Positions 1 through 64,000 of a DNA stretch of 64,000 bases are shown in pieces. Made by a program: the position numbers and the translations under genes. The stretch's first letter is position 1, and every line of letters begins with the position of its first letter. The notes beneath the pieces are model-generated. The model did not search any database. It was not told the origin of the DNA and saw only the letters and a list, made by a program, of their open reading frames with translations. Source of the DNA: Pseudooceanicola nanhaiensis DSM 18065 (GTDB lineage: Bacteria > Pseudomonadota > Alphaproteobacteria > Rhodobacterales > Rhodobacteraceae); contig NZ_JHZF01000015.1 in NCBI RefSeq assembly GCF_000688295.1, positions 1 through 64,000 of the forward strand. The letters run 5' to 3'.

Positions 1-6
1 CCCCAC

Positions 7-75
7 CTTCCTCTGGTCCATGTATCCTCGGGGGGTGAATTGGCCGCAGGCCAAGAGGGGGGCAGACAGCCCCCC
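7..75 (+). repeat. modular GC-rich repeat, copy A
   Basis: Three blocks are shared with the copies near 47.3 and 55.1 kb: CTTCCTCT (7-14), TATCCTCGGGGGG (23-35), and a hairpin GGGGGGC-AGACA-GCCCCCC (57-75). The linkers between blocks differ in length and sequence. It lies in the intergenic stretch before the first gene, reading towards it. The spacing variation makes it a modular dispersed element, not a simple duplication. Its function is not evident; the hairpin could stop transcription or protect RNA ends. Confidence 0.75.
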
Positions 76-163
76 TCCGGCGCGACGGGCCCCGCCCGGC
101 GCAACCCCTGGCCCATAGACATCCGCCCGTCCGCCCGCGATGATCCCCCTCGGGAGGAGCCAC

Positions 164-1750
164 ATGAGCTGGGATTACATCATCGTCGGCGCCGGCAGCG
201 CGGGTTGCGTGCTGGCGAAACGCCTGGGTGAGGCGGGCCACCGCGTCCTGCTGCTCGAGGCCGGGGGCAGGGACAATTACCACTGGGTGCACATCCCGAT
301 GGGATATCTCTACTGCATCGGCAATCCCCGCACCGACTGGATGTTCCGGACTGCGCCCGAGCCGGGGCTGAACGGCCGCAGCCTGCTCTATCCGCGCGGC
401 CGGATCCTCGGCGGCTGCTCCTCGATCAACGGCATGCTCTACCTGCGCGGCCAGGCCGCGGATTACGACGGCTGGCGCCAGACGGGCCTGACCGGCTGGG
501 GCTGGGACGACGTCCTGCCGTATTTCCTGAAATCCGAGGATTACGTCGACGGCCGGTCGGAGTTCCACGGCCAGGGCGGCGAATGGCGGGTCGAGAACCA
601 GCGCCTGCACTGGCAGCTCCTCGACGACTGGATCGCGGCGGCCGAGGCGGCGGGCATCCCGCGCACCGAGGATTTCAACACCGGCGACAACGAGGGCGTG
701 GGCTATTTCAGGGTCAACCAGCGGAACGGCTGGCGGATGAACACCGCCAAGGCCTTCCTGCGCACCGCCAGGGCGCCCGGTCTGAAGGTCGAGACCGAGG
801 CCCACACCCGCCGCGTCATCCTGAGCGAGGGCCGCGCCACCGGCGTCGAATACCTTCGGGACGGCCGGGTCGTGACCGCCCATGCGGCGCGCGAGGTCAT
901 CCTCTCCGCCGGCGCCATCGGCTCTCCGCAGATCCTCCAGCTCTCGGGCCTCGGCCCGGCGGAGCTGCTCCGCGCACATGGCATCGAGGTGCTCCGCGAC
1001 ATGCCCGGCGTGGGGCGGAACCTGCAGGACCATCTCCAGCTTCGCCTGTCGTGGCGGCTGACCGGGGCGAAGACCCTCAACACCCTGGCCAATTCGCTCT
1101 GGGGCAAGGCGCTGATCGGCATGGACTACACCTTCCGCCGCCGGGGCCCGATGTCGATGGCGCCCTCGCAGCTCGGGGCCTTCACCCGCTCGCGCGAGGG
1201 GCTGGCGACGCCGGATCTGGAATACCACGTCCAGCCGCTCTCGCTCGACGCCTTCGGGCAGCCGCTCCATGCCTATCCGGCGATCACCGCCTCGGTCTGC
1301 AACCTGCGCCCCGAAAGCCGCGGCACGGTCGAGATCGCCTCGGCCGATCCGCTGGAGGCGCCGCGGATCGCGCCGAACTACCTCTCGACCGAAGGCGATC
1401 GCCGCACCGCCGTCGACGCGATCCGCCTGACCCGCCGGATCATGGCGCAGGCGCCGCTCGCAGCCTATGCGCCACAGGAGATGAAACCCGGTCCCGCACA
1501 CGAGAGCGACGCGGAGCTCGCCAAGGCCGCCGCAGAGGTCGGCACCACGATCTTCCACCCGGTCTCGACCGTCCGCATGGGCGCGGATGACGCGGCGCCC
1601 CTCGATGCGCAGCTGCGGTTGCGCGGGGTCGGGGGCTTGCGCGTGGTGGACGCGAGTGTCATGCCCGCGATCACCAGCGGCAACACCAACGCTCCGACGA
1701 TCATGATCGCGGAGAAGGCCGCAGACATGATCCTCAAGGAGAGCGCCTGA
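164..1750 (+). CDS. GMC family oxidoreductase (choline/alcohol dehydrogenase type)
   Basis: This is a 528-residue FAD-dependent oxidoreductase of the glucose-methanol-choline family. The N-terminus has the Rossmann motif GAGSAG at residues 9-14 with the ribose-binding Glu near 32. The family signature GRILGGCSSINGMLYLRG lies near residues 83-100, the second signature GAIGSPQILQLSGLGP follows, and the C-terminus has the active-site His in FHPVSTVRMG and a GNTNAPTIMIAEKAADMI segment. The start at 164 follows a GGAGG-type site; an upstream in-frame ATG at 140 lacks one. The substrate, an alcohol or choline-like polyol, cannot be told from sequence. The next gene begins 1 nt after the stop, so the two are probably cotranscribed. 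Confidence 0.93.
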   Translation: MSWDYIIVGAGSAGCVLAKRLGEAGHRVLLLEAGGRDNYHWVHIPMGYLYCIGNPRTDWMFRTAPEPGLNGRSLLYPRGRILGGCSSINGMLYLRGQAADYDGWRQTGLTGWGWDDVLPYFLKSEDYVDGRSEFHGQGGEWRVENQRLHWQLLDDWIAAAEAAGIPRTEDFNTGDNEGVGYFRVNQRNGWRMNTAKAFLRTARAPGLKVETEAHTRRVILSEGRATGVEYLRDGRVVTAHAAREVILSAGAIGSPQILQLSGLGPAELLRAHGIEVLRDMPGVGRNLQDHLQLRLSWRLTGAKTLNTLANSLWGKALIGMDYTFRRRGPMSMAPSQLGAFTRSREGLATPDLEYHVQPLSLDAFGQPLHAYPAITASVCNLRPESRGTVEIASADPLEAPRIAPNYLSTEGDRRTAVDAIRLTRRIMAQAPLAAYAPQEMKPGPAHESDAELAKAAAEVGTTIFHPVSTVRMGADDAAPLDAQLRLRGVGGLRVVDASVMPAITSGNTNAPTIMIAEKAADMILKESA

Positions 1751-1751
1751 C

Positions 1752-2306
1752 ATGCCCCGTCTTGCCATCGCCCACTGGTCCGGCTCCGGCTCGGTCACCC
1801 TTGCCGCCCAGCTCATCGCCGACGGCAGCCGCGCCGAGGGGGTCGAGGCCGACCTCATCGACGTCTCGAAGATCGGTGACGCCGGCTGGGAAACGCTGGC
1901 GCAGGCCGATGCGATCATCTTCGGCACGCCGACCTACATGGGCGGCCCGGCGGCGGGGTTCAAAGCCTTCATGGACGCCACCGGCTCTGCGATCTTCGTC
2001 AAGCGCCAGTGGCTCGACAAGCTGGCGGGCGGCTTCACCAGCGGCGTGAACACCGGCGGCGACAAGCTGGCGACCCTGCACGCGCTGTCGATCTTCGCCG
2101 CCCAGCAGGGCATGGTCTGGATCGGTCAGGACGTCATCGGCGCCCCGGTGATCGAGGGCAACCGCGGCCTCAACGTCTCGGGCACCTTCCTGGGGCTGGC
2201 GGTGAATTCCGATGGCGAGGGCGGGCTGACCGAGGGCTGCGAAAGCTCCGCCCGGCATTACGGTGCGCGGATGGCCCGCGCCGCGAGGCGCTGGTCGCAA
2301 GACTGA
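1752..2306 (+). CDS. flavodoxin family protein (WrbA-like FMN reductase/quinone reductase)
   Basis: This 184-residue protein has a flavodoxin fold. A Ser/Gly-rich FMN phosphate loop lies at residues 9-14 (SGSGSV), and FGTPTYMGGPAAGFKAFMD near 56-75 resembles the isoalloxazine loop of WrbA and related NAD(P)H:quinone oxidoreductases. It starts one base after the GMC gene stop, so the pair forms an operon of two flavin enzymes. An electron-transfer link between them is inference. It is cytosolic with no signal peptide. The exact acceptor is unknown. Confidence 0.85.
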   Translation: MPRLAIAHWSGSGSVTLAAQLIADGSRAEGVEADLIDVSKIGDAGWETLAQADAIIFGTPTYMGGPAAGFKAFMDATGSAIFVKRQWLDKLAGGFTSGVNTGGDKLATLHALSIFAAQQGMVWIGQDVIGAPVIEGNRGLNVSGTFLGLAVNSDGEGGLTEGCESSARHYGARMARAARRWSQD

Positions 2307-2382
2307 CGCCCGTTTCGGCGCCGCTCGCCGGGATGTGACCGGCGCGGCGGCCGCGGGCCGGATTGCGCGATGTCCCGACGGC

Positions 2383-2832
2383 TCAGCCGGTGTCTTCGCG
2401 GCTGGCCGAGACCTGGCGCGGGTCGATCTCGCGCCCGGTCCGGCGGTCGGTCAGCACCGGCTCGATCACCGCGCCGGTGTGGCGGTCGCGGAAGGTGAAA
2501 TCGGGCACGTCCGCGCGCGGCTGGTGCGTCTCGCCCCAGCGGATCAGCGCGATGAGGACCGGGTAGAGGTCGCGGCCCTTGTCCGTCAGCCGGTATTCAT
2601 GGCGCGGCGGCGCATCGCTGTACTGCCTCCGTTCCAGCACGCCCGCCGCCTCCAGCCCCTTCAACCGGTCCGACAGCACGTGGCGGGTGATCCCGAGGCT
2701 CTCATGCAGCTCTTCGAACCGCCTGAGGCCCCGGAAACAATCCCGCAGCACGAGCAGCGTCCAGCGGTCGCCGACCACGGAGAGGCCGCGCGCCACCGGG
2801 CAGGTCTCGTTCTGAAGCTCGTTCCACCGCAT
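2383..2832 (-). CDS. HxlR family winged-helix transcriptional regulator
   Basis: The 149-residue protein starts with the HxlR core: a Cys near residue 11 in the ETCPVARGLSVVGDRWTLLVLRD region, then a winged helix (FEELHESLGITRHVLSDRL) and a wing ending in YRLTDKGRDLYPVL. Members of the family often sense redox or electrophile stress through that N-terminal Cys; this is family knowledge, not shown here. The gene is divergent from a MATE efflux gene, and the space between them carries GTTCC...GGAAC palindromes, one of which overlaps its own start codon. It probably controls itself and the pump. Confidence 0.92.
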   Translation of the reverse strand: MRWNELQNETCPVARGLSVVGDRWTLLVLRDCFRGLRRFEELHESLGITRHVLSDRLKGLEAAGVLERRQYSDAPPRHEYRLTDKGRDLYPVLIALIRWGETHQPRADVPDFTFRDRHTGAVIEPVLTDRRTGREIDPRQVSASREDTG

Positions 2833-2900
2833 GGACGGAACCTAATGCGCCGAGTGGGTTCCGAAAAGGAATTTTCTTGCCTTGGGTTCCCTTTTGGAAC
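2821..2900. promoter_or_regulatory. probable HxlR operators between regulator and MATE pump
   Basis: Three inverted repeats of GTTCC/GGAAC lie in 80 bp. GTTCC-N11-GGAAC (2821-2841) spans the HxlR start codon. GTTCC-GAAAA-GGAAT (2858-2872) and the perfect GTTCC-CTTTT-GGAAC (2886-2900) lie before the pump gene. The last two have 5-bp spacers and their centres are 28 bp apart. The arrangement fits a dimeric winged-helix regulator bound at tandem sites. Assigning them to the HxlR protein is inference from position. Confidence 0.65.
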
Positions 2901-2932
2901 TTACTGGACCCGAGACCCATCCCGAGGCCCCC

Positions 2933-4333
2933 ATGACCCAGTCCCACACCAATGCGCGCCGCCTGAAGCGCGCCCACGCGATGCTGAACGGCCCGGTGAC
3001 GGGCACGCTCGCGAAGCTTGCCGCGCCCAACGTGATCGGGATGCTCGCCACCGTCCTCGTCTCGGTCGCCGAGGGCACATGGGCGGCCCTGCTGGGGGTC
3101 GAGGCGCTGGCCACGGTCGCGCTGGTCTTTCCCTTCGTGATGCTGACCCAGACACTGGCCGGGGGCGCCTTCGGCGGCTCGACCTCGGCCGCCGTCGCCC
3201 GGGCGCTCGGCGCAGGGGACGAGACCCGCGCGGGCCGCATCGCGTTTCACGCCCTGATGATCGCGGTGATGGCCGGGGCGGTGCTCGCCGTCGTCTTCCT
3301 GAGCTTCGGAGCGGGCATCTTCACCGCGCTCGGCGGGCGGGGCGACATCCTCGACGATGCGCTGGCCTGGGGCGCGGTCTTCTTCCCCGGCGCGGTGCTG
3401 GTGTGGCTCTCGCAGATCTCGGCCTCGGTCATGCGGGGCACCGGGAACATGCTGCTGCCGTCGCTCTCGCTGGTGGCGATGTCGGTGATCTCGGCCACCT
3501 GCTCGGGCGCCTTCGCGCTCGGCTGGGGGCCGCTGCCCGCGCTCGGCGTGCCGGGGCTCGCCCTGGGCCTTCTCACCGGGCACGGGGTGGTGACGATCCT
3601 GATCCTGCTCTACTTCGCCGCCGGTGGCCTGGGCTTCCCGGTCTTCGCCGACCTGCGCCCGGCCCGCGCGCTCTTCGGGGCGATCCTGCGGGTCGCGATG
3701 GTCGCCGCGCTGTCGCCGGTCCAGACCATCCTGACCACCCTGGTCGTCACCGGCTTCGTCGCCCGCTTCGGGGCCGAGGCGCTGGCGGGCTACGGGCTGG
3801 GCGCGCGGCTCGAGTTCCTGATGATCCCGATCACCTTCGGCTTCGGCACCGCGGCGACCGCCATGGTCGGCACCAACATCGGGGCCGGCAACGTCCCCCG
3901 CGCCCGGACGGTCGCCTGGACCGCGGCCGGGATGGCCGCCGCGCTGGTGGCGGGCATCGGTTTTGCCGTCGCCATCATGCCCGACCTCTGGCTGGGCCTC
4001 TTCCTCGACGATCTTGCCGGGCCGGTCCATGCCTCGGCCGAGGGCTACCTGCGGATCGTCACGCCGTTCTACGGCTTCCTCGCCATCGGCCTGGCGCTCT
4101 ATTTCGCGAGCCAGGGGGCGGGGCGTGTCTTCTGGCCGGTGATGGCGGCCTCTGCCCGGCTCGCGGTCGTCGTCGCAGGCGGGGTCGTCGTGATCGGCGC
4201 AGGGGGCACGCTGGGCGCGCTCTACGCGGTGATCGCGGTGGCGATGGTGGGATACGGGCTGCTGACGGCGCTGGCGGTGCTGAAAGGGGACTGGCGGCCC
4301 GACCTGCCCGCGGCGCGGCCAGCCGCACGCTGA
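2933..4333 (+). CDS. MATE family efflux transporter
   Basis: This is a 466-residue polytopic membrane protein of the MATE (NorM/DinF-like) fold with about twelve hydrophobic segments. The N-terminal half has LAAPNVIGMLATVLVSVAEG followed by a GGSTSAAVARALGAGD segment, typical of the family between helices 2 and 3; the second half repeats this with GFGTAATAMVGTNIGAGN. It should export cationic drugs or toxic metabolites using an H+ or Na+ gradient. The start at 2933 (MTQSH) follows a GAGG site, while in-frame codons upstream run into the operator region. The divergent HxlR regulator suggests induction by its substrate or by stress. Confidence 0.92.
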   Translation: MTQSHTNARRLKRAHAMLNGPVTGTLAKLAAPNVIGMLATVLVSVAEGTWAALLGVEALATVALVFPFVMLTQTLAGGAFGGSTSAAVARALGAGDETRAGRIAFHALMIAVMAGAVLAVVFLSFGAGIFTALGGRGDILDDALAWGAVFFPGAVLVWLSQISASVMRGTGNMLLPSLSLVAMSVISATCSGAFALGWGPLPALGVPGLALGLLTGHGVVTILILLYFAAGGLGFPVFADLRPARALFGAILRVAMVAALSPVQTILTTLVVTGFVARFGAEALAGYGLGARLEFLMIPITFGFGTAATAMVGTNIGAGNVPRARTVAWTAAGMAAALVAGIGFAVAIMPDLWLGLFLDDLAGPVHASAEGYLRIVTPFYGFLAIGLALYFASQGAGRVFWPVMAASARLAVVVAGGVVVIGAGGTLGALYAVIAVAMVGYGLLTALAVLKGDWRPDLPAARPAAR

Positions 4334-4343
4334 CCCCCGGAAA

Positions 4344-4378
4344 CGACAAACCCCCGGGGCTGGGCCACGGGGGTCGTC
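4344..4378 (-). terminator. Rho-independent terminator of rpsU
   Basis: The stem is ACCCCC (4350-4355) pairing with GGGGGT (4369-4374), with flanking ACGAC/GTCGT extending it. On the minus strand the hairpin is followed by a TTTGTCGTTT tail. It lies after S21 and may also stop the convergent MATE transcript. Confidence 0.7.
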
Positions 4379-4411
4379 TCGAACGTAACGTTCTGTTCCG
4401 AAGGAAAGCTC

Positions 4412-4618
4412 TCAGAGGAGACCTTCGCGTTGCGCCTTCTTGCGCGCCAGCTTGCGGGCGCGGCGGATCGCTTCGGCTTTCTCGCGCGCTTTCTTCTCGG
4501 AGGGTTTCTCGAAATGCTGCTTGAGCTTCATTTCCCGAAACACGCCTTCGCGCTGGAGCTTCTTCTTCAGGGCGCGGAGCGCCTGATCGACGTTGTTGTC
4601 GCGAACAGAGACCTGCAT
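4412..4618 (-). CDS. rpsU: 30S ribosomal protein S21
   Basis: The 68-residue basic protein matches bacterial bS21: it begins [20 protein letters not shown] and carries the family [17 protein letters not shown] segment. S21 sits near the anti-Shine-Dalgarno region of 16S rRNA and helps initiation. The gene is monocistronic, with a terminator downstream. A 13-bp palindrome GAACGT-A-ACGTTC lies in its 3' region at 4381-4393; its meaning is unknown. Confidence 0.97.
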
Positions 4619-4731
4619 GTGGTTGTCACCACCTTCCTAGGTTAGAGTTGCAAGAGAATTTGCAGGAAGTGGCGTTCTACCAAGCAGCGCCCTATTTGTC
4701 CAGTGCAAGGACATCAGACCCGGAGGCCCCC

Positions 4732-5430
4732 ATGACCGATGCCACCGCCACCCAGACCCCGGCGCCCGACCCCGCGGAGCGGCTGCTCGACGCCGCGCTG
4801 CCCCATGTGCCCTTCGACGGCTGGTCGGAGGCGACCTTCCAGGCCGCGCGCGCCGATGCCGGCATCGATGCCGGGCTCGCGCGGGCCCTCTATCCCCGCG
4901 GCGCGCTCGACATGGCGCTGGCCTATCACCGGCGAGGCGACGCGGAAATGCTGCGCAAGCTCGAACAGGCCGACCTCACCGCGCTTCGGTTCCGCGACCG
5001 GATCGCCCGGGCGGTCCGGTTCCGGCTGGAAGCGGCCGGGGACCGCGAATTCGTGCGCCGCGGCATGACGCTCTTCGCCCTGCCGCAGAACGCGGGCGAG
5101 GGCACGAAGGCGCTCTGGGGCACGGCGGACGCGATCTGGACCGCGCTCGGCGACAGTTCGGACGACGTGAACTGGTACACCAAGCGGATGACGCTGTCCG
5201 GGGTCTACGGTTCGACCGTGCTCTACTGGCTGGGCGACGACAGCCCGGGCCATGCCGCGACCTGGGACTTCCTCGACCGGCGAATCGATGGCGTGATGCA
5301 GATCGAGAAGGTGAAGGCCGATCTCAAGGCGAACCGGCTGACTGCCGCGCTGATGGCCGGTCCGATGGCCGTTCTGGGCACCATCCGGGCGCCGAAGCGG
5401 CGCGGCGGCATGCCGGGCCGGACGGGCTGA
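4732..5430 (+). CDS. COQ9 family protein (ubiquinone biosynthesis accessory)
   Basis: The 232-residue protein resembles alphaproteobacterial COQ9/RpsU-divergent proteins. It has an N-terminal helical TetR-like part (AERLLDAALPHVPFDGWSE) and a C-terminal lipid-binding part with DVNWYTKRMTLSGVYGSTVLYWLGD, the most conserved COQ9 segment. COQ9 binds isoprenoid intermediates and presents them to the COQ7 hydroxylase; that role here is by family. It is divergent from rpsU, the usual arrangement in this order and the origin of the name. The start at 4732 follows GGAGG. Confidence 0.88.
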   Translation: MTDATATQTPAPDPAERLLDAALPHVPFDGWSEATFQAARADAGIDAGLARALYPRGALDMALAYHRRGDAEMLRKLEQADLTALRFRDRIARAVRFRLEAAGDREFVRRGMTLFALPQNAGEGTKALWGTADAIWTALGDSSDDVNWYTKRMTLSGVYGSTVLYWLGDDSPGHAATWDFLDRRIDGVMQIEKVKADLKANRLTAALMAGPMAVLGTIRAPKRRGGMPGRTG

Positions 5431-5496
5431 GACGGCGCAGGGCGGGGTGGCCTGCGGACGGGTTGCGAATCCGTGTCATGGCCCCTATATGGCCCC

Positions 5497-5594
5497 TTGA
5501 GAGGTTGGCGCGGGCAAGTGCCTCGCCAACCCGGTCAGGTCCGGAAGGAAGCAGCCGTAACGAGTCCCGCTTGGGTCGTTGTCCAGCCTCTCAC
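5497..5594 (+). ncRNA. ffs: signal recognition particle RNA (4.5S, bacterial small type)
   Basis: The apical loop signature GTCAGGTCCGGAAGGAAGCA (from 5534) with the following GCCGTAAC is diagnostic of SRP RNA helix 8. The 5' arm GAGAGGTTGG (from 5500) pairs with CCAGCCTCTC (5583-5592) to close the rod. The length of about 98 nt fits the small bacterial form. It binds Ffh and FtsY for cotranslational membrane targeting. The ends are estimated from pairing. Confidence 0.93.
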
Positions 5595-5671
5595 CCCACC
5601 CATCCCCGATTGCCGCTGCCCCGGACCTCGCGTAATATCGCGCGGATGACCAGCGCGCGCCCCCCTCGCAG

Positions 5672-6724
5672 ATGACCGCCCCGATGCCGAGCCTGCTGGA
5701 CCTCGGGTGGTCCGCGCATTTCCTGTCCCAGCTGTCCCCCGAAGAGGCCGAGGCCCTGACCCCCGGACGCGTCGCCGAGATCCAGCGCGACCGGCTCTCC
5801 GTTCTGACAGGGACCGGCCCCCGCGGGCTGGTGCTGCCCTCCGAGATCGGCGCGGGCGACGTGGCCGTGGGCGACTGGCTGCTGATCGAGCCCGGGGCGG
5901 AGCGGGTCCTGCGCCTTCTCGACCGCCGGACCGAGCTGGCGCGGAAGGCGGCGGGGATCGAGACCCGGCCGCAGCTGATCGCGGCGAACGTGGACACGCT
6001 CTTCATCACGACCTCCTGCAACGACGATTTCTCGCTGCCCCGGCTGGAGCGGGCGCTTGCGCTCGCCTACGAGGCCGGCATCGAGCCGGTGATCCTGATC
6101 ACCAAGTCCGACCTCGCGACCGATCCGGCGCCCTATCTCGCGGCGGCCCGCACGGCCGCGCGGGACGTGGAGGCCATCGCGCTCAACGCCAAGGCGCCCG
6201 AGGTGGTTCAGGCCCTCGCCCCGTGGTGCGGTGCGGGCCGGACGGTCGCGCTGATCGGCATGTCCGGCACCGGCAAGTCGACGCTGGCCAACGCGCTCTG
6301 CGGCACCGACCGGGCCACCGGCGGCGTCCGCGAGGACGATGCCCGCGGCCGCCACACCACCACGTCGCGGTCGCTGCACCGCACGCTGGCGGGCGGCTGG
6401 CTGATCGACACGCCCGGGATGCGCGAGATGGGGGTCTTCGATGCCGCCTCGGGCATCGACACGGTCTTTGCCGAGATCACCGAGCTGGCGGAGGCCTGCA
6501 AGTTCCGCGACTGCGCCCACGAGAGCGAGCCGGGCTGCGCCGTCCGTGCGGCCGTCGAGGCAGGCGAGCTCGATCCCGAACGCCTCGCCCGCTGGCGCAA
6601 GCTCAAGGCCGAGGACCGGCAGGCGAGCGAGACGCTGTCCGAGAGCCGCGCCCGCGGCAGGAAGATGACGCGCTTCCACAAGCGGGTGCAATCGGCCAGC
6701 CGACGGGCGAAGTTCGAGGATTAG
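5672..6724 (+). CDS. rsgA: ribosome small subunit-dependent GTPase A
   Basis: This 350-residue protein is a circularly permuted GTPase: G4 (TKSD, near residue 144) precedes G1 (GMSGTGKST, near 196) and G3 (DTPG, near 246). The N-terminus is an OB-fold-like region (LSVLTGTGPRGLVLPSEIG). A C-terminal zinc knuckle has Cys residues in CKFRDCAHESEPGC. RsgA tests the decoding centre of maturing 30S subunits. It lies downstream of SRP RNA with a short gap. Confidence 0.96.
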   Translation: MTAPMPSLLDLGWSAHFLSQLSPEEAEALTPGRVAEIQRDRLSVLTGTGPRGLVLPSEIGAGDVAVGDWLLIEPGAERVLRLLDRRTELARKAAGIETRPQLIAANVDTLFITTSCNDDFSLPRLERALALAYEAGIEPVILITKSDLATDPAPYLAAARTAARDVEAIALNAKAPEVVQALAPWCGAGRTVALIGMSGTGKSTLANALCGTDRATGGVREDDARGRHTTTSRSLHRTLAGGWLIDTPGMREMGVFDAASGIDTVFAEITELAEACKFRDCAHESEPGCAVRAAVEAGELDPERLARWRKLKAEDRQASETLSESRARGRKMTRFHKRVQSASRRAKFED

Positions 6725-6748
6725 GGGCGGGGGCCGCTCGCTGCCCGT

Positions 6749-7609
6749 TCAGAGACGCTCTGCCGCGAAGGTGTCGCAGGACTGCATCTCGCCGCTGTCG
6801 AAGCCGCGCTTGAACCATCCGGCGCGCTGTGCGCTCGTCCCGTGGGTGAAGCTCTCGGGATGCGGCACCTGTCCGGACCGGCGTTGCAGCGTGTCGTCGC
6901 CGATCTGCATCGCCGCGTTCAGCGCTTCGTCCAGATCGCCGGCCTCCAGCAGCCCCTCGACATGCGCGGCCCAGACGCCGGACAGGCAATCCGCCTGCAA
7001 CTCCAGCCGCACCGTCAGGGCGTTGGCCTCGCGTTCGCTCATCGCCTGTCGGGCGCGGTTGACGTCGTCGAGGATGCCGATCTCGTTCTGGACGTGGTGT
7101 GCGACCTCATGCGCCACCACGTAGGCCTGCGCGAAATCGCCCCGCGCACCCAGCTGGCGGGCGAGCGTCGCGAAGAAGTCGAGGTCGAGATAGGCCTTCT
7201 CGTCGAGCGGGCAGTAGAACGGGCCGGTCGCGCCGGAGGCGCCGCCGCAGGGGCTCTGCGTCACTGCGGAGAAGAGCACCAGAACCGGCGGGTCATAGGC
7301 CATGCCCGCCTGCTGCTGCAGGACCTCGCCCCAGACGTCCTCGGTCGTGGCGAGGACGCGCAGGGTGAAATCGGCGGCCTGTTCCTCCTCGGGGGTGAGC
7401 TCGCTGTCCACGTAGGCCCCCGCGGTGCCGCCGTTGCCCGAGACATAGGGCGTCAGCTCGATGTCGGTGAAGAAGGCGATGGCCAGCACCAGAAGCAGGC
7501 CGCCGATGCCGATCCCGCCGGCCCCGCCGATCGGGATCCCGCGCATGCCCGAGCGCATGCCGCGCCGGTCTTCCACGTTGCTGCTGCGGCGCACGCCTCT
7601 CAATCTCAT
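6749..7609 (-). CDS. neutral zinc metallopeptidase, YpfJ family
   Basis: The 286-residue protein has one membrane segment near residues 30-48 (GGLLLVLAIAFF) and then a soluble domain. The zinc motif HEVAH is at about residues 167-171, followed by ELQADC, where the Glu or Asp completes the site as in gluzincin-like families. Two Cys in the TQSPCGGASGATGPFYC region may form a disulfide, suggesting the domain is periplasmic. Family members are about 280-300 residues long. The start at 7609 follows a GGGAGAC site. Substrate and physiological role are unknown. Confidence 0.9.
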   Translation of the reverse strand: MRLRGVRRSSNVEDRRGMRSGMRGIPIGGAGGIGIGGLLLVLAIAFFTDIELTPYVSGNGGTAGAYVDSELTPEEEQAADFTLRVLATTEDVWGEVLQQQAGMAYDPPVLVLFSAVTQSPCGGASGATGPFYCPLDEKAYLDLDFFATLARQLGARGDFAQAYVVAHEVAHHVQNEIGILDDVNRARQAMSEREANALTVRLELQADCLSGVWAAHVEGLLEAGDLDEALNAAMQIGDDTLQRRSGQVPHPESFTHGTSAQRAGWFKRGFDSGEMQSCDTFAAERL

Positions 7610-7772
7610 TGGCTGTCTCCCGGCCAGGGTCGCTGGATGATACAGCCTTAACCCGTGGAGGCCAGTGGCGTTCCCTGCGACGGACGGAGAGCCGTGTACG
7701 GCCCGGACAGGCCCGGGACCCGGCGGCCCGAGCCCGAGGCGGTGCGGTCGCAAGGGCGGCGAAACCTCGGCG

Positions 7773-8384
7773 CTACGAGCACATCCCCTTGATCCCCGCC
7801 GCGATCTCGGGTTTCGCGGCCAGCGTGTCGGCGCAGATCTCCCGCGCCGTCCCGATCAGCGCGTCGGGCTCCACGATCCGCTCGATCAGCCCGAAGGCCA
7901 GCGCTTCCTCGGCGGTGATCTTCTGCCCGCCCATCAGGATCAGGCGCGCCCGTGCCGGGCCGACCAGCGCCGCCAGCCGCCCGGGGTCCGAGGGCTGCGG
8001 CAGGAAGCCCAGCTTCATCACCGGGTAGAAGAACTTCGCCCCCGGCACCGCGATGCGGATGTCGCAGGCCAGCGCCATGCCCATGGCGCCGCCCGCCAAC
8101 GTCCCGTTCAGCGCGCAGACCGACAGCCCCGGCAGCGCCGCGATGGCGGTGGAGAGCCGTTCCCAGAGCGGCGAGACGGCCAGCCCCGCCTTCGCCGCCT
8201 CGAGATCGGCCCCGGCCGAGAACACCTTGCCGGTGCCGGTCAGCACGACCGCGCGCGCCGCCTGCGCCGACTCGGCGGCCTCGGCCAGCGTCTCGAGCAT
8301 CTCCGCGGTCAGCGAATTGGCCTTGTCGGGCCGGTCGAGCGTGATCGTCCAGAGACCTTCGGCCCCGCGATCGACCGCGATCAT
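7773..8384 (-). CDS. enoyl-CoA hydratase/isomerase family protein
   Basis: This is a 203-residue crotonase-fold protein. The oxyanion-hole elements are FSAGADLEAA and NGTLAGGAMGMALACDIRIA. It is shorter than typical 255-residue hydratases, lacking most of the C-terminal helical trimerisation part. Its ATG overlaps the stop codon of the upstream SDR gene (ATGA), so translation is coupled. The substrate is unknown; the pair suggests acyl-CoA or related degradation. Confidence 0.85.
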   Translation of the reverse strand: MIAVDRGAEGLWTITLDRPDKANSLTAEMLETLAEAAESAQAARAVVLTGTGKVFSAGADLEAAKAGLAVSPLWERLSTAIAALPGLSVCALNGTLAGGAMGMALACDIRIAVPGAKFFYPVMKLGFLPQPSDPGRLAALVGPARARLILMGGQKITAEEALAFGLIERIVEPDALIGTAREICADTLAAKPEIAAGIKGMCS

Positions 8385-9136
8385 GCGATCAGTCCTGCCC
8401 TGCGGCGGACGGTCTCGTCCCGCAGTGCCAGCTCCTGGCCGAGGAATTCGTCGGCATCGGGCGAGCACATCCAGAGCAGCGTCTTCGCGGGCCATTCGGG
8501 GGGAATGTGATCCTCCCATTCCAGCCTGGAGACCGGGTTGATCCCCGAAGCCTTGATGTCGCGCTGCATCTGCGTCGCCACGGTGCCCGGCGAGAGGCCC
8601 ATCACCCGCAGCCCGCGGTCCGCGCCTTCGAGATGCGCGGAGCGCGTCACCATCGCCGCCCCGGCCTTGGAGGCGCAATAGGCGCTCCAGGCCTCGAGCG
8701 GCGCATGGGCCGCGCCGGAGGAGACGTTGAGGATCGTCCCGCCGCCCGCGGCCAGCATCACCGGCATCGCCGCGCGCACGCCGTGGAAGACGCCCTTGAG
8801 GTTCACGTCGATGACGTGGCCCCAGCTGTCCGGGTCGGCGGTCTCGAGATGGTCGATCGGTTGCAGCACGCCCGCGTTGCCGATCAGCACGTCGAGCCGT
8901 CCGAAGGTCTCGACGGTGGACCGCACCGCCGTCTCGACCTCCCAGTAGCGCGAAATGTCGCAGGGAATGGCGAGCGCGGCTTCGCCGATCTCGCCTGCGA
9001 TTTCCGCGATGCGTTCGCGGCCCCGGGCCAGCAGGACGACCCGCGCCCCGGCCTCGGCGAATATCCGCGCGGCGGCCTCTCCGATGCCCCGGCTCGCGCC
9101 GGTGATCATCACGACCTTGCCTGTCATGTCGGTCAT
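8381..9136 (-). CDS. SDR family oxidoreductase
   Basis: This is a 251-residue classical short-chain dehydrogenase. The cofactor motif is TGASRGIG near residues 12-19, a NAG motif follows, and catalytic Ser and Tyr-x3-Lys are present (SAYCASKAG). The C-terminus is atypical, with a PPEWPAKTLLWMCSPDADEFLGQE segment. The start at 9136 (MTDMTGK) has an AAAGGGA site. It overlaps the enoyl-CoA hydratase gene by four bases, forming a two-gene operon. The substrate is not evident. Confidence 0.92.
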   Translation of the reverse strand: MTDMTGKVVMITGASRGIGEAAARIFAEAGARVVLLARGRERIAEIAGEIGEAALAIPCDISRYWEVETAVRSTVETFGRLDVLIGNAGVLQPIDHLETADPDSWGHVIDVNLKGVFHGVRAAMPVMLAAGGGTILNVSSGAAHAPLEAWSAYCASKAGAAMVTRSAHLEGADRGLRVMGLSPGTVATQMQRDIKASGINPVSRLEWEDHIPPEWPAKTLLWMCSPDADEFLGQELALRDETVRRRAGLIA

Positions 9137-9272
9137 AGCGTCCCGTCCCTTTCTGGCGCATGCTTTGCGCGAGTCGTAGTCCGGGACCCGGGGCGCGGTC
9201 CACCCCATTCGACTTGACCGCCCTTTCGCCAGACTTGAAGGTATGGGGGCTTTTCGAAAGGGAGTCAGTTCG

Positions 9273-10814
9273 ATGACGAAACCGCACAATTGGAATGTGT
9301 TGCGCCGCACGTCCGCGGCCGCGACGCTTGCCGTCTTCGCCTCGCCGGGTCTCGCGCTGACGCCGGATGAACTCTGGACCCAGCTGGAGGATTACCTGAC
9401 CGGCGCGGGCTACGAGGTGAGCGCGGATGAGCAGAGCTCGGGCGACACGCTCACGCTCAGCAACATCGTGCTGAAGATGGAGATGGACGAGGACGAGACC
9501 TCCTTCACCGTCACCATCCCCGAATACATCCTGACCGGGCAGGGCGACGGCACGGTGCTGTTCGACATGGCGCCCAGCCAGACCATCGACGTCCGTGTCG
9601 AGGCGCCCGACGAGGACCCGGTCGATCTGGAGCTCCTGCAGACGACCGAGAACTTCTCGCTGGTCGCGTCGGGCACCCCGGAGGACATCGACTACACCTT
9701 CGCCGCCGACAGCGCCGGGGTCTCGCTCGCGAACCTAGAGCGGGGCGGAGAGCCGGTCGATTTGGGCACCATCGAACTGACGTTGAACGGCCTGACGGGG
9801 ACCGCGACGATCGCACAGGATGACGGCTACACGGTCGAACAGCGGCTGGATGCCGAGGGGCTGAGCTACAACGTCGACATCGCCAATCCCGAACCCGACA
9901 GCTCCGGCACCATCAAGATGAGCGGATCGCTCGAGGGCATCTCGTCCACCGGCGGCGGGCACGTGCCGGAGGGTGTCGACATCTCCGACATGGCCGCGGC
10001 GATGGAGGCGGGCTATTCCGCCAACGCCACGCTCAACTACTCGGGCGGCCAGACCGACCTGGCCTACAGCGACGCCGAGAGCTCCTTCGATTACCGCAGC
10101 TCCTCCGACGGCGGCAGCTTCGTCTTCACGATCGACGCGGCGCGGCTGGTCTACCAGATCCTCGCCTCGGGCGTGTCGATGAGCGCCTCCGGCTCGGAGA
10201 TGCCCTTCCCGGTGGACGTCTCGGCGAACGAGCTTGGCCTGCAGCTTGCCATGCCGCTGTCCGAGACCGAGGAGCCGCAGGACTTCGGCCTCTCGCTGAC
10301 GGTCAACGAACTGGCCCTGCCGGATCAGATCTGGGCGATGGCCGATCCGCAGAACGGGCTGCCGCATGACCCGCTGACGGTCGAGCTGGCGCTCAGCGGC
10401 ACCGGGCGGCTCTTCGTCGACGTGACCGACGAGGCGGCGATGGAGCAGCTCGGCGAGACCGGCGGCACCCCCGGCGAGATCGAGACGCTCAAGCTCGACA
10501 AGCTGACGGTCCGGGGCCTCGGCGCCGAGATCGGCGCGACGGCGGACCTCGATGTCGACAACGAGGCGACCAGCCCCTTCGGGCAGGGGCCGAACGTCTT
10601 CGGCACCGCCAACATCCGCATGACCGGCGTCGTCGGGCTGCTCAACACGCTCAGCCAGATGGGGCTCGTCCCGCCGGCGCAGGCGATGATGGGCGCGGGC
10701 ATGCTCTCGCAGCTCGGCAAGCCGGTGAACGGTCCGGACGACCTCGAGGCCGATATCGAGCTGTCCGAGCAGGGCGAGCTTTCGGTCAACGGCATGCCGA
10801 TGCCGCTGCGCTGA
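9273..10814 (+). CDS. DUF2125 domain-containing exported protein
   Basis: The 513-residue protein has an N-terminal signal peptide (RRTSAAATLAVFASPGLA, cleavage near residue 29) and then a long beta-rich, acidic, Thr/Ser-rich body. The composition and length match the DUF2125 family of Rhodobacterales. The start at 9273 (MTKPHNW) is better than an in-frame ATG at 9243 because it has GGGAG at the right distance. No catalytic motif can be recognised. The repeating strand-like pattern (MSGSLEGI, LTVNEL, ADIELSE) suggests a periplasmic lipid- or membrane-associated beta-fold, which is inference. Confidence 0.82.
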   Translation: MTKPHNWNVLRRTSAAATLAVFASPGLALTPDELWTQLEDYLTGAGYEVSADEQSSGDTLTLSNIVLKMEMDEDETSFTVTIPEYILTGQGDGTVLFDMAPSQTIDVRVEAPDEDPVDLELLQTTENFSLVASGTPEDIDYTFAADSAGVSLANLERGGEPVDLGTIELTLNGLTGTATIAQDDGYTVEQRLDAEGLSYNVDIANPEPDSSGTIKMSGSLEGISSTGGGHVPEGVDISDMAAAMEAGYSANATLNYSGGQTDLAYSDAESSFDYRSSSDGGSFVFTIDAARLVYQILASGVSMSASGSEMPFPVDVSANELGLQLAMPLSETEEPQDFGLSLTVNELALPDQIWAMADPQNGLPHDPLTVELALSGTGRLFVDVTDEAAMEQLGETGGTPGEIETLKLDKLTVRGLGAEIGATADLDVDNEATSPFGQGPNVFGTANIRMTGVVGLLNTLSQMGLVPPAQAMMGAGMLSQLGKPVNGPDDLEADIELSEQGELSVNGMPMPLR

Positions 10815-10836
10815 GGGCGCCCTCCGAGACGATCCG

Positions 10837-10864
10837 GACGCCCGCGCCACCTGGCGCGGGCGTC
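10837..10864 (+). terminator. GC-rich hairpin after the DUF2125 gene
   Basis: A perfect 12-bp stem GACGCCCGCGCC/GGCGCGGGCGTC closes on loop ACCT, 22 nt after the DUF2125 stop. There is no T-run, so it may be a weak terminator or an RNA 3'-end stabiliser. Confidence 0.55.
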
Positions 10865-10938
10865 TGCGTTCGGGTGCCCTCGCTTGCTCTCGGGGCCGTG
10901 GCGGGCTACGTGCAATGGACCCTGAACGGAGCACCAGC

Positions 10939-12288
10939 ATGACCCGATCCAGCCCCGACCTAGACCAGATCGCCTCGGCCCTTCTCGACGCGGCGGCCTC
11001 TGCCGGAGCAGGGGCCGCGGACGCGGTGGTGCGCCGCGGCGCCTCGGTCTCGGTCGATGTGCGGGGGGGCGTCCTGGAACATGCCGAGCGGGCCGAAGGG
11101 GTCGAGATCGGCCTGAGGGTGCTCCTGGGCCAGCGGCAGGCCTGCGTCTCGGCCTCGGACATCCGGGCCGAGACGATGCAGGCGATGGCCGAACGCGCCG
11201 TCGCGATGGCCCGGGAAGCGCCGGAGGATCCCTATATCGGGCTCGCGGACGCGGTCCAGCTGGCCCGCGACATCCCGGATCTCGATCTCTTCGATCCCGC
11301 CCCGGAACCCGCGCCCGCGACGCTGGAAGAGGCGGCGCTGGCGGCCGAGGCGGCGGCGCTCGAGGTGTCCGGGGTCACGCAGGTGCAATCGGCCGCCGCG
11401 GGCTACGGGTCCAGCGAGATGGTGCTGGTCACCTCCAACGGCTTCCGCGGCGCGATGAAACGCAGCTCGACCTCCTGGTCCTGCACCGCGCAGGCCGGCG
11501 AGGGCGCCGGGATGGAGCGCGATTACGATCACGACGGCCGCATCTACGCCGCCGACCTGCGCAGCCCCGAGGACATCGGGCGCCGCGCGGGCGAGCGTGC
11601 GGTGGCGCGGCTCGGCGCGCGGCAGCCGAAGACCGGGGCCTACCCGGTGCTCTTCGACGAACGGATATCGGGCTCGATCATCGGCCATCTGCTGGGCGCC
11701 GTGAACGGGCAGGCGATCAGCCGCGGCGCCTCGTTCCTGCGCGGCGATCTCGGCAGGCAGATCCTGCCGAAGGGCCTGTCGGTCATCGAGGATCCGCACC
11801 GCCTGCGCACCGGAGGCTCGCGGCCCTTCGACGGCGAGGGGCTGGCCACCGCCCGGCGCGAGATCGTCGCGGACGGGGTGATGACCGGCTGGACGCTGGA
11901 TCTCGCCTGTGCCCGCAAGCTCGGCATGACGCCGACCGGCAACGCCGCGCGCGGCCTCTCCGCGCCGCCCTCGCCGTCGAACTGGAACATCGCGCTGACG
12001 CAGGGCACGCAGAGCCGGGAGGACCTGATCCGCGACATGGGGACGGGGCTGCTGGTGACCTCGATGATCGGGTCCACGATCAATCCCAACACCGGGGATT
12101 ATTCGCGCGGGGCGGCCGGTCTCTGGATCGAGAACGGAGAGATCGCCTATCCGGTGAACGAGATCACCATCGCGGGCAACCTGCGGGACATGTTCCTGTC
12201 GATGACGCCCGCCAACGACGCGCGTCCCTGGCTGAGCCACGTGGTGCCGTCGCTGCTGATCGAAGGCATGACGCTTGCCGGAAGCTGA
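10939..12288 (+). CDS. pmbA: TldD/PmbA family protease-like protein (PmbA)
   Basis: The 449-residue protein aligns along its length with PmbA/TldE. It has the N-terminal AADAVVRRGASVSVDVRGG region, central RSSTSWSCTAQ, and C-terminal GAAGLWIENGEIAYPVNEITIAGNL, a strongly conserved TldD/PmbA block. PmbA is the non-catalytic partner of the metallopeptidase TldD in microcin and toxin processing; no tldD is in this window. The start at 10939 follows CGGAG; an in-frame ATG at 10915 has no site. It overlaps the next gene by 14 bases. Confidence 0.93.
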   Translation: MTRSSPDLDQIASALLDAAASAGAGAADAVVRRGASVSVDVRGGVLEHAERAEGVEIGLRVLLGQRQACVSASDIRAETMQAMAERAVAMAREAPEDPYIGLADAVQLARDIPDLDLFDPAPEPAPATLEEAALAAEAAALEVSGVTQVQSAAAGYGSSEMVLVTSNGFRGAMKRSSTSWSCTAQAGEGAGMERDYDHDGRIYAADLRSPEDIGRRAGERAVARLGARQPKTGAYPVLFDERISGSIIGHLLGAVNGQAISRGASFLRGDLGRQILPKGLSVIEDPHRLRTGGSRPFDGEGLATARREIVADGVMTGWTLDLACARKLGMTPTGNAARGLSAPPSPSNWNIALTQGTQSREDLIRDMGTGLLVTSMIGSTINPNTGDYSRGAAGLWIENGEIAYPVNEITIAGNLRDMFLSMTPANDARPWLSHVVPSLLIEGMTLAGS

Positions 12289-13066
12289 CCTGACGCTTCT
12301 GGAAGAGGCCGCGCGCGAGGCCGGCCGCATCGCGCTCGGCTTCGCGGGGCGCGATCCGCAGACATGGGACAAGCCCGACGGGCTGGGCCCGGTGACCGAG
12401 GCCGACCTTGCCGTGAACGCCATGCTGGAAGAGCGCCTGCGCGGCGCCCGGCCGGGATACGGCTGGCTGTCCGAGGAAAGCGTCGACGACCCGGAGCGGC
12501 TGGACCGCAGGCAGGTCTTCGTGATCGACCCGATCGACGGCACGCGCAGCTTCATCGCGGGCGGCGAAAGCTGGTCGCACGCGCTGGCGGTGGTCGAGGA
12601 CGGGCTGGTCACGGCGGCGGTCGTCTACCTCCCGGTGAAGGGCAAGCTCTATGCCGCCGCGCGCGGGCAGGGGGCGCGGCTGAACGGCCGGCCGATCCGG
12701 GCCTCGGCGCGCGAGACGCTCTCGGGCGCGACGATGCTGGCGGCAAAGCCCACCTATGACGCGCGGCACTGGCCGGGCGGGGTGCCGCCGGTGACGCGGG
12801 CCTACCGTCCGTCGCTGGCCTATCGCCTCGCCCTGGTGGCCGAGGGGCGCTTCGATGCCATGCTGACGCTGCGGGACAGCTGGGAATGGGACATCGCGGC
12901 GGGGGAATTGCTGCTGCGCGAGGCGGGCGCCGCGGTCAGCGACCGGACGGGCGCGGCACTGCGGTTCAACAACCCGCATCCGCAGGTGAGCGGCGTGCTG
13001 GCCGCCGGCGCCCGGGTGCACGAGGGGCTCCTGTCCGGGCTCGGCGGGTCTGCCGGGCGGGGGTGA
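12275..13066 (+). CDS. inositol monophosphatase family, 3'(2'),5'-bisphosphate nucleotidase (CysQ-like)
   Basis: The 263-residue protein has the Li+-sensitive phosphatase motifs: the metal-ligand Glu pair in WLSEES, motif A DPIDGTRSFI and motif B WEWDIAAGELLLREAG. The best start is a TTG at 12275, inside the pmbA 3' end, with GAAGG upstream; a later ATG at 12422 would remove needed N-terminal helices. Family members dephosphorylate PAP in sulfate assimilation or inositol phosphate. CysQ is the likelier role, but sequence alone does not decide. Confidence 0.87.
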   Translation: MPEADLTLLEEAAREAGRIALGFAGRDPQTWDKPDGLGPVTEADLAVNAMLEERLRGARPGYGWLSEESVDDPERLDRRQVFVIDPIDGTRSFIAGGESWSHALAVVEDGLVTAAVVYLPVKGKLYAAARGQGARLNGRPIRASARETLSGATMLAAKPTYDARHWPGGVPPVTRAYRPSLAYRLALVAEGRFDAMLTLRDSWEWDIAAGELLLREAGAAVSDRTGAALRFNNPHPQVSGVLAAGARVHEGLLSGLGGSAGRG

Positions 13067-13076
13067 ACCCGCCCGG
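13053..13076. terminator. bidirectional hairpin between cysQ-like gene and ettA
   Basis: A perfect 9-bp stem CCGGGCGGG/CCCGCCCGG has loop GGTGAA, which contains the stop codon of the phosphatase gene. It lies between two convergent genes 24 bp apart. Confidence 0.5.
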
Positions 13077-13090
13077 ACGATATCCGCGCC

Positions 13091-14746
13091 TCAGCGGCTG
13101 AACTTCTTGTGCTTGACCCGCTTCGGTTCCAGCGCATCGGGGCCGAGCCGGCGTTTCTTGTCCTCTTCGTAATCCTCGAAGTTGCCTTCGAACCACTCGA
13201 CATGCGCCTCGCCCTCGAAGGCGAGCATGTGGGTGCAGATCCGGTCGAGGAAGAAGCGGTCGTGCGAGATGACCACGGCGCAGCCGGCGAAATCGACCAG
13301 GGCGTCTTCCAGCGCGCGGAGCGTTTCCACGTCGAGGTCGTTGGTCGGTTCGTCGAGCAGCAGCACGTTGCCGCCGTCCTTCAGCAGGCGCGCCATGTGG
13401 ACGCGGTTGCGCTCACCGCCCGACAGCAGGTTCACCTTCTTCTGCTGGTCGCCGCCCTTGAAGTTGAACGCCCCGCAATAGGCGCGGGAGTTCACCTCGG
13501 CGTCGCCGATCGCGATGATGTCCTGCCCGTCCGAGATCGCTTCCCAGACGTTGTCGTTGGGGTTCAGGTCGTCGCGGGACTGGTCGACGTAGCTGAGCTT
13601 CACCGTGTCGCCGAATTCGACCGTGCCCTCGTCGGGTTTCTCCTGCCCGGTCAGCATCCGGAAGAGCGTCGTCTTGCCGGCGCCGTTCGGGCCGATCACG
13701 CCGACGATGGCGCCGGGCGGGATCGAGAAGGACAGGTTCTCGATCAGGAGCTTGTCGCCCATGGCCTTGCGCAGGTTCTCGACCTCGATGACCTTGCCGC
13801 CGAGGCGGGGGCCGTTCGGGATCACGATCTGCGCCTTGCCGACGCGCTCGCGCTCGGACTGGTCGGCGAGGTCGTTGTAGCGCGAGATACGGGCCTTCTG
13901 CTTGGCCTGCCGGGCCTTGGCGCCCTGCCGCATCCATTCGAGCTCGCGGGCCAGCGTCTTCTGCTTGGCCTTGTCCTCGCGGGCTTCCTGTTCAAGCCGC
14001 TTGGCCTTCTGTTCGACCCAGGCGGAATAGTTGCCCTCGTAGGGAATGCCGCGGCCGCGGTCCAGCTCGAGGATCCAGCCGGTGATGTCGTCAAGGAAAT
14101 ACCGGTCGTGGGTCACGCAGAGGATGGTGCCCTTGTAGTCGATCAGGTGCTGCTGGAGCCAGGCGATCGTCTCGGCATCCAGGTGGTTCGTCGGTTCGTC
14201 GAGCAGCAGCATGTCCGGCGCCTCGAGCAGCAGCTTGCAGAGCGCGACCCGGCGCTTCTCACCGCCCGAGAGCGTCGTCACGTCGGCATCGTCCGGCGGG
14301 CAGCGGAGCGCCTCCATCGAGATGTCGACGCGGCTGTCGAGATCCCAGAGGTTCTGGCTGTCGATCTCGTCCTGGAGCTGGGCCATCTCCTCGGCGGTCT
14401 CGTCCGAGTAGTTCATCGCCAGTTCGTTGAACCGGTTCAGCTTGGCCTGTTTCTCGGCCACGCCCAGCATGACGTTGCCCCGCACGTCGAGGCTGGGGTC
14501 GAGCTCGGGCTCCTGCGGGAGGTAGCCGACCTTGGCGCCCTCGGCGTGCCAGGCCTCGCCCTGGAAGTCCTTGTCCCAGCCGGCCATGATCTTGAGCAGG
14601 GTGGATTTACCGGCGCCGTTCACGCCGACCACGCCGATCTTCACGCCGGGCAGGAAGTTGAGATGGATGTTCTCGAAGCACTTCTTGCCACCCGGGTAGG
14701 TCTTGGAGACGCCGGACATGTGGTAGACGTATTGATAGGCGGCCAT
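13091..14746 (-). CDS. ettA: energy-dependent translational throttle protein (ABC-F)
   Basis: This 551-residue ABC-F protein is near the usual EttA length. ABC1 has Walker A GVNGAGKST and signature LSGGEKRRVALCKLLL; ABC2 has GPNGAGKTT and LSGGERNRVHMARLL. No membrane segment is present and the P-site tRNA interaction linker lies between the domains. The N-terminal YVYHMSGVSKTYPGGKKCFENI is typical of EttA. It acts on the ribosomal E site to gate entry into elongation with the ATP level. The start at 14746 has a consensus AAGGAGG. Confidence 0.96.
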   Translation of the reverse strand: MAAYQYVYHMSGVSKTYPGGKKCFENIHLNFLPGVKIGVVGVNGAGKSTLLKIMAGWDKDFQGEAWHAEGAKVGYLPQEPELDPSLDVRGNVMLGVAEKQAKLNRFNELAMNYSDETAEEMAQLQDEIDSQNLWDLDSRVDISMEALRCPPDDADVTTLSGGEKRRVALCKLLLEAPDMLLLDEPTNHLDAETIAWLQQHLIDYKGTILCVTHDRYFLDDITGWILELDRGRGIPYEGNYSAWVEQKAKRLEQEAREDKAKQKTLARELEWMRQGAKARQAKQKARISRYNDLADQSERERVGKAQIVIPNGPRLGGKVIEVENLRKAMGDKLLIENLSFSIPPGAIVGVIGPNGAGKTTLFRMLTGQEKPDEGTVEFGDTVKLSYVDQSRDDLNPNDNVWEAISDGQDIIAIGDAEVNSRAYCGAFNFKGGDQQKKVNLLSGGERNRVHMARLLKDGGNVLLLDEPTNDLDVETLRALEDALVDFAGCAVVISHDRFFLDRICTHMLAFEGEAHVEWFEGNFEDYEEDKKRRLGPDALEPKRVKHKKFSR

Positions 14747-14853
14747 GGAATCCTCCTTGTTCAGTTGCGCGCTAGATAAGGGCCACGGCGGTCGGTAGCA
14801 ATCCGACATTCCCGCTTTCCTCGGGAACCGCCTGTGCAGCGGAGTGTTACGAG

Positions 14854-16026
14854 ATGATGGACGCCACTAGCCAGCAACAGACCAGCGAAAGCGGGAACGA
14901 GGAGACGACGGAATTGGCCGAACGGTCGGGTCTCAGCCGGGTTGAATACCTGCTCTCCGGAATATTCATTCTCCTTCTCTTCTGGTCGATCTCGCTGGCC
15001 GAGGTGGTGATCATGCCCATCGTGCTGGGCTTCCTGATCGCGCTCACCCTGTCCCCGGTGGTGCGCAGCCTCGGCCGCATGGGCGTGCCCGCGCCGGTTT
15101 CGGCCATCGTGCTGGTCTTCGCGTTCGGCCTGTTCGCGGGAACATCCGTCTACTTCCTCAGCGGCCCCGCAGGCGATCTGATGGACGAGGTGCCCCGCAT
15201 CCGCTTCGAGCTGCGCGAGAAGATGGACAGCGTGAAGGACCATATCGAGAAGGTGCAGCAGGCCTCGGAAGACATGCAGAACTTCGCCAGCGGCGGGGAC
15301 GAGGGCGCGGCGGACGGACAGCAGCGGGTCGTGGTCAACGACGATCCCGGGATCCTGACGCGGGCGCTGTCCTCGCTGGCGGGGCTGGGATCCTCGCTGC
15401 TCATCGCCCTGATCCTGTCGATGTTCCTGCTGGCAGCCGGCGACATGTACCAGCGCAAGATGGTCGAGGCGCTGCCGACGCTGACCGACAAGAAGCGCGC
15501 GCTCCGGATCTCGAACGACATCGAACGCCAGATCTCGCGCTATCTGGGTGCGATCACCGTGATCAACGCGAGCCTCGGGCTCGCCGTCGGCAGCGTGCTC
15601 TACCTGCTCGGGATGCCCTATGCCTATCTCTGGGGCGCGGCGGCCTTCCTGTTGAACTATCTGCCCTATATCGGCGCGCTGACGGGGGTGATCCTCTGCG
15701 CGGCCGTCTCGCTCGTCACCTTCGACACGCTGGGCGACGCGCTGATCCCGCCGCTCGCCTATCTCGGGCTGACCACGCTCGAGGGGCAGATGCTGACGCC
15801 GATGCTCGTCGGGCGCCACCTCAAGCTTAACGCGGCGGTGGTGTTCATCGCCGTGGTGTTCTGGGCCTGGATCTGGGGCGTGGCAGGCGCGCTGATGGCG
15901 GTGCCGTTCCTCGTCTTCCTGAAGGTGGTCTGCGACAACGTGCCTTCGCTCGAGGTGTTCGGCTCCTTCCTGTCCGGGCGCGACGATCCGATGGCCGTGA
16001 CGGGCCCATCCGAGGGCAATGGCTGA
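14854..16026 (+). CDS. AI-2E family transporter (PerM/YdiK-like permease)
   Basis: This 390-residue membrane protein has an N-terminal soluble stretch, then paired helices (VEYLLSGIFILLLFWSI, VVIMPIVLGFLIALTLSPVV), a periplasmic or cytosolic helical insert (residues 105-165), and a C-terminal pore region (INASLGLAVG, LPYIGALTGVILCAAVSLV). The layout matches the PF01594 family. Although named for AI-2 export, most members have unknown substrates and some are Na+/H+ antiporters. It is divergent from ettA. Confidence 0.88.
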   Translation: MMDATSQQQTSESGNEETTELAERSGLSRVEYLLSGIFILLLFWSISLAEVVIMPIVLGFLIALTLSPVVRSLGRMGVPAPVSAIVLVFAFGLFAGTSVYFLSGPAGDLMDEVPRIRFELREKMDSVKDHIEKVQQASEDMQNFASGGDEGAADGQQRVVVNDDPGILTRALSSLAGLGSSLLIALILSMFLLAAGDMYQRKMVEALPTLTDKKRALRISNDIERQISRYLGAITVINASLGLAVGSVLYLLGMPYAYLWGAAAFLLNYLPYIGALTGVILCAAVSLVTFDTLGDALIPPLAYLGLTTLEGQMLTPMLVGRHLKLNAAVVFIAVVFWAWIWGVAGALMAVPFLVFLKVVCDNVPSLEVFGSFLSGRDDPMAVTGPSEGNG

Positions 16027-16160
16027 GCCTGCCCGCGGCCGGATGCAGGATGCCCCGCCGGTGATCCCGACCGATCGGGCCCGCCGGCGGCGGCTTCTGC
16101 AATCGTGGTATCGGAACGCCCCCCTTTTCCTTCCCGTACGGCATCGGCTAGATCGCTGAC

Positions 16161-16757
16161 ATGCGTAGCGGATTTCCCCATGCCCGCGCCGGACAGGTGG
16201 TGGGTCTTCTCGGCGGATCGTTCGATCCGGCCCATGACGGTCACGCGATGATCACCCGCGAGGCGCTGAAGCGTTTCGCGCTGGACGAGATCTGGTGGCT
16301 GGTGAGCCCCGGCAACCCGCTCAAGGCGAACGGCCCCGCCCCGATGGAGCAACGGCTGGCGCGGGCGCGCGACATCATCCATCATCCGAATGTGAAGGTC
16401 ACCGATATCGAAGCCCGGATCGGTACGCGCTATACCGCACGGACACTGCGGGCGCTCCGGCGCCTTTACCCGGGTGTGAGGTTCGTGTGGCTTATGGGGG
16501 CCGACAACCTCGCGCAGCTGGACAGGTGGCAGGAGTGGCGATGGATCATGGAGAACATTCCCGTGGGTGTTCTGGCCCGGCCGGGGCAGAGGATCTCGGC
16601 CCGGATGTCCAAGGCGGCCCGGGTCTACGATTTCGCCCGGATGCCCGCCCGGATGGCAGGCCGGCTCGGGCGAAGCGACGCGCCGAGCTGGTGTTTCGTG
16701 AATGTGCCGATGGTCGCACTATCCTCCACGGAATTGCGACGTAAAGGGAAGTGGTGA
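16161..16757 (+). CDS. nadD: nicotinate-nucleotide adenylyltransferase
   Basis: The 198-residue protein has [11 protein letters not shown], the nucleotidyltransferase HxGH-type motif, near residues 18-28 and ends with SSTELRR, the ISSTxIR-like ATP-binding motif. It converts nicotinate mononucleotide to deamido-NAD in NAD synthesis. In many bacteria it adjoins rsfS and proA; here it precedes a DD-peptidase gene with a few bases of overlap. It is cytosolic. Confidence 0.95.
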
Positions 16758-16759
16758 GC

Positions 16760-18259
16760 ATGGCGGAGACGACGGGGACCCGTGTAACGAGGCGCGCATT
16801 GCTGGGAGGCGCACTGGCCGCGCTGGCCGGTTCCGCACTGGCAGAGGGCCCGGTCGATTCCCTGCGGCCGCGGGCCCGTCCGTCGAACCTGGGCAAGAGC
16901 ACCGCCCCCTCCGCCGAGTCGCTGGTCGAGAAGGCGCGGCTGACCGGACGCGTGGGCTATGTCGTCGCCGATGCCGAAAGCGGCCTGACGCTCGAAGGGC
17001 AGGACACGCGTGTCGCGCTGCCCCCCGCGAGCGTCTGCAAGGCGCTGACCTCGGTCTACGCGCTCGAGGTCCTGGGGGCCGACCATCGCTTCGAAACCAC
17101 CCTGCTGGCCACCGGGCCGATCCTGGACGGCCGGCTCGACGGTGACCTCGTGCTCTTCGGGTCCGGCGATCCGACGCTCGACACCGACGGGCTGGGCACG
17201 CTGGCCACCAGGCTGAAGGAGGCCGGGGTGACCGAGGTCGCGGGCCGGTTCCTCGTCTACGGGGGCGCGCTGCCCTTCGTGCCGACGATCGACGTCGAAC
17301 AGCCCGATCACGTGGCCTACAGCCCGGCGGTCTCGGGACTGAACCTGAACTTCAACCGCGTGCATTTCGAATGGAAGCGCGAGAGCGGGAAGTGGGACGT
17401 CACCATGGACGCCCGCACCGGCAAGTACCGCCCCGACGTGACGGTTGCCAGCATGCAGGTCGCCGACCGCGCGGGACCCGTCTATACCTACGAGGACCGC
17501 GACGACCGCGACCGCTGGACGGTGGCGGACGGCGCGCTCGGCAAGGGCGGGTCGCGGTGGCTGCCGATCTTCAAGCCCGAGCTCTACGCGGGCGAGGTGT
17601 TCGGCATCCTCGCGCGGGCGCATGGCATCGTGCTGAAGGAGGCCGAGCTGGCCGAGCTGCCGCCCGAGGGCGAGGTGCTCGCCAGTTTCGAGAGCGGGCC
17701 GCTGGTCGAGATCCTCGAGGACATGCTCTATCATTCGACCAACATCACCGCCGAATGCGTCGGCATGAGCGCCAGCCGAAAGCTGAACCCGGGCACCGCC
17801 AGCCTGGTCGAATCCGCTGCCACGATGAGCGGCTGGCTCTCGGACAAGTTCCGCACCGACGGCGTGGCCGTGGTGGATCATTCGGGCCTTGGCGGCGACA
17901 GCCGGGTGATGGCCGACGCGATGATGCGCGTTCTGGCGGACCCGATCTCGCAGAAGCGGCTCAGGCCGATCCTGAAGTCCATCACGATGCGCGACAAGCA
18001 GCGCCGGCCGCTGCCGAACAGCCCGACGAAGGTGGTCGCCAAGACCGGGACGCTGAACTTCGTGAGCGGGCTCGCGGGCTACATCACCGGCCCGGGCGGC
18101 AAGGAGCTCGTCTTCGCGATCTTCTGTGCCGACGTGCCCCGGCGCGAGGCGCTCGGCGATCACGAACGGGAACGGCCGCCGGGGATGATGGCCTGGAACG
18201 GCCGGGCGAAGATCCTGCAGCAGGACCTCATCGACCGCTGGTCGGAAACCTATCGCTGA
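16760..18259 (+). CDS. dacB: D-alanyl-D-alanine carboxypeptidase/endopeptidase, PBP4 type
   Basis: The 499-residue protein has class C low-molecular-weight PBP motifs: SxxK in PASVCKALT, SxN in HSTNITAE, and KTG in VVAKTGTLNFVSG. A large insert lies between SxxK and SxN as in PBP4. The N-terminus TRRALLGGALAALAGSALA has twin arginines before the hydrophobic core, so export could be Tat-dependent. The start at 16760 is chosen because AAAGGGA sits 10 nt upstream; GTG codons at 16751 and 16754 are alternatives. The stop of nadD (16755-16757) falls just before it. The enzyme trims or cuts peptidoglycan crosslinks in the periplasm. Confidence 0.92.
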   Translation: MAETTGTRVTRRALLGGALAALAGSALAEGPVDSLRPRARPSNLGKSTAPSAESLVEKARLTGRVGYVVADAESGLTLEGQDTRVALPPASVCKALTSVYALEVLGADHRFETTLLATGPILDGRLDGDLVLFGSGDPTLDTDGLGTLATRLKEAGVTEVAGRFLVYGGALPFVPTIDVEQPDHVAYSPAVSGLNLNFNRVHFEWKRESGKWDVTMDARTGKYRPDVTVASMQVADRAGPVYTYEDRDDRDRWTVADGALGKGGSRWLPIFKPELYAGEVFGILARAHGIVLKEAELAELPPEGEVLASFESGPLVEILEDMLYHSTNITAECVGMSASRKLNPGTASLVESAATMSGWLSDKFRTDGVAVVDHSGLGGDSRVMADAMMRVLADPISQKRLRPILKSITMRDKQRRPLPNSPTKVVAKTGTLNFVSGLAGYITGPGGKELVFAIFCADVPRREALGDHERERPPGMMAWNGRAKILQQDLIDRWSETYR

Positions 18260-18263
18260 CGCC

Positions 18264-18398
18264 TCAGAAGTGCCGGATCTGGAATTCGGCCGGGATCTGC
18301 ACCGCGTGGCGCGGCGCCGGGCTTTCGGTGAGCGTGCCGAGGATGGGCAGGACGCAGAGCGCCAGGGTCGCGAGGATCAGGAAATGCATGCGGGTCAT
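18264..18398 (-). CDS. small membrane or secreted protein, 44 aa
   Basis: The small ORF begins MTRMHFLILATLALCVLPIL, a hydrophobic helix or signal peptide, followed by a short polar tail ending QIRHF. It lies five bases after the convergent dacB stop and has no strong Shine-Dalgarno site. Codon use fits local genes (GC-rich third positions). No family is recognised. It could be a single-pass peptide; it may also be chance. Confidence 0.5.
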   Translation of the reverse strand: MTRMHFLILATLALCVLPILGTLTESPAPRHAVQIPAEFQIRHF

Positions 18399-18514
18399 GG
18401 GAGCACCGGAAAATGGATGCTCCCACTCTGCGCCGCGCCGGACATTGCGGCAATTCGGGTTTTCCCGACCTTGCAGAAATCCGCCCGCCGTGGCCTGAAA
18501 GCGCCGGTTTCTGC

Positions 18515-18940
18515 CTATTCGGTAAGATGCCGGGCCCGGGCGCCGCGTTCGATGGCCGCCGCGACGAGCCGTTCAAGCTCCAGCTCGTAGCGCACTTCCT
18601 CGAGGAACCGCAGCTCGGCCTCGCGCAGCACGCCGTCCGCCGCGGCGACGTCGCAGCAGAGCGCGTAGGCCGTTTCGAACAGCCGCGCCGGCAGGCTTTC
18701 CCGGATCAGGCCGAAGAGCGCGTCGAGCCCGTCCTCTTCCGAGAAGAGGTCGATGACCATCTGGCTCACCGTCTGGATGCGGTCGGTGTCGTAATGCCCG
18801 AAGATCGGCAGGGTGTTCACCGCGTCCTCGATCTTGACCAGCTCCATCGTGCGGACGTTCTCGTCCGACAGGGAGACCGCGATCATCAGAGCGACGAGGC
18901 AGTCCTGGGCCGTCAGGCTGTGGGTTTCGGTCTCGGTCAT
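18515..18940 (-). CDS. TerB family protein (tellurite-resistance fold)
   Basis: The 141-residue all-helical protein has the TerB-like pattern: VALMIAVSLSDENVRTMELVKIE near the N-terminus and CDVAAADGVLREAELRFLEEV near the C-terminus, where the acidic DG.L...E motif could bind a metal. The start at 18940 follows GAGG. No other ter genes are nearby, so tellurite resistance is not implied. Many alphaproteobacteria carry such lone TerB proteins of unknown role. Confidence 0.85.
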   Translation of the reverse strand: MTETETHSLTAQDCLVALMIAVSLSDENVRTMELVKIEDAVNTLPIFGHYDTDRIQTVSQMVIDLFSEEDGLDALFGLIRESLPARLFETAYALCCDVAAADGVLREAELRFLEEVRYELELERLVAAAIERGARARHLTE

Positions 18941-19050
18941 GGGGATCCTCGTCACATGTGTTGCAGCGCAGAATATTGACCCGGCGCGAGGCGGGCAATA
19001 GGTAGCGCCCCTGTCCCCGGTGAGTCCCGGGCCCTCCAGGAGTTTGAGCC

Positions 19051-20625
19051 ATGACCAATATGCGTGACGCCGCGATGAATTCGAAGGCCTGGCCTTTCGA
19101 AGAGGCCCGCGCCCTGCTCAAACGTTACGAGAAGGCCCCACCCGAGAAGGGCTACGTGCTGTTCGAGACGGGCTACGGCCCGAGCGGATTGCCGCATATC
19201 GGCACCTTCGGCGAAGTGCTGCGGACGACGATGATCCGCCGCGCCTTCGAGGTGATCTCGGACATCCCGACCCGGCTGATCTGCTTCTCGGACGACATGG
19301 ACGGGATGCGGAAGGTGCCGGGCAACGTGCCGAACCAGGAGCGGCTGGCGGAGGATCTGCAACGCCCGCTGACGAGCGTCTACGACCCGTTCGAGGAATT
19401 CGAGAGCTTCGGGCACCACAACAACGCGATGCTGCGCCGCTTCCTCGACACCTTCGGGTTCGAGTACGAATTCTATTCGGCGACCGAATTCTACAAGTCG
19501 GGCCAGTTCGACGAGGTGCTCAAGCGCGCGGTCGAACGCTACGACGACATCATGAAGGTCATGCTGAAATCGCTCCGCGAAGAGCGCCAGCAGACCTATT
19601 CCTGCTTCCTGCCGATCCACCCGGAGACCGGGCGCGTGCTTTACGTGCCGATGAAGAAGGTCGATGCGGAAACCTACACGATCACCTTCGACGATCCGGA
19701 CGGCCGCGAATGGACGCTGCCGGTGACGGGCGGCAACGTGAAGCTCCAGTGGAAGCCCGACTTCGGTGCCCGCTGGGCCGCGCTCGACGTCGATTTCGAG
19801 ATGTACGGCAAGGATCACAGCACCAACACGCCGATCTACGACCGGATCTGCGAGATCCTCGGCGGCCGGAAGCCGAACCATTTCACCTACGAGCTTTTCC
19901 TCGACGACAAGGGCGAGAAGATCTCGAAATCGAAGGGCAACGGTCTGTCGATCGACGAATGGCTGTCCTACGCCTCGACCGAGAGCCTGTCCTACTTCAT
20001 GTACCAGAAGCCCAAGACGGCGAAGCGGATGCATTTCGACGTGATCCCGCGGGCGATGGACGAATACCACCAGCAGCTCCGCGCCTACCCGGACCAGACC
20101 GACGAACAGAAGGTTGCGAACCCGGTCTTCCACATCCACGGCCACAACGTGCCCGCCTCGGACATGGTCGTGTCGTTCTCCATGCTGCTGAACCTCGCCT
20201 CGGTTGCGTCGGCCGAGGACAAGGAGACGCTCTGGGGCTTCATTCGCCGCTACGCGCCGGAGGCCACGCCCGAGACCCATCCGGGGCTGGATGCCGCGGC
20301 GGGATACGCCGTCCGCTACTTCAACGATTTCGTGAAGCCGGAGAAGGTCTATCGCCTGCCGACCGACCTCGAACGGCAGGCGCTGGTCGAGCTGCGCGAT
20401 GCGCTGAAGGACTGGGGCGGGCCGATGGATGCCGAAGAGCTGCAGGGGCTGGTCTTCGCGGTCGGACGCGAGAAGTTCGATCCGCTGCGCGACTGGTTCA
20501 AGGCGCTCTACGAGGTGCTCCTCGGCGCCAGCCAGGGTCCGCGGTTCGGCGGCTTCATCGCGCTCTACGGCGTGCAGGAGACGGTCCAGCTGATCGACAG
20601 GGCGCTCGACGGCGACTTCGCCTGA
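19051..20625 (+). CDS. lysK: lysyl-tRNA synthetase, class I
   Basis: The 524-residue enzyme has the class I signatures: HIGH-type [12 protein letters not shown] near residues 46-57 and KMSKS-type KISKSKGNG near residue 292. Length and the N-terminal [14 protein letters not shown] match archaeal-type class I LysRS rather than the class II lysS of most bacteria. Class I LysRS is the normal form in Rhodobacterales. It charges tRNA-Lys with lysine in the cytosol. The start at 19051 follows AGGAG with 8 nt spacing. Confidence 0.96.
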
Positions 20626-20712
20626 CCTCGCAGGGGGCTGCGCCGCGGCCCCCGGACCCGCCGTGCCAGTGTGCTTCCGTGGGGTCATGGGGGTCGTAAT
20701 TCGCACCAAAGG

Positions 20713-20739
20713 GTTGAGTTGATTGACAATCATCTCAAC
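20713..20739. promoter_or_regulatory. 27-bp palindromic operator before the DUF4336 gene
   Basis: The site reads GTTGAG-T-TGATTG-A-CAATCA-T-CTCAAC. All 24 bases outside the centre and one mirrored pair of positions are complementary. It is AT-rich in a GC-rich background and contains TTGACA (20723-20728), a perfect -35 hexamer. It lies 59 bp before the probable start at 20798. A TetR- or MarR-type repressor is likely; the regulator is not adjacent. Confidence 0.7.
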
Positions 20740-20797
20740 GACAGGTTGGTTGCCGGAGTCGGGCGCTCAAACGCCCGTTCGAGCGAAAGGACCAGCC

Positions 20798-21529
20798 TTG
20801 ACGACCGGATACGAACCGCTCGACATCCCGAAGCCGATCGCCGACGACATCTGGATCGTCGACGGTCCGGCCATCAAGTTCTACGGGATGCCCTTTTCGA
20901 CCCGCATGACGGTGGTGCGCCTGTCGGACGGGGGGCTCTGGCTGCATTCCCCGATCCGCCTGACAGATGCGCTGAAGGAGCGGATCACGGCCCTGGGGCC
21001 GGTACGCGAGCTGATCGCGCCGAGCGTCATCCACTACGCCTATCTGACGGAGTGGAAACGCGCCTTTCCCGAGGCGACGGCCTGGATCGCGCCGGGCGTG
21101 GAGGCGCGGGCGCGGAAGCACCACATCCCGCTGGAATTCGACCGGCACCTTGCAGGCGCCGTGCCCGGCTGGTCGAAGGATTTCGACTGGCTGATCGTGC
21201 GCGGCAGCAAGGTCGTGCAGGAGTCGGTGTTCCACCACCGCGCCAGCCGGACCCTGATCCTGACGGACCTGATGGAGAATTTCGAGCGCAGCAAGAAACC
21301 GTGGTGGATGTGGCCGATGATCCGCATGGCGGGTATCGGCGCGCCGCGGGGCGGGATGCCGCGGGACATGCGCATGACCTTCGCCGGCAACGAGGATCTG
21401 CTGCGCGAGGACGTCCTGCGGATGATCCTGTGGAACCCGAAGCGTGTCATCCTGGCCCACGGCAAGTGGTTCGAGGCGGACGGCGCGATCGAGATGAAAC
21501 GCTCGTTCCGGTGGCTGCTCGAGGAGTGA
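20798..21529 (+). CDS. DUF4336 domain-containing protein
   Basis: This 243-residue protein has the DUF4336 pattern: GPAIKFYGMPFSTRMTVVRL, WLHSPIRLT, PSVIHYAYLTEWKRAFP, and a C-terminal VILAHGKWF. The fold is a relative of metallo-beta-lactamases with altered metal ligands; activity is unknown. A TTG at 20798 is the likely start because AAAGGA lies 6 nt upstream; a TTG at 20723 is part of the palindrome. The strong palindrome upstream implies tight regulation, possibly in response to a small molecule. Confidence 0.85.
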   Translation: MTTGYEPLDIPKPIADDIWIVDGPAIKFYGMPFSTRMTVVRLSDGGLWLHSPIRLTDALKERITALGPVRELIAPSVIHYAYLTEWKRAFPEATAWIAPGVEARARKHHIPLEFDRHLAGAVPGWSKDFDWLIVRGSKVVQESVFHHRASRTLILTDLMENFERSKKPWWMWPMIRMAGIGAPRGGMPRDMRMTFAGNEDLLREDVLRMILWNPKRVILAHGKWFEADGAIEMKRSFRWLLEE

Positions 21530-21545
21530 CGCCCCCGGGCGGCGC

Positions 21546-22445
21546 TCAGCGTCCCTTGCGCCAGAGCCGGTACCAGCCGGTCCAGCGGGCGGCCAGTGCC
21601 TGCCCGGGTTCGCCGAAGAGACGGTCGGACAGGGGGAAGGCCTCGGCCATGATCTCGGCCTGCCGCCGCTCGGCGAGGCCGGTGAAGGTCGCGCGGGCGG
21701 ACATGTCGTTGGGACGCTCCAGCGCCCGGCATTCGGCCGAGAGCAGCGACAGGTCGCGATGCTCGCCCAGCAGATCCTCGAGCCGTTTGCTCTGCGCCAG
21801 CCGCACCTCCATCACCTCGGGCCAGACGGGGGCGAGGATCTGCGCGTGGTAGCGGTGGTATTTCGCCCGCTTGCGCCATTCATGCAGCCGGTCCTCGGTC
21901 AGCTTCCTGCGGGCCCGCGCGGTGGCCTTTCCGGCCCGGTCGTAGGTCTTCACGAGACCCGCCGCGATCGCCTCCGCGTCCCGCTCCTTCAGCGACCACT
22001 TGTCGATCCGGCCCCGGACCGTCGCGATCTGGTCTCCGAAGGCCTCGAGCGCGTCGAAGGTGGCCGGGTCGCCCGCGATCTCCTTGTGCTGAAGCGTCAG
22101 CGCCCCCCGGAACGAGGCGAAGGGCTGGCGGGGCTGGTCGGGATAACGGTCCAGCAGCGCGTCGTAGGCCTCCAGCAGCGTGCCGCGGTCGCGCAGCGGC
22201 GACAGCAGCCGCGCGGCATCGCGCAGCGCCCGGTTCTCGGTCGAATAGGCGGGCAGGGCGGGGCGGATCAGGCGCAGCAGGCCGCGGGTCTTCTTCACCT
22301 TCTTCCGCGCGGTGTGGATCGTCTCGGCCAGAGTCTCGCCGGTCTCCGTCGTGACCGCCTCGAGCGCGGCGTCGAGCTGGCTGCGCGCGATGCGGCGCAT
22401 CTCTTTCGTCAGCGACTTCTCGGGCGATTTCAGTCGATAGGCCAT
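21546..22445 (-). CDS. CHAD domain-containing protein
   Basis: The 299-residue protein is alpha-helical with many conserved basic residues and the CHAD hallmarks IHTARKKVKKTRGLLRLIRP and LHEWRKRAKYHRYH. CHAD domains bind polyphosphate and target polyP granules. No CYTH domain is fused and no polyphosphate kinase is nearby. It is convergent with the DUF4336 gene. The polyP-binding role is by family. Confidence 0.9.
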   Translation of the reverse strand: MAYRLKSPEKSLTKEMRRIARSQLDAALEAVTTETGETLAETIHTARKKVKKTRGLLRLIRPALPAYSTENRALRDAARLLSPLRDRGTLLEAYDALLDRYPDQPRQPFASFRGALTLQHKEIAGDPATFDALEAFGDQIATVRGRIDKWSLKERDAEAIAAGLVKTYDRAGKATARARRKLTEDRLHEWRKRAKYHRYHAQILAPVWPEVMEVRLAQSKRLEDLLGEHRDLSLLSAECRALERPNDMSARATFTGLAERRQAEIMAEAFPLSDRLFGEPGQALAARWTGWYRLWRKGR

Positions 22446-22527
22446 GTGGTTCGGTCTTTCCCTTCCGCGGAAATGAAACCATGCGCCGGCGGGGCCCGTA
22501 TCTCAAGGCACAAACCGGAGGTGACCC

Positions 22528-22929
22528 ATGCGACGTTTCCTGACGGCACTGGCGATCTGGCTGGCCGCGGCCATCCCGGCGGCCGCCCAGCAGACCGAGA
22601 TCGAGACGGTGATCGCCGACCAGTTCGAACGCTTCCGCGCCGACGATTTCGCGGCCGCCTTCGAACATGCCAGCCCGACCATCCGCGGCCTCTTCGGCAC
22701 GCCCGAGAATTTCGGCGCCATGGTCCGGAACGGTTATCCGATGGTCCACCGGCCGAAGTCCTTCCGCTTCCTCGACCTCGGCGAGGGGCGGCGTGGCCTG
22801 CGCCAGATCGTCGAGGTCGAGGACATCGCCGGCCGCCGCCACCTGCTGGCCTACGAGATGATCGAGACCGAAAACGGCTGGAAGATCAACGGCGTGCAGC
22901 TTCTGCCGCCGCCCGACGTGGCGGCCTGA
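22528..22929 (+). CDS. DUF4864 domain-containing exported protein
   Basis: The 133-residue protein has a signal peptide (RFLTALAIWLAAAIPAAAQ, cleavage after about residue 21) and a small alpha+beta domain with SPTIRGLFGTPENFGAMVRN and a C-terminal YEMIETENGWKINGVQL. The latter resembles SnoaL/NTF2-like DUF4864 proteins. Function is unknown; location is probably periplasmic. The GGAGG site before the ATG supports the start. Confidence 0.85.
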   Translation: MRRFLTALAIWLAAAIPAAAQQTEIETVIADQFERFRADDFAAAFEHASPTIRGLFGTPENFGAMVRNGYPMVHRPKSFRFLDLGEGRRGLRQIVEVEDIAGRRHLLAYEMIETENGWKINGVQLLPPPDVAA

Positions 22930-23043
22930 AGCGTTGCGCCGGGACGGGCCGGCGCGCGGTGGCGGCAGGGCGCGTTAAGCCGGCTCTGCTAGCTCCCTCT
23001 TCCTGACGGGTCCGGGCGCGGACCGCTTGGGAAAGGGACAGCG

Positions 23044-25335
23044 ATGAACAAGGCGATCACCGACGGGATTCTCTTCATGCCCCCCGCCTTCGCGGCGGGG
23101 CTCGGCGATTGGTCGAAGGGCGACGGCACCGCGGGGTCCGACACCTATGACGGCGACGTCGCCGCCGCGCTGGTGTCGGCGGATGCGGATTTCGGCGGCT
23201 GCCTCGAACTGCTGAAGGGCAGCGCGACCCAGAAGCTGCGCTACATGGGCGAGACGCCGATCCTGCCGGGCTGCTACCTGCGGGTCACCGCCCGGGTGAA
23301 GGCGGTCAGCGGCAACCTGCCTTCGGTCCGGATCGCGGGCTGGGCGGGCGATGGCGCGGACAGCCACGTGACCGGGCTGGTCGAGGCCGGGCCCGCCGTG
23401 CCGCTCACGCAATACGGCGAGGTGGTCGAAGTGTCGGCCATCGTCGGCACCGGCAACCGGCAGGGGGTGGACATGGTCTGGGGCACCGCCCCGGTCTACG
23501 GCCATTTCGGGCTGGACCTCACCGGCCCGAACGGCGGGGTGGTGCGGATCGACGACCTGGTCATCGAGGACGTGACCGAGCTCTTCCTGCGCAAGATGAT
23601 GCCTTGGGTCGACGTGCGCGATTTCGGGGCCCTCGGCGACGGCGTCACCGACGACCTGCCCGCCTTCGAGGCGGCGGATGCCGCGGCGGAGGGCCGGCTC
23701 GTCATGGTGTCGGAGGGGACTTATTTCCTCGGCGGGTCGCTGACGCTCGACAGCCGGGTGCAGTTCGAGGGCACGGTGGTGATGGCGGCGGGCTCGATCC
23801 TGTCGCTGACCCGCAACTTCGACCTGCCCAGCTACATCGACGCCTTCGGCGACGAGGAGCTGGCCTTCCGCAAGGCGTTCCAGTCGCTCCTCAACGACAG
23901 CCAGCACGAGAGCCTCGACATGTGCGGCCGCCGGGTCATCGTCACCGGGCCGATCGACATGGCGGCAGCGGTGGCCAACAAGACCACGTTCTCGACCCGG
24001 CGTCACATCCGGAACGGCCAGTTCGACGCGGCGGAGACCAGCGCGTGGGACACCGACACCGTGACCAGCCAGGCCAGCTATTCGCCCGCCTCGGCGCTGA
24101 AGCTGACCAACGTGGTGAACGTGGCCAACGTGCAGGTCGGATCGCTCGTCACCGGCAACGGCGTCGGGCGCGAGGTCTACGTCCGCGACCGCAACGTCGG
24201 CGCGCAGGAGATCACCCTCTCGGCGCCGCTCCACGACGCGGCGGGGACCCAGACCTATACCTTCCGTCGTTTCAAATACATGCTGGATTTCAGCGGCTTC
24301 GACGATTTCGACAAGTTCTCAATGTCGGATATCGAGTTCCGCCTCTCGGGGCGCTGTTCGGGGATCCTGCTGCCGCCCTCGGGGCTGATCTTCCACGTGC
24401 GCGACTGCGTCATCAACAAGCCGAAGGACCGCGGCATCACCAGCCACGGGGAGGGCTGTCAGGGCATGCTGATCGACCGCTGCCAGTTCCTCAGCGACGA
24501 GGGCGGGGTGAAGAGCGCCGACCGCGTCTCGATCGCGCTCAATGCCAATGCCAACGACGTGAAGCTCCGCGACAACCGGATCGTGCAGTTCCGGCATTTC
24601 GCGGTGCTGGCCGGCACCGGCACGATCATCACCGGCAACCACTGGTTCCAGGGCGATGACGAGAACAACGCGGTGCGCACCCCGGGCCTCGTGCTGACGC
24701 ACCCGAACACGCGGGCGACGATCAACGGCAATTATGTGGACAACTGCTTCATCGAATGGGGCAACGAACACGACGCGGCGCCCGGCTTCTCGTCGGAATT
24801 CTCGTTCTCCGGGCTCTCGGTCACGGACAACGTCTTCCTGTGTTCGGATGTCGCGCCATGGTTCACCTTCCTCGTGGTGAAGCCCTACGGCGCCGGGCAC
24901 TTCCTGAACGGCCTGGCGGTGACCGGCAACATCTTCCGCGTGATCCACGGCGAGATCGACCGGGTCGAGAGCGTCGACACCTCCTTCGCCGATCTCGATT
25001 ACGACCGCTGCAAGAACGTGACCTTCTCGGACAACATGTTCAACTCGGTCACGGTGGGCGTGGTGAACCCGGTGCTGATCCGTCACGACCAGGCGAGCGT
25101 CTCGGACACCTGGACCGTCGATTGCGCGCCGAAGCTGCCCTTCGGGGGCTGGGCGCAGACGGTCGAGGGGGTCGTCGCCAACGGCAGGATCGAGCGGTCC
25201 GGCGGCACCGGGCACTGGGGCCTGCCCTACGTGAAGCTGCGGGAGGGCGCGAACCGGGACCAGGTGACGCTCAACTGGGAGGTGCCGGTTTCGGGCACCG
25301 TCTCGGTCATCGTGCGGATGGACGACGCGCTCTGA
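23044..25335 (+). CDS. glycosyl hydrolase family 28-related beta-helix protein
   Basis: The 763-residue protein has no signal peptide. Residues 1-185 form a beta-sandwich-like domain (FGGCLELLKGSATQKLRYMG, LRVTARVKAVSGNLPSVRIA). Residue 197 onward starts with DVRDFGALGDGVTDDLPAF, the hallmark of pectate-lyase-3/GH28-related right-handed beta-helices, and repeated strand patterns continue to about 680. Such proteins are common in Rhodobacteraceae and include phage tailspike-like and gene-transfer-agent head-spike-like forms. No phage or GTA genes adjoin it. It could bind or degrade surface polysaccharide. The start at 23044 follows AAAGGGA. Confidence 0.82.
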   Translation: MNKAITDGILFMPPAFAAGLGDWSKGDGTAGSDTYDGDVAAALVSADADFGGCLELLKGSATQKLRYMGETPILPGCYLRVTARVKAVSGNLPSVRIAGWAGDGADSHVTGLVEAGPAVPLTQYGEVVEVSAIVGTGNRQGVDMVWGTAPVYGHFGLDLTGPNGGVVRIDDLVIEDVTELFLRKMMPWVDVRDFGALGDGVTDDLPAFEAADAAAEGRLVMVSEGTYFLGGSLTLDSRVQFEGTVVMAAGSILSLTRNFDLPSYIDAFGDEELAFRKAFQSLLNDSQHESLDMCGRRVIVTGPIDMAAAVANKTTFSTRRHIRNGQFDAAETSAWDTDTVTSQASYSPASALKLTNVVNVANVQVGSLVTGNGVGREVYVRDRNVGAQEITLSAPLHDAAGTQTYTFRRFKYMLDFSGFDDFDKFSMSDIEFRLSGRCSGILLPPSGLIFHVRDCVINKPKDRGITSHGEGCQGMLIDRCQFLSDEGGVKSADRVSIALNANANDVKLRDNRIVQFRHFAVLAGTGTIITGNHWFQGDDENNAVRTPGLVLTHPNTRATINGNYVDNCFIEWGNEHDAAPGFSSEFSFSGLSVTDNVFLCSDVAPWFTFLVVKPYGAGHFLNGLAVTGNIFRVIHGEIDRVESVDTSFADLDYDRCKNVTFSDNMFNSVTVGVVNPVLIRHDQASVSDTWTVDCAPKLPFGGWAQTVEGVVANGRIERSGGTGHWGLPYVKLREGANRDQVTLNWEVPVSGTVSVIVRMDDAL

Positions 25336-25824
25336 TCAGGCGGCCAGATCCGCGGGCGTCAGGCGGTAGGCGCGGGCGAAGCCGCCGTTGAGATGGGCGG
25401 CGGTCACCTCGAAGGTGACGTGGAAGAAATCCTGGAAGCCCGAGTAGAGCTTCGCCTTCGGGCGCAGCGCAAGGTAGCGTGCGGCGAGCTCGGTATGCCC
25501 GGGCTCGCCCTGCCGCGTGGCATGCGCCCGGCACATCAGCGTCAGGCGCGGATGGGTCAGCGGATCGCCGCGCGGGCCCGGCTCTCCGACCAGCAGCGAG
25601 CAGGCGTCGTTCCGCTTCAGCGCCTGCGCATGGGCGGAGAGGTCGGAGATCAGCGTCAGCGGCGCGCCCGACGAGGTGGTGGCGATGGCGATGCGCGTGA
25701 CCATCGGACCGCCCGTCTCCGGGTCGATGACGCCGAGCGCGGCGAAGGTGGCGTCGCGCAGGAGCGTGCGGGCGAGGGCGCGCGCCTCGGCGTCGGTTTC
25801 GCGGATGGGATCGGTCACGGTCAT
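25336..25824 (-). CDS. HugZ-like pyridoxamine 5'-phosphate oxidase-fold protein
   Basis: The 162-residue protein has a split-barrel FMN/heme-binding fold: LLRDATFAALGVIDPETGGP, LISDLSAHAQALKRNDACSLLVGE, and a C-terminal LNGGFARAYRL close to the HugZ signature. HugZ proteins degrade or bind heme in other bacteria; here no heme-uptake genes are adjacent, so the role is uncertain. Its stop abuts the stop of the convergent beta-helix gene with no gap. Confidence 0.85.
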   Translation of the reverse strand: MTVTDPIRETDAEARALARTLLRDATFAALGVIDPETGGPMVTRIAIATTSSGAPLTLISDLSAHAQALKRNDACSLLVGEPGPRGDPLTHPRLTLMCRAHATRQGEPGHTELAARYLALRPKAKLYSGFQDFFHVTFEVTAAHLNGGFARAYRLTPADLAA

Positions 25825-25860
25825 GCGGCGGAGCCTAGTGCGGACCCGCGGGAATGACCA

Positions 25861-26511
25861 TCAGAACTCTGTCCAGATCCCCAGCTTCAGCCGGTAGTCC
25901 CGGTCCGGCGTGATCCCGGTCGACAGCCCGGTATCGAACCACAGGCGGTTGGTCAGCCGGACGGCGAGCGAGCTTTCGCCGCGCAGGTGGAGCGTCCCGC
26001 CACGGGCCCTGTAGGCGAAGAGCTGCACGTAGGACCGCATCCGCGGGGTCGGGGCGAGGCCGAGCGTCAGGTCGATCTTGCCGGCCTGGTCGGTGCGGGT
26101 GATCTCGGCCCCGAGCATCGCCTCGGCCCAGCCGGGAGCGCCGCGGAGGCGGAAGCTCCGGCCCAGGGTCAGCCGGGGCGACACGGCCGCCACGCCGTCG
26201 AGGCGGCCCGCCCCGAGTGCGGCGTCGATCTGCCATGCCCCCTGCGGCGGCAGGAGCGACAAGCGGTAGAAGCCGAGCGCCTTGACCACCCGCCCGCGTG
26301 CGGTGTCGAGTTCGAGCGTGAGGCCGCTGCGCGGCGTGACCCCGTAATCGAGGTAGAGCGACCCGCGGTAGGATGGTTCGGACGGCAGGGTGCCATCGGC
26401 CACCCGGGCGGCGAGGGCGGCGAAACCCTGCCCCGCGCCGCGCGGCCATGCGCCGGGCAGGGCGGGCGCGGCGGCGCAGAGGCAGATCAGGGTCAGGCAG
26501 AGGCGGAGCAT
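25861..26511 (-). CDS. putative outer-membrane beta-barrel protein, unknown function
   Basis: The 216-residue protein has a signal peptide (LRLCLTLICLCAAAPALPGA) and then alternating polar/hydrophobic strands such as SYRGSLYLDYG, RSGLTLELDTARG and RMRSYVQLFAYRARG. It ends in YRLKLGIWTEF; a C-terminal Phe after an amphipathic strand is the classic BAM recognition signature. No named family was recognised. An outer-membrane location is inference. It lies 37 bp upstream of the HugZ-like gene on the same strand, so the two may be cotranscribed. Confidence 0.75.
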   Translation of the reverse strand: MLRLCLTLICLCAAAPALPGAWPRGAGQGFAALAARVADGTLPSEPSYRGSLYLDYGVTPRSGLTLELDTARGRVVKALGFYRLSLLPPQGAWQIDAALGAGRLDGVAAVSPRLTLGRSFRLRGAPGWAEAMLGAEITRTDQAGKIDLTLGLAPTPRMRSYVQLFAYRARGGTLHLRGESSLAVRLTNRLWFDTGLSTGITPDRDYRLKLGIWTEF

Positions 26512-26591
26512 GGCGGGAGGCCCTCGGGACCCGCCAAGTCTCGGCCGCGTCGGTTAAGCGTTCGTTAATGCGTGCAGGCGGACAGCAGAAA

Positions 26592-26617
26592 GCCGGGCCG
26601 TGGAGGGACGGCCCGGC
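26592..26617 (-). terminator. terminator of the CtrA-like regulator gene
   Basis: A perfect 10-bp stem GCCGGGCCGT/ACGGCCCGGC has a 6-nt loop. On the minus strand it is followed by TTTCTG. It separates the regulator gene from the outer-membrane protein gene. Confidence 0.65.
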
Positions 26618-26676
26618 CTTCGGTCCGGTGCGGCGCAGTGGAGGGGCGAGAGAGGCGCGCCGCGGCCGGTCGTGCC

Positions 26677-27369
26677 TCAGGCCGCCACGAGCGCGTCGGC
26701 CAGAAGATTGATGCGGTAGCCCTGGCCGAAACTGGTCGCGATGAGCTGGGCCGGCGCGTCGAGGGTCGCGAGTTTCGCACGGATGCGGCAGATGTAGACG
26801 TCGAGGATCTTCCAGTCGGGCTCGTCCTCCCAGCCGTAAAGCCGGGTGATCAGCGCCTCGCGTCCGAGCAGGCGCCCGTTGGCGAGCGCGAGGGTCTCGA
26901 CCAGTTCGTATTCCAGCCGGGTGAGGTGGATCGAATGCCCGGCGAAGCTGACCCGGCGCCGGTCGAAGTCGATGCGCAGGCCGCAGAACTCGGGCGTGGA
27001 GGAGGCGAAGCCGCGGGCCCGACGGGCGAAGGCACGCACCCGGGCGGCGATCTCGGCGCCGTCGAAGGGCCAGGCGATCACGTCGTCCGCCCCGATGGCG
27101 AGACCACGCAGGCGGTCACGGTGGGACACCTCGCGCGAGAACAGCAGGATCGGCAGCTGCGGGGCCCGGGAGCGCAGGCGGCGGATCAGGTCCGATCCGT
27201 CCATGTCGGGCAGGTCGGGGTCGAATAGCACCGCGTCGTACTGGCACTGGGCCACGTGGGTCAGCACGTCCTCGGCATCGGCGGCTTCGGAGACGAGGAA
27301 GCCTTCGTCGCGCATGAGCTTGGCGATCGTGGCCATGATCCAGCTGGTCTCGGTGATCAGGATGCGCAT
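26677..27369 (-). CDS. CtrA-like response regulator with degenerate receiver
   Basis: This is a 230-residue OmpR/PhoB-type protein. The C-terminal domain (RLEYELVETLALANGRLLGREALITRLYG, KILDVYICRIRAKL, GQGYR) resembles CtrA. In the receiver the phospho-acceptor Asp is kept (FDPDLPDMDG), but the acidic pocket has ITETS in place of an acidic pair such as EDD, and the conserved Lys position reads AWPF instead of xKPF. It may therefore act without, or with unusual, phosphorylation. The start is at 27369; the upstream in-frame extension has no homology. It is not ctrA itself. Confidence 0.85.
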   Translation of the reverse strand: MRILITETSWIMATIAKLMRDEGFLVSEAADAEDVLTHVAQCQYDAVLFDPDLPDMDGSDLIRRLRSRAPQLPILLFSREVSHRDRLRGLAIGADDVIAWPFDGAEIAARVRAFARRARGFASSTPEFCGLRIDFDRRRVSFAGHSIHLTRLEYELVETLALANGRLLGREALITRLYGWEDEPDWKILDVYICRIRAKLATLDAPAQLIATSFGQGYRINLLADALVAA

Positions 27370-27613
27370 CGTCGGGTCTCCTCGGTCTGAAGACGAAGAG
27401 GGTCGCTCTGCGCGACCGGGCCGCGCATGCGGCCCACACCGTCGTTTGGTTGATGGTGGCGTCCGGGGGCGTGCTCGCCCGGCCCGTGACGTCTGATCAA
27501 TTTGATACGCTTTTGGCCCGTTCCCTGTCAGCGGCTTTCGGGAGTCGCGGTTAACGCCTTGCGGCGCGGGGCTGCGCAACCCACATGGAAGGCGGCAACA
27601 TGAGGAGATGACG

Positions 27614-27913
27614 ATGCAATGTCCGGTGGACGGAACCGAGCTGATGATGACCGACCGGCAGGGGGTCGAGATCGACTACTGCCCGAAATGCCGGGGTGTC
27701 TGGCTCGACCGGGGGGAGCTGGACAAGATCATCGACCGGTCCGCGCATGACCACGAGGCCGCCGTGCGCCGGCCCGCGCCGCCGCCGCCCGCGCCCCAGC
27801 ACCATCCGCAACACGAGCAGCCTTACGATCCCCGCTACCGCGACGAGCACCGCGGCCATTACAAGCGGAAGAAGCGCAAGAGCCTCCTGTCCGAGATATT
27901 CGACTTCGACTGA
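27614..27913 (+). CDS. zinc-ribbon (TFIIB-type) protein
   Basis: This 99-residue protein begins with a zf-TFIIB ribbon: CPVDGTEL near the N-terminus and YCPKCRGVWLDRGELDKII after it, giving two Cys pairs for one zinc. The rest is Pro/His-rich and then very basic (HYKRKKRKSLLSEIFDFD). The GAGGAG site lies 6 nt before 27614, making that ATG the likely start rather than 27608. Members are of unknown function, possibly nucleic-acid binding. Confidence 0.87.
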   Translation: MQCPVDGTELMMTDRQGVEIDYCPKCRGVWLDRGELDKIIDRSAHDHEAAVRRPAPPPPAPQHHPQHEQPYDPRYRDEHRGHYKRKKRKSLLSEIFDFD

Positions 27914-27981
27914 GGTCCTATTCCGTTCCCGCCCGCGGTGGAGTAGCGTCTGATCCGACGGACAGATCAGGAGACGACCCG

Positions 27982-28488
27982 ATGCAGATGAGCGAGAGCC
28001 GCGAGATCAAGGCCGATCCCGCAACGGTCTTTGCGGCCCTGATGTCGCCCGAGGTGCTGCAGGAATGCGTGCCCGGCGCGCAGGAGGTGACCGGCACGCC
28101 GGAAGAGGGCTTCGAGGCGGTGGTCGTGCAGAAGGTCGGACCGGTGAAGGCCACGTTCAAGGGCCTGGTGACGGTGACAGACATCGTCGAGAACGAGTCC
28201 CTGACGCTCTCGGGCGAGGGCAAGGGCGGCGCGGCGGGCTTCGCCAAGGGCGACGCGAAGGTGCGGCTCGAGGAGATCCCCGAAGGCACCCGCCTGCATT
28301 ACGATGTGGAGGCGAAGGTCGGCGGCAAGCTCGCGCAGCTCGGCTCGCGCATCATCGACGGGTTCGCGAAGAAGATGGCCGACCAATTCTTCACCCGCTT
28401 CCAGGAGGTTCTGGAAGGCCCGGCAGAGGGAGACGAGCCCCCCGAGGCCGAGAAGAAGGGCTGGCTGAAGCGCATGACCGGCGGCTGA
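27982..28488 (+). CDS. CoxG-like SRPBCC family protein (carbon monoxide dehydrogenase subunit G family)
   Basis: The 168-residue protein has the CoxG pattern: a START-like helix-grip fold, PATVFAALMSPEVLQECVPG near the N-terminus, and LGSRIIDGFAKKMADQFFTRF at the C-terminal helix. In Oligotropha CoxG anchors CO dehydrogenase at the membrane. No cox structural genes lie here, so a general lipid or membrane-recruitment role is more likely. A charged C-terminal tail ends in GWLKRMTGG. The start follows AGGAG. Confidence 0.88.
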   Translation: MQMSESREIKADPATVFAALMSPEVLQECVPGAQEVTGTPEEGFEAVVVQKVGPVKATFKGLVTVTDIVENESLTLSGEGKGGAAGFAKGDAKVRLEEIPEGTRLHYDVEAKVGGKLAQLGSRIIDGFAKKMADQFFTRFQEVLEGPAEGDEPPEAEKKGWLKRMTGG

Positions 28489-28527
28489 CCGCAGGAGGCC
28501 GCGCGAGTTCTGTGCGCTGATGCAGGA

Positions 28528-28556
28528 AAGGCCGCCCACGGGCGGTCTTGTCTTTT
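28528..28556 (+). terminator. terminator after the coxG-like gene
   Basis: A short GC stem (CCGCC/GGCGG, extendable by one wobble pair) is followed by TCTTGTCTTTTG. It lies about 40 nt after the stop and before the ABC exporter operon. Confidence 0.6.
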
Positions 28557-28613
28557 GTGGTGCACGGGTTACTTTCCGCGGCTCGAACACATGGCGAACA
28601 TCGGAGGCGACCC

Positions 28614-29539
28614 ATGGCCCCCATCCTGCAGGTCCGGGACCTCAAGAAGATCTACGACGGCGGTTTCGAGGCGCTCAAGGGCGTGACGCTCGACATCGAG
28701 GAAGGAGAGATAATCGCGCTCCTCGGACCGAACGGCGCCGGGAAGACGACTCTGATCTCGACCCTCTGCGGCATCACCGTTCCCACGTCGGGCAGCGCGA
28801 CCGTGGGCGGGCACGACATCCAGACCGATTACCGCGCGGCGCGCAGCATGATCGGGCTGGTGCCGCAGGAGATCTCTCTCGAACCCTTCGAGAAGGTCAT
28901 CAACACGGTGCGGCTGACCCGCGGGCTCTTCGGCAAGCGCCGGAACGACGCCTATCTCGACGAGGTGCTGGGAAAGCTCTCGCTTCTCGACAAGCGCAAT
29001 CAGCCGACCAAGGAGCTTTCCGGCGGCATGAAGCGCCGGGTGCTGATCGCCAAGGCGCTCAGCCACGAGCCGCGGGTGCTGTTCCTGGACGAACCGACCG
29101 CGGGCGTGGACGTCGCGCTCCGCAAGGACATGTGGGAGGTCGTCGCCGAGCTGAAGAAGTCGGGCGTGACGATCATCCTGACCACCCATTACATCGAGGA
29201 AGCCGAGGCCATCGCCGACCGGATCGCCGTCATCAACAAGGGCGAGATCCTCCTGGTGGAAGAGACCGCGACCCTCATGGCGCGGCTCGGGCGCAAGCGT
29301 CTCACCATCGAACTGCGGGAGCCGATCCAGTCGGTGCCCGAGACGCTTTCGGCCTATGACCTCGAGCTTTCCGAGGGCGGGACCGACCTGACCTATACCT
29401 ATGACACGCACCAGGAAAAGACGGGGATCACCGGCCTCCTGGCCGAGCTGTCCGCCGCGGGCCTGAAGCTTCGCGACATCTCCACCCGGCAGGATTCGCT
29501 CGAGGAGATCTTCGTCGGTCTGGTGCAGGAGGGCGCAGC

Positions 29540-29543
<4 letters not shown>
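28614..29543 (+). CDS. ABC-2 type exporter, ATP-binding protein
   Basis: The 309-residue ATPase has Walker [10 protein letters not shown] near residues 38-46, Q-loop GLVPQEISL, signature [15 protein letters not shown] and Walker [12 protein letters not shown], plus H-loop TTHYIEEAE. The C-terminal 85 residues form the extra domain usual in drug or polysaccharide ABC-2 exporters (DrrA/YadG-like). It partners the permease that starts inside its stop codon (ATGA). The start at 28614 follows GGAGG. Confidence 0.94.
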
Positions 29544-30301
<758 letters not shown>

Positions 30302-30384
30302 TCGCACTGGCCATTGCGCTTCACCTGCCGCGGGGATAGCGAGGCGTCAGGGAGGAGCCGTTCGTCAACAGACAGGGCTTCCGC

Positions 30385-31590
30385 ATGACCCGACCCGCCT
30401 TCGCGCCAGCCCCTGCTGCAGGGGCCGCGCCCGCTCCGGCCGGCCTCGTGATCCTCGCGCTCGCGCTCGGGGCCTTCGCGATCGGCACCACCGAATTCGC
30501 CTCCATGGCGCTGCTGCCCTATTTCGCGACCGATCTGGCCGTGTCCGAGGCCAGGGCCGCCGACGCGATCAGCGCCTATGCGCTCGGCGTGGTGGTGGGC
30601 GCGCCGACGCTCTCCGTGCTTGGCGCCAAGGTCTCGCGCCGGGTGATGCTGGTGCTCCTGATGCTCGCCTTCGCGGTGTTCAACGCCGGCTCTGGTCTGG
30701 CCGAGACCTTCGGGACCTTCACGCTGATGCGCTTCCTCTCGGGGCTGCCGCATGGCGCCTACCTCGGCATCGCCGCGCTGACGGCGGCCTCGGTCGTGCC
30801 GCGGAACCGGCGCGCCTCGGCCGTCGCGCGGGTCTTCGTGGGGCTGACGCTGGCCACGACGATCGGCGTGCCCGCGGCCAGCTGGCTTGGCCAGGCGGTC
30901 GGCTGGAGGTGGGGTTTGGCGGTGGTCGGCGTGATCTCGTTGGCCACGGCGCTGTCGGTCTGGCAGGTGGCGCCGCGCGACCGGCCCGACCCGGGCGCCA
31001 ACCCCCTGCGGGAACTGGGGGCGCTGAAGAACCGGCAGGTCTGGCTGCTGCTGGCGACCGGGGCGATCGGCTTCGGCGGCTTCTTCGCGGTCTACACCTA
31101 CCTCGCCTCGACCGTGATCTACACCACCGGCGCCGGAGAGGCCGCGGTGCCCTTCGTGCTGATGGTGACCGGCGCGGGCATGACCGTCTTCACCCTGCTG
31201 AGCGGGATGCTCGCCGACCGCAACGCCGACGCGACGGTCTTCGGCTGCTTCGGGGCGGGGGTGCTGGTGCTGCTGGCCTATCCCTTCGCGGCCGGCAACC
31301 TCTGGACGCTGGTGCCGGTGATCTTCTGCCTCGGGACCCTCGGCGGGATCTCGACCGTGCTGCAGTCGCGGCTGATGGATGTCGCGGGCGAGGCGCAGCA
31401 GATGGCGGCGGCGATGCACCACGCGGCATTCAACTTCGCCAATGCGCTCGGTCCCTTCCTTGCGGCCATGGCGCTGAGGGCGGGCTACGATTACCCGGCT
31501 TCGGGCTTCGTGGGCGCGGGCCTCGCCGTGGTGGGGATCGCGCTCTATGCCGTCGCGGTCTGGGACGGGCGGCGAAGGGCCGCGGCCTGA
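30385..31590 (+). CDS. MFS transporter, AraJ/YdhP-like drug-efflux type
   Basis: The 401-residue protein has twelve hydrophobic segments. LALGAFAIGTTEFASMALLP in TM1 is the signature of DHA1-type MFS pumps related to AraJ, and RFLSGLPHGAYLGIAAL in TM4 is a conserved motif of the same group. It likely exports sugars or drugs by proton exchange. It is monocistronic and converges with uvrC. A possible RBS GGAGG lies about 30 nt upstream, not close to the start. Confidence 0.9.
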   Translation: MTRPAFAPAPAAGAAPAPAGLVILALALGAFAIGTTEFASMALLPYFATDLAVSEARAADAISAYALGVVVGAPTLSVLGAKVSRRVMLVLLMLAFAVFNAGSGLAETFGTFTLMRFLSGLPHGAYLGIAALTAASVVPRNRRASAVARVFVGLTLATTIGVPAASWLGQAVGWRWGLAVVGVISLATALSVWQVAPRDRPDPGANPLRELGALKNRQVWLLLATGAIGFGGFFAVYTYLASTVIYTTGAGEAAVPFVLMVTGAGMTVFTLLSGMLADRNADATVFGCFGAGVLVLLAYPFAAGNLWTLVPVIFCLGTLGGISTVLQSRLMDVAGEAQQMAAAMHHAAFNFANALGPFLAAMALRAGYDYPASGFVGAGLAVVGIALYAVAVWDGRRRAAA

Positions 31591-31618
31591 CATCCGGGCC
31601 CGCGCATCCGTCCGGGCA

Positions 31619-31638
31619 GGCCGGGCCTGCGCCCGGCC
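31619..31638. terminator. hairpin between the convergent MFS and uvrC genes
   Basis: A perfect 8-bp stem GGCCGGGC/GCCCGGCC with loop CTGC lies in a GC-rich spacer. There is no T-run; it is probably a shared 3' end. Confidence 0.5.
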
Positions 31639-31659
31639 CGCGGCGGCGCCGGGCGGGGC

Positions 31660-33516
31660 CTAGCCCTGGTCGTGGAAGTGGTCGTAGATCGTTTCCGCCA
31701 GCGTGTCCGAGATCCCCTCGACCGCCTTCAGATCCGCGAGGTTCGCGCGGCTCACCGCCTTGGCCGAGCCGAAATGCGCCAGCAGGGCCCGCTTGCGGGT
31801 CGCGCCCACGCCCGCGATCTCGTCGAGCGGCGTGGCCGAGACGGCCTTGGAGCGCTTCGCCCGGTGGGTGCCGATCGCGAAGCGGTGCGCCTCGTCGCGC
31901 AGGCGCTGGACGAAGTAGAGCACCGGGTCGTTCATCCTGAGCGCGAAGGGCCGCCGACCGGGGCGGTGGAATTCCTCCTTGCCGGCGTCGCGGTCGATCC
32001 CCTTGGCGACCCCCACGAAGGGCACGTCCGAGACGCCCAGCTCCTGCATGATCTCCTGCACGGCCGAGACCTGGCCCGCGCCGCCGTCGATCAGCATCAG
32101 GTCGGGCCAGAGGCCCTTCTCGCGGTCCGGATCCTCCTTCAGCAGGCGCTTCAGGCGGCGGGTGAGCACCTCCTTCATCATGCCGAAATCGTCGCCCGGC
32201 GTCAGGTCCTCGCCGCGGATGTTGAACTTGCGGTACTGGTTCTTCATGAACCCCTCGGGCCCGGCGACGATCATCCCGCCGACCGCGTTCGTCCCCTGGA
32301 TATGCGAGTTGTCGTAGACCTCGACCCGGTTCGGCGGGGCCTCCAGTTCGAAGGCCTCGGCCAGCCCGCGCAGGAGCTTGGTCTGCGCCTGGCTCTCGGC
32401 CATCCGCCGGCCGAGGCTCTCGCGCGCGTTCCGCACCGCGCCTTCGACCAGCTCGGCCTTCTCGCCGCGCTTGGGGACCAGCAGTTCGACCTTGCGGCCC
32501 GCCTTCTCGGACAGCGCCTGCGCCATCAGGTCCGCGTCCTCGATCGGGTGCGACAGGAGGATCTGCCGGGGCGGCTCCTTGCCGTCGTAGAACTGGCCGA
32601 GGAAGGCCTCGAGCACCTCGGCCTCGTCGATGTCGGCGCCCGCGCGGGGATAGAAATCCCGGTTCCCCCAGTTCTGGTTCGCGCGGATGAAGAAGACCTG
32701 CACGCAGGCGTGGCCGTGCTCCATGTGCAGCGCCACGACATCCGCCTCGGCCGTGCCGCGCGGGTTGATGCCCTGCACGGACTGCACCTGCGTCAGCGCC
32801 CGGATCCGGTCGCGCAGGGCGGCGGCGCGTTCGAATTCCATGTCTTCGGAGGCCGCCTGCATCTCCTTCGCGAGCTTCTCCTGCACGTTTGTCGACTTGC
32901 CCGAGAGGAACCGTTCCGCGTCCGAGACGGAGGCGGCGTAATCGGCTTCCGAGATATGGCCGACGCAGGGGGCCGAGCAGCGCTTGATCTGGTAGAGCAG
33001 GCAGGGCCGCGAGCGGGACGAGAACATCGCATCCGTGCAATTGCGCAGCAGGAAGACCTTCTGCAGCTGGTTCAGCGTCCGGTTCACCGCGCCCGCACTG
33101 GCGAAGGGGCCGTAATAGGCGCCCTTCTCCTTCTTCGCGCCACGGTGCTTCTTGATCTGCGGAAAGGCGTGGTCCTTGGCGACGAGGATGTTCGGGAAGC
33201 TCTTGTCGTCGCGCAGCAGCACGTTGAACTTGGGCTTGAGCTGCTTGATCAGGTTCTGCTCGAGCAGCAGCGCCTCGGTCTCGGTCCGGGTCGTCAGGAA
33301 CATCATCGACGCGGTGTCGGCGATCATCCGGGCGATCCGCCCGGAATGGCCGGACGGGCGCGCGTAGTTCGAAACTCTCGCCTTCAGGTTGCGCGCCTTG
33401 CCGACGTAGAGCACACGGCTCTCCGAATCGAGCATCCGGTACACGCCGGGCGAGCTGTCGAGGCGGCGGACATAGTCCTGAATCACCGCGTATCCGGTTT
33501 TCGAATCGTTCTGCAT
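31660..33516 (-). CDS. uvrC: excinuclease ABC subunit C
   Basis: The 618-residue protein has all UvrC parts: the GIY-YIG nuclease ([31 protein letters not shown], residues 17-50), a UVR motif near 205-240 ([21 protein letters not shown]), the RNase H-like C-terminal nuclease with [11 protein letters not shown] and [11 protein letters not shown], and a final helix-hairpin-helix pair. It makes both incisions in nucleotide excision repair with UvrB. A 24-bp hairpin lies in its leader at 33545-33568. Confidence 0.97.
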
Positions 33517-33838
33517 TCTTCGTCTTACGTCGGCTCAGCTGGAGGGGAGGGCGATTCTCGGCCCTCCCTGCAACGTCCCGCGAATTCCGGCAAGCCTCAA
33601 GCTTTCCCCCGTTCCTGTGGACAAGTCTGGAGACAAGTTTTGGCGGCGGGGAAATTTCCGTTGTTTTCGACCGACTTCGTCGCTTTGCCTGTTTTTTAGG
33701 CGCATATGCAAGTCTTTGATTTTGCTGGAAAGAAAAATGGACACTCGGCAAGCCGCTGAAAACGTTGATGTTTCGGTAACGGTTGGATGACGGTTGTGTG
33801 ACCGGTGCACAACTTCCCCTGCACCCCCTGTCCCAAGG
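33517..33838. other. 322-bp gene-free leader region of uvrC
   Basis: No gene is seen. It holds an 8-bp perfect stem GGGAGGGC/GCCCTCCC with an 8-nt loop (33545-33568) in the uvrC leader, one DnaA-box-like nonamer (TTGTCCACA on the minus strand, 33616-33624, one mismatch to TTATCCACA), and an AT-richer stretch at 33650-33780 containing GCCTGTTTTTTAGGC. This probably holds the uvrC promoter. A 17-codon ORF starting at 33739 looks like chance. Confidence 0.5.
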
Positions 33839-34615
33839 TCACTCAACCCCCTGAACGTCCGGTGTCCGCCATCCAAGATGCTGTCCCCCGTCGGTGCACA
33901 GGAGCTGTCCGGTCACCCCCGGCGCATTCAGGAAGTAGAGCAGGGCGCCGGTGATGTCGGAGGGATTCGAACCCCGTTCCAGCACCGTCGATTCGCGCTG
34001 GCTGGCGAAACTGGCCTCGCTCTGGTGCGCGCCGATCAGCGTGGGACCCGGACCGATGGCGTTCACGCGCACGCGGGGGGCGAGTGCCCGCGCCGCGGTC
34101 TGGGTGAGGGTCCAGAGCGCGGACTTGGCCAGCGTGTAGGTCATGAACTCGGGCGTGAGCTTGCGCACCCGCTGGTCGATCATGTTCACGATGAGGGCCC
34201 GGGCGAGGGGTTCGCCCTGCGCATCCGTGCCGGCCCCGGGCGCCTGTGCGGCGAAGGCCTGGGTCAGCACGAAGGGGGCACGCAGGTTCGATTCCAGGTG
34301 ACGGTCCCAGCTGTCGCGGTCGGCGGTGGTGATGTTGTCGTATTCGAAGATCGAGGCGTTGTTCACCAGCACCGTGAGCGGGCCGAGCGCCTCGGCGGCC
34401 GCGGGCACGAGGCGCTGCATCTCGGCCTCGACGGTCAGGTCGGCCTGCAGGGTCACCGCGTTGCGGCCCATGCCGCGGATCGTCTCGGCGGTCTCCTCGG
34501 CGGCGTCCTCGGAGCCGGCGTAATGGACGGCAATGTCGTGCCCGGCCTCGGCGAGGGCCAGGGCGATGGCGCGGCCAAGGCGCTTGCCGGCGCCGGTGAC
34601 CAGTGCTGCGGTCAT
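33839..34615 (-). CDS. SDR family oxidoreductase, pteridine reductase/FolM-like
   Basis: This is a 258-residue classical SDR. The cofactor motif TGAGKRLG near residues 7-14 has the Arg (TGxxxRxG) seen in NADPH-dependent pteridine reductases and FolM. Catalytic Tyr-x3-Lys is present (YTLAKSALW). The C-terminus has GQLLCTDGGQHLGW. A role in reducing dihydromonapterin or dihydrofolate is plausible but unproven. It is about 320 bp upstream of uvrC and 13 bp downstream of the Ca/Na antiporter gene, both on the same strand. Confidence 0.9.
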   Translation of the reverse strand: MTAALVTGAGKRLGRAIALALAEAGHDIAVHYAGSEDAAEETAETIRGMGRNAVTLQADLTVEAEMQRLVPAAAEALGPLTVLVNNASIFEYDNITTADRDSWDRHLESNLRAPFVLTQAFAAQAPGAGTDAQGEPLARALIVNMIDQRVRKLTPEFMTYTLAKSALWTLTQTAARALAPRVRVNAIGPGPTLIGAHQSEASFASQRESTVLERGSNPSDITGALLYFLNAPGVTGQLLCTDGGQHLGWRTPDVQGVE

Positions 34616-34628
34616 GGGGACCTCCCGT

Positions 34629-35588
34629 TCAGATCAGGACAAGCAACAGGTAGACCAGATAGGCCGCGGTCAAGGCCACGCCCCAGACCCGGCCTATGTC
34701 GCGTCGCCGCAGGACGAAGGGCGCCAGCAGCAGCGACGATCCGAGCATCACCCAGAGGTCGAACCGCGCGATCTGCTCGTCGACCGGGATCGGCGCGATC
34801 AGCGCGGTGACGCCGACGATGCCCAGCAGGTTGAAGAGGTTCGACCCGATCACGTTGCCGAGCGCCACGTCGGCCTGTTTCCGGAGCGCCGCGGCGACGG
34901 TTGTGGCCAGCTCGGGCGCGGAGGTGCCGATGGCGACGAGCGTCAGGCCGATCACCGCGTCGGAGACGCCGAAGGCGGTGGCGATGACGGTGGCGTTTTC
35001 CACCAGCAGACGGGCGCCGATCGGCAGGCCCACGATGCCCGCGGCAAGGAAGGCGAGTATCTTCCACATCCGCATGTGGGGATTGGCGCCTTCCAGCGCC
35101 TCCTCCGTCGCGGCGGCCTTGGTCTCGGCCCGGTGGGCCTTGGCGTCGCGGAACTGGTCCCAGAGCGAGAGGATGAGCGCGACGAACAGGATCATCCCCG
35201 CGATCCGTCCGTATTGGCCGAACTGGGCGAGCCCGATGAAGAGCACGGTGCCCGCCATCATGACGAGGTAGCTGTGCCGCGTGTCCACGGTGGAACTGTG
35301 CAGGCCCGAGATCATGGCGGGCACGCCCAGCACCAGCAGGATGTTGGCGATGTTCGATCCCACCACATTGCCGAGCGCGAGGCCCGGAGCGCCCGACAGG
35401 ACGGCGTCGATCGAGACCAGCAGCTCGGGCGCCGAGGTCCCGAAGGCCACGATGGTGAGCGAGACGATCAGCGCCGGGATCCCGATCCGCAGCGACAGGT
35501 TCACCGCGCCCCGGACCAGCAGGTCCCCGGCCAGGACCAGCACGCCCAGCCCCACGAGCGCCAGAACGACAGCCTGAAGAAGCTCCAT
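34629..35588 (-). CDS. calcium/sodium antiporter (YrbG/CaxA family)
   Basis: The 319-residue membrane protein has two alpha-repeats, each with GTSAPEL: VAFGTSAPELLVSIDAVLSG and VAIGTSAPELATTVAAALRK, followed by GNVVGSNIANI and GNVIGSNLFNL. These form the cation site of the CaCA superfamily. A charged loop near residues 150-170 joins the halves. It exchanges Ca2+ or K+ for Na+ or H+ at the inner membrane. It sits between the small zinc-ribbon ORF and the SDR on the minus strand. Confidence 0.93.
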   Translation of the reverse strand: MELLQAVVLALVGLGVLVLAGDLLVRGAVNLSLRIGIPALIVSLTIVAFGTSAPELLVSIDAVLSGAPGLALGNVVGSNIANILLVLGVPAMISGLHSSTVDTRHSYLVMMAGTVLFIGLAQFGQYGRIAGMILFVALILSLWDQFRDAKAHRAETKAAATEEALEGANPHMRMWKILAFLAAGIVGLPIGARLLVENATVIATAFGVSDAVIGLTLVAIGTSAPELATTVAAALRKQADVALGNVIGSNLFNLLGIVGVTALIAPIPVDEQIARFDLWVMLGSSLLLAPFVLRRRDIGRVWGVALTAAYLVYLLLVLI

Positions 35589-35591
35589 CCC

Positions 35592-35753
35592 TCAGCTCTT
35601 CCCGCAGGGGCAGGGGCCCTTGCCGATACGGTGGCGCCCGCAGCGCGGACACTTGGCCGAGGCCCGGCCGGGCAGGCGCGGCAGGCGGAGCTTGCCGAAC
35701 ATGGCCATCACGCCCATGGCGACGAGGAAGAGGATGACGATCTTGACGATCAT
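35592..35753 (-). CDS. small membrane zinc-ribbon protein, 53 aa
   Basis: This small protein has an N-terminal membrane helix (IVKIVILFLVAMGVMAMFG), a basic linker, and a C-terminal four-Cys ribbon (CPRCGRHRIGKGPCPCGKS). Its ATG begins four bases after the stop of the S49 peptidase gene and its stop is three bases before the antiporter gene start, which points to one operon. No function is known. It might tie a metal or RNA contact to the membrane. Confidence 0.8.
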   Translation of the reverse strand: MIVKIVILFLVAMGVMAMFGKLRLPRLPGRASAKCPRCGRHRIGKGPCPCGKS

Positions 35754-35757
35754 GCGC

Positions 35758-36555
35758 TCAGAGCCCGAAGCGGGCATAGGCCGCCCGCTCCTCGATACCG
35801 GCAATCGCGTCCTGGAAGAAGGTTGCGCCCAGCCGTTGCAGGATGCCCCGCTTCTGGCCGTAGACCCGGAACCGCACCTTGTCGCCGTAGCGGCGCTTCA
35901 TCTCGGGGGCGAGGTGGCCGATGCCGTCGATCAGCCCCAGCTCATGGGCGCGGCGGGCGAGCCAGACGTCGCCTTCGAAGAGCGGCTCGACCGGCTTCAG
36001 CCTGTCGCCGCGGCGCGCCTTCACGTGGTCGATGAAGGCCGCGTGGATGTCGCCCAGAAGCGCCTCGAGCCTGGCGACATCCTTCGGGTTCTCGGGGCGG
36101 AACGGGTCGAGCATGGATTTCGACTGGCCCGCCGTGTGCACCCGCCGTTCCACGCCCTGCCGGGCCAGCAGCACATGCGCGCCGAAGCTGGCCGAGATCA
36201 CCCCGATGGAGCCGAGGATCGAGCTTTCGTCGGCCAGGATCTCGTCCGCGGCGCAGGCCAGCCAGTACCCGCCCGAGGCCGCCACATCCTCGACGAAGGC
36301 GATCACCGGGATCTCCTTCTCTTCCGACAGGCGCCGGATGCGGGCGGCGATCAGCGAGCTCTGCACCGGCGAGCCGCCGGGCGAGTTCACGACGAGCGCC
36401 ACGGCCTTGGGTTTCCCCTTGCGGAAGGCCTTTTCGATCAGCGGCGCGAGGGCGTGGTCGCTGACCGGACCGCGCGGGCCGGAGGCGATCATCCCCTGCA
36501 GCCGGATGACGGCGACGCTGGGGGGCTTCTTGGTGAAGGGCAGGCGGTCGAACAT
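35758..36555 (-). CDS. S49 family peptidase (SppA-like signal peptide peptidase)
   Basis: The 265-residue protein is a one-domain SppA type. VVNSPGGSPVQSSLIAARI gives the oxyanion region, the nucleophile Ser is in VAASGGYWLACAADEI, and the Lys base lies in GQSKSMLDPF. No clear signal or anchor is visible, so it is probably cytosolic or peripheral, unlike E. coli SppA. It clears leftover signal peptides or small membrane fragments. The start at 36555 is the first ATG giving the conserved domain. It leads a likely operon with the small ribbon protein and the antiporter. Confidence 0.9.
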   Translation of the reverse strand: MFDRLPFTKKPPSVAVIRLQGMIASGPRGPVSDHALAPLIEKAFRKGKPKAVALVVNSPGGSPVQSSLIAARIRRLSEEKEIPVIAFVEDVAASGGYWLACAADEILADESSILGSIGVISASFGAHVLLARQGVERRVHTAGQSKSMLDPFRPENPKDVARLEALLGDIHAAFIDHVKARRGDRLKPVEPLFEGDVWLARRAHELGLIDGIGHLAPEMKRRYGDKVRFRVYGQKRGILQRLGATFFQDAIAGIEERAAYARFGL

Positions 36556-36592
36556 GCAATGGAAATAGATTGCCCGACCGCAACAAACAAGT

Positions 36593-36627
36593 GAGCCGCC
36601 GCGCGAACCTTGGCTCGCGGGCGGCTC
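36593..36627 (-). terminator. terminator of the 47-aa small gene
   Basis: A long stem, GAGCCGCC/GGCGGCTC continued by CGCGA/TCGCG around an 8-nt loop, is followed on the minus strand by ACTTGTTTGTTG. It separates the small gene from the S49 peptidase gene. Confidence 0.7.
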
Positions 36628-36673
36628 AAGTCGGGCCGCCCCACGGGGTGGAGGCGACCGGGAAGGTCGGGTG

Positions 36674-36817
36674 TCAGAAATCCTCGGGCATGTCCCGCCA
36701 GTGCGGGCTCGCTCGCCAGCGCCCCTTGTCGGCGCGCGGCTGGTTCGGAAGGGAGCGGTACTGACGGGGCCGCATGCGCGTGGCGGCCATGAAGAATTCG
36801 TGGAACGGGGAGAGCAT
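36674..36817 (-). CDS. small protein, 47 aa, unknown
   Basis: The ORF begins MLSPFHEFFMAATRMRPRQY and ends PHWRDMPEDF. It is basic in the middle and rich in Arg, Pro and Trp. A consensus AAGGAG lies 7 nt before the ATG and a strong terminator follows, so it is a complete transcription unit. It is divergent from the LysR gene. No family was recognised, although short proteins of this style are common in Rhodobacteraceae. Confidence 0.75.
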   Translation of the reverse strand: MLSPFHEFFMAATRMRPRQYRSLPNQPRADKGRWRASPHWRDMPEDF

Positions 36818-36918
36818 TCTGATCTCCTTTCGTGATCGGCTCTGGTATGCTCCAATATGGCTTTCGCCTGCGCCCTTTGCTAATCAGGAATGGCTGCAGG
36901 ATGTAAGGTGGGCTTACA

Positions 36919-37803
36919 ATGGACTGGATGGCCATGCCGCCGCTGACGGCGCTCCGCGCCTTCGCGGCCTATTGCGAAACCGGCTCGATGAGCGCCGCGG
37001 GCGCGCGGCTGAACGTGAGCCACGCCGCGGTCAGCCAGCAGATCCGCGCGCTCGAGCAGCATCTCGGCCAGACCCTGATCGACCGCGGCGGCGCCCGGGG
37101 TGACCTGACGGAGGCGGGCGACGTGCTGGCCGACGCGGTGCAGGGCGGGTTCGAGCGGATCTACCGCGCCGTCTCGGAACTGACGGGGGCGGATGCCGAG
37201 CGGCCGGTGCAGATCACCACGACGCCCGCCTTCGCCGCCAACTGGCTGATGCCGCGGCTTGGCGGCTTCCGGGCGAAGAACCCCGGCGTCTCGCTGATGA
37301 TCGACCCGTCGCCCGAGCTGCGGTCGATGCGGCCGGGCGGGTTCGACATGGCGGTGCGCTACGGCTCGGGCAGCTGGCCGGGCCTCGAGGCCGAGCTGTT
37401 GGTGCGCACGCCCATCGTGATCGTCGCCGCGCCCGGCCTCGTCGGCGACGGCGTCTTCGAGAGCCCCGGCGACCTGACCCGCTTCCACTGGATGCAGGAG
37501 ATCGGCACCAACGAGGCCAGCGAATACCTGGAACGGTTCGGGGCGGTGCTGGACCGGGCCAAGGGCCTGACCTCGCTGCCCGGCAACCTGATGATCGAGG
37601 CGGCACGCGAGGGGCAGGGCGTCGCGGTGACCGCGGGCGCCTTCGTCGAGGCCGACATCGCCGCGGGACGCCTGCGGCTGCTGTTCGAGGACCGGCGCAA
37701 GAAGGGCTATTTCATCGTCACCCGGCCCGGACCGATGCGGGCGGACGCCCGCAAGCTCCATCGCTGGATCCGGGCGCAGGCGGCCGAGGCTGCGGCGGGT
37801 TGA
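36919..37803 (+). CDS. LysR family transcriptional regulator (GcvA-like)
   Basis: The 294-residue protein has the N-terminal helix-turn-helix (MSAAGARLNVSHAAVSQQIRALEQHLGQTL, residues 23-52) and a periplasmic-binding-like effector domain with TTTPAFAANWLMPRLGGFRAKNP, typical of the GcvA/TrpI group. It is divergent from the 47-aa gene, with about 100 bp between them for LysR boxes. Its target is not known. It is followed by ccoG but ends 105 bp before it. Confidence 0.9.
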   Translation: MDWMAMPPLTALRAFAAYCETGSMSAAGARLNVSHAAVSQQIRALEQHLGQTLIDRGGARGDLTEAGDVLADAVQGGFERIYRAVSELTGADAERPVQITTTPAFAANWLMPRLGGFRAKNPGVSLMIDPSPELRSMRPGGFDMAVRYGSGSWPGLEAELLVRTPIVIVAAPGLVGDGVFESPGDLTRFHWMQEIGTNEASEYLERFGAVLDRAKGLTSLPGNLMIEAAREGQGVAVTAGAFVEADIAAGRLRLLFEDRRKKGYFIVTRPGPMRADARKLHRWIRAQAAEAAAG

Positions 37804-37831
37804 CGCAATAGGTGAGCGGGAGATATCCCAT

Positions 37832-37845
37832 TTGATCGAGGTCAA
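37832..37845 (+). promoter_or_regulatory. FNR-type box before ccoG
   Basis: TTGAT-CGAG-GTCAA differs from the FNR/FnrL/FixK consensus TTGAT-N4-ATCAA at one base. It ends 62 bp before the ccoG start, a spacing that suits activation under low oxygen. In Rhodobacter, FnrL sites precede cbb3 oxidase genes. Confidence 0.75.
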
Positions 37846-37907
37846 TGCCGGACTGCCGCGCGCCTGTCAGAAGGCGCAGGTGCACCATAGCTGACGGAGA
37901 CTTCCCC

Positions 37908-39449
37908 GTGGCCACCACCGATCAAGACCCCGGCCTCTACGCGGCCCGAGAGCCGATTTTCCCCCGTAGGGTCCACGGCAAGTTCCGGAACCTGAAATGG
38001 GTCATCATGCTGGTGACGCTCGGGATTTACTACCTGACGCCGTGGATCCGCTGGGACCGCGGGCCCGAGCTGCCGGATCAGGCGGTGCTCGTGGACATGG
38101 CCGGGCGGCGGTTCTTCTTCTTCTGGATCGAGATCTGGCCGCACGAATTCTACTTCGTCGCGGGGCTCCTGGTGATGGCGGGGCTGGGGCTCTTCCTCTT
38201 CACCTCGGCGCTCGGCCGGGTCTGGTGCGGCTATACCTGCCCGCAGACCGTCTGGACCGACCTCTTCATGCTGGTGGAGCGCTGGATCGAGGGCGACCGC
38301 AATGCCCGTCTCCGGCTGCACCGGCAGAAATGGGACGCACGGAAGGCGCGGCTGAGGATCTCGAAGTGGGTGGTCTGGTTCCTGATCGGGCTCGCCACGG
38401 GCGGGGCGTGGGTCTTCTACTTCACCGATGCGCCGACGCTGCTGGTCGACCTCTTCACCCTGAATGCGCATCCGGTCGCCTATACGACGATCTTCATCCT
38501 CACGATGACGACCTTCATCTTCGGCGGCTTCATGCGCGAGCAGATCTGCATCTACGCCTGCCCCTGGCCCCGCATCCAGGCGGCGATGATGGACGAGGAG
38601 ACGATCACCGTCGCCTATCGCGAATGGCGCGGCGAGCCGCGCGGCAAGGGCAAGCGGCGGCGCGAGAAGGCCGAGGCGGCGATGGCCACCACCCGGGCCG
38701 CCGGAGAGAAGGCGGGCGGCATGTCGCCCTTCGTGCCGATGCCGGGGATGCCGCTCGGCGTGGGCGGGCCGGTTCCGCCGAAGGAGACGCTCGGCGATTG
38801 CATCGACTGCAATGCCTGTGTGAACGTCTGCCCCATGGGCATCGACATCCGCGAAGGCCAGCAGATGGCCTGCATCACCTGCGCGCTCTGCATCGACGCC
38901 TGTGACGAGATCATGGACAAGATCGGCAAGCCGCGCGGGCTGATCGACTACATGGCCCTGACCGACGAACAGTCCGAGCGCGCCGGCAACCCGCCGCGCA
39001 ACATCTGGAAGCACATCTTCCGGCCGCGCACGATCCTCTACACCGCGCTCTGGTCGCTGGTCGGGGTCGGCCTGCTGGTCGCGCTGTTCATCCGGCCCGA
39101 CATCGACATGACCGTCGCGCCGGTCCGGAACCCGACCTACGTGACGCTCTCGGACGGGTCGATCCGCAACACCTACGACCTGCGGATCCGCAACAAGCAC
39201 GGCGAGGAACGGCCCTTCCGCATCGGCGTCACCGGCGACCCGGCGCTCCGGTTGCAGGTCGAGGGCACGCCCTACGCCACCGTCACCGTCCCCGCCGACA
39301 CCGCCGGGCAGGAGCGGGTCTACGTGATCGCACCGGGCGGCTCCGCCCCTGCGGGCGCCGAGGCGACGGACGTGCGGATCTGGATCGAGGATACCAGCAA
39401 CGGCGACCGGGCCTACAGGGATACGGTCTTCAACGGGAGGGGCCAGTGA
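37908..39449 (+). CDS. ccoG: cbb3 oxidase maturation protein CcoG (RdxA/FixG)
   Basis: The 513-residue membrane iron-sulfur protein has several N-terminal helices with WCGYTCPQTVWTD, a further CPWPR motif, then two 4Fe-4S clusters (CIDCNACVNVCPMGIDI and CITCALCIDACDEIM), a last helix and a C-terminal Ig-like periplasmic domain. CcoG is a Cu(II) reductase helping copper insertion into cytochrome cbb3 oxidase. The GTG start at 37908 follows CGGAGA. It is the first gene of ccoGHIS, each overlapping or close to the next. The ccoNOQP structural genes are not present in the window. Confidence 0.96.
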   Translation: MATTDQDPGLYAAREPIFPRRVHGKFRNLKWVIMLVTLGIYYLTPWIRWDRGPELPDQAVLVDMAGRRFFFFWIEIWPHEFYFVAGLLVMAGLGLFLFTSALGRVWCGYTCPQTVWTDLFMLVERWIEGDRNARLRLHRQKWDARKARLRISKWVVWFLIGLATGGAWVFYFTDAPTLLVDLFTLNAHPVAYTTIFILTMTTFIFGGFMREQICIYACPWPRIQAAMMDEETITVAYREWRGEPRGKGKRRREKAEAAMATTRAAGEKAGGMSPFVPMPGMPLGVGGPVPPKETLGDCIDCNACVNVCPMGIDIREGQQMACITCALCIDACDEIMDKIGKPRGLIDYMALTDEQSERAGNPPRNIWKHIFRPRTILYTALWSLVGVGLLVALFIRPDIDMTVAPVRNPTYVTLSDGSIRNTYDLRIRNKHGEERPFRIGVTGDPALRLQVEGTPYATVTVPADTAGQERVYVIAPGGSAPAGAEATDVRIWIEDTSNGDRAYRDTVFNGRGQ

Positions 39450-39919
39450 TGGGCACGACGGAGAGCGGTTTCCGCCTGAAGGGCTGGCACGTGCTGGCGG
39501 GCTTCGTCGGCGCCTTCGGGGTGATCATCGCGGTGAACGTCACGCTCGCCGTCAACGCGGTGAAGACCTTCCCGGGGCTCGAGGTCGCGAACTCCTACGT
39601 CGCCTCGCAGCATTTCGACACGGACCGCGCGGCGCAGGAGGCGCTCGGCTGGACGATCTATGCCGATGACGTGGACGGGATGGTGCATCTGTCGATCACC
39701 GACCGGAACGGCGATCCGGTGCGGGTGAAGGACCTGCACGCGGTGGTCGGCCGGGCGACGAACGTGAAGGAGGACGTGGAGCCGGTCTTCGCCTTCAACG
39801 GCACGGTCTACGAGGCGCCGTTGCAACTTGGCGCCGGGAACTGGAACATCCGCATGACCGCGGTGGCCGAGGACGGCACCGTCTTCCGCCAGCGCGTCGT
39901 GCTGCACGTGGTGAGATGA
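39449..39919 (+). CDS. ccoH: FixH/CcoH family protein
   Basis: The 156-residue protein has one N-terminal membrane helix (HVLAGFVGAFGVIIAVNVTL) and a periplasmic beta domain ending in RQRVVLHVVR. CcoH is needed for assembly and stability of cbb3 oxidase. It overlaps the ccoG stop by one base (TGATG) and shares four bases with ccoI. The start at 39449 follows GGGAGG. Confidence 0.92.
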   Translation: MGTTESGFRLKGWHVLAGFVGAFGVIIAVNVTLAVNAVKTFPGLEVANSYVASQHFDTDRAAQEALGWTIYADDVDGMVHLSITDRNGDPVRVKDLHAVVGRATNVKEDVEPVFAFNGTVYEAPLQLGAGNWNIRMTAVAEDGTVFRQRVVLHVVR

Positions 39920-42108
39920 TGACGGCAGACCTCCGCGCCCCCATGTCGGCCTGTCCCGCCTGCGCGGCGATGCCCGCGTCGGAGGCGCTCGCGCAGTCGA
40001 AGGCGGCGATGAAGGACGCCACGATCTCGCTCTCGCTGCCGGGGATCCATTGCGCGGCCTGCATCTCGGGGGTCGAGGGCGCGCTGGCGCGGGTCGACGG
40101 GGTCCACGAGGCGCGGGTGAACCTGACGCTCAAGCGGGCCTCGGTGACCGCGGCGCCGGAGGTGACGGCGGACGATCTGGTCGCGGTGCTGACCGGGGCG
40201 GGATATGAGGCGCATGAGCTGGACGCGGGGACCATCGCCGCGACCAAGACCGACCGGGAGGGGCGCGAGCTTCTCATGCGGATGGCCGTGGCGGGCTTCG
40301 CGATGATGAATGTCATGCTGCTGTCGGTCTCGGTCTGGTCCGGGGCCGAGGCGGCGACCCGCGACATGTTCCACTGGATCAGCGCCGCGATCACGCTCCC
40401 GGCGATCGCCTTCTCGGGCCAGCCGTTCTTCCGCAACGCATGGGCCGCGCTCCGCGTGGGCCGGCTGAACATGGACGTGCCGATCTCGCTCGCGATCCTG
40501 CTGGCGCTGGTCACATCGCTCTGGGAGACGATGCTCTCGGGCGAGCACGCCTATTTCGACGCGGCGATCTCGCTGACCTTCTTCCTGCTGGCGGGCCGCT
40601 ACCTCGACCACCGGACGCGGGCCATCGCCCGCTCGGCGGCAGAGGAGCTGACGGCGCTCGAGGTTCCGCGCGCCTGGCTCGTGGAGGGCACCGGCGAACG
40701 CCAGGTGCCGGTGGCGGAGCTCGCGCCGGGGATGCTGGTCCGGGTCCGCCCGGGTGGCCGGATGCCGGTCGACGGCGAGATCGTCGAGGGCCGGTCCGAG
40801 GTGGACCGCTCGCTGCTCACCGGCGAGACGCTGCCGGTCTTCGCGGGCCCCGGCGTGGCGGTGAGCGCGGGGGAGGTGAACCTGACCGGGCCGCTGGTGG
40901 TCCGGGCGACGGCGGTCGGGGCGGAGACCTCGCTCCACCGGATGGCAGAGCTCGTGGCGGTGGCCGAGAGCGGTCGGTCGAACTACACCTCGCTCGCCGA
41001 CAAGGCGGCGAAGCTCTATGCGCCGGGGGTGCATATCCTCGCGGCGCTGTCCTTCGTGGGCTGGTGGCTCTGGTCGGGCGACGTGCGGGTGGCGCTGAAC
41101 ATCGCGGCGGCCGTGCTGATCATCACCTGCCCCTGCGCCCTGGGCCTTGCCGTGCCGGCGGTGACGACCGCCGCCTCCGGCCGGCTCTTCCGGCGGGGGA
41201 TGCTCATCAAGCACCACACCGCGCTGGAACGCCTCGCGGAGGTCGATACCGTGGTCTTCGACAAGACCGGCACGCTGACGGCGGGGGCGCCCGAGGTGAT
41301 GGGACTGGAGGGGCACGACCTGCGCGACATGGAGGTTGCGCTGGCGCTTGCCGAGGGCTCGGCGCATCCGCTGAGCATGGCCCTGGCGGCCGCGCTGCGG
41401 GCGCGGGGCGTCGCGGCGGCAGAGGTGGCCGAGGTCGCGGAACTGCCGGGCTACGGCACGCGCGGCCTCTGGCGGGGCGAGGAGGTCCGGCTGGGCCGCG
41501 CCGCCTGGGTCGGGGCCGAGGCGGGGGCCGAGACCTCGGCCTTCCTCAAGGTCGGGGAACGGCGGGCGGTGGCCTTCCGCTTCACCGACAGCCTCCGTGC
41601 TGGGGCCGAGGACGCGGTCGCGGCACTGCTGGCCCGGGGCGTGAAGGTCGTCCTCATGTCCGGCGACACGACGCCGGCGGTCGAGGCGCTGGCCGGACGG
41701 CTCGGCATCCGGCACTGGCTGGCCGAGGCGCTGCCCGGCGACAAGGCCGCGCGGATCGAGGCGCTGCAGGCGGAGGGCGCGAAGGTCCTGATGGTGGGCG
41801 ACGGTCTCAATGACACGGCGGCGCTGAGCGTGGCGCATGTGTCGATCTCGCCCGCCTCGGCGCTCGATGCGGCGCGCGTGGCCTCCGACATCGTGCTGCT
41901 TGGCGGGGATCTGTCCCCGGTGCCCGAGGCGCTGGACGTCGCGGGCAAGGCGGTCCGGCGCATCCGCGAGAACTTCCGCATCGCGACGCTCTACAACGTG
42001 GTGGCGGTGCCGCTCGCGGTCGCGGGCCTCGCCACGCCGCTGATCGCCGCGCTGGCGATGTCGCTGTCCTCCGTGACCGTCTCGCTCAATGCGCTGCGGC
42101 TGAGGTAG
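39916..42108 (+). CDS. ccoI: copper-transporting P-type ATPase for cbb3 oxidase (CcoI/FixI)
   Basis: The 730-residue P1B-ATPase has a Cys-rich start (SACPACAAMPA), one heavy-metal domain (GIHCAACISGVEG), phosphorylation motif DKTGTLTAG, CPC in the membrane (ITCPCALG), the HP motif (SAHPLSMAL) and hinge GDGLNDTAAL. The extra Cys pair before the HMA domain is typical of FixI/CopA2. It exports Cu+ for the cbb3 active site. It begins at or near 39916, within the ccoH stop. Confidence 0.95.
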   Translation: MMTADLRAPMSACPACAAMPASEALAQSKAAMKDATISLSLPGIHCAACISGVEGALARVDGVHEARVNLTLKRASVTAAPEVTADDLVAVLTGAGYEAHELDAGTIAATKTDREGRELLMRMAVAGFAMMNVMLLSVSVWSGAEAATRDMFHWISAAITLPAIAFSGQPFFRNAWAALRVGRLNMDVPISLAILLALVTSLWETMLSGEHAYFDAAISLTFFLLAGRYLDHRTRAIARSAAEELTALEVPRAWLVEGTGERQVPVAELAPGMLVRVRPGGRMPVDGEIVEGRSEVDRSLLTGETLPVFAGPGVAVSAGEVNLTGPLVVRATAVGAETSLHRMAELVAVAESGRSNYTSLADKAAKLYAPGVHILAALSFVGWWLWSGDVRVALNIAAAVLIITCPCALGLAVPAVTTAASGRLFRRGMLIKHHTALERLAEVDTVVFDKTGTLTAGAPEVMGLEGHDLRDMEVALALAEGSAHPLSMALAAALRARGVAAAEVAEVAELPGYGTRGLWRGEEVRLGRAAWVGAEAGAETSAFLKVGERRAVAFRFTDSLRAGAEDAVAALLARGVKVVLMSGDTTPAVEALAGRLGIRHWLAEALPGDKAARIEALQAEGAKVLMVGDGLNDTAALSVAHVSISPASALDAARVASDIVLLGGDLSPVPEALDVAGKAVRRIRENFRIATLYNVVAVPLAVAGLATPLIAALAMSLSSVTVSLNALRLR

Positions 42109-42112
42109 GGCG

Positions 42113-42271
42113 ATGGACGTTCTGGTCTGGCTGATCCCGGTGTCCCTGCTGCTCGGCGGTGTCGGGCTGCTGGCGTTCCTCTGGACCGTGCGGACGAACC
42201 AGTACGACGACCCGGAGGGCGACAGCCAGCGCATCCTCTCGGACGAGTGGGACGATCACCCGAAGCCCTGA
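42113..42271 (+). CDS. ccoS: cbb3 oxidase assembly protein CcoS
   Basis: The 52-residue protein has one membrane helix (VLVWLIPVSLLLGGVGLLAF) followed by the family motif FLWTVRTNQYDDPEGD and an acidic tail. CcoS is required for cofactor insertion into cbb3 oxidase. It starts four bases after ccoI and ends the ccoGHIS unit. Confidence 0.93.
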   Translation: MDVLVWLIPVSLLLGGVGLLAFLWTVRTNQYDDPEGDSQRILSDEWDDHPKP

Positions 42272-42506
42272 ATACGGAAACGCCCCGGCATGGCACGCCC
42301 GGCGGGAGCCGCACGTCCCGGCGTCGTCGCTTCGGGGAAGGCGTGCGGCGCGGCTGGCTCCGCCGCTTCAGGACGCGCCGGCCGCTGCCGCGTCAGGATA
42401 GGCTGGCCGCTGCCGCGACATTGCCGCGGGATGCCGGTTCGCAACCCGTGTCCCGGCGGTTCGCGACATGGCGGGCACTACGCGTTTGACACCCCCGAAA
42501 TACACA

Positions 42507-42528
42507 CGCCGCCCCCGAGGGGGCGGCG
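42507..42528. terminator. bidirectional terminator after ccoS
   Basis: The perfect stem CGCCGCCCC/GGGGCGGCG with loop CGAG is flanked by AT-richer sequence. It serves both the ccoGHIS operon and the convergent DD-peptidase gene. The other 235 bp between ccoS and this hairpin are GC-rich and show no gene. Confidence 0.6.
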
Positions 42529-42555
42529 GTGCAATGGTGCCGGCGCTGCGAGGGA

Positions 42556-43941
42556 TCAGCTGGCCGGCCCGATCATGAAGCAGGTCTGGTTGCGGGCCTG
42601 CAGCCGGCGGCAGGCGAGGTCCGCGGTCTCCCGCGTCAGCCCGAGGAAGTTCGCATCGAAGCCCGTGGGCTTGCGGACGACCTTCCGGAGCGAACCGTCG
42701 AGCGTGGACATCTCGTTGAGCGCGGTCTGGAGCAGCACCCGCTCGGCCTTGTATTCGCTGGGATAGCGGCCGACGTTGATGCCCCAGTGGCGCCCGCCCG
42801 AGGTGGAGACGCGGGTGACGACCTCGAGCTCTTCCGGCCGCGCCTTGGGGGCCACGGTGCCGATGCCGGCCAGTTGCACGGTCTCTTCCTGCACCTCGGC
42901 GACGGTCGCCTCGATCACCTCGGTCATCGCCACGGCGACCAGGTTGGTGGGGATCGCCTCGGGCCCGGTGGCCGGGGACGTGCCGCCCGGGCGCATCTTC
43001 GGCCGCAGGCTTGCCTTGACGGCGGTCTGCAGGCGGATGGTCTTGCCGGACGAGAGCGACCCGCCGCTGGCGTCGGCCGCCGCATAGACCGGCGCGGAGG
43101 GCGCCTGCACCGGCGCATGGCTCGGCGCGCGCTTGAAGCCGAGATCCAGCAGCTCCGCGATCTTGGCATTGCGCGAGGCCGAGGAGCGTCCGCCGAAGAC
43201 GGTCGCGATGATCCGCTCGTTGCCGCGCTTGGCCGAGGAGACGAGGTTGAAGCCCGCCGCGCGGGTGTAGCCTGTCTTGATCCCGTCGGCGCCCTTGTAG
43301 GCGGCGAGCAGGCGGCGGTTGGTGTTGGCCACCTCGCGGATCCCCGCGTAGGTCGATTGGCGCGAGAAGATGTTGTAGTATTCGGGGAAGTCGAACAGCA
43401 GGTGGCGGCCGAGCACCGTCATGTCATGCGCGGTCGAGAGATGCCCCTCTTCGGTCAGGCCATGCGCGTTCTTGAAGGTGGTCCGCGTCATCCCGAGGGC
43501 GCGCGCGGTGTCCGTCATGCGCCGCGCGAAGGCGGCCTCGGACCCGGCGATGGCCTCGCCGATGGCGGTGGCCGCGTCGTTCGCCGACTTCACGGCGGCG
43601 GCGCGGATCAGGTAGCGGAACTTGATCTTCTGCCCGGACTGCAGGCCCAGCTTCGACGGCGGTTCCGACGCCGCATGCCGCGAGATGCGGATGTCGTCGT
43701 CAAGGGAGATCTCGCCGTTCCGCACCGCCGTGAAGGCGATGTAGAGCGTCATCATCTTCGTGAGCGAGGCCGGGTGCAGCCTTGCGTCCGCGTTTTCGGA
43801 ATGGAGAACCTCGCCGGTCCTGGCGTCCATCACCATCGCCGCATAGGGCGCGGCAAGGCCCTTCAGCGGAAGGAGGGTCGCCAGTGCGAGAATGATAAGA
43901 AACGGCCCCACGGGAGCCAGCCGGTTGCGCCGAGCTGTCAC
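42556..43941 (-). CDS. D-alanyl-D-alanine carboxypeptidase, PBP5/6 type, with C-terminal SPOR-like part
   Basis: The 461-residue protein has a signal peptide (FLIILALATLLPLKGLAA), then class A low-molecular PBP motifs: SLTK in PASLTKMMT, SAN in KSANDAATA and KTG in DGIKTGYT. After the catalytic domain (to about 285) comes a low-complexity linker and a C-terminal 75-residue part (WGINVGRYPSEYKAERVLLQ) resembling a SPOR peptidoglycan-binding domain. It trims pentapeptide in the periplasm and may be led to septal peptidoglycan by the SPOR-like part. Confidence 0.9.
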   Translation of the reverse strand: MTARRNRLAPVGPFLIILALATLLPLKGLAAPYAAMVMDARTGEVLHSENADARLHPASLTKMMTLYIAFTAVRNGEISLDDDIRISRHAASEPPSKLGLQSGQKIKFRYLIRAAAVKSANDAATAIGEAIAGSEAAFARRMTDTARALGMTRTTFKNAHGLTEEGHLSTAHDMTVLGRHLLFDFPEYYNIFSRQSTYAGIREVANTNRRLLAAYKGADGIKTGYTRAAGFNLVSSAKRGNERIIATVFGGRSSASRNAKIAELLDLGFKRAPSHAPVQAPSAPVYAAADASGGSLSSGKTIRLQTAVKASLRPKMRPGGTSPATGPEAIPTNLVAVAMTEVIEATVAEVQEETVQLAGIGTVAPKARPEELEVVTRVSTSGGRHWGINVGRYPSEYKAERVLLQTALNEMSTLDGSLRKVVRKPTGFDANFLGLTRETADLACRRLQARNQTCFMIGPAS

Positions 43942-44221
43942 GATATCTGCCTTTTCACTGCCTCTGCCGCCGGTTTGCCCAGCTGACCATTGTTGATAGC
44001 CATCAGGCTACCACAGGTTGCATCCGCTGCAAAGCGGGCGTTTCGAACAAGTTGCCGCAAATTCCTCATGTTCTGCTCCACATCTAGTGGCTGTCGCCTC
44101 GGATCGCCCCAGAAACGGAGGCCGGAAAGGCAAGCCTGCAATCTGCATCCGCGCCCATGCGGTTTTGGGTGTTCCAGGGAGCTCGCGGCGCGACTCGGGG
44201 GCGGCGTGACGCATCCTTGTC

Positions 44222-44926
44222 TCAACCGATCCCGGACACCAGCGCCGCGAGGCCGCCGAGATCGTCGAGCCGGCGGTAGCGGGGCCGGTCGGCGGGTTCC
44301 TCGGCGTGTTCCAGCGCCCAGGTCATGCCATGCGGCACGTAGACCCCCCAGCCTCCGGCCTCGATCGCGGGAACCACGTCGGATTTCAGCGAATTGCCGA
44401 TCATCATCGCGTGTTCGGGCCCGTCGCCGTGACGGGTGAAGATCTCGGCATAGGTCCGGGGGGTCTTGTCCGAGACGATCTCGACCCCGTCGAAGAGCTC
44501 GCCGAGGCCCGATTGCGCGAGCTTGCGCTCCTGATCCAGCAGGTCGCCCTTGGTCACGAGGATCACCCGGTGCGTGTCGGCCACCGCCTCGACGGCGGCA
44601 CGGGCGTGGGGCAGCAGCTCGATCGGGTGCTGCAGCATCTCCTGACCGGCCGCGATCAGCTGGCGGATGACGGAGGCGGGGACCTTCTCGTCCGTGACCT
44701 CGATCGCGGTCTCGATCATCGACAGGACGAAGCCCTTGATGCCGAATCCGTACTGCCCGATGTTGCGCCGTTCCGCGGCCAGCAGGCGGGCCTCGAGGTG
44801 GTCGCGCTCGGCGTGGTCGGCCAGCAGCTCGGCGAATCGGTCCTGCGTCAGGCGGAAGAACCGCTCGTTGTGCCAGAGCGTATCGTCCGCATCGAAGCCG
44901 ATTGTCGTGAGATTTTCCGTCATCAT
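44222..44926 (-). CDS. HAD family hydrolase
   Basis: The 234-residue protein has the HAD motifs DADDTLW (residues 10-16), VTKGD (motif II), SDKTP (motif III Lys) and [13 protein letters not shown] (motif IV). The helical cap lies after motif I (about residues 17-95). Either of two adjacent ATGs (44923, 44926) may start it. The family acts on phosphoesters; the substrate is not known. It is divergent from clpS, 94 bp away. Confidence 0.88.
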
Positions 44927-45020
44927 GCCCCCGGGCGGGCGCCGGGCCTCTTTTCTCATGCGGGGGGGAAGTTATATAGGAAACCCTATGACGGGAACCC
45001 GGAGAGAAACGGACGTGGCG

Positions 45021-45362
45021 ATGAGCCGGCAGCAGCTTGAGATGATGGCGCAGGACGATGGCGGAGGCAGCGACACCTCGGTCGTCACCGACACGCGTCC
45101 GAAGACGAAGCGGCCGCCGCTCTACAAGGTGCTGCTGCTGAACGACGATTACACCCCGATGGAATTCGTCGTCGCGGTGCTGGAGCGATTCTTCGGGATG
45201 AGCCATGCGCAGGCCTTCGAGATCATGCTGACGGTCCACAAGAAGGGTGTCGCCGTGGTCGGCGTCTTCAGCCACGAGATCGCGGAGACCAAGGTCGCGC
45301 AGGTGATGGATTTCGCCCGCCGCCACCAGCACCCGCTGCAATGCACCATGGAAAAGGAATAG
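45021..45362 (+). CDS. clpS: ATP-dependent Clp protease adapter ClpS
   Basis: The 113-residue protein has the ClpS core ([39 protein letters not shown]), where the NDD and following residues form the N-degron pocket, and [20 protein letters not shown] at the end. ClpS hands N-end-rule substrates to ClpA. A GTG at 45015 or ATG at 44988 are other possible starts. clpA is not in the window. Confidence 0.94.
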
Positions 45363-45371
45363 GCCCGGGCC

Positions 45372-46373
45372 ATGTCCGCGCCACGCCTTGAACTGGCCCT
45401 CGACGAGGGCGGGCTGCGCCTGCCCGATGCCGGACGGATCGCGGTCTTCGCGCCGCGCGCCGGGATGGACCTGTCGCGCCTGCCGAAAGACCGGGTGGTC
45501 GTGGTGAGCGGCTTTGCCCCGGATGTCGAGGCCTTCGCCGCGGCCGGATACGCCTGCGCGCCCCTGGCCGAGGGCAACGTCGCCGCGGCGCTGGTGGTGC
45601 TGCCGCGCGCCAAGCGGCTGGCGCAGGCGCTGATCGCGCGCGCGGTCGAGCTCGGCGCGGGGCCGGTCATCGTCGACGGCACGCGGACGGACGGGGTGGA
45701 TTCGATCCTGAAGGCGGTGCGCAGCCGCGTCGCGGTCTCGGGGCCGGTCAACAAGGCGCATGGCAAGCTCTTCTGGTTCGAGGGCGGCGATTTCTCCGAC
45801 TGGGCGGCGGGCGCACCGCAGGAACTGGAGGGCGGCTGGCGCACCGCGCCGGGCGTGTTCTCGGCCGATGGGGTCGATCCGGCGTCGGCGCTGCTGGCGG
45901 GCCTGCTCCCCGGCAACCTGGCGGGCCGGGTTGCGGATCTGGGGGCCGGCTGGGGCTATCTCTCGGCGCAGGTGCTGAAGCGGGACGGGGTGAAGAGCGT
46001 CGATCTGGTCGAGGCGGAGCGCGCGGCGCTCGATTGCGCGCGGCTCAACGTCACCGATCCGCGCGCGCGCTTCCACTGGGCGGACGCGACCACGTGGCGG
46101 CCCGAGGCGCCGATGGACCACGTGGTCACGAACCCGCCGTTCCACCAGTCCCGCGCCGCCGACCCGGGCATCGGGCAGGGCTTCATCCACGCGGCGCGGG
46201 CGATGCTCCGGCCGGGCGGGCGGCTCTGGCTGGTGGCCAACCGGCACCTGCCCTACGAGGAGGCGATCCGCGCCGGCTTCGGCACGGTCGAGGAGATCGG
46301 CGGCGATGGCCGGTTCAAGGTGCTCTGCGCCACGCTCTCCGCTCGCCACGGGCGGCGCGATCGCTTAACCTGA
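45372..46373 (+). CDS. class I SAM-dependent methyltransferase, RsmC-like
   Basis: The 333-residue protein has two halves. The second is a SAM-binding fold with VADLGAGWGYLSA (motif I) and the NPPF catalytic motif (VVTNPPFHQS), typical of N2-guanine RNA methylases. The first half (residues 1-160) is the vestigial non-catalytic domain of RsmC/RlmG proteins. Likely target is a guanine of 16S rRNA. It lies nine bases after clpS. Confidence 0.88.
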   Translation: MSAPRLELALDEGGLRLPDAGRIAVFAPRAGMDLSRLPKDRVVVVSGFAPDVEAFAAAGYACAPLAEGNVAAALVVLPRAKRLAQALIARAVELGAGPVIVDGTRTDGVDSILKAVRSRVAVSGPVNKAHGKLFWFEGGDFSDWAAGAPQELEGGWRTAPGVFSADGVDPASALLAGLLPGNLAGRVADLGAGWGYLSAQVLKRDGVKSVDLVEAERAALDCARLNVTDPRARFHWADATTWRPEAPMDHVVTNPPFHQSRAADPGIGQGFIHAARAMLRPGGRLWLVANRHLPYEEAIRAGFGTVEEIGGDGRFKVLCATLSARHGRRDRLT

Positions 46374-46400
46374 CCGAACGCCTTACGGGAGGAGACCCCA

Positions 46401-47201
46401 ATGTCGTTTTCCATCGCCGGCCGGACCGCCATCGTGACGGGCGCCGCCAATGGTATCGGGCTCGCCATCGCGCGCCATTTCGCGAACCGGGGGGCGAATG
46501 TCGTCTTTGCCGACGTGGACGAGGAACGGCTGGTCGCGGAGCTGGGCGAGCAGACCGAGGATGACAACATCCGCTACTTCGCGGGCGACCTGCGCGAGAA
46601 GCTGACCATCGCGAACCTGCTGTCGGCCACGATCGATGCCTTCGACCGGGTCGACATCCTGGTGAACGCCTCGCGCAAGATCCTGCCGTCGCAGGCGCTG
46701 AAGGCGGAAGAGGACAATGTCGAATTCCTGCTGCAGCAGAACCTGATGACCGCGCTGCGCCTGTCGCAGAGCGTGGCGAAGCGGATGATCAAGCAGGCGG
46801 AGGGCCAGACCGAGGGCTCCGCCGGGGCGATCGTGAACCTTTCGTCGATCGCGGCACGGCGGGCCAATCCGGAACTTCTGGGCTATTCAGTGGCCTCGGC
46901 GGCGATCGACCAGATGACCCGCTCGATGGCCGTGGCGCTGGCGCCGCACCGGATCCGGGTGAACGCGGTGGCCTTCGGCTCGGTCATGTCCGCCAGCCTG
47001 CAGAACACGCTCAAGGAAAACGGCGAATACCGCGACGAGATCGAGGCCTGCACGCCGCTGCACCGGATCGCGGCCCCCGGCGAGCTGGCCGAGACGGTGC
47101 AATACCTTGCCGGCGACGCCTCGGGCTTCATGACCGGACAGATCATGACGCTGGACGGCGGCCGGACCCTGATCGACCCGGTGCACGCGCCGGCGCATTG
47201 A
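46401..47201 (+). CDS. SDR family protein with Ser in place of the catalytic Lys
   Basis: The 266-residue protein has the cofactor motif TGAANGIG near residues 13-20 and catalytic Ser in NLSSIAARR. The YxxxK motif reads Y-S-V-A-S, so the Lys is replaced by Ser. The C-terminus follows SDR norms (GQIMTLDGGRTL). Loss of Lys usually abolishes proton transfer, so it may act as a binding or regulatory protein. The gene is upstream of hemF. It is likely cotranscribed with rsmC, which ends 27 bp upstream. Confidence 0.88.
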   Translation: MSFSIAGRTAIVTGAANGIGLAIARHFANRGANVVFADVDEERLVAELGEQTEDDNIRYFAGDLREKLTIANLLSATIDAFDRVDILVNASRKILPSQALKAEEDNVEFLLQQNLMTALRLSQSVAKRMIKQAEGQTEGSAGAIVNLSSIAARRANPELLGYSVASAAIDQMTRSMAVALAPHRIRVNAVAFGSVMSASLQNTLKENGEYRDEIEACTPLHRIAAPGELAETVQYLAGDASGFMTGQIMTLDGGRTLIDPVHAPAH

Positions 47202-47238
47202 GCCGGGTTGCGCCGCCCGGCGGGCGGCGCCACGGGGA

Positions 47239-47271
47239 CGCGCGGACCGGGCATCGGGCCCGGTCCGCGCG
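47239..47271 (+). terminator. 13-bp perfect hairpin after the SDR gene
   Basis: CGCGCGGACCGGG (47239-47251) pairs exactly with CCCGGTCCGCGCG (47259-47271) over a 7-nt loop. It has no T-run and sits just upstream of the modular repeat B. Confidence 0.6.
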
Positions 47272-47284
47272 TGGCCTGTCGGCC

Positions 47285-47357
47285 GGGGGGCTGTCTGCCC
47301 CCCGCCCGCGCCCTTCGGGCGCAGCCTCCCCCCGAGGATATTTTTGGCAAGAGGAAG
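47285..47357 (-). repeat. modular GC-rich repeat, copy B
   Basis: On the minus strand this carries the same blocks as copies A and C: CTTCCTCT (47357-47350), TATCCTCGGGGGG (47340-47328) and GGGGGGCAGACAGCCCCCC (47303-47285). Its linker holds a small extra hairpin GCGCCC-TTC-GGGCGC (47308-47322). It lies in the 226-bp gap between the SDR gene and hemF. On the plus strand, ATATTTTT follows the G/C blocks, so it may help end transcription from the SDR gene. Confidence 0.75.
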
Positions 47358-47427
47358 CGGGGGACCTTGCGATCGGGGCGAGGTGGGGTCTATGCGCTGC
47401 GCGTGATCCTGGCAGACGGAGGCGGCG

Positions 47428-48300
47428 ATGAGCGAGATGCTGGAGGAGAAGGCGCGGGCCTCGGGCTGGTTCCGAGAGTTGCGGGACCGGATCGTGGCGG
47501 CCTTCGAGACGCTGGAGGATTCGGCCGGGGCCGCGCCCGGGGTCTTCGAGGTGACGCAGACGCGGCGCGCGGCGCCGGACGGCGGCGACGCGGGCGGCGG
47601 GCTGATGAGCGTGATGCGCGGCGGACAGGTCTTCGAGAAGGTCGGGGTGAATGTCTCGACCGTCTACGGCGAGCTGGGCGCGCGGGCGCAGGCGGCGATG
47701 GCGGCACGGACCGGGCTGCCGGGGATGGCGGAGGATCCGCGGTTCTGGGCGAGCGGCATCTCGCTGGTCGCGCATATGCAGAACCCGCATTGCCCGGCCG
47801 TGCACATGAACACGCGGATGTTCTGGACCCCGCACGGCTGGTGGTTCGGGGGCGGGTCGGACCTGAACCCCTGCCTGGAATATCCCGAGGACACCCTGCA
47901 TTTCCACGCGGTGCAGAAAGAGCATTGCGACCGGCACGGGGCCGATCTCTATCCCCGGTTCAAGGCCTGGGCGGACGAGTATTTCTACATCCCGCACCGG
48001 GGCCGGGCGCGGGGTGTGGGCGGCATCTTCCTCGACGATCACTGCACCGGCGACTGGGAGGCGGATTTCGCCTTCATCCGCGACGTGGGCACGGCCTTCC
48101 TGCCGGCCTACCTGCCGCTGGTCGAGCGCCGCATGGGCATGGGCTGGGGCGAGGACGAGCGCGATGCGCAGCTCGTGCACCGCGGGCTCTATGCGGAATA
48201 CAACCTGGTCTACGACCGCGGGACGAAGTTCGGGCTGGAGACCGGCCACGATGCCAACGCGGTGCTCATGTCGCTGCCGCCGCTGGCGAAGTGGATCTGA
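47428..48300 (+). CDS. hemF: oxygen-dependent coproporphyrinogen III oxidase
   Basis: The 290-residue protein matches HemF: VFEKVGVNVSTVYGE, NPHCPAVHMNTRMFWT, WWFGGGSDLNPCLEY and the C-terminal RGTKFGLETGHDANAVLMSLPP. It oxidatively decarboxylates coproporphyrinogen III to protoporphyrinogen IX using O2. The start follows GGAGG. The oxygen-independent hemN is not in this window. Confidence 0.97.
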   Translation: MSEMLEEKARASGWFRELRDRIVAAFETLEDSAGAAPGVFEVTQTRRAAPDGGDAGGGLMSVMRGGQVFEKVGVNVSTVYGELGARAQAAMAARTGLPGMAEDPRFWASGISLVAHMQNPHCPAVHMNTRMFWTPHGWWFGGGSDLNPCLEYPEDTLHFHAVQKEHCDRHGADLYPRFKAWADEYFYIPHRGRARGVGGIFLDDHCTGDWEADFAFIRDVGTAFLPAYLPLVERRMGMGWGEDERDAQLVHRGLYAEYNLVYDRGTKFGLETGHDANAVLMSLPPLAKWI

Positions 48301-50031
48301 TCAGGTCTCCTTCGATCCGGTGAAACCGGAGATCTTCACCACGACCGAAAGCGAATAGCTCTCGTCGGTCTCGGTCACCTCGGTGCGCGAGCCGAGCTGC
48401 ATGGCGAAGGCGTCGATCAGCTGGTTGCCGAGGCCGGTCCCGTCGGGCACGTCGCCCTGCAGGTGCATGGGCGTGCCGCGCGAATTGGTCATCGTGAAGC
48501 GGAAGCGCCCGCCGTCGAGTTCCTTCATCGTCACTTTCACCCAGGGAAGGCTGCCGTCGACCGGCCGGCCGAGGTACTTGACGGCATTGGTCGCCGCCTC
48601 GGTCGCGAGCAGCGAGAGCGGCACCGCCTGGTCGGGGTAGAGGACGATCTCGTCGGTTTCGATCTCGACCCGGACGCTGTCCTCGCCGGGCAGGGCGGAT
48701 TTCAACGTCTGGCCGAGGATGTCATGGAGCAGGCTGTCGGCGCGCAGCGAGGCCAGGCGCGAGGTGTGGTAGAGGTTCGAATGCACCGTCGCGAGGCCCA
48801 GGACGCGGTCCTGCACCCGCTTGAGGGTGGACCGGGTCTCGCTCTCGCGGGCCTTGCGGATCTCCATGTTCATGATCGAGGCGATGAGCTGGAGGTTGTT
48901 CTTCACCCGGTGGTGGACCTCCTTCAGCAGCACGTTCTTCTCGTGGAGGTTGTTCTCGAGCTCGGCCGTGTCACGGGTGATCCGCTCGGCCATGTTGTCG
49001 AAGCTCTCCTCCATCTGCTTCAGCTCGGACGGCGCGCTGTCGCGGGTGATCGCGCCGGCGGGGACGAACTGAACGCCATTGGTGGAGAATTCGCGCATCT
49101 TCCGGCGGAGCGCCCGGATGTGGCGGATCACGAGGCGGTGCACGGCGATATAGGCGACGATCAGGCTGATGGCCCACATCAGCAGCGGGAAGGCGAGCGC
49201 CGCGCGTGCCATCAGCGGGCCGTTCGCCGAGGGGTCGGTCGGCTCCCAGACCGCGAAGGCGATGGCGACGCCGGGGATGATCGGCACGACGGAATAGATC
49301 CGTTCGGCCCCGGTCCGGTCGTCGGCGACGAAGGTCGTGGCGCGGCGGTAGAGGAACGAGGTCAGGTCCCGGAACGCGGGCAGTTGCGACCGCGCCGTGT
49401 CGATGTCGCCGGGGGCCATGATGACCTCGCCGTCGGCGTTCAGCGTGATGACGTTGATCGGCGTGCGGCCCTCGACGTAATTCGGATCGAGCTGCACGTT
49501 CTCGCGCGGGAGCGACAGGGTGATATGGCCGATCAGGTCCATGTTGTCATAGACCGGCTGGGCGATCAGGATCACCGGCCCGCCGGTGATCGCCCCGCGG
49601 TCGACATAGGTGAAGAGCCGCCGAGGCTCCTCCCGCATCTGTTCGAAGGTCTTCGAGCCCGAGAGATCGGCGAAGCGGCTTTCGGAGTTGCAGTTGGTCT
49701 GCCCCTCGCTGTCGACGAAGGTGGCGAGCGAATAGGAGGGGTGCGAGCGGACGAAGCCGCGCATCAGCTCTGAACAGGCCTCGGGATCGTTTCGGATGGG
49801 CACGAGGGCGCCGCCGAGGACTCGTGCCGCGGCGAAGCCCTCGTGAATCAGGTCGCTCTGCGATTCCACCGTCGAGAGCGTCAGGCCGATGAGCGCCGAA
49901 CGGGACAGCTCATCGGCCTGATCGATCACGTGGCTCGTCTGGTAGAGCGAGATGAGCCCCACGGGCAGAAGGGCGATGGAAAGCATCGCCACGACCCTCG
50001 TGCCGAGGCTTTCGAACAGGCGTTTCCGCAT
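48301..50031 (-). CDS. sensor histidine kinase of the general stress response (PhyK-like, HisKA_2/HWE type)
   Basis: The 576-residue protein has two membrane helices (VVAMLSIALLPVGLISLY and FPLLMWAISLIVAYIAV) enclosing a periplasmic sensor domain of about 240 residues (CaChe-like), then a HAMP-like linker. The kinase core has EVHHRVKNNLQLIASIM, with the phospho-His near residue 374, and a degenerate HATPase (LATEAATNAVKYLG, DGTGLGNQLIDAFA). This type phosphorylates PhyR. An alternative start at 50064 overlaps ecfG. Gene order ecfG-phyK downstream of nepR and opposite phyR supports the role. The inducing signal is unknown. Confidence 0.9.
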   Translation of the reverse strand: MRKRLFESLGTRVVAMLSIALLPVGLISLYQTSHVIDQADELSRSALIGLTLSTVESQSDLIHEGFAAARVLGGALVPIRNDPEACSELMRGFVRSHPSYSLATFVDSEGQTNCNSESRFADLSGSKTFEQMREEPRRLFTYVDRGAITGGPVILIAQPVYDNMDLIGHITLSLPRENVQLDPNYVEGRTPINVITLNADGEVIMAPGDIDTARSQLPAFRDLTSFLYRRATTFVADDRTGAERIYSVVPIIPGVAIAFAVWEPTDPSANGPLMARAALAFPLLMWAISLIVAYIAVHRLVIRHIRALRRKMREFSTNGVQFVPAGAITRDSAPSELKQMEESFDNMAERITRDTAELENNLHEKNVLLKEVHHRVKNNLQLIASIMNMEIRKARESETRSTLKRVQDRVLGLATVHSNLYHTSRLASLRADSLLHDILGQTLKSALPGEDSVRVEIETDEIVLYPDQAVPLSLLATEAATNAVKYLGRPVDGSLPWVKVTMKELDGGRFRFTMTNSRGTPMHLQGDVPDGTGLGNQLIDAFAMQLGSRTEVTETDESYSLSVVVKISGFTGSKET

Positions 50032-50044
50032 GGGGCGGGCGTCT

Positions 50045-50602
50045 TCAGCTGGCGGAGCGGGCATTGGCGGCCAGGACGGCCATGGTGGACTGATCCGTCA
50101 GTTCCATGCTCTCGCTCTCGTCGAGCTCGAGCAATTCCGCCAATTTCGCGCGTCCGCGGTTGGCGCGGCTCTTGATCGTCCCGACCGCGCAATTGCACAT
50201 GTCGGCCGCCTCTTCGTAGGAGAAGCCGGAGGCGCCGACAAGCACAAGCGCTTCGCGCTGTTCGTCGGGAAGCTTCGCGAAGGCGGCCTCGAAGTCCTTC
50301 AGCGCCAGACGCCCGTCGTGATCGGGCTTCGAAGCGAGGTTGGCCGAGAAGACGCCGTCGACGTCAGCGACCTCGCGCTGCGCCTTGCGGCGGCCCGAGT
50401 AGAAGGTGTTCCGAAGGATGGTGAACAGCCAGGCGCGAAGGTTCGTGCCCTGCTGAAACTTGTCGAATTTCGTCCAGGCCTTCACCACTGTGTCCTGCAC
50501 GAGGTCATCCGCCTGCGCGGAATTCCGGCACAGGCTCATCGCGAAGGCGCGAAGGGCTGGAAGATGTTCGACGATGGCATCACGAGGATCGGAGCCGCTC
50601 AT
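50045..50602 (-). CDS. ecfG: EcfG-type general stress sigma factor
   Basis: The 185-residue ECF sigma factor has region 2 (SAQADDLVQDTVVKAWTKFDKFQQ, LRAWLFTILRNTFYSGRRK) and region 4 (LPDEQREALVLVGASGFSYEEAADM, GTIKSRANRGRAKL). The latter two segments are typical of the alphaproteobacterial EcfG group. It drives the general stress regulon when NepR is titrated by phosphorylated PhyR. Its ATG overlaps the stop of nepR (ATGA), so sigma and anti-sigma are made together. Confidence 0.95.
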   Translation of the reverse strand: MSGSDPRDAIVEHLPALRAFAMSLCRNSAQADDLVQDTVVKAWTKFDKFQQGTNLRAWLFTILRNTFYSGRRKAQREVADVDGVFSANLASKPDHDGRLALKDFEAAFAKLPDEQREALVLVGASGFSYEEAADMCNCAVGTIKSRANRGRAKLAELLELDESESMELTDQSTMAVLAANARSAS

Positions 50603-50754
50603 CTTGCGCCGCCGTTGTCTTCTTTCGCCTTGAGCTGCTCGAGAAGCTGCTTGAAGCGATCTGGAAGATCCTCTTCGACCTTTTCCTGATAGACCCGCCT
50701 CAGGTTTTCGTCGATCTGCCGTCGAACGTTGTCATTTTCGCTGTCGTGCGCCAT
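50599..50754 (-). CDS. nepR: anti-sigma factor NepR
   Basis: The 51-residue protein has the NepR core: IDENLRRVYQEKVEEDLPDR, then FKQLLEQLKAKE. NepR wraps EcfG region 2 and 4 and is displaced when phospho-PhyR binds it. The AAGGG site before the ATG and the ATGA overlap with ecfG give tight stoichiometry. Confidence 0.94.
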   Translation of the reverse strand: MAHDSENDNVRRQIDENLRRVYQEKVEEDLPDRFKQLLEQLKAKEDNGGAR

Positions 50755-50792
50755 GATCCCTTATCGATTGTGCCGGTGCGTTGAAAAACTTC

Positions 50793-50817
50793 GGAACCTA
50801 ACGCCGATGGTGGCGTT
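50793..50817 (+). promoter_or_regulatory. EcfG-dependent promoter of phyR
   Basis: GGAAC (50793-50797), N16, CGTT (50814-50817) is an exact match to the EcfG consensus. Transcription would start near 50824, about 30 nt before phyR. It shares almost all its length with the divergent promoter on the other strand. Confidence 0.88.
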
Positions 50818-50824
50818 TGGTTCC
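50800..50824 (-). promoter_or_regulatory. EcfG-dependent promoter of nepR-ecfG-phyK
   Basis: On the minus strand GGAAC (50824-50820), N16, CGTT (50803-50800) is again an exact consensus. It directs the nepR operon and gives positive feedback on the sigma gene. The -35 and -10 of the two strands interleave, so two holoenzymes could not occupy both at once. Confidence 0.88.
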
Positions 50825-50853
50825 CAGAAAATACGAAAAAGGTGCCAGTTTCC

Positions 50854-51666
50854 ATGAACCAACCCGTAGCTACCGAAGATTTCGTCACGAATGTGGCGCA
50901 AGAGCTTCCGTTTCTGCGACGTTACGCCCGCGCTCTGACAGGGAGCCAGCAATCCGGGGACAATTACGCGGCAGCCACGCTCGAAGCGATGCTCGAGGAT
51001 CCGGACCTCGTCGACCGGTCGATCTCGACCAAGGTCGCCCTGTTCGGTGCCTTCCACGCGATCTGGACCAGCTCCGGTTCCCCCGTCGAAGAGGCCGAGA
51101 CCGGCCTGAAGGCGCGTGCGCAGCTCCATCTGAAGCGGCTGACGCCCAACACGCGCGAGGCGCTGCTCCTGCACACGATCGAGGAATTCAACTTCAACCA
51201 GATCGGCCAGATCATGATGGTCGGCGAGGCGGAGGCCGAGGAGCTCGTCCGCATCGCCCAGCAGGAACTCTCCGAGAGCGTGACCGGCAAGGTCATGATC
51301 ATCGAGGACGAGGCGATCATCGCGATGGACCTCCAGAGCATCGTCGCCGACATGGGCCATGCCGTGACCGGTGTCGCCCGCACGCGCGACGAAGCGGTGA
51401 AGCTGGGCCAGGCCGAGACGCCGGATCTGATCTTCGCGGACATCCAGCTGGCCGACAATTCCTCCGGGATCGACGCGGTCAACGATCTGCTGGGCCAGCT
51501 TGGCGACGTGCCGGTGATCTTCATCACCGCCTTCCCCGAGCGTCTGCTGACGGGCGAGAAGCCCGAGCCCGCATTCCTGATCACCAAGCCCTATACCGAG
51601 GAGCAGGTCCGCCTTGCCGCGAGCCAGGCGATGTTCTTCTCCTCGACAGAGACGCTGCACGGATAA
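50854..51666 (+). CDS. phyR: PhyR, anti-anti-sigma response regulator
   Basis: The 270-residue protein has an N-terminal sigma-like domain (LPFLRRYARALTGSQQSGDNY, LTPNTREALLLHTIEEFNF) which mimics EcfG, and a C-terminal receiver with IIEDEAIIAMDL, phospho-acceptor Asp 196 (FADIQLADNSSGID), Thr (ITAFPE) and Lys (ITKPYTEEQ). Phosphorylation frees the sigma-like domain to capture NepR. The ATG at 50854 is preferred; a GTG at 50842 is possible. It is followed by an ideal terminator. Confidence 0.96.
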   Translation: MNQPVATEDFVTNVAQELPFLRRYARALTGSQQSGDNYAAATLEAMLEDPDLVDRSISTKVALFGAFHAIWTSSGSPVEEAETGLKARAQLHLKRLTPNTREALLLHTIEEFNFNQIGQIMMVGEAEAEELVRIAQQELSESVTGKVMIIEDEAIIAMDLQSIVADMGHAVTGVARTRDEAVKLGQAETPDLIFADIQLADNSSGIDAVNDLLGQLGDVPVIFITAFPERLLTGEKPEPAFLITKPYTEEQVRLAASQAMFFSSTETLHG

Positions 51667-51689
51667 CCCTCGGTTGCAGCCAAAGAGAA

Positions 51690-51717
51690 GGGCGGTTCCG
51701 CGAGGAACCGCCCTTTT
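51690..51717 (+). terminator. Rho-independent terminator of phyR
   Basis: A perfect 10-bp stem GGGCGGTTCC/GGAACCGCCC with tetraloop GCGA is followed by TTTT. It lies about 25 nt after the phyR stop. Confidence 0.92.
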
Positions 51718-51752
51718 CGGTTGGACTTGTCCCCTCACTCGGGGCTGCCGTT

Positions 51753-51923
51753 TCAGGGCGTGCGGCCACGCACGGCCCGGGCAATCATCGCGACGATGAA
51801 CAGGACCAGGAAGATCACGAACAGCACCTGGGCGATGCCGGCCGATGCAGAGGCGATCCCGCCAAACCCGAAAACGGCGGCGACGATCGCAATGACAAAG
51901 AAGGTAAGAGCCCACCAGAGCAT
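51753..51923 (-). CDS. DUF1328 family small membrane protein
   Basis: The 56-residue protein has two membrane helices ([20 protein letters not shown] and [20 protein letters not shown]) and ends RGRTP. It matches the DUF1328 (YtjA) family, common in stress regulons. AAAGGA lies 7 nt before the ATG. Its own EcfG promoter is upstream, so it belongs to the general stress regulon. The function is unknown. Confidence 0.92.
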
Positions 51924-51988
51924 GGGATTTTCCTTTCATTTCAGTTTCCTACGCTGCGCCGCCACGGGGCGGTGCGGTCTGTGGATCA

Positions 51989-52014
51989 AACGCGTCAATT
52001 TTTGAAATCGTTCC
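51989..52014 (-). promoter_or_regulatory. EcfG promoter of the DUF1328 gene
   Basis: On the minus strand GGAAC (52014-52010), N17, CGTT (51992-51989) matches the consensus exactly. It would start RNA near 51982, leaving a leader of about 60 nt before the DUF1328 gene. Confidence 0.85.
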
Positions 52015-52037
52015 CCCGAAAAAATTTGCGCCCGGCG

Positions 52038-52062
52038 GGAACCTTTCGGCCCGAGGCTAGTT
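52038..52062 (+). promoter_or_regulatory. weak EcfG-like promoter candidate
   Basis: GGAAC (52038-52042), N16, AGTT (52059-52062) has one mismatch in the -10. It points to the PLDc_N/YihY genes but would leave a leader of over 170 nt. Confidence 0.35.
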
Positions 52063-52189
52063 TGGCCTGAGCCGGTGTGCGAATTCCGGCACTTAGGGCA
52101 TGGCGGGGTGTGCGTCCCCGATTTACCTCAGGCACCCCGCCAGCCGAACCTTTCAGATGATTGCCGCAGCTCCATGGAAGCGCCGCCCG

Positions 52190-52215
52190 GGAACTTCCGG
52201 GCCGGCGCGCGGGTT
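52190..52215 (+). promoter_or_regulatory. EcfG-like promoter candidate of the PLDc_N gene
   Basis: GGAAC (52190-52194), N17, GGTT (52212-52215) has one mismatch in the -10. The predicted RNA start is near 52223, about 24 nt before the ATG. Confidence 0.5.
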
Positions 52216-52246
52216 CCCCCTGCACAACCTAACGCGGAGAACATCG

Positions 52247-52438
52247 ATGCTCGAACTCAGCGGCCTTGGCGGCCTCATCATTCTCGCACTGGACATCTGG
52301 GCCATCGTGTCCATCATCGGGTCGGGGACCAGCACCGGCAAGAAGGTGCTCTGGGTGCTCCTGGTCCTGATCCTGCCGCTGGTCGGCTTCCTCATCTGGC
52401 TCCTCGCGGGGCCGAGGTCCGAGACCCGGCGCATCTGA
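52247..52438 (+). CDS. PLDc_N domain small membrane protein
   Basis: The 63-residue protein is two membrane helices with the PLDc_N motif: LIILALDIWAIVSIIGS, then a polar turn (TSTGKKVLWVLLVLILPLVG) and a final LIWLLAGPR. It is a stand-alone form of the N-terminal domain of cardiolipin synthases, without catalytic HKD parts. CGGAGA precedes the ATG. It is followed 19 nt later by the YihY gene. Confidence 0.9.
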   Translation: MLELSGLGGLIILALDIWAIVSIIGSGTSTGKKVLWVLLVLILPLVGFLIWLLAGPRSETRRI

Positions 52439-52457
52439 ACCCTGGCGAAAGGGGACC

Positions 52458-53381
52458 ATGGCGAGCGATCTTGGCGCCGACGCCAGCGACATCGACCTGA
52501 CGGTCCCCGGACATGCAGCCGGAAAATCCGGCCTTGCCGCGTGGGGGACGGCCCTCCTCGCGGTATGGCGCCAGGTCGCCGAGGCCAACATGGGCCTCGT
52601 TGCGGCTGGTGTCGCCTTCTTCTCCATGCTGTCGCTCTTTCCCGGCCTTGCCGCGATCATCGCGATCTGGGGGCTTCTCACCGACAACGACGCGATCCTC
52701 GATCAGATCGACCTGCTCGGGCAGATCCTGCCCGGCGACGTCTTCCGGCTGATCGAGCTGCAGGCCACGAAGCTGATGAACGCGGGCACGGACACGCTGG
52801 GCTGGACAGGCCTGCTGTCGCTCATGCTGGCCACCTGGTCGGCCCGCTCCGGCGTCGGCGCGCTGATGCTGGGTCTCAACATGATCCACGGGCGCCAGCG
52901 CCGGAAGAACATCCGCCACTACATGACCGCGCTCCTGCTGACGGTCATCCTCTTCGGCGTGACGATCATCGCGCTGGCCTCCGTGGTCGTCCTGCCGGTG
53001 ATCCTCGCCTTCATCCCGCTCGATCTGGTCGCCACGCTCGCGATCTCGGCGGTGCGGTGGCTGGCGGCCATCGCCGTCATGCTCTTCGGCCTCGCGCTGC
53101 TCTACCGCTACGGGCCAAACACGCGCGACGACCGGATGAGGTGGGTCACCCCCGGGGCCGGCCTCGCCATTGCCCTCTGGGGCGTGGCATCATGGGGATT
53201 CTCGGTCTACCTGACGAATTTCGGCCATTACAACGAGGTCTACGGCTCCATCGGGGCCGCCATCGCGCTGCTGGTCTGGCTCTTCGTGAGCGCCTTCGTC
53301 GTCCTTCTCGGCGCTGCGCTGAACGTCCAGCTCGAACGGGCGCGGAAGGGTCAGCCCTCGGGCGCGCAGGCCTTGCCCTGA
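52458..53381 (+). CDS. YihY/BrkB family membrane protein
   Basis: The 307-residue protein has six membrane helices and the YihY pattern: AANMGLVAAGVAFFSMLSLFPGLAA at the N-terminus, RSGVGALMLGLNMIHGRQRRK in the middle, and YGSIGAAIALLVWLFVSAFVVLLGA at the end. The family was once called RNase BN by mistake; function is uncertain, perhaps envelope lipid-related. Its last 31 bases overlap the convergent minus-strand gene. It is in the likely stress operon with the PLDc_N gene. Confidence 0.9.
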   Translation: MASDLGADASDIDLTVPGHAAGKSGLAAWGTALLAVWRQVAEANMGLVAAGVAFFSMLSLFPGLAAIIAIWGLLTDNDAILDQIDLLGQILPGDVFRLIELQATKLMNAGTDTLGWTGLLSLMLATWSARSGVGALMLGLNMIHGRQRRKNIRHYMTALLLTVILFGVTIIALASVVVLPVILAFIPLDLVATLAISAVRWLAAIAVMLFGLALLYRYGPNTRDDRMRWVTPGAGLAIALWGVASWGFSVYLTNFGHYNEVYGSIGAAIALLVWLFVSAFVVLLGAALNVQLERARKGQPSGAQALP

Positions 53382-53806
53382 TAGCAGGCGACCACGCGGT
53401 CGATGTCCGCCTCCGAGGGCTCCTGGAAGGCCATGCCGCCGCAGGGCGTGATCGTCAGCCGGTAGCCATCGCCCGCGGTCTCGACGAAGGCCAGCACCTC
53501 CACCCCCGGTTCCGCCTGCGCGCACCACGGGCCGAGGCATTGCGCCTCGAGCGTGATCGGGCGCGTGAAGGGCGTGTCGAACCCCCCTTGGGTCAGACCC
53601 TTGCCGTGCAGCGTGGCGCGCAGCTCGCGGCTTTTGGGGGCAGGCTCCGTCCCCTCCGCGGGTGGCATGTCGCCGGGCTCGAAATCGAGCTCGCCGTGCA
53701 CGACGACATAGGCCGCCTCGGCCTCGGCGGCTTCGGCATAGGTCCGTGCCACGTCGGGCCGCAGGCAGGACAGCGCCATGGCCTGTCCCGCCAGCCCTCC
53801 GAACAT
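53351..53806 (-). CDS. exported protein of unknown function
   Basis: The 151-residue protein begins with a short hydrophobic stretch and a Cys (LAGQAMALSC) that may be a signal peptide or lipobox-like site, then a beta-rich acidic region. Two Cys pairs are seen: CLGPWC and the CGG/CYQGKAC at the end. The ATG overlaps the rppH stop (ATGA). The n-region is unusually short, so the real start may lie upstream. No family was recognised. Confidence 0.75.
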   Translation of the reverse strand: MFGGLAGQAMALSCLRPDVARTYAEAAEAEAAYVVVHGELDFEPGDMPPAEGTEPAPKSRELRATLHGKGLTQGGFDTPFTRPITLEAQCLGPWCAQAEPGVEVLAFVETAGDGYRLTITPCGGMAFQEPSEADIDRVVACYQGKACAPEG

Positions 53807-54297
53807 CAGCGCGGCGCCAAGCGTCCGCCCAGCTCGGCCAGCACCGATTCGTAGACCGCGCGCTTGAAGGGGACGATGGCGCCCAGAAGGGCGTCGGGTC
53901 CGATCCATTTCCATTCTGAGAACTCCGGGTGCTCGGTGGCGATGTTCACGTCGGCGTCGCTGCCGTGAAAACGCATCAGGAACCACTTCTGTTCCTGCCC
54001 GCGGAACCGCCCCTTCCACAGCTTCGAGACGAGGTCATGGGGCAGGTCATAGGCGTGCCAGCCCTGCGTCTCGGCCTCGACGGTGACGAGGTCCGGGGTG
54101 ATCCCGGTCTCCTCCTCCAGCTCGCGCAGGGCGGCGCTGCGGGCGTCCTCGCCCGCGTCGATCCCGCCCTGAGGCATCTGCCAGGCGGCGCCCTCGTAAT
54201 CCAGCCGCTGGCCGACCCAGACCTCGCCCGCCGCATTGGCGAGCATCACGCCGACATTGCGGCGATAGGGCAGGCGGGCGATCTCCTCGGGCGTCAT
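53806..54297 (-). CDS. rppH: RNA pyrophosphohydrolase
   Basis: The 163-residue Nudix protein has a full Nudix box, [20 protein letters not shown] plus TGI, near residues 43-65. The N-terminus [20 protein letters not shown] and [21 protein letters not shown] match RppH. It removes pyrophosphate from 5' triphosphate RNA ends and triggers RNase E decay. It is upstream of the exported protein gene in an overlapping pair. Confidence 0.93.
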
Positions 54298-54356
54298 CGG
54301 TGGCTCCTTCGCGCTTTGCGCCTTCATACCGGGACGGGCGCCAAAGGCCAATGCGC

Positions 54357-55004
54357 TCAGAACGGCGCCTTGGCGCGGAAGGACATGCCGCGCCCGCCGT
54401 CCGGATGCAGCAGACGCAGCTCTTCCGAATGCAGCATGAGCCGGGGGTGATCGTCGCGTGCGGGCCCCTCGGCATAGAACGGATCGCCCAGGATCGGATG
54501 GCCGAGCGCCGCCATGTGGACCCGCAGCTGGTGGCTCCGCCCGGTCCGCGGCAGGAGCCTGACGCGGGTCTCGCCATCCCCGCGCTTCAGCGCGCGCCAG
54601 TCGGTCTGCGCCGGGCGGCCCGCCTCGTGATCGACCCGCTGCTTCGGCCGGTTCGGCCAGTCCACCGCCAGCGGCAGGTCGACGGTCCCCGTGCTCTCCG
54701 CCATCTCGCCCGCCACCCGCGCGACATAGGTCTTCTTCGTCCGCCGGTGCTCGAACTGCAGCCCGAGATGGCGCTGCGCATGGGGCGTCAGGGCAAAGAC
54801 CATCACCCCCGAGGTGTCCCGGTCCAGCCGGTGCACCAGCAGCACGCCCGGGAAGGCCGCCTCCAGCCGCGCCAGCAGGCAATCGGCCAGGTGCGCCCCC
54901 CGCCCGGGGACCGAGAGCAGCCCGGAGGGCTTGTTCACCACCAGCAATTCGTGATCCGCGTGGATCACGTCGAGCGGCACGTCGGGAGGCGCATATTCAT
55001 CCAT
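54357..55004 (-). CDS. RluA family RNA pseudouridine synthase
   Basis: The 215-residue protein has the catalytic [14 protein letters not shown] motif with the key Asp, [15 protein letters not shown] at the N-terminus and [20 protein letters not shown] towards the end. It lacks an S4 domain. It isomerises uridines in rRNA or tRNA; the target (RluA-like or RluE-like) is not fixed. It lies 59 bp upstream of rppH. Confidence 0.93.
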
Positions 55005-55048
55005 GCCGCCCCATACCGCGCCGCCGCGGCCATGACCACCTCCCGCCC

Positions 55049-55098
55049 CTTCCTCTGGTTGCGTATCCTCGGGGGGCAGGGGGGGCAGACGGCCCCCC
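55049..55098 (+). repeat. modular GC-rich repeat, copy C
   Basis: This has the same blocks as copies A and B: CTTCCTCT (55049-55056), TATCCTCGGGGGG (55064-55076) and GGGGGGC-AGACG-GCCCCCC (55080-55098). The linker between the second block and hairpin is only a few bases. One loop base differs (G for A). It lies between the RluA gene and the broken GFA gene. Confidence 0.75.
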
Positions 55099-55168
55099 GA
55101 CGCCCGTCCCGGCCTCGATGGCCGGGGCGGGCGTTGCCCGGGCGACGGGCAAGGCCCGGCGCAAGACC

Positions 55169-55536
55169 TCAGCTTTGCGGCAGCCCGTCCGCGATCTCGT
55201 GGTCATCGCCCTTGTCGGCCGTGCAGATGTGCTTTTCCAGCCGCAGCCCGGTGTCACCGTCCAGGCAGTCGAGCGCGAAGCTCACCATCCCCTCGCCATG
55301 CCCGCGCCAGAACATCGAGGCGCCGCAGCCCGGGCAGAATCCCCGCTCGGCGCTTTCCGAGGCCGCGAACCAGGTCACCGGCCCCTCGATCGTCACGCTC
55401 TCCTCCGCGCCCGGGCCGAGGCCCGGACATGGCCCGAGGTCCTACGGCACATCGTGCAGTGACAGGCGAGGCGACGCTCGCCTCACCCTCGACGCGGAAC
55501 CCGCAGGCCCGCAGAGGCAGCGTCCCGCAATGTCAT
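55169..55536 (-). pseudogene. broken GFA family gene (glutathione-dependent formaldehyde-activating enzyme fold)
   Basis: The C-terminal 75 residues are intact in one frame (EGPVTWFAASESAERGFCPG, CGASMFWRGHGEGMVSFAL). Upstream, GFA pieces appear in different frames: CLCG, then FRVEGEASVAS, then CHCTMCRRTSG. The zinc-binding Cys residues are thus split over at least three frames, and the segment between SGH and EESVTIEG is deleted or altered. Its ATG overlaps the stop of the alpha/beta hydrolase gene as an ATGA, showing it was once coupled. No full product can be made. Confidence 0.8.
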
Positions 55537-56594
55537 GCGCTCTCCTCCACGCGCGTCGCGGGGGCATCCGCGAAGACGGCGCGCAGCCAGCCCGCCACGT
55601 CGGCGATCGCCGTGCGGCCCTCGGGTTGCACCTTCGTCAGGTTGAGGAACCCGTGCACCTGGCCGGGATATTCCCGCAGCTCGACCTCGACCCCGGCCGC
55701 GCGCAGCGCGCGGGCATGGCTCTGCCCGTCGTCCCAGAGCGGGTCGTGCCCGGCCACGAGGATCAGCGCCCGCGGCTGGCCCTCGAGACGCTCCGACAGG
55801 AGCGGCGAGAACCGCGGATCCTCGCGGTCGTGCCCCTCGGGCAGGTACTGCTCCAGGTACCATTCCATCCGCGGCCGCGACAGCATCGGGCTCTCCGCCA
55901 GCGCCTGCATCGAGCCCGAGGACATCCGCCCGTCGACCGCCGGGTAGATCAGCAGCTGCCCCGTCGGCAGCGGATGGCCCCCCGCCCGCAGGTCATGCAT
56001 CAGCCCGGCCGCGAGGTTCCCCCCCGCGCTGTCCCCGCCCACCACCAGCTGCGCGGGATCGGCGGACAGGTCCAGCCCGCCCGAGACCAGCCCGAGGTAG
56101 GCGGCAAGCACATCGTCCGGCGCGGCGGGGAAGGGGTCCTCCGGCGCCAGGCGGTAATCGTAGGAGATCACCCGGATCCCGGCCCCCGCGCAGAGCTTCG
56201 CGCAGAGCGCGTCATGGGTGTCGATCGAGCCCTGGATCCAGCCCCCGCCGTGGAAATAAAGGAGCGTCCGCGCCGGTTTCGCCCCTTCGGGGTTGTAGAC
56301 CCGCGCCGCGCGGACCCCCTCGGCGCCCGGCAATTCCTCCTCGGTCCGGCGCACGCCCTCCGGCCCGGGCTGGTCGAAGCGCTTCACGAACCCCGCCAGC
56401 TGTTCGCGGCTGGTGGCGACGTCGTAGACCGGCTCCGGCCCGCGCACCGTCGCGACGAGGTCGAGCAGCGCCTGCGCCTTCGGGTCGATCCGGCGCCCCT
56501 CCACCTCGGCCAGCCGCCCGGCATAGAGGGCCGAGATCACGCCCGCGGGCATCATGAGGCGGACGAGCCCGCCGAGAACGTTCAACCTGCTCAT
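55533..56594 (-). CDS. alpha/beta hydrolase, HSL/lipase-esterase family
   Basis: This 353-residue protein is of the hormone-sensitive-lipase group: oxyanion HGGGW, nucleophile GDSAGGN, Asp in GHDPLWDDG, and His in VHGFLNL. The N-terminal 80 residues form a cap with VYDVATSREQLAGFVKRFDQ. It hydrolyses short acyl esters. It lies upstream of the broken GFA gene and downstream of the thiolase, all on the minus strand. Confidence 0.92.
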   Translation of the reverse strand: MSRLNVLGGLVRLMMPAGVISALYAGRLAEVEGRRIDPKAQALLDLVATVRGPEPVYDVATSREQLAGFVKRFDQPGPEGVRRTEEELPGAEGVRAARVYNPEGAKPARTLLYFHGGGWIQGSIDTHDALCAKLCAGAGIRVISYDYRLAPEDPFPAAPDDVLAAYLGLVSGGLDLSADPAQLVVGGDSAGGNLAAGLMHDLRAGGHPLPTGQLLIYPAVDGRMSSGSMQALAESPMLSRPRMEWYLEQYLPEGHDREDPRFSPLLSERLEGQPRALILVAGHDPLWDDGQSHARALRAAGVEVELREYPGQVHGFLNLTKVQPEGRTAIADVAGWLRAVFADAPATRVEESA

Positions 56595-56687
56595 GGCATC
56601 CCCTTGCTGTCGGTCGCGCCAAGGATGACGCGACCTGCGGGGGCACTGGCAAGCGCCGCGCGACAGGAATCGGGGGAGTGTGGCCTC

Positions 56688-56859
56688 AGACCCGCTCGAT
56701 CGCGATCGCCGTGCCCTCGCCGCCGCCGATGCAGATCGCGGCGACGCCGCGTCTCAGCCCCCGCGTCTCGAGCAGACCCGCTCGATCGCGATCGCCGTGC
56801 CCTCGCCGCCGCCGATGCAGATCGCGGCGACGCCGCGTCTCAGCCCCCGCGTCTCGAGC
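56688..56859 (-). repeat. exact 86-bp tandem duplication at the thiolase 3' end
   Basis: 56688-56773 and 56774-56859 are identical over 86 bp. The unit begins AGACCCGCTCGATCGCGATC and ends CCGCGTCTCGAGC. It contains the last codons of the thiolase gene. As 86 is not a multiple of three, the old stop was lost and a new one arose in the downstream copy. No base has changed between copies, so it is recent, or an assembly artefact. Confidence 0.9.
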
Positions 56860-57944
56860 GCATTGAGCAGCGTCACCATGATCCGCGCGCCCGAGGCGCC
56901 GATCGGATGGCCGAGCGCGCAGGCCCCGCCGTTCACGTTCACGATGTCGCGCGACAGCCCCATCTCCTGCATGAAGGCCATCGGGACCACGGCGAAGGCC
57001 TCGTTGACCTCCCAGAGGTCGACATCCCCGACCGACCAGCCGAGCCGCCGCAGCAGCTTCTGCGCGGCCGGCACCGGCGCCGTGGTGAAGAGCCCCGGCG
57101 CCTGCGCGTGGCTCGCATGCCCCAGCACCTTCGCCCGCACGTTCAGCCCCCTGGCCTTCGCCGTCGCGCCCGAGGCCATGACCAGCGCCGCCGCCCCGTC
57201 CGAGATCGACGAGGCATTCGCGGCCGTCACCGTCCCGTCCTTGCGGAAGGCGGGCTTCAGGGTGGGGATCTTCTCGGGCCGGGCGCTGGCGGGCTGTTCG
57301 TCCGCCGCCACCACCGTCTCGCCCTTGCGCGAGGTGACGGTGAAGGGCGCGATCTCGCCGGCGAAGGCGCCGGATTCCTGCGCCTCCAGCGCGTTCGAGA
57401 GGGATTTCAGCGCATATTCGTCCTGCGCCTCGCGGGTGAACTGGAAGGCCTCGGCGCAATCCTCGGCGAAGGTGCCCATCAGGCGGCCCTTGTCATAGGC
57501 GTCCTCGAGCCCGTCGAGGAACATGTGATCGACCACCTGCTGGTGTCCGATCCGGGCGCCGCCGCGCATCTGCGGCAGAAGGTAGGGGGCGTTCGTCATG
57601 CTCTCCATCCCGCCCGCGACCATGACGGAGTTCTGGCCGAGCGCGATCTGGTCGTAGGCCGACATCGCCGCCTTCATCCCCGATCCGCACATCTTGTTGA
57701 GCGTCGTGGCCGGCACCTCCTCTCCGAGGCCGGCCGCGAAGCCCGCCTGCCGGGCCGGGGCCTGCCCCTGTCCCGCGGGCAGGACGCAGCCCATGACCAC
57801 CTCGTCCACGGTCGACACGCCCGCGTTCTCCAGCGCCGCGCGGATCGCCGCGCCGCCCAGTTCGGCGGCGGGCACCCCGGTGAAGACCCCCTGGAAGCCG
57901 CCCATGGCGGTCCGGGCCGCGCCTGCGATGACCACATCCTGCAT
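56754..57944 (-). CDS. acetyl-CoA C-acyltransferase (thiolase)
   Basis: This 396-residue thiolase has the active-site Cys in NKMCGSG, His in GHPIGASG and the second Cys in CIGGGEG. The start at 57944 follows GAGGAGG, 7 nt away. The 86-bp tandem duplication changes the C-terminus: the original protein would have ended after AIAIERV, and six residues (CSRRGG) now follow. Catalytic residues are upstream of the change, so it may well work. It joins or splits acyl-CoA; biosynthetic acetoacetyl-CoA or beta-oxidation are both possible. Confidence 0.9.
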   Translation of the reverse strand: MQDVVIAGAARTAMGGFQGVFTGVPAAELGGAAIRAALENAGVSTVDEVVMGCVLPAGQGQAPARQAGFAAGLGEEVPATTLNKMCGSGMKAAMSAYDQIALGQNSVMVAGGMESMTNAPYLLPQMRGGARIGHQQVVDHMFLDGLEDAYDKGRLMGTFAEDCAEAFQFTREAQDEYALKSLSNALEAQESGAFAGEIAPFTVTSRKGETVVAADEQPASARPEKIPTLKPAFRKDGTVTAANASSISDGAAALVMASGATAKARGLNVRAKVLGHASHAQAPGLFTTAPVPAAQKLLRRLGWSVGDVDLWEVNEAFAVVPMAFMQEMGLSRDIVNVNGGACALGHPIGASGARIMVTLLNALETRGLRRGVAAICIGGGEGTAIAIERVCSRRGG

Positions 57945-58036
57945 GAAATTTCCTCCTCGGTTCATGCCTGCATACCGAATGGTAAGGAATGCCGTCTAGC
58001 CTGCTGCGCGACTTCGGCTGGAATCGGAGGTCCGGA

Positions 58037-58078
58037 ATGGAACTTGATGCGAGGGACCAGGATGGAACTTGATGCGAG
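58037..58078 (+). repeat. duplicated translation-start region of the STAS gene
   Basis: ATGGAACTTGATGCGAG occurs at 58037 and again at 58062, a 25-bp period, and each copy has a GAGG-type site before it. From the first ATG the frame runs 11 codons and stops at 58070-58072, inside the second copy. The shift of 25 bases puts this out of frame with the STAS protein. Confidence 0.8.
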
Positions 58079-58400
58079 AGAGGTGGCGGGCGTCACCGTC
58101 ATCTCGGTCCATGCGGAGCGGATCGACGCCGCGGCGGCCATCCGCTTCAAGGACGCGATGCGCGCTGCGATCCCCGGCGGGCCGCGCCGGATCGTGCTCG
58201 ACCTCGGAGCGGTGGATTTCATCGATTCGAGCGGGCTGGGCGCCATCGTCTCGGTGATGAAGGGGCTGGCAGAGGGACAGCGGCTGGATCTCGCCGCCCT
58301 GCAGCCCAAGGTCGACAAGGTCTTCCGGCTCACCCGGATGGACAGTGTCTTTGCCATCCATGCCGATCTCGACCGGGCCCTCGGGCACCATGCGATCTGA
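58062..58400 (+). CDS. STAS domain protein, anti-sigma factor antagonist type
   Basis: The 112-residue protein is a single STAS domain. DFIDSSGLGAI near residues 53-63 contains the Ser that is phosphorylated in SpoIIAA/RsbV-like switches. The gene overlaps the following HATPase gene by 11 bases, so the pair looks like a partner-switch module. The upstream duplicated start may reduce translation. Its target sigma factor or other effector is unknown. Confidence 0.88.
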   Translation: MELDAREVAGVTVISVHAERIDAAAAIRFKDAMRAAIPGGPRRIVLDLGAVDFIDSSGLGAIVSVMKGLAEGQRLDLAALQPKVDKVFRLTRMDSVFAIHADLDRALGHHAI

Positions 58401-58935
58401 AACCGGCCGGACCCGCGCCGGTGCCGGCGCGCCGCTTCTGGACGATGTCAGGCTCGATTTCGACGGCTCGCTGCTCGGCGTGCGCGAGGTCCTGGCGCGG
58501 GTGATGCGCAGCATCGACATCCTGTCCCTCGATCCGGACGAGAAGGGATCGGTCGAACTGGTGCTGGCCGAGGCGCTGAACAACGTGGTGGAACACGCCT
58601 ACCGCGGGGCGGCGGAGCGTCCCGTGCATCTGGAACTGCACCACGCCGCGGACGGGCTGCACGTTCTGATCCGTGACAGCGGCAGACCCATGCCCGAGGA
58701 GCGATTGCCGCTGAGCGATCTCTCGACCCCGGACGGGGAGGGGCCGGATGCGCCCGAGGGCGGCTTCGGCTGGTTCATCATCCGCCACATCGCCCGTGAC
58801 ATCGCCTATCGCCGCCAGAACGCGGAGAACGTGCTGACCTTTCGTGTCGCCGTCGGCCTCGACCCGACGCTGCACTGGCCGTGCGGACACGAGGGCGAAG
58901 GCCGACAGTCATCGCGGCGCCCCATTCAGAAGTGA
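58390..58935 (+). CDS. HATPase anti-sigma factor-like serine kinase (RsbW/SpoIIAB family)
   Basis: The 181-residue protein has the GHKL ATPase motifs: N-box EALNNVVEHAYRG, G1-like RDSGRPMPEERL and G2-like GGFGWFIIRHIARDI. It could phosphorylate the adjacent STAS protein and bind a sigma or other partner. No PP2C phosphatase lies nearby. The start at 58390 is inside the STAS gene end. Confidence 0.85.
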   Translation: MRSETGRTRAGAGAPLLDDVRLDFDGSLLGVREVLARVMRSIDILSLDPDEKGSVELVLAEALNNVVEHAYRGAAERPVHLELHHAADGLHVLIRDSGRPMPEERLPLSDLSTPDGEGPDAPEGGFGWFIIRHIARDIAYRRQNAENVLTFRVAVGLDPTLHWPCGHEGEGRQSSRRPIQK

Positions 58936-59415
58936 ACCCCTGACAAGACGCGTGAGTCCGGCGCGCCGGTCGCCGGTCGCCGCGGACCGCTGCGGCGCCG
59001 CAGGACCATCGTGCACCCGTTCGCGTCGGTGGAGACTCGCGCCGACGCATCAGGGACCGATCGGATCCGGCACCTGCAATCGGGCCGGAAGGCCCGCCGC
59101 AGCTGCCGAGGCGGCCGTTTCCATTTCCCGATCAGTCCCGGTCGAAGCGCCGAATTGTCCCCGCAAATTTCACGCCTTCATCAAATTGCCTCAATCGGAG
59201 CGAAGTTCCGTCGGAAATCCGCGCGATAAGGAGGGCGTAGCTGCATATGGCTTCCCTCGGCGTCGCGTTCCAACAGCCCCCACCCAGTGCGCGACGTCGA
59301 GGTACTATGCAGCGACCCTTGCCCTCTGAGTGCGGCTTCGGACATTCCGTGCAGCTAGGTCTGGACGGGCGACGCAGGGTGACTAGGATCGCGCCCGAAA
59401 TGGGAGATCCTGATA
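58936..59415. other. 480-bp gene-poor region before the gamma-glutamyltransferase gene
   Basis: The first part is GC-rich with self-complementary runs such as TGCGGCGCCGCA, perhaps the end of the partner-switch transcript. The middle (59150-59230) is AT-richer (CAAATTTCACGCC, TCATCAAATTGCC). A 58-codon frame from 59247 overlaps the next gene start but has weak coding character. No recognised RNA or operator was found. Confidence 0.4.
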
Positions 59416-60993
59416 ATGCGTGACTTTCACCTGCCCGGCCGCTCGCCGGTCCTTGCCCTCAACGGTGCCTGCGCCACGTCGCATCCGCTGGCCGCGAAAG
59501 AGGCCGTCTCGATTCTCGAACGGGGCGGCAACGCGATGGACGCGGCGATTGCGGGCGCGGTGCTTCTGGGCCTGTGCGAGCCGGCGATGACCGGGATCGG
59601 CGGTGACCTCTTCGCTCTGGTCTCGAAAGGGCCGGGCGCCGAGGTCGAGGCGATGAACGGCTCGGGCCGTGCGGCGGCGGGCGCGGACCCGGAGAAGCTG
59701 CGCGCCGAGGGCCATGCCAAGGTGCCGCTGCAAAGCCCCTGGGCGGTGACGGTGCCGGGGGCGGTCGACGCGTTCTGCCGCCTCAGCGAAAGCTACGGCA
59801 AGCTCGGGCTCGAGGCGCTGCTGGAGCCGGCGATCCGCCATGCCGAGGCGGGCGTGCCGGTCGCCCCGCGCGTCGCATGGGATTATGCCTTCAAGCACAA
59901 GACCCTGAACGAAACCGCCCGCCGCCACTTCCTGCCGAACGGCGAGGTGCCGCAGGTCGGCACGCTGTTCCGCGCCCCGGGCCAGGCCGAGGTGCTGCGC
60001 CGCGTCGCCCGCGAGGGGGCGCAGGCCTTCTACGAGGGCGAGGTGGCCGAGGACATGGTCGCCGCGCTCCAGGCGCTCGGCGGTCCCCAGACGGTCGAGG
60101 ATTTCGCAGGCGTGGAGGCGACGCCGACGCGGCCCGTCTCGGGCATGTACCGCGGGATCGAACTGCTCGAGCATCCGCCGAACGGGCAGGGCGCGACGGC
60201 GATCCTGCTGCTCAACATCCTGAAACACTTCGATATTGCCTCGATGGACCCCTGGGGGCCGGAGCGCGCGCATATCGAGGCCGAGGCGACCAAGCTCGCC
60301 TATGACGCGCGCGACCGGTTCGTGTCGGATGCCGATCACATGACCCGGCTCGACCACATGCTCTCGGATGCGACGGCCGAGGAACTCGCCGCGCTGATCG
60401 ACCCGCGCCGCGTGATGCCCTCGCCCGCAGCGCTGTCCGAGGCGGTGCATCGCGATACCGTCTACATCACGGTGGTCGACAAGGACCGGATGGCCGTGTC
60501 GCTGATCTATTCGATCTTCCACGGCTTCGGCTCGGGCATCGCGTCCGAGAAGTTCGGCATCCTGCTGCAGAACCGCGGCGCCGGCTTCTCGCTCCAGAAG
60601 GGGCACGCCAACGAGATGGCGCCGGGCAAGCGGCCGATGCACACGATCATCCCCGGCATGCTGCGCGAGAACGGGCGGGTCATCATGCCCTTCGGCGTCA
60701 TGGGCGGGGCCTATCAATGCACCGGGCATGCGCGGTTCACCACCAATGTGCACGACTTCGGGCTCGACCCGCAGGCGGCGATCGACGGGCCGCGCTGCTT
60801 CGCGACGGACGGCGTTCTGAACGTGGAGCGCGGCTACCCGGAGGCGACCCGCACCGCGCTGGCCGATCTGGGCCACGACGTGCGCGTCCCGGACGAGGCG
60901 ATCGGCGGCGCGCAGGCGATCCACATCCGCCCGGACGGTGTGCTCATGGCCGGCAGCGATCCGCGCAAGGACGGCTGCGCCATCGGGTATTGA
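59416..60993 (+). CDS. gamma-glutamyltransferase family protein
   Basis: The 525-residue protein matches Ggt-like N-terminal nucleophile hydrolases: ATSHPLAAKEAVSILERGGN at the start, the cleavage-site region with DTVYITVVDKDRMAVSLI where the Thr would become the nucleophile, and a C-terminal VMGGAYQCTGHARF. No signal peptide is evident, unlike classic Ggt. It may act on glutathione or cephalosporin-like amides. The GGGAGA site is 8-10 nt before the start. Confidence 0.87.
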   Translation: MRDFHLPGRSPVLALNGACATSHPLAAKEAVSILERGGNAMDAAIAGAVLLGLCEPAMTGIGGDLFALVSKGPGAEVEAMNGSGRAAAGADPEKLRAEGHAKVPLQSPWAVTVPGAVDAFCRLSESYGKLGLEALLEPAIRHAEAGVPVAPRVAWDYAFKHKTLNETARRHFLPNGEVPQVGTLFRAPGQAEVLRRVAREGAQAFYEGEVAEDMVAALQALGGPQTVEDFAGVEATPTRPVSGMYRGIELLEHPPNGQGATAILLLNILKHFDIASMDPWGPERAHIEAEATKLAYDARDRFVSDADHMTRLDHMLSDATAEELAALIDPRRVMPSPAALSEAVHRDTVYITVVDKDRMAVSLIYSIFHGFGSGIASEKFGILLQNRGAGFSLQKGHANEMAPGKRPMHTIIPGMLRENGRVIMPFGVMGGAYQCTGHARFTTNVHDFGLDPQAAIDGPRCFATDGVLNVERGYPEATRTALADLGHDVRVPDEAIGGAQAIHIRPDGVLMAGSDPRKDGCAIGY

Positions 60994-61049
60994 GCGGAGG
61001 GGCCGGGTCCGGCGCCCGGCCCTGCGCGACACGGCGGCACCAGGTATCG

Positions 61050-61067
61050 GCCGGGCTTCGGCCCGGC
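61050..61067. terminator. hairpin between convergent ggt-like gene and hspQ
   Basis: GCCGGGC-TTCG-GCCCGGC is a perfect 7-bp stem with a stable TTCG tetraloop. It lies midway between the two convergent genes. Confidence 0.6.
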
Positions 61068-61091
61068 GCCTCTGCCGCGTCGGCGGACCGC

Positions 61092-61418
61092 TCAGTTCAG
61101 CTGGAAATGCAGGGGATAGTGCCCGTCTTCGAAGGGTCCGAAGAGATCGGGGATGTCCGGATGATCGACCGGCTCTCCCGAGTAATCCTCGACCAGGTTC
61201 TGTTCGGAGACGTAGGCGATGTAGTAGCTCTGATCGTTCTCGGCCAGCAGGTGGTAGAACGGCTGCTCCTTGCAGGGACGGCTGTCCTCCGGAATCGCGG
61301 CATACCATTCGTCGGTATTGTTGAATTCCGGATCGACGTCGAAAACCACCCCGCGAAACGGGTGTTTGCGGTGGCGGACCACCTGCCCAAGATGATATTT
61401 AGCACGTGCTTTCAGCAT
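61092..61418 (-). CDS. hspQ: heat shock protein HspQ
   Basis: The 108-residue protein has the HspQ pattern: YHLGQVVRHRKHPFRGVVFD, then WYAAIPEDSRPCKEQPFYHL and YVSEQNLVEDYSGEP near the end. In E. coli it tunes Lon and DnaA turnover. It has no obvious heat-shock promoter that could be confirmed by eye. Confidence 0.92.
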   Translation of the reverse strand: MLKARAKYHLGQVVRHRKHPFRGVVFDVDPEFNNTDEWYAAIPEDSRPCKEQPFYHLLAENDQSYYIAYVSEQNLVEDYSGEPVDHPDIPDLFGPFEDGHYPLHFQLN

Positions 61419-61501
61419 GTGTTACAGCCCCTTGGCTCCACTACTACCGTTAACACCCGGCGAATGTCCAATTCTGTCGTGGAAATCAGGGGAAACAGTC
61501 T

Positions 61502-62383
61502 GTGAACCTCGCCCTTACAGTGCTCCAGATCGTGGCGCCAGTCTTCATTCTGGCCGGTGTCGGCCTTGTCTGGGTGAAGGCCGGATTCGAGTACCGCGTG
61601 CAGTTCGTGACCCGGCTGGCGATGACGCTTTCGGTGCCCTGCCTGATCTTCACGGCCCTCATGAAGACCGAGATCGACCCGGCGGCGCTCGCCGCGCTCT
61701 CCTATGCCGCGGCGGCGGCCTACGGGGTGCTCACGCTCGCGGCCTTCGTGCTGGTCAAGCTGATGCGGCTCGAGACGCGGACCTACCTGGCGCCGCTGAT
61801 CTTCGGCAATACCGGCAACCTCGGGCTGCCGCTGGCGCTGTTTGCCTTCGGCGAGACGGGGCTCTCCTACGCGGTCGTCGTCTTCGCGATCATGGCGCTG
61901 TGGTCCTTCACCTTCGGCATCTGGATCGTGGCGGGCGGAGGATCGCTCACCCGGGCGCTGAAGGAGCCGCTGCTCTGGGCGACGATCCTCGGCGGCATCT
62001 TCCTCTGGCAGGGCTGGCAGACGCCGCGGTGGCTGACCAACACGCTGGAGCTGACAGGCCAGATGGCGATCCCGCTGATGCTCATCACCCTGGGCGTGGC
62101 CGTGGCGCGGCTGCACCCGGGGCACATGGCGCGCGCGGCGCTTCTGTCGGTGGTGAAGGTGGCGCTCTGCGTGGGCGTGGCCTGGGCGCTCGGGCGCTGG
62201 TTCGCGCTCGACGACGTGGCCTTCGCGGTGCTCGTGCTGCAGATCGCGACGCCGGTCGCCGTGACCTCGTTCCTGCTGGCCGAGAAATACGGCGCGGACA
62301 GCGATTCCGTGGCCGGGCTGGTCGTCGCCTCGACCCTCGCCTCGGTCCTCTACCTGCCGCTGATCCTCGCTGCCGTGCTCTGA
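61502..62383 (+). CDS. AEC family transporter (auxin-efflux-carrier fold)
   Basis: The 293-residue membrane protein has ten helices in two halves. The first half is VLQIVAPVFILAGVGLVWVK, with GNTGNLGLPLALFAFGE, the conserved crossing motif. The second half has PLMLITLGVAVARL and LQIATPVAVTSFLLAEKY. It transports organic acids or similar. GTG at 61502 is the start, with AGGGG upstream. Confidence 0.9.
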   Translation: MNLALTVLQIVAPVFILAGVGLVWVKAGFEYRVQFVTRLAMTLSVPCLIFTALMKTEIDPAALAALSYAAAAAYGVLTLAAFVLVKLMRLETRTYLAPLIFGNTGNLGLPLALFAFGETGLSYAVVVFAIMALWSFTFGIWIVAGGGSLTRALKEPLLWATILGGIFLWQGWQTPRWLTNTLELTGQMAIPLMLITLGVAVARLHPGHMARAALLSVVKVALCVGVAWALGRWFALDDVAFAVLVLQIATPVAVTSFLLAEKYGADSDSVAGLVVASTLASVLYLPLILAAVL

Positions 62384-62492
62384 CCGGGGCGCCTGAGGAA
62401 ATCGTGATTTTCCCCGCAGCCGGTTTGCGCTATCCTGTCGCCAACGGCGGCAAACGCCGAACGAAAAAAACGAACGAGTGGGCAAGAGGCGA

Positions 62493-63077
62493 ATGGGCAG
62501 AATTCTCCGTGCCGCCATGATTCTGTTGCTTGTCGCGTCCTGCGGCGGCGGAAACTTCTCCGCGCCCAAGGATCTCGACAATGCGTGCAGCATCGTCAAG
62601 GAGCGGCCCAAGTATCTGAAGGCATTCCAGCGGACGCAGCGCAAGTACGGCGTGCGTCCCGAGGTCCTGATGGCGATGATCCATCAGGAGAGCAAGTTCA
62701 TCGGCAACGCGCGGACCCCGCACAAATACGCGCTGGCGATCATCCCCATGGGTCGGCAGAGTTCGGCCTACGGCTACAGCCAGGCGCTGGACGGCACGTG
62801 GGACGATTACAAGCGCGAGACCGGCAACCGCCGTGCCAAGCGCGACGACATCCGCAGCGCCACCGATTTCATGGGCTGGTACATGACCAAGACCAACCAG
62901 CGGCTCGGCATCGACATGAACGATGTGCGGAACCAGTACCTCGCCTATCACGACGGCCACACCGGCTATGCCCGGGGCACCTATCGGCAGAAGGCCTGGC
63001 TGCTGGCGGTGGCCGACCGGGTCCAGACCCGGGCGGTCACCTATGGTGTGCAGCTGGCGACCTGCAGCCGCCGCTGA
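62493..63077 (+). CDS. lytic transglycosylase lipoprotein
   Basis: The 194-residue protein has a lipoprotein signal (MILLLVASC, lipobox LVAS-C) followed by a goose-lysozyme-like SLT domain: MAMIHQESKF with the catalytic Glu, YGYSQALDGTWDDYKRETGN and YLAYHDGHTGYARGTY. It cleaves peptidoglycan with anhydro-MurNAc formation, at the outer membrane. A GTG at 62478 is a second possible start. Confidence 0.9.
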   Translation: MGRILRAAMILLLVASCGGGNFSAPKDLDNACSIVKERPKYLKAFQRTQRKYGVRPEVLMAMIHQESKFIGNARTPHKYALAIIPMGRQSSAYGYSQALDGTWDDYKRETGNRRAKRDDIRSATDFMGWYMTKTNQRLGIDMNDVRNQYLAYHDGHTGYARGTYRQKAWLLAVADRVQTRAVTYGVQLATCSRR

Positions 63078-63080
63078 GGA

Positions 63081-63689
63081 TCAGCGGCGCTCGGGCGCCT
63101 TGCGGGCCTTGGCCATCTCGATGTTGAAGTGACTGTCGGGGATACTCACACCAGAGCGCAGGTCACCCAGCACGACGGTGGTCCTGGCACCGGAATCGTC
63201 GGTGATCACCCATTGGCGCAGCTCGGTCGGGCTGTCGGTGAAGACCATCTGAATGTTGCCGTATTCCGGGTGATCCGGGTCCTGCGCGGTGACGGTCGTG
63301 GTCTTGCCGTCCGAGCTGTGCCCGGTCACCATCCGCGCCCGGCCCAGGTCCACGTTCGCGGCCAGGATGATCGACAGGGGCGTCCGGGCAAGCGGGTATG
63401 TGGCGGGGCCGGAGTTCGACTTCGGGTCGAAGATCGCCACCGTGTTGCCGCCGGCCATCACCAGCGATTCCTCGGGCGGATCGTATTCGAACCGCACCCG
63501 GCCGGGACGCTTGATGTAGAGCGTGCCCGTCGAGAGCGAGCCGTCGTCGTTCACCTGCGTGAACTTCGCCTGCGCGGTTTTCAGCCCGTTGAGGTAGGAC
63601 GAGATATCGCCCAGGGGCAGTTTCTCGGCCATGGCCGGAAGAGCCATGGCGAGGGTGAGAACGGGGGCAAGGGCCAGTCGCTTCAACAT
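63081..63689 (-). CDS. lolA: outer-membrane lipoprotein carrier protein LolA
   Basis: The 202-residue protein has a signal peptide (VLTLAMALPAMA) and a LolA fold: AKFTQVNDDGSLSTGTLYIK, PGRVRFEYDPPEESLVMAGG, and a C-terminal FTDSPTELRQWVITDDSGAR. It shuttles lipoproteins from LolCDE to the outer membrane. It converges with the lytic transglycosylase gene and diverges from dnaE. Confidence 0.93.
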   Translation of the reverse strand: MLKRLALAPVLTLAMALPAMAEKLPLGDISSYLNGLKTAQAKFTQVNDDGSLSTGTLYIKRPGRVRFEYDPPEESLVMAGGNTVAIFDPKSNSGPATYPLARTPLSIILAANVDLGRARMVTGHSSDGKTTTVTAQDPDHPEYGNIQMVFTDSPTELRQWVITDDSGARTTVVLGDLRSGVSIPDSHFNIEMAKARKAPERR

Positions 63690-63864
63690 GGACAAAGAGT
63701 AATCCTTCCTCGGGTCACGTGCCAGCGCCCAACTTTCACAAGCGCGTAGGGTTCCTGTGTGGGCCGGTGACGCCGCGGCGTCACGGCACCCCGCGGGGCA
63801 CATCCGCCGCCGGGGCGGCGCTTCGCCGCTTCCGCCCGGCCGCCCCCTCGGCTACCTTCGCGCC

Positions 63865-64000
63865 ATGAGCTCTCCGCGATTCATCCACCTCCGCACGCAC
63901 ACCGAATATTCCCTTCTCGAAGGCGCCCTGCGGCTCAAGAAGCTGCCCGCGCTCTGCGAGAAGATGGAGATGCCGGCGGTCGCCGTCACCGACACGAATT
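63865..64000 (+). CDS. dnaE: DNA polymerase III alpha subunit, 5' part only
   Basis: Only 45 codons are in the window, starting MSSPRFIHLRTHTEYSLLEG. HLRTHTEYSLLEGAL is the start of the PHP domain of DnaE, and VAVTDTN follows. The gene runs past the right edge. It is 175 bp from the lolA start on the other strand. Confidence 0.9.
   Translation, partial: MSSPRFIHLRTHTEYSLLEGALRLKKLPALCEKMEMPAVAVTDTN

Follow-up and report, generated by a model that had tools for sequence, protein, structure and literature searches.

The divergent genes phyR and nepR-ecfG of Pseudooceanicola nanhaiensis DSM 18065 are separated, in the window (the whole stretch of 64,000 nucleotides analysed), by an intergenic region in which two perfect matches to the sigma-EcfG promoter consensus occupy nearly the same 32 bp, one on each strand. 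This locus raises the question of what such an arrangement is (two promoters, one promoter with a by-product match, or a palindromic operator) and, if both promoters work, why they are kept on top of each other. The genes flanking the element were identified using Pfam and NCBIfam as those of PhyR, NepR and an ECF sigma factor, as a sequence-only reading of the locus had proposed; its coordinates for GGAAC-N16-CGTT on both strands were exact. The genes and the parts of the element are as follows.

48301..50064, minus strand: HWE/HisKA_2 histidine kinase, PhyK-like, downstream of ecfG (PF07568, PF07536; NF051872)
50045..50602, minus strand: ecfG, ECF sigma factor, 185 aa (PF04542, PF08281; NF009198)
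50599..50754, minus strand: nepR, anti-sigma factor, 51 aa (PF18557 NepR, E 4e-17)
50793..50824, no strand assigned: interleaved bidirectional EcfG promoter element (predicted), from sequence, inverted repeat and a geometry common to 137/174 loci
50793..50797, plus strand: -35 box GGAAC of the phyR-facing promoter, from sequence
50800..50803, minus strand: -10 box CGTT of the nepR-facing promoter, spacer 16, from sequence (NGTT at spacer 16/17 in 130/138 sites)
50814..50817, plus strand: -10 box CGTT of the phyR-facing promoter, spacer 16, from sequence (NGTT at spacer 16/17 in 128/138 sites)
50820..50824, minus strand: -35 box GGAAC of the nepR-facing promoter, from sequence
50854..51666, plus strand: phyR, response regulator / anti-anti-sigma factor, 270 aa (PF22029, PF22233, PF00072; NF006623 PhyR family)
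51753-51923, minus strand: small DUF1328 protein gene, adjoining phyR and convergent with it (PF07043)

The stop codon of nepR overlaps the start codon of ecfG, as read from the sequence, and the kinase scored 181 bits against NF051872, under the curated PhyK cut-off of 750. A GC-rich hairpin followed by T residues (51687-51718) lies in the gap where phyR and the DUF1328 gene converge and is likely a terminator common to both. Another EcfG-type match, GGAAC-N17-CGTT, is located upstream of the DUF1328 gene on the minus strand (51989-52014).

The plus-strand match, 50793-50817 (GGAACCTAACGCCGATGGTGGCGTT), faces phyR, and the minus-strand match, 50800-50824 (GGAACCAAACGCCACCATCGGCGTT), faces nepR-ecfG. 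Together they form an imperfect 32-bp palindrome, GGAACC-T-AACGCC-GATGGT-GGCGTT-T-GGTTCC, between phyR on the plus strand and nepR-ecfG on the minus strand, with 92% complementarity between its arms (50793-50805 and 50812-50824). Read from left to right, the phyR-facing -35 box comes first, followed by the nepR-facing -10 box, the phyR-facing -10 box and the nepR-facing -35 box, and each promoter's -10 box sits within the spacer of the opposite promoter. Transcription from EcfG promoters starts approximately 6-8 bases beyond the -10 box; the predicted starts, ~50823-50825 for phyR and ~50792-50794 for nepR-ecfG, both map to the outer edge of the opposite promoter's -35 box. The element thus combines a GGAAC -35 box, a CGTT -10 box, a spacer of 16-17 and a position upstream of core stress-response genes, as expected of sigma-EcfG promoters. 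We assign a probability of roughly 0.7 to the reading that the 32 bp are two opposite, fully overlapping and mutually exclusive sigma-EcfG autoregulatory promoters, an EcfG version of the bidirectional promoter.

Such a pair is neither a chance match nor peculiar to one genome. Over the whole genome (4.66 Mb), GGAAC-N16/17-CGTT generated 85 matches versus 31 for the reversed control, and 50793-50824 was the sole overlapping opposite-strand pair among the matches listed. Searching 241 genomes of the order for a strict four-box pattern, GGAACNNAACGN{9,11}CGTTNNGTTCC, gave a single match in each of 44 genomes, and its reversed control gave 0 matches in the same 241 genomes. All 44 strict sites adjoin phyR, 42 by coordinate comparison and 2 (G046 and G047) by tblastn. 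In a 289-genome sample of the class, the strict pattern occurred in the window's own genome and in one other (G467). Just one strict interleaved element (locus L286, 1501-1532) was found elsewhere than at phyR; it precedes a minus-strand gene for a single-domain response regulator, and its other direction leads into the 3′ end of an SMP-30-like gene.

For comparison beyond the strict pattern, we located PhyR at genus, order and class level as well as in a named genome collection, added further upstream regions and removed duplicates, which gave 222 phyR upstream regions, 174 from the order and 48 from outside it. The interleaved layout, defined as facing GGAAC boxes with a span of 31-33 bp, was present in 137 of the 174 order loci (79%). 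The sequence-only reading had singled out the exact interleaving with equal spacers, and had named a search of relatives' phyR-nepR regions as a test that could refute it; the overlap was kept in these relatives, and the trait is family-wide. Spans between GGAAC and the facing GTTCC in the 174 loci were 31 (12 loci), 32 (79), 33 (47), 27 (10) and 28 (1), and any other span from 15 to 60 occurred at most twice. nepR is divergent in 137/137 interleaved loci, and the interleaved layout is absent from the four loci that have no nepR within 900 bp. An apparent in-line order, with phyR upstream of nepR-ecfG, in L032, L035, L036, L041, L045 and L050 was an orientation artefact, and the same element was found there. 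Ruegeria pomeroyi (L095) carries this element too.

Spacers were counted over the 136 interleaved loci in which neither -10 box has more than one mismatch. The commonest pairs were (16,16) with span 32 (57 loci) and (17,17) with span 33 (36 loci); 13 loci had other equal combinations, and 30/136 combined one spacer of 16 with one of 17. The equal spacers emphasized in the sequence-only reading are therefore the commonest case but no rule. What is constant is the spacer on each strand: indels fall at differing places within the element and the internal gaps differ, as in (16,17,32), (17,16,33) and (17,17,32), yet each promoter retains a spacer of 16 or 17. A spacer kept per strand under a varying span is what a pair of promoters would give and a single rigid dyad would not; the two-promoter anatomy is conserved, and the spacing rule holds on both strands. 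An operator for a dimeric regulator, with the promoter match incidental, would account for the dyad symmetry of the element and for the one interleaved site (L286) that is not between divergent genes. Such an operator would not be expected to vary in span from 31 to 33 with insertions at different places while each strand keeps 16/17, to carry box letters that equal the EcfG consensus, or to have its strict site confined to the EcfG regulator locus across the 241 genomes of the order. We rejected it on the variable span with constant spacers, and consider it very improbable.

The -10 boxes themselves were compared over 138 sites. CGTT was present on the phyR side in 88 (64%) and on the nepR side in 95 (69%), NGTT in 128 (93%) and 130 (94%), respectively, and the sequence that separates the -10 boxes has next to no information content. 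If only one direction worked and the other match were a by-product, one side should be regularly weaker; neither is across the order. A weaker -10 box on a single side does occur in some loci (phyR side 38, nepR side 28), and only the nepR side is kept in Paracoccus (see below), both in favour of a single working direction, a reading that is improbable. We looked in the 136 loci for a seesaw, with one -10 box weakening as the other strengthens, and none was visible: mismatch classes 0/0, 1/0, 0/1 and 1/1 contained 59, 38, 28 and 11 loci, and independence predicts ~14 in the last class.

The two-promoter reading leaves the question of why the overlap persists. Shortage of space is ruled out as its cause, as 37 interleaved loci have a gap to nepR of more than 150 bp (maximum 331, measured from the NepR HMM start) and keep the overlap; historical inertia is still compatible with this. 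Under inertia, both promoters work and the anatomy is the same, and only the benefit of the overlap is denied: the layout arose once in the family ancestor and persists, because separating the shared bases needs duplication or several coordinated changes. Conservation could thus reflect the difficulty of separating interleaved promoters by mutation. A FastTree PhyR tree of 142 rows, with the 961-base loci (including most merged forms, below) left out, fits the single origin within the family. The interleaved state required 5 changes on this tree versus 39 with shuffled labels, counts that are approximate because many forks are open. The order's rows derive from an interleaved background; the layout was lost once at the base of Paracoccus and singly elsewhere. 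On this tree the interleaved layout is ancestral to the family Rhodobacteraceae and was lost mainly in Paracoccus.

The exceptions to the layout bear on the same question. A merged form with a span of 27-28, GGAACC-N15-GGTTCC, is located between nepR and phyR in L211, L215, L217, L222, L224, L236, L240, L246, L249 and L260, and merged loci with divergent nepR were also found outside the order, in another family (L264 and L267). In this form the opposing -35 box supplies the GTT of each -10 box, so most consensus bases are common to both putative promoters. The form obeys the 16/17 spacer rule and depends on an NGTT -10 box other than CGTT. Flexible EcfG -10 boxes are documented in Sphingopyxis (PMC7083833). 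The Paracoccus-type loci (L072, L079, L081, L084-L086, L106-L108, L198, L219, L229 and L234) have the nepR-facing match only, without a phyR-facing EcfG promoter; a conserved CTTGTGCGCAC-like motif lies directly past their nepR-facing -10 box. The layout seen most often outside the order has the two promoters back to back, 8 bp apart (10/48 loci; GTTCC-to-GGAAC offset 13), and an interleaved element upstream of phyR was found in three genomes of one genus (L273, L274 and L276), possibly of independent origin. These three elements, between nepR and phyR, have a conserved interior, GGAACCAACGGGGAAG...GCATTGGTTCC. Some lineages can do without the exact overlap, as the merged and Paracoccus forms show. 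Inertia alone sits less easily with an overlap retained across deeply diverged lineages, long intergenic regions included, with a phyR side that can be lost, as in Paracoccus, and with the 27-bp merged form and the three elements outside the order, which suggest that a tight overlap is either favoured or easy to reach.

Recognition by EcfG and steric exclusion between the two orientations would be expected from established knowledge. The EcfG holoenzyme would bind the element in either orientation, never both, and start either phyR or nepR-ecfG; one orientation would be occupied at a time because the polymerase footprints would coincide. That overlapping promoters of this kind could not hold two holoenzymes, as had been proposed from the letters alone, is supported by the geometry and by E. 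coli, where overlapping divergent promoters are known to exclude each other sterically (PMC12825309). The further proposal, that exclusive occupancy, which the geometry implies, makes the PhyR and EcfG/NepR loops alternate and the stress response noisy or bistable, fared poorly. Both directions would be positive autoregulatory outputs of one sigma, and stress, by freeing EcfG from NepR, would make them rise together. In a toy simulation with invented parameters, exclusion alone gave protein correlations of only -0.05 to -0.24, and variation of sigma between cells reversed them to +0.16 to +0.59. At E. coli acrA/acrR, the one case measured, polymerase interference lowered noise (PMC12825309). 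Alternating or noisy expression is thus unlikely, and a switch of this kind is very improbable.

A benefit of exclusive promoters may instead lie in the ratio of their outputs. The ratio of initiations would be fixed by the relative promoter strengths and constant at any free-sigma level, because under exclusive binding both rates share one denominator (derivation), whereas for separate promoters of different affinity the derivation and the toy model let the ratio drift toward saturation. In the toy simulation, whose invented parameters illustrate logic only, the initiation ratio was 2.00-2.02 for exclusive promoters and fell from 1.93 to 1.16 for separate ones. A constant initiation ratio would keep PhyR and NepR-EcfG supplied to the partner switch in a fixed proportion; at the protein level this would also require stable ratios of mRNA and protein turnover. 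No competition was seen at basal activity in E. coli bidirectional promoters (PMC12825309). Ratio-holding as the reason why the overlap is kept is a tentative suggestion, to which we give less than even odds. The fuller proposal, that Rhodobacteraceae make PhyR and NepR-EcfG from one exclusive EcfG site as a ratio-holding device, with a synthesis ratio independent of sigma activity and selection keeping the site interleaved or merged, is rather doubtful. The modest effects of overlap on protein levels in the toy model also fit historical inertia, which we regard as a serious candidate short of an even chance. Both accounts share the two-promoter anatomy.

EcfG autoregulation and bidirectional promoters are each already known. 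No description of interleaved EcfG promoters was found in the open-access papers searched, which is weak evidence of novelty; what is apparently new is the interleaved, sometimes merged EcfG pair as an ancestral control element of the Rhodobacteraceae stress-response core. If this is true, feedback in the core of the general stress response of a large, ecologically important family would hinge on one shared, exclusive promoter. The loci form a natural geometry series, interleaved (31-33 bp), merged (27-28 bp), one-sided (Paracoccus) and back to back (other alphaproteobacteria), which allows direct tests of the effect of promoter overlap on sigma / anti-sigma / anti-anti-sigma stoichiometry.

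Among known systems, the element resembles the bidirectional promoters that Warman, Grainger and colleagues described in E. coli and other prokaryotes, in which RNA polymerase binds a short pseudo-symmetrical DNA in two mutually exclusive orientations and produces divergent mRNAs (PMC12825309). In those promoters the starts flank a shared -10 element or fall inside it, mostly 18 and also 10 or 23 bp apart (PMC12825309). Pseudo-symmetry and divergent genes are present here, and mutually exclusive orientations may be expected from the geometry. Unlike the Warman and Grainger promoters, this element has separate -10 boxes in opposing spacers, outermost -35 boxes and an ECF sigma, and with predicted starts ~30 bp apart it falls outside the class as defined by starts at a shared -10 element; it would work like a bidirectional promoter with a different geometry. 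It also resembles the autoregulated EcfG promoters of nepR-ecfG and phyR in alphaproteobacteria, for example Sphingopyxis (PMC7083833), in its GGAAC-N16/17-CGTT consensus, its target genes and its predicted positive autoregulation. In the other alphaproteobacteria examined, however, the two EcfG promoters mostly lie apart or, as in 10/48 loci outside the order, back to back, whereas here they are interleaved.
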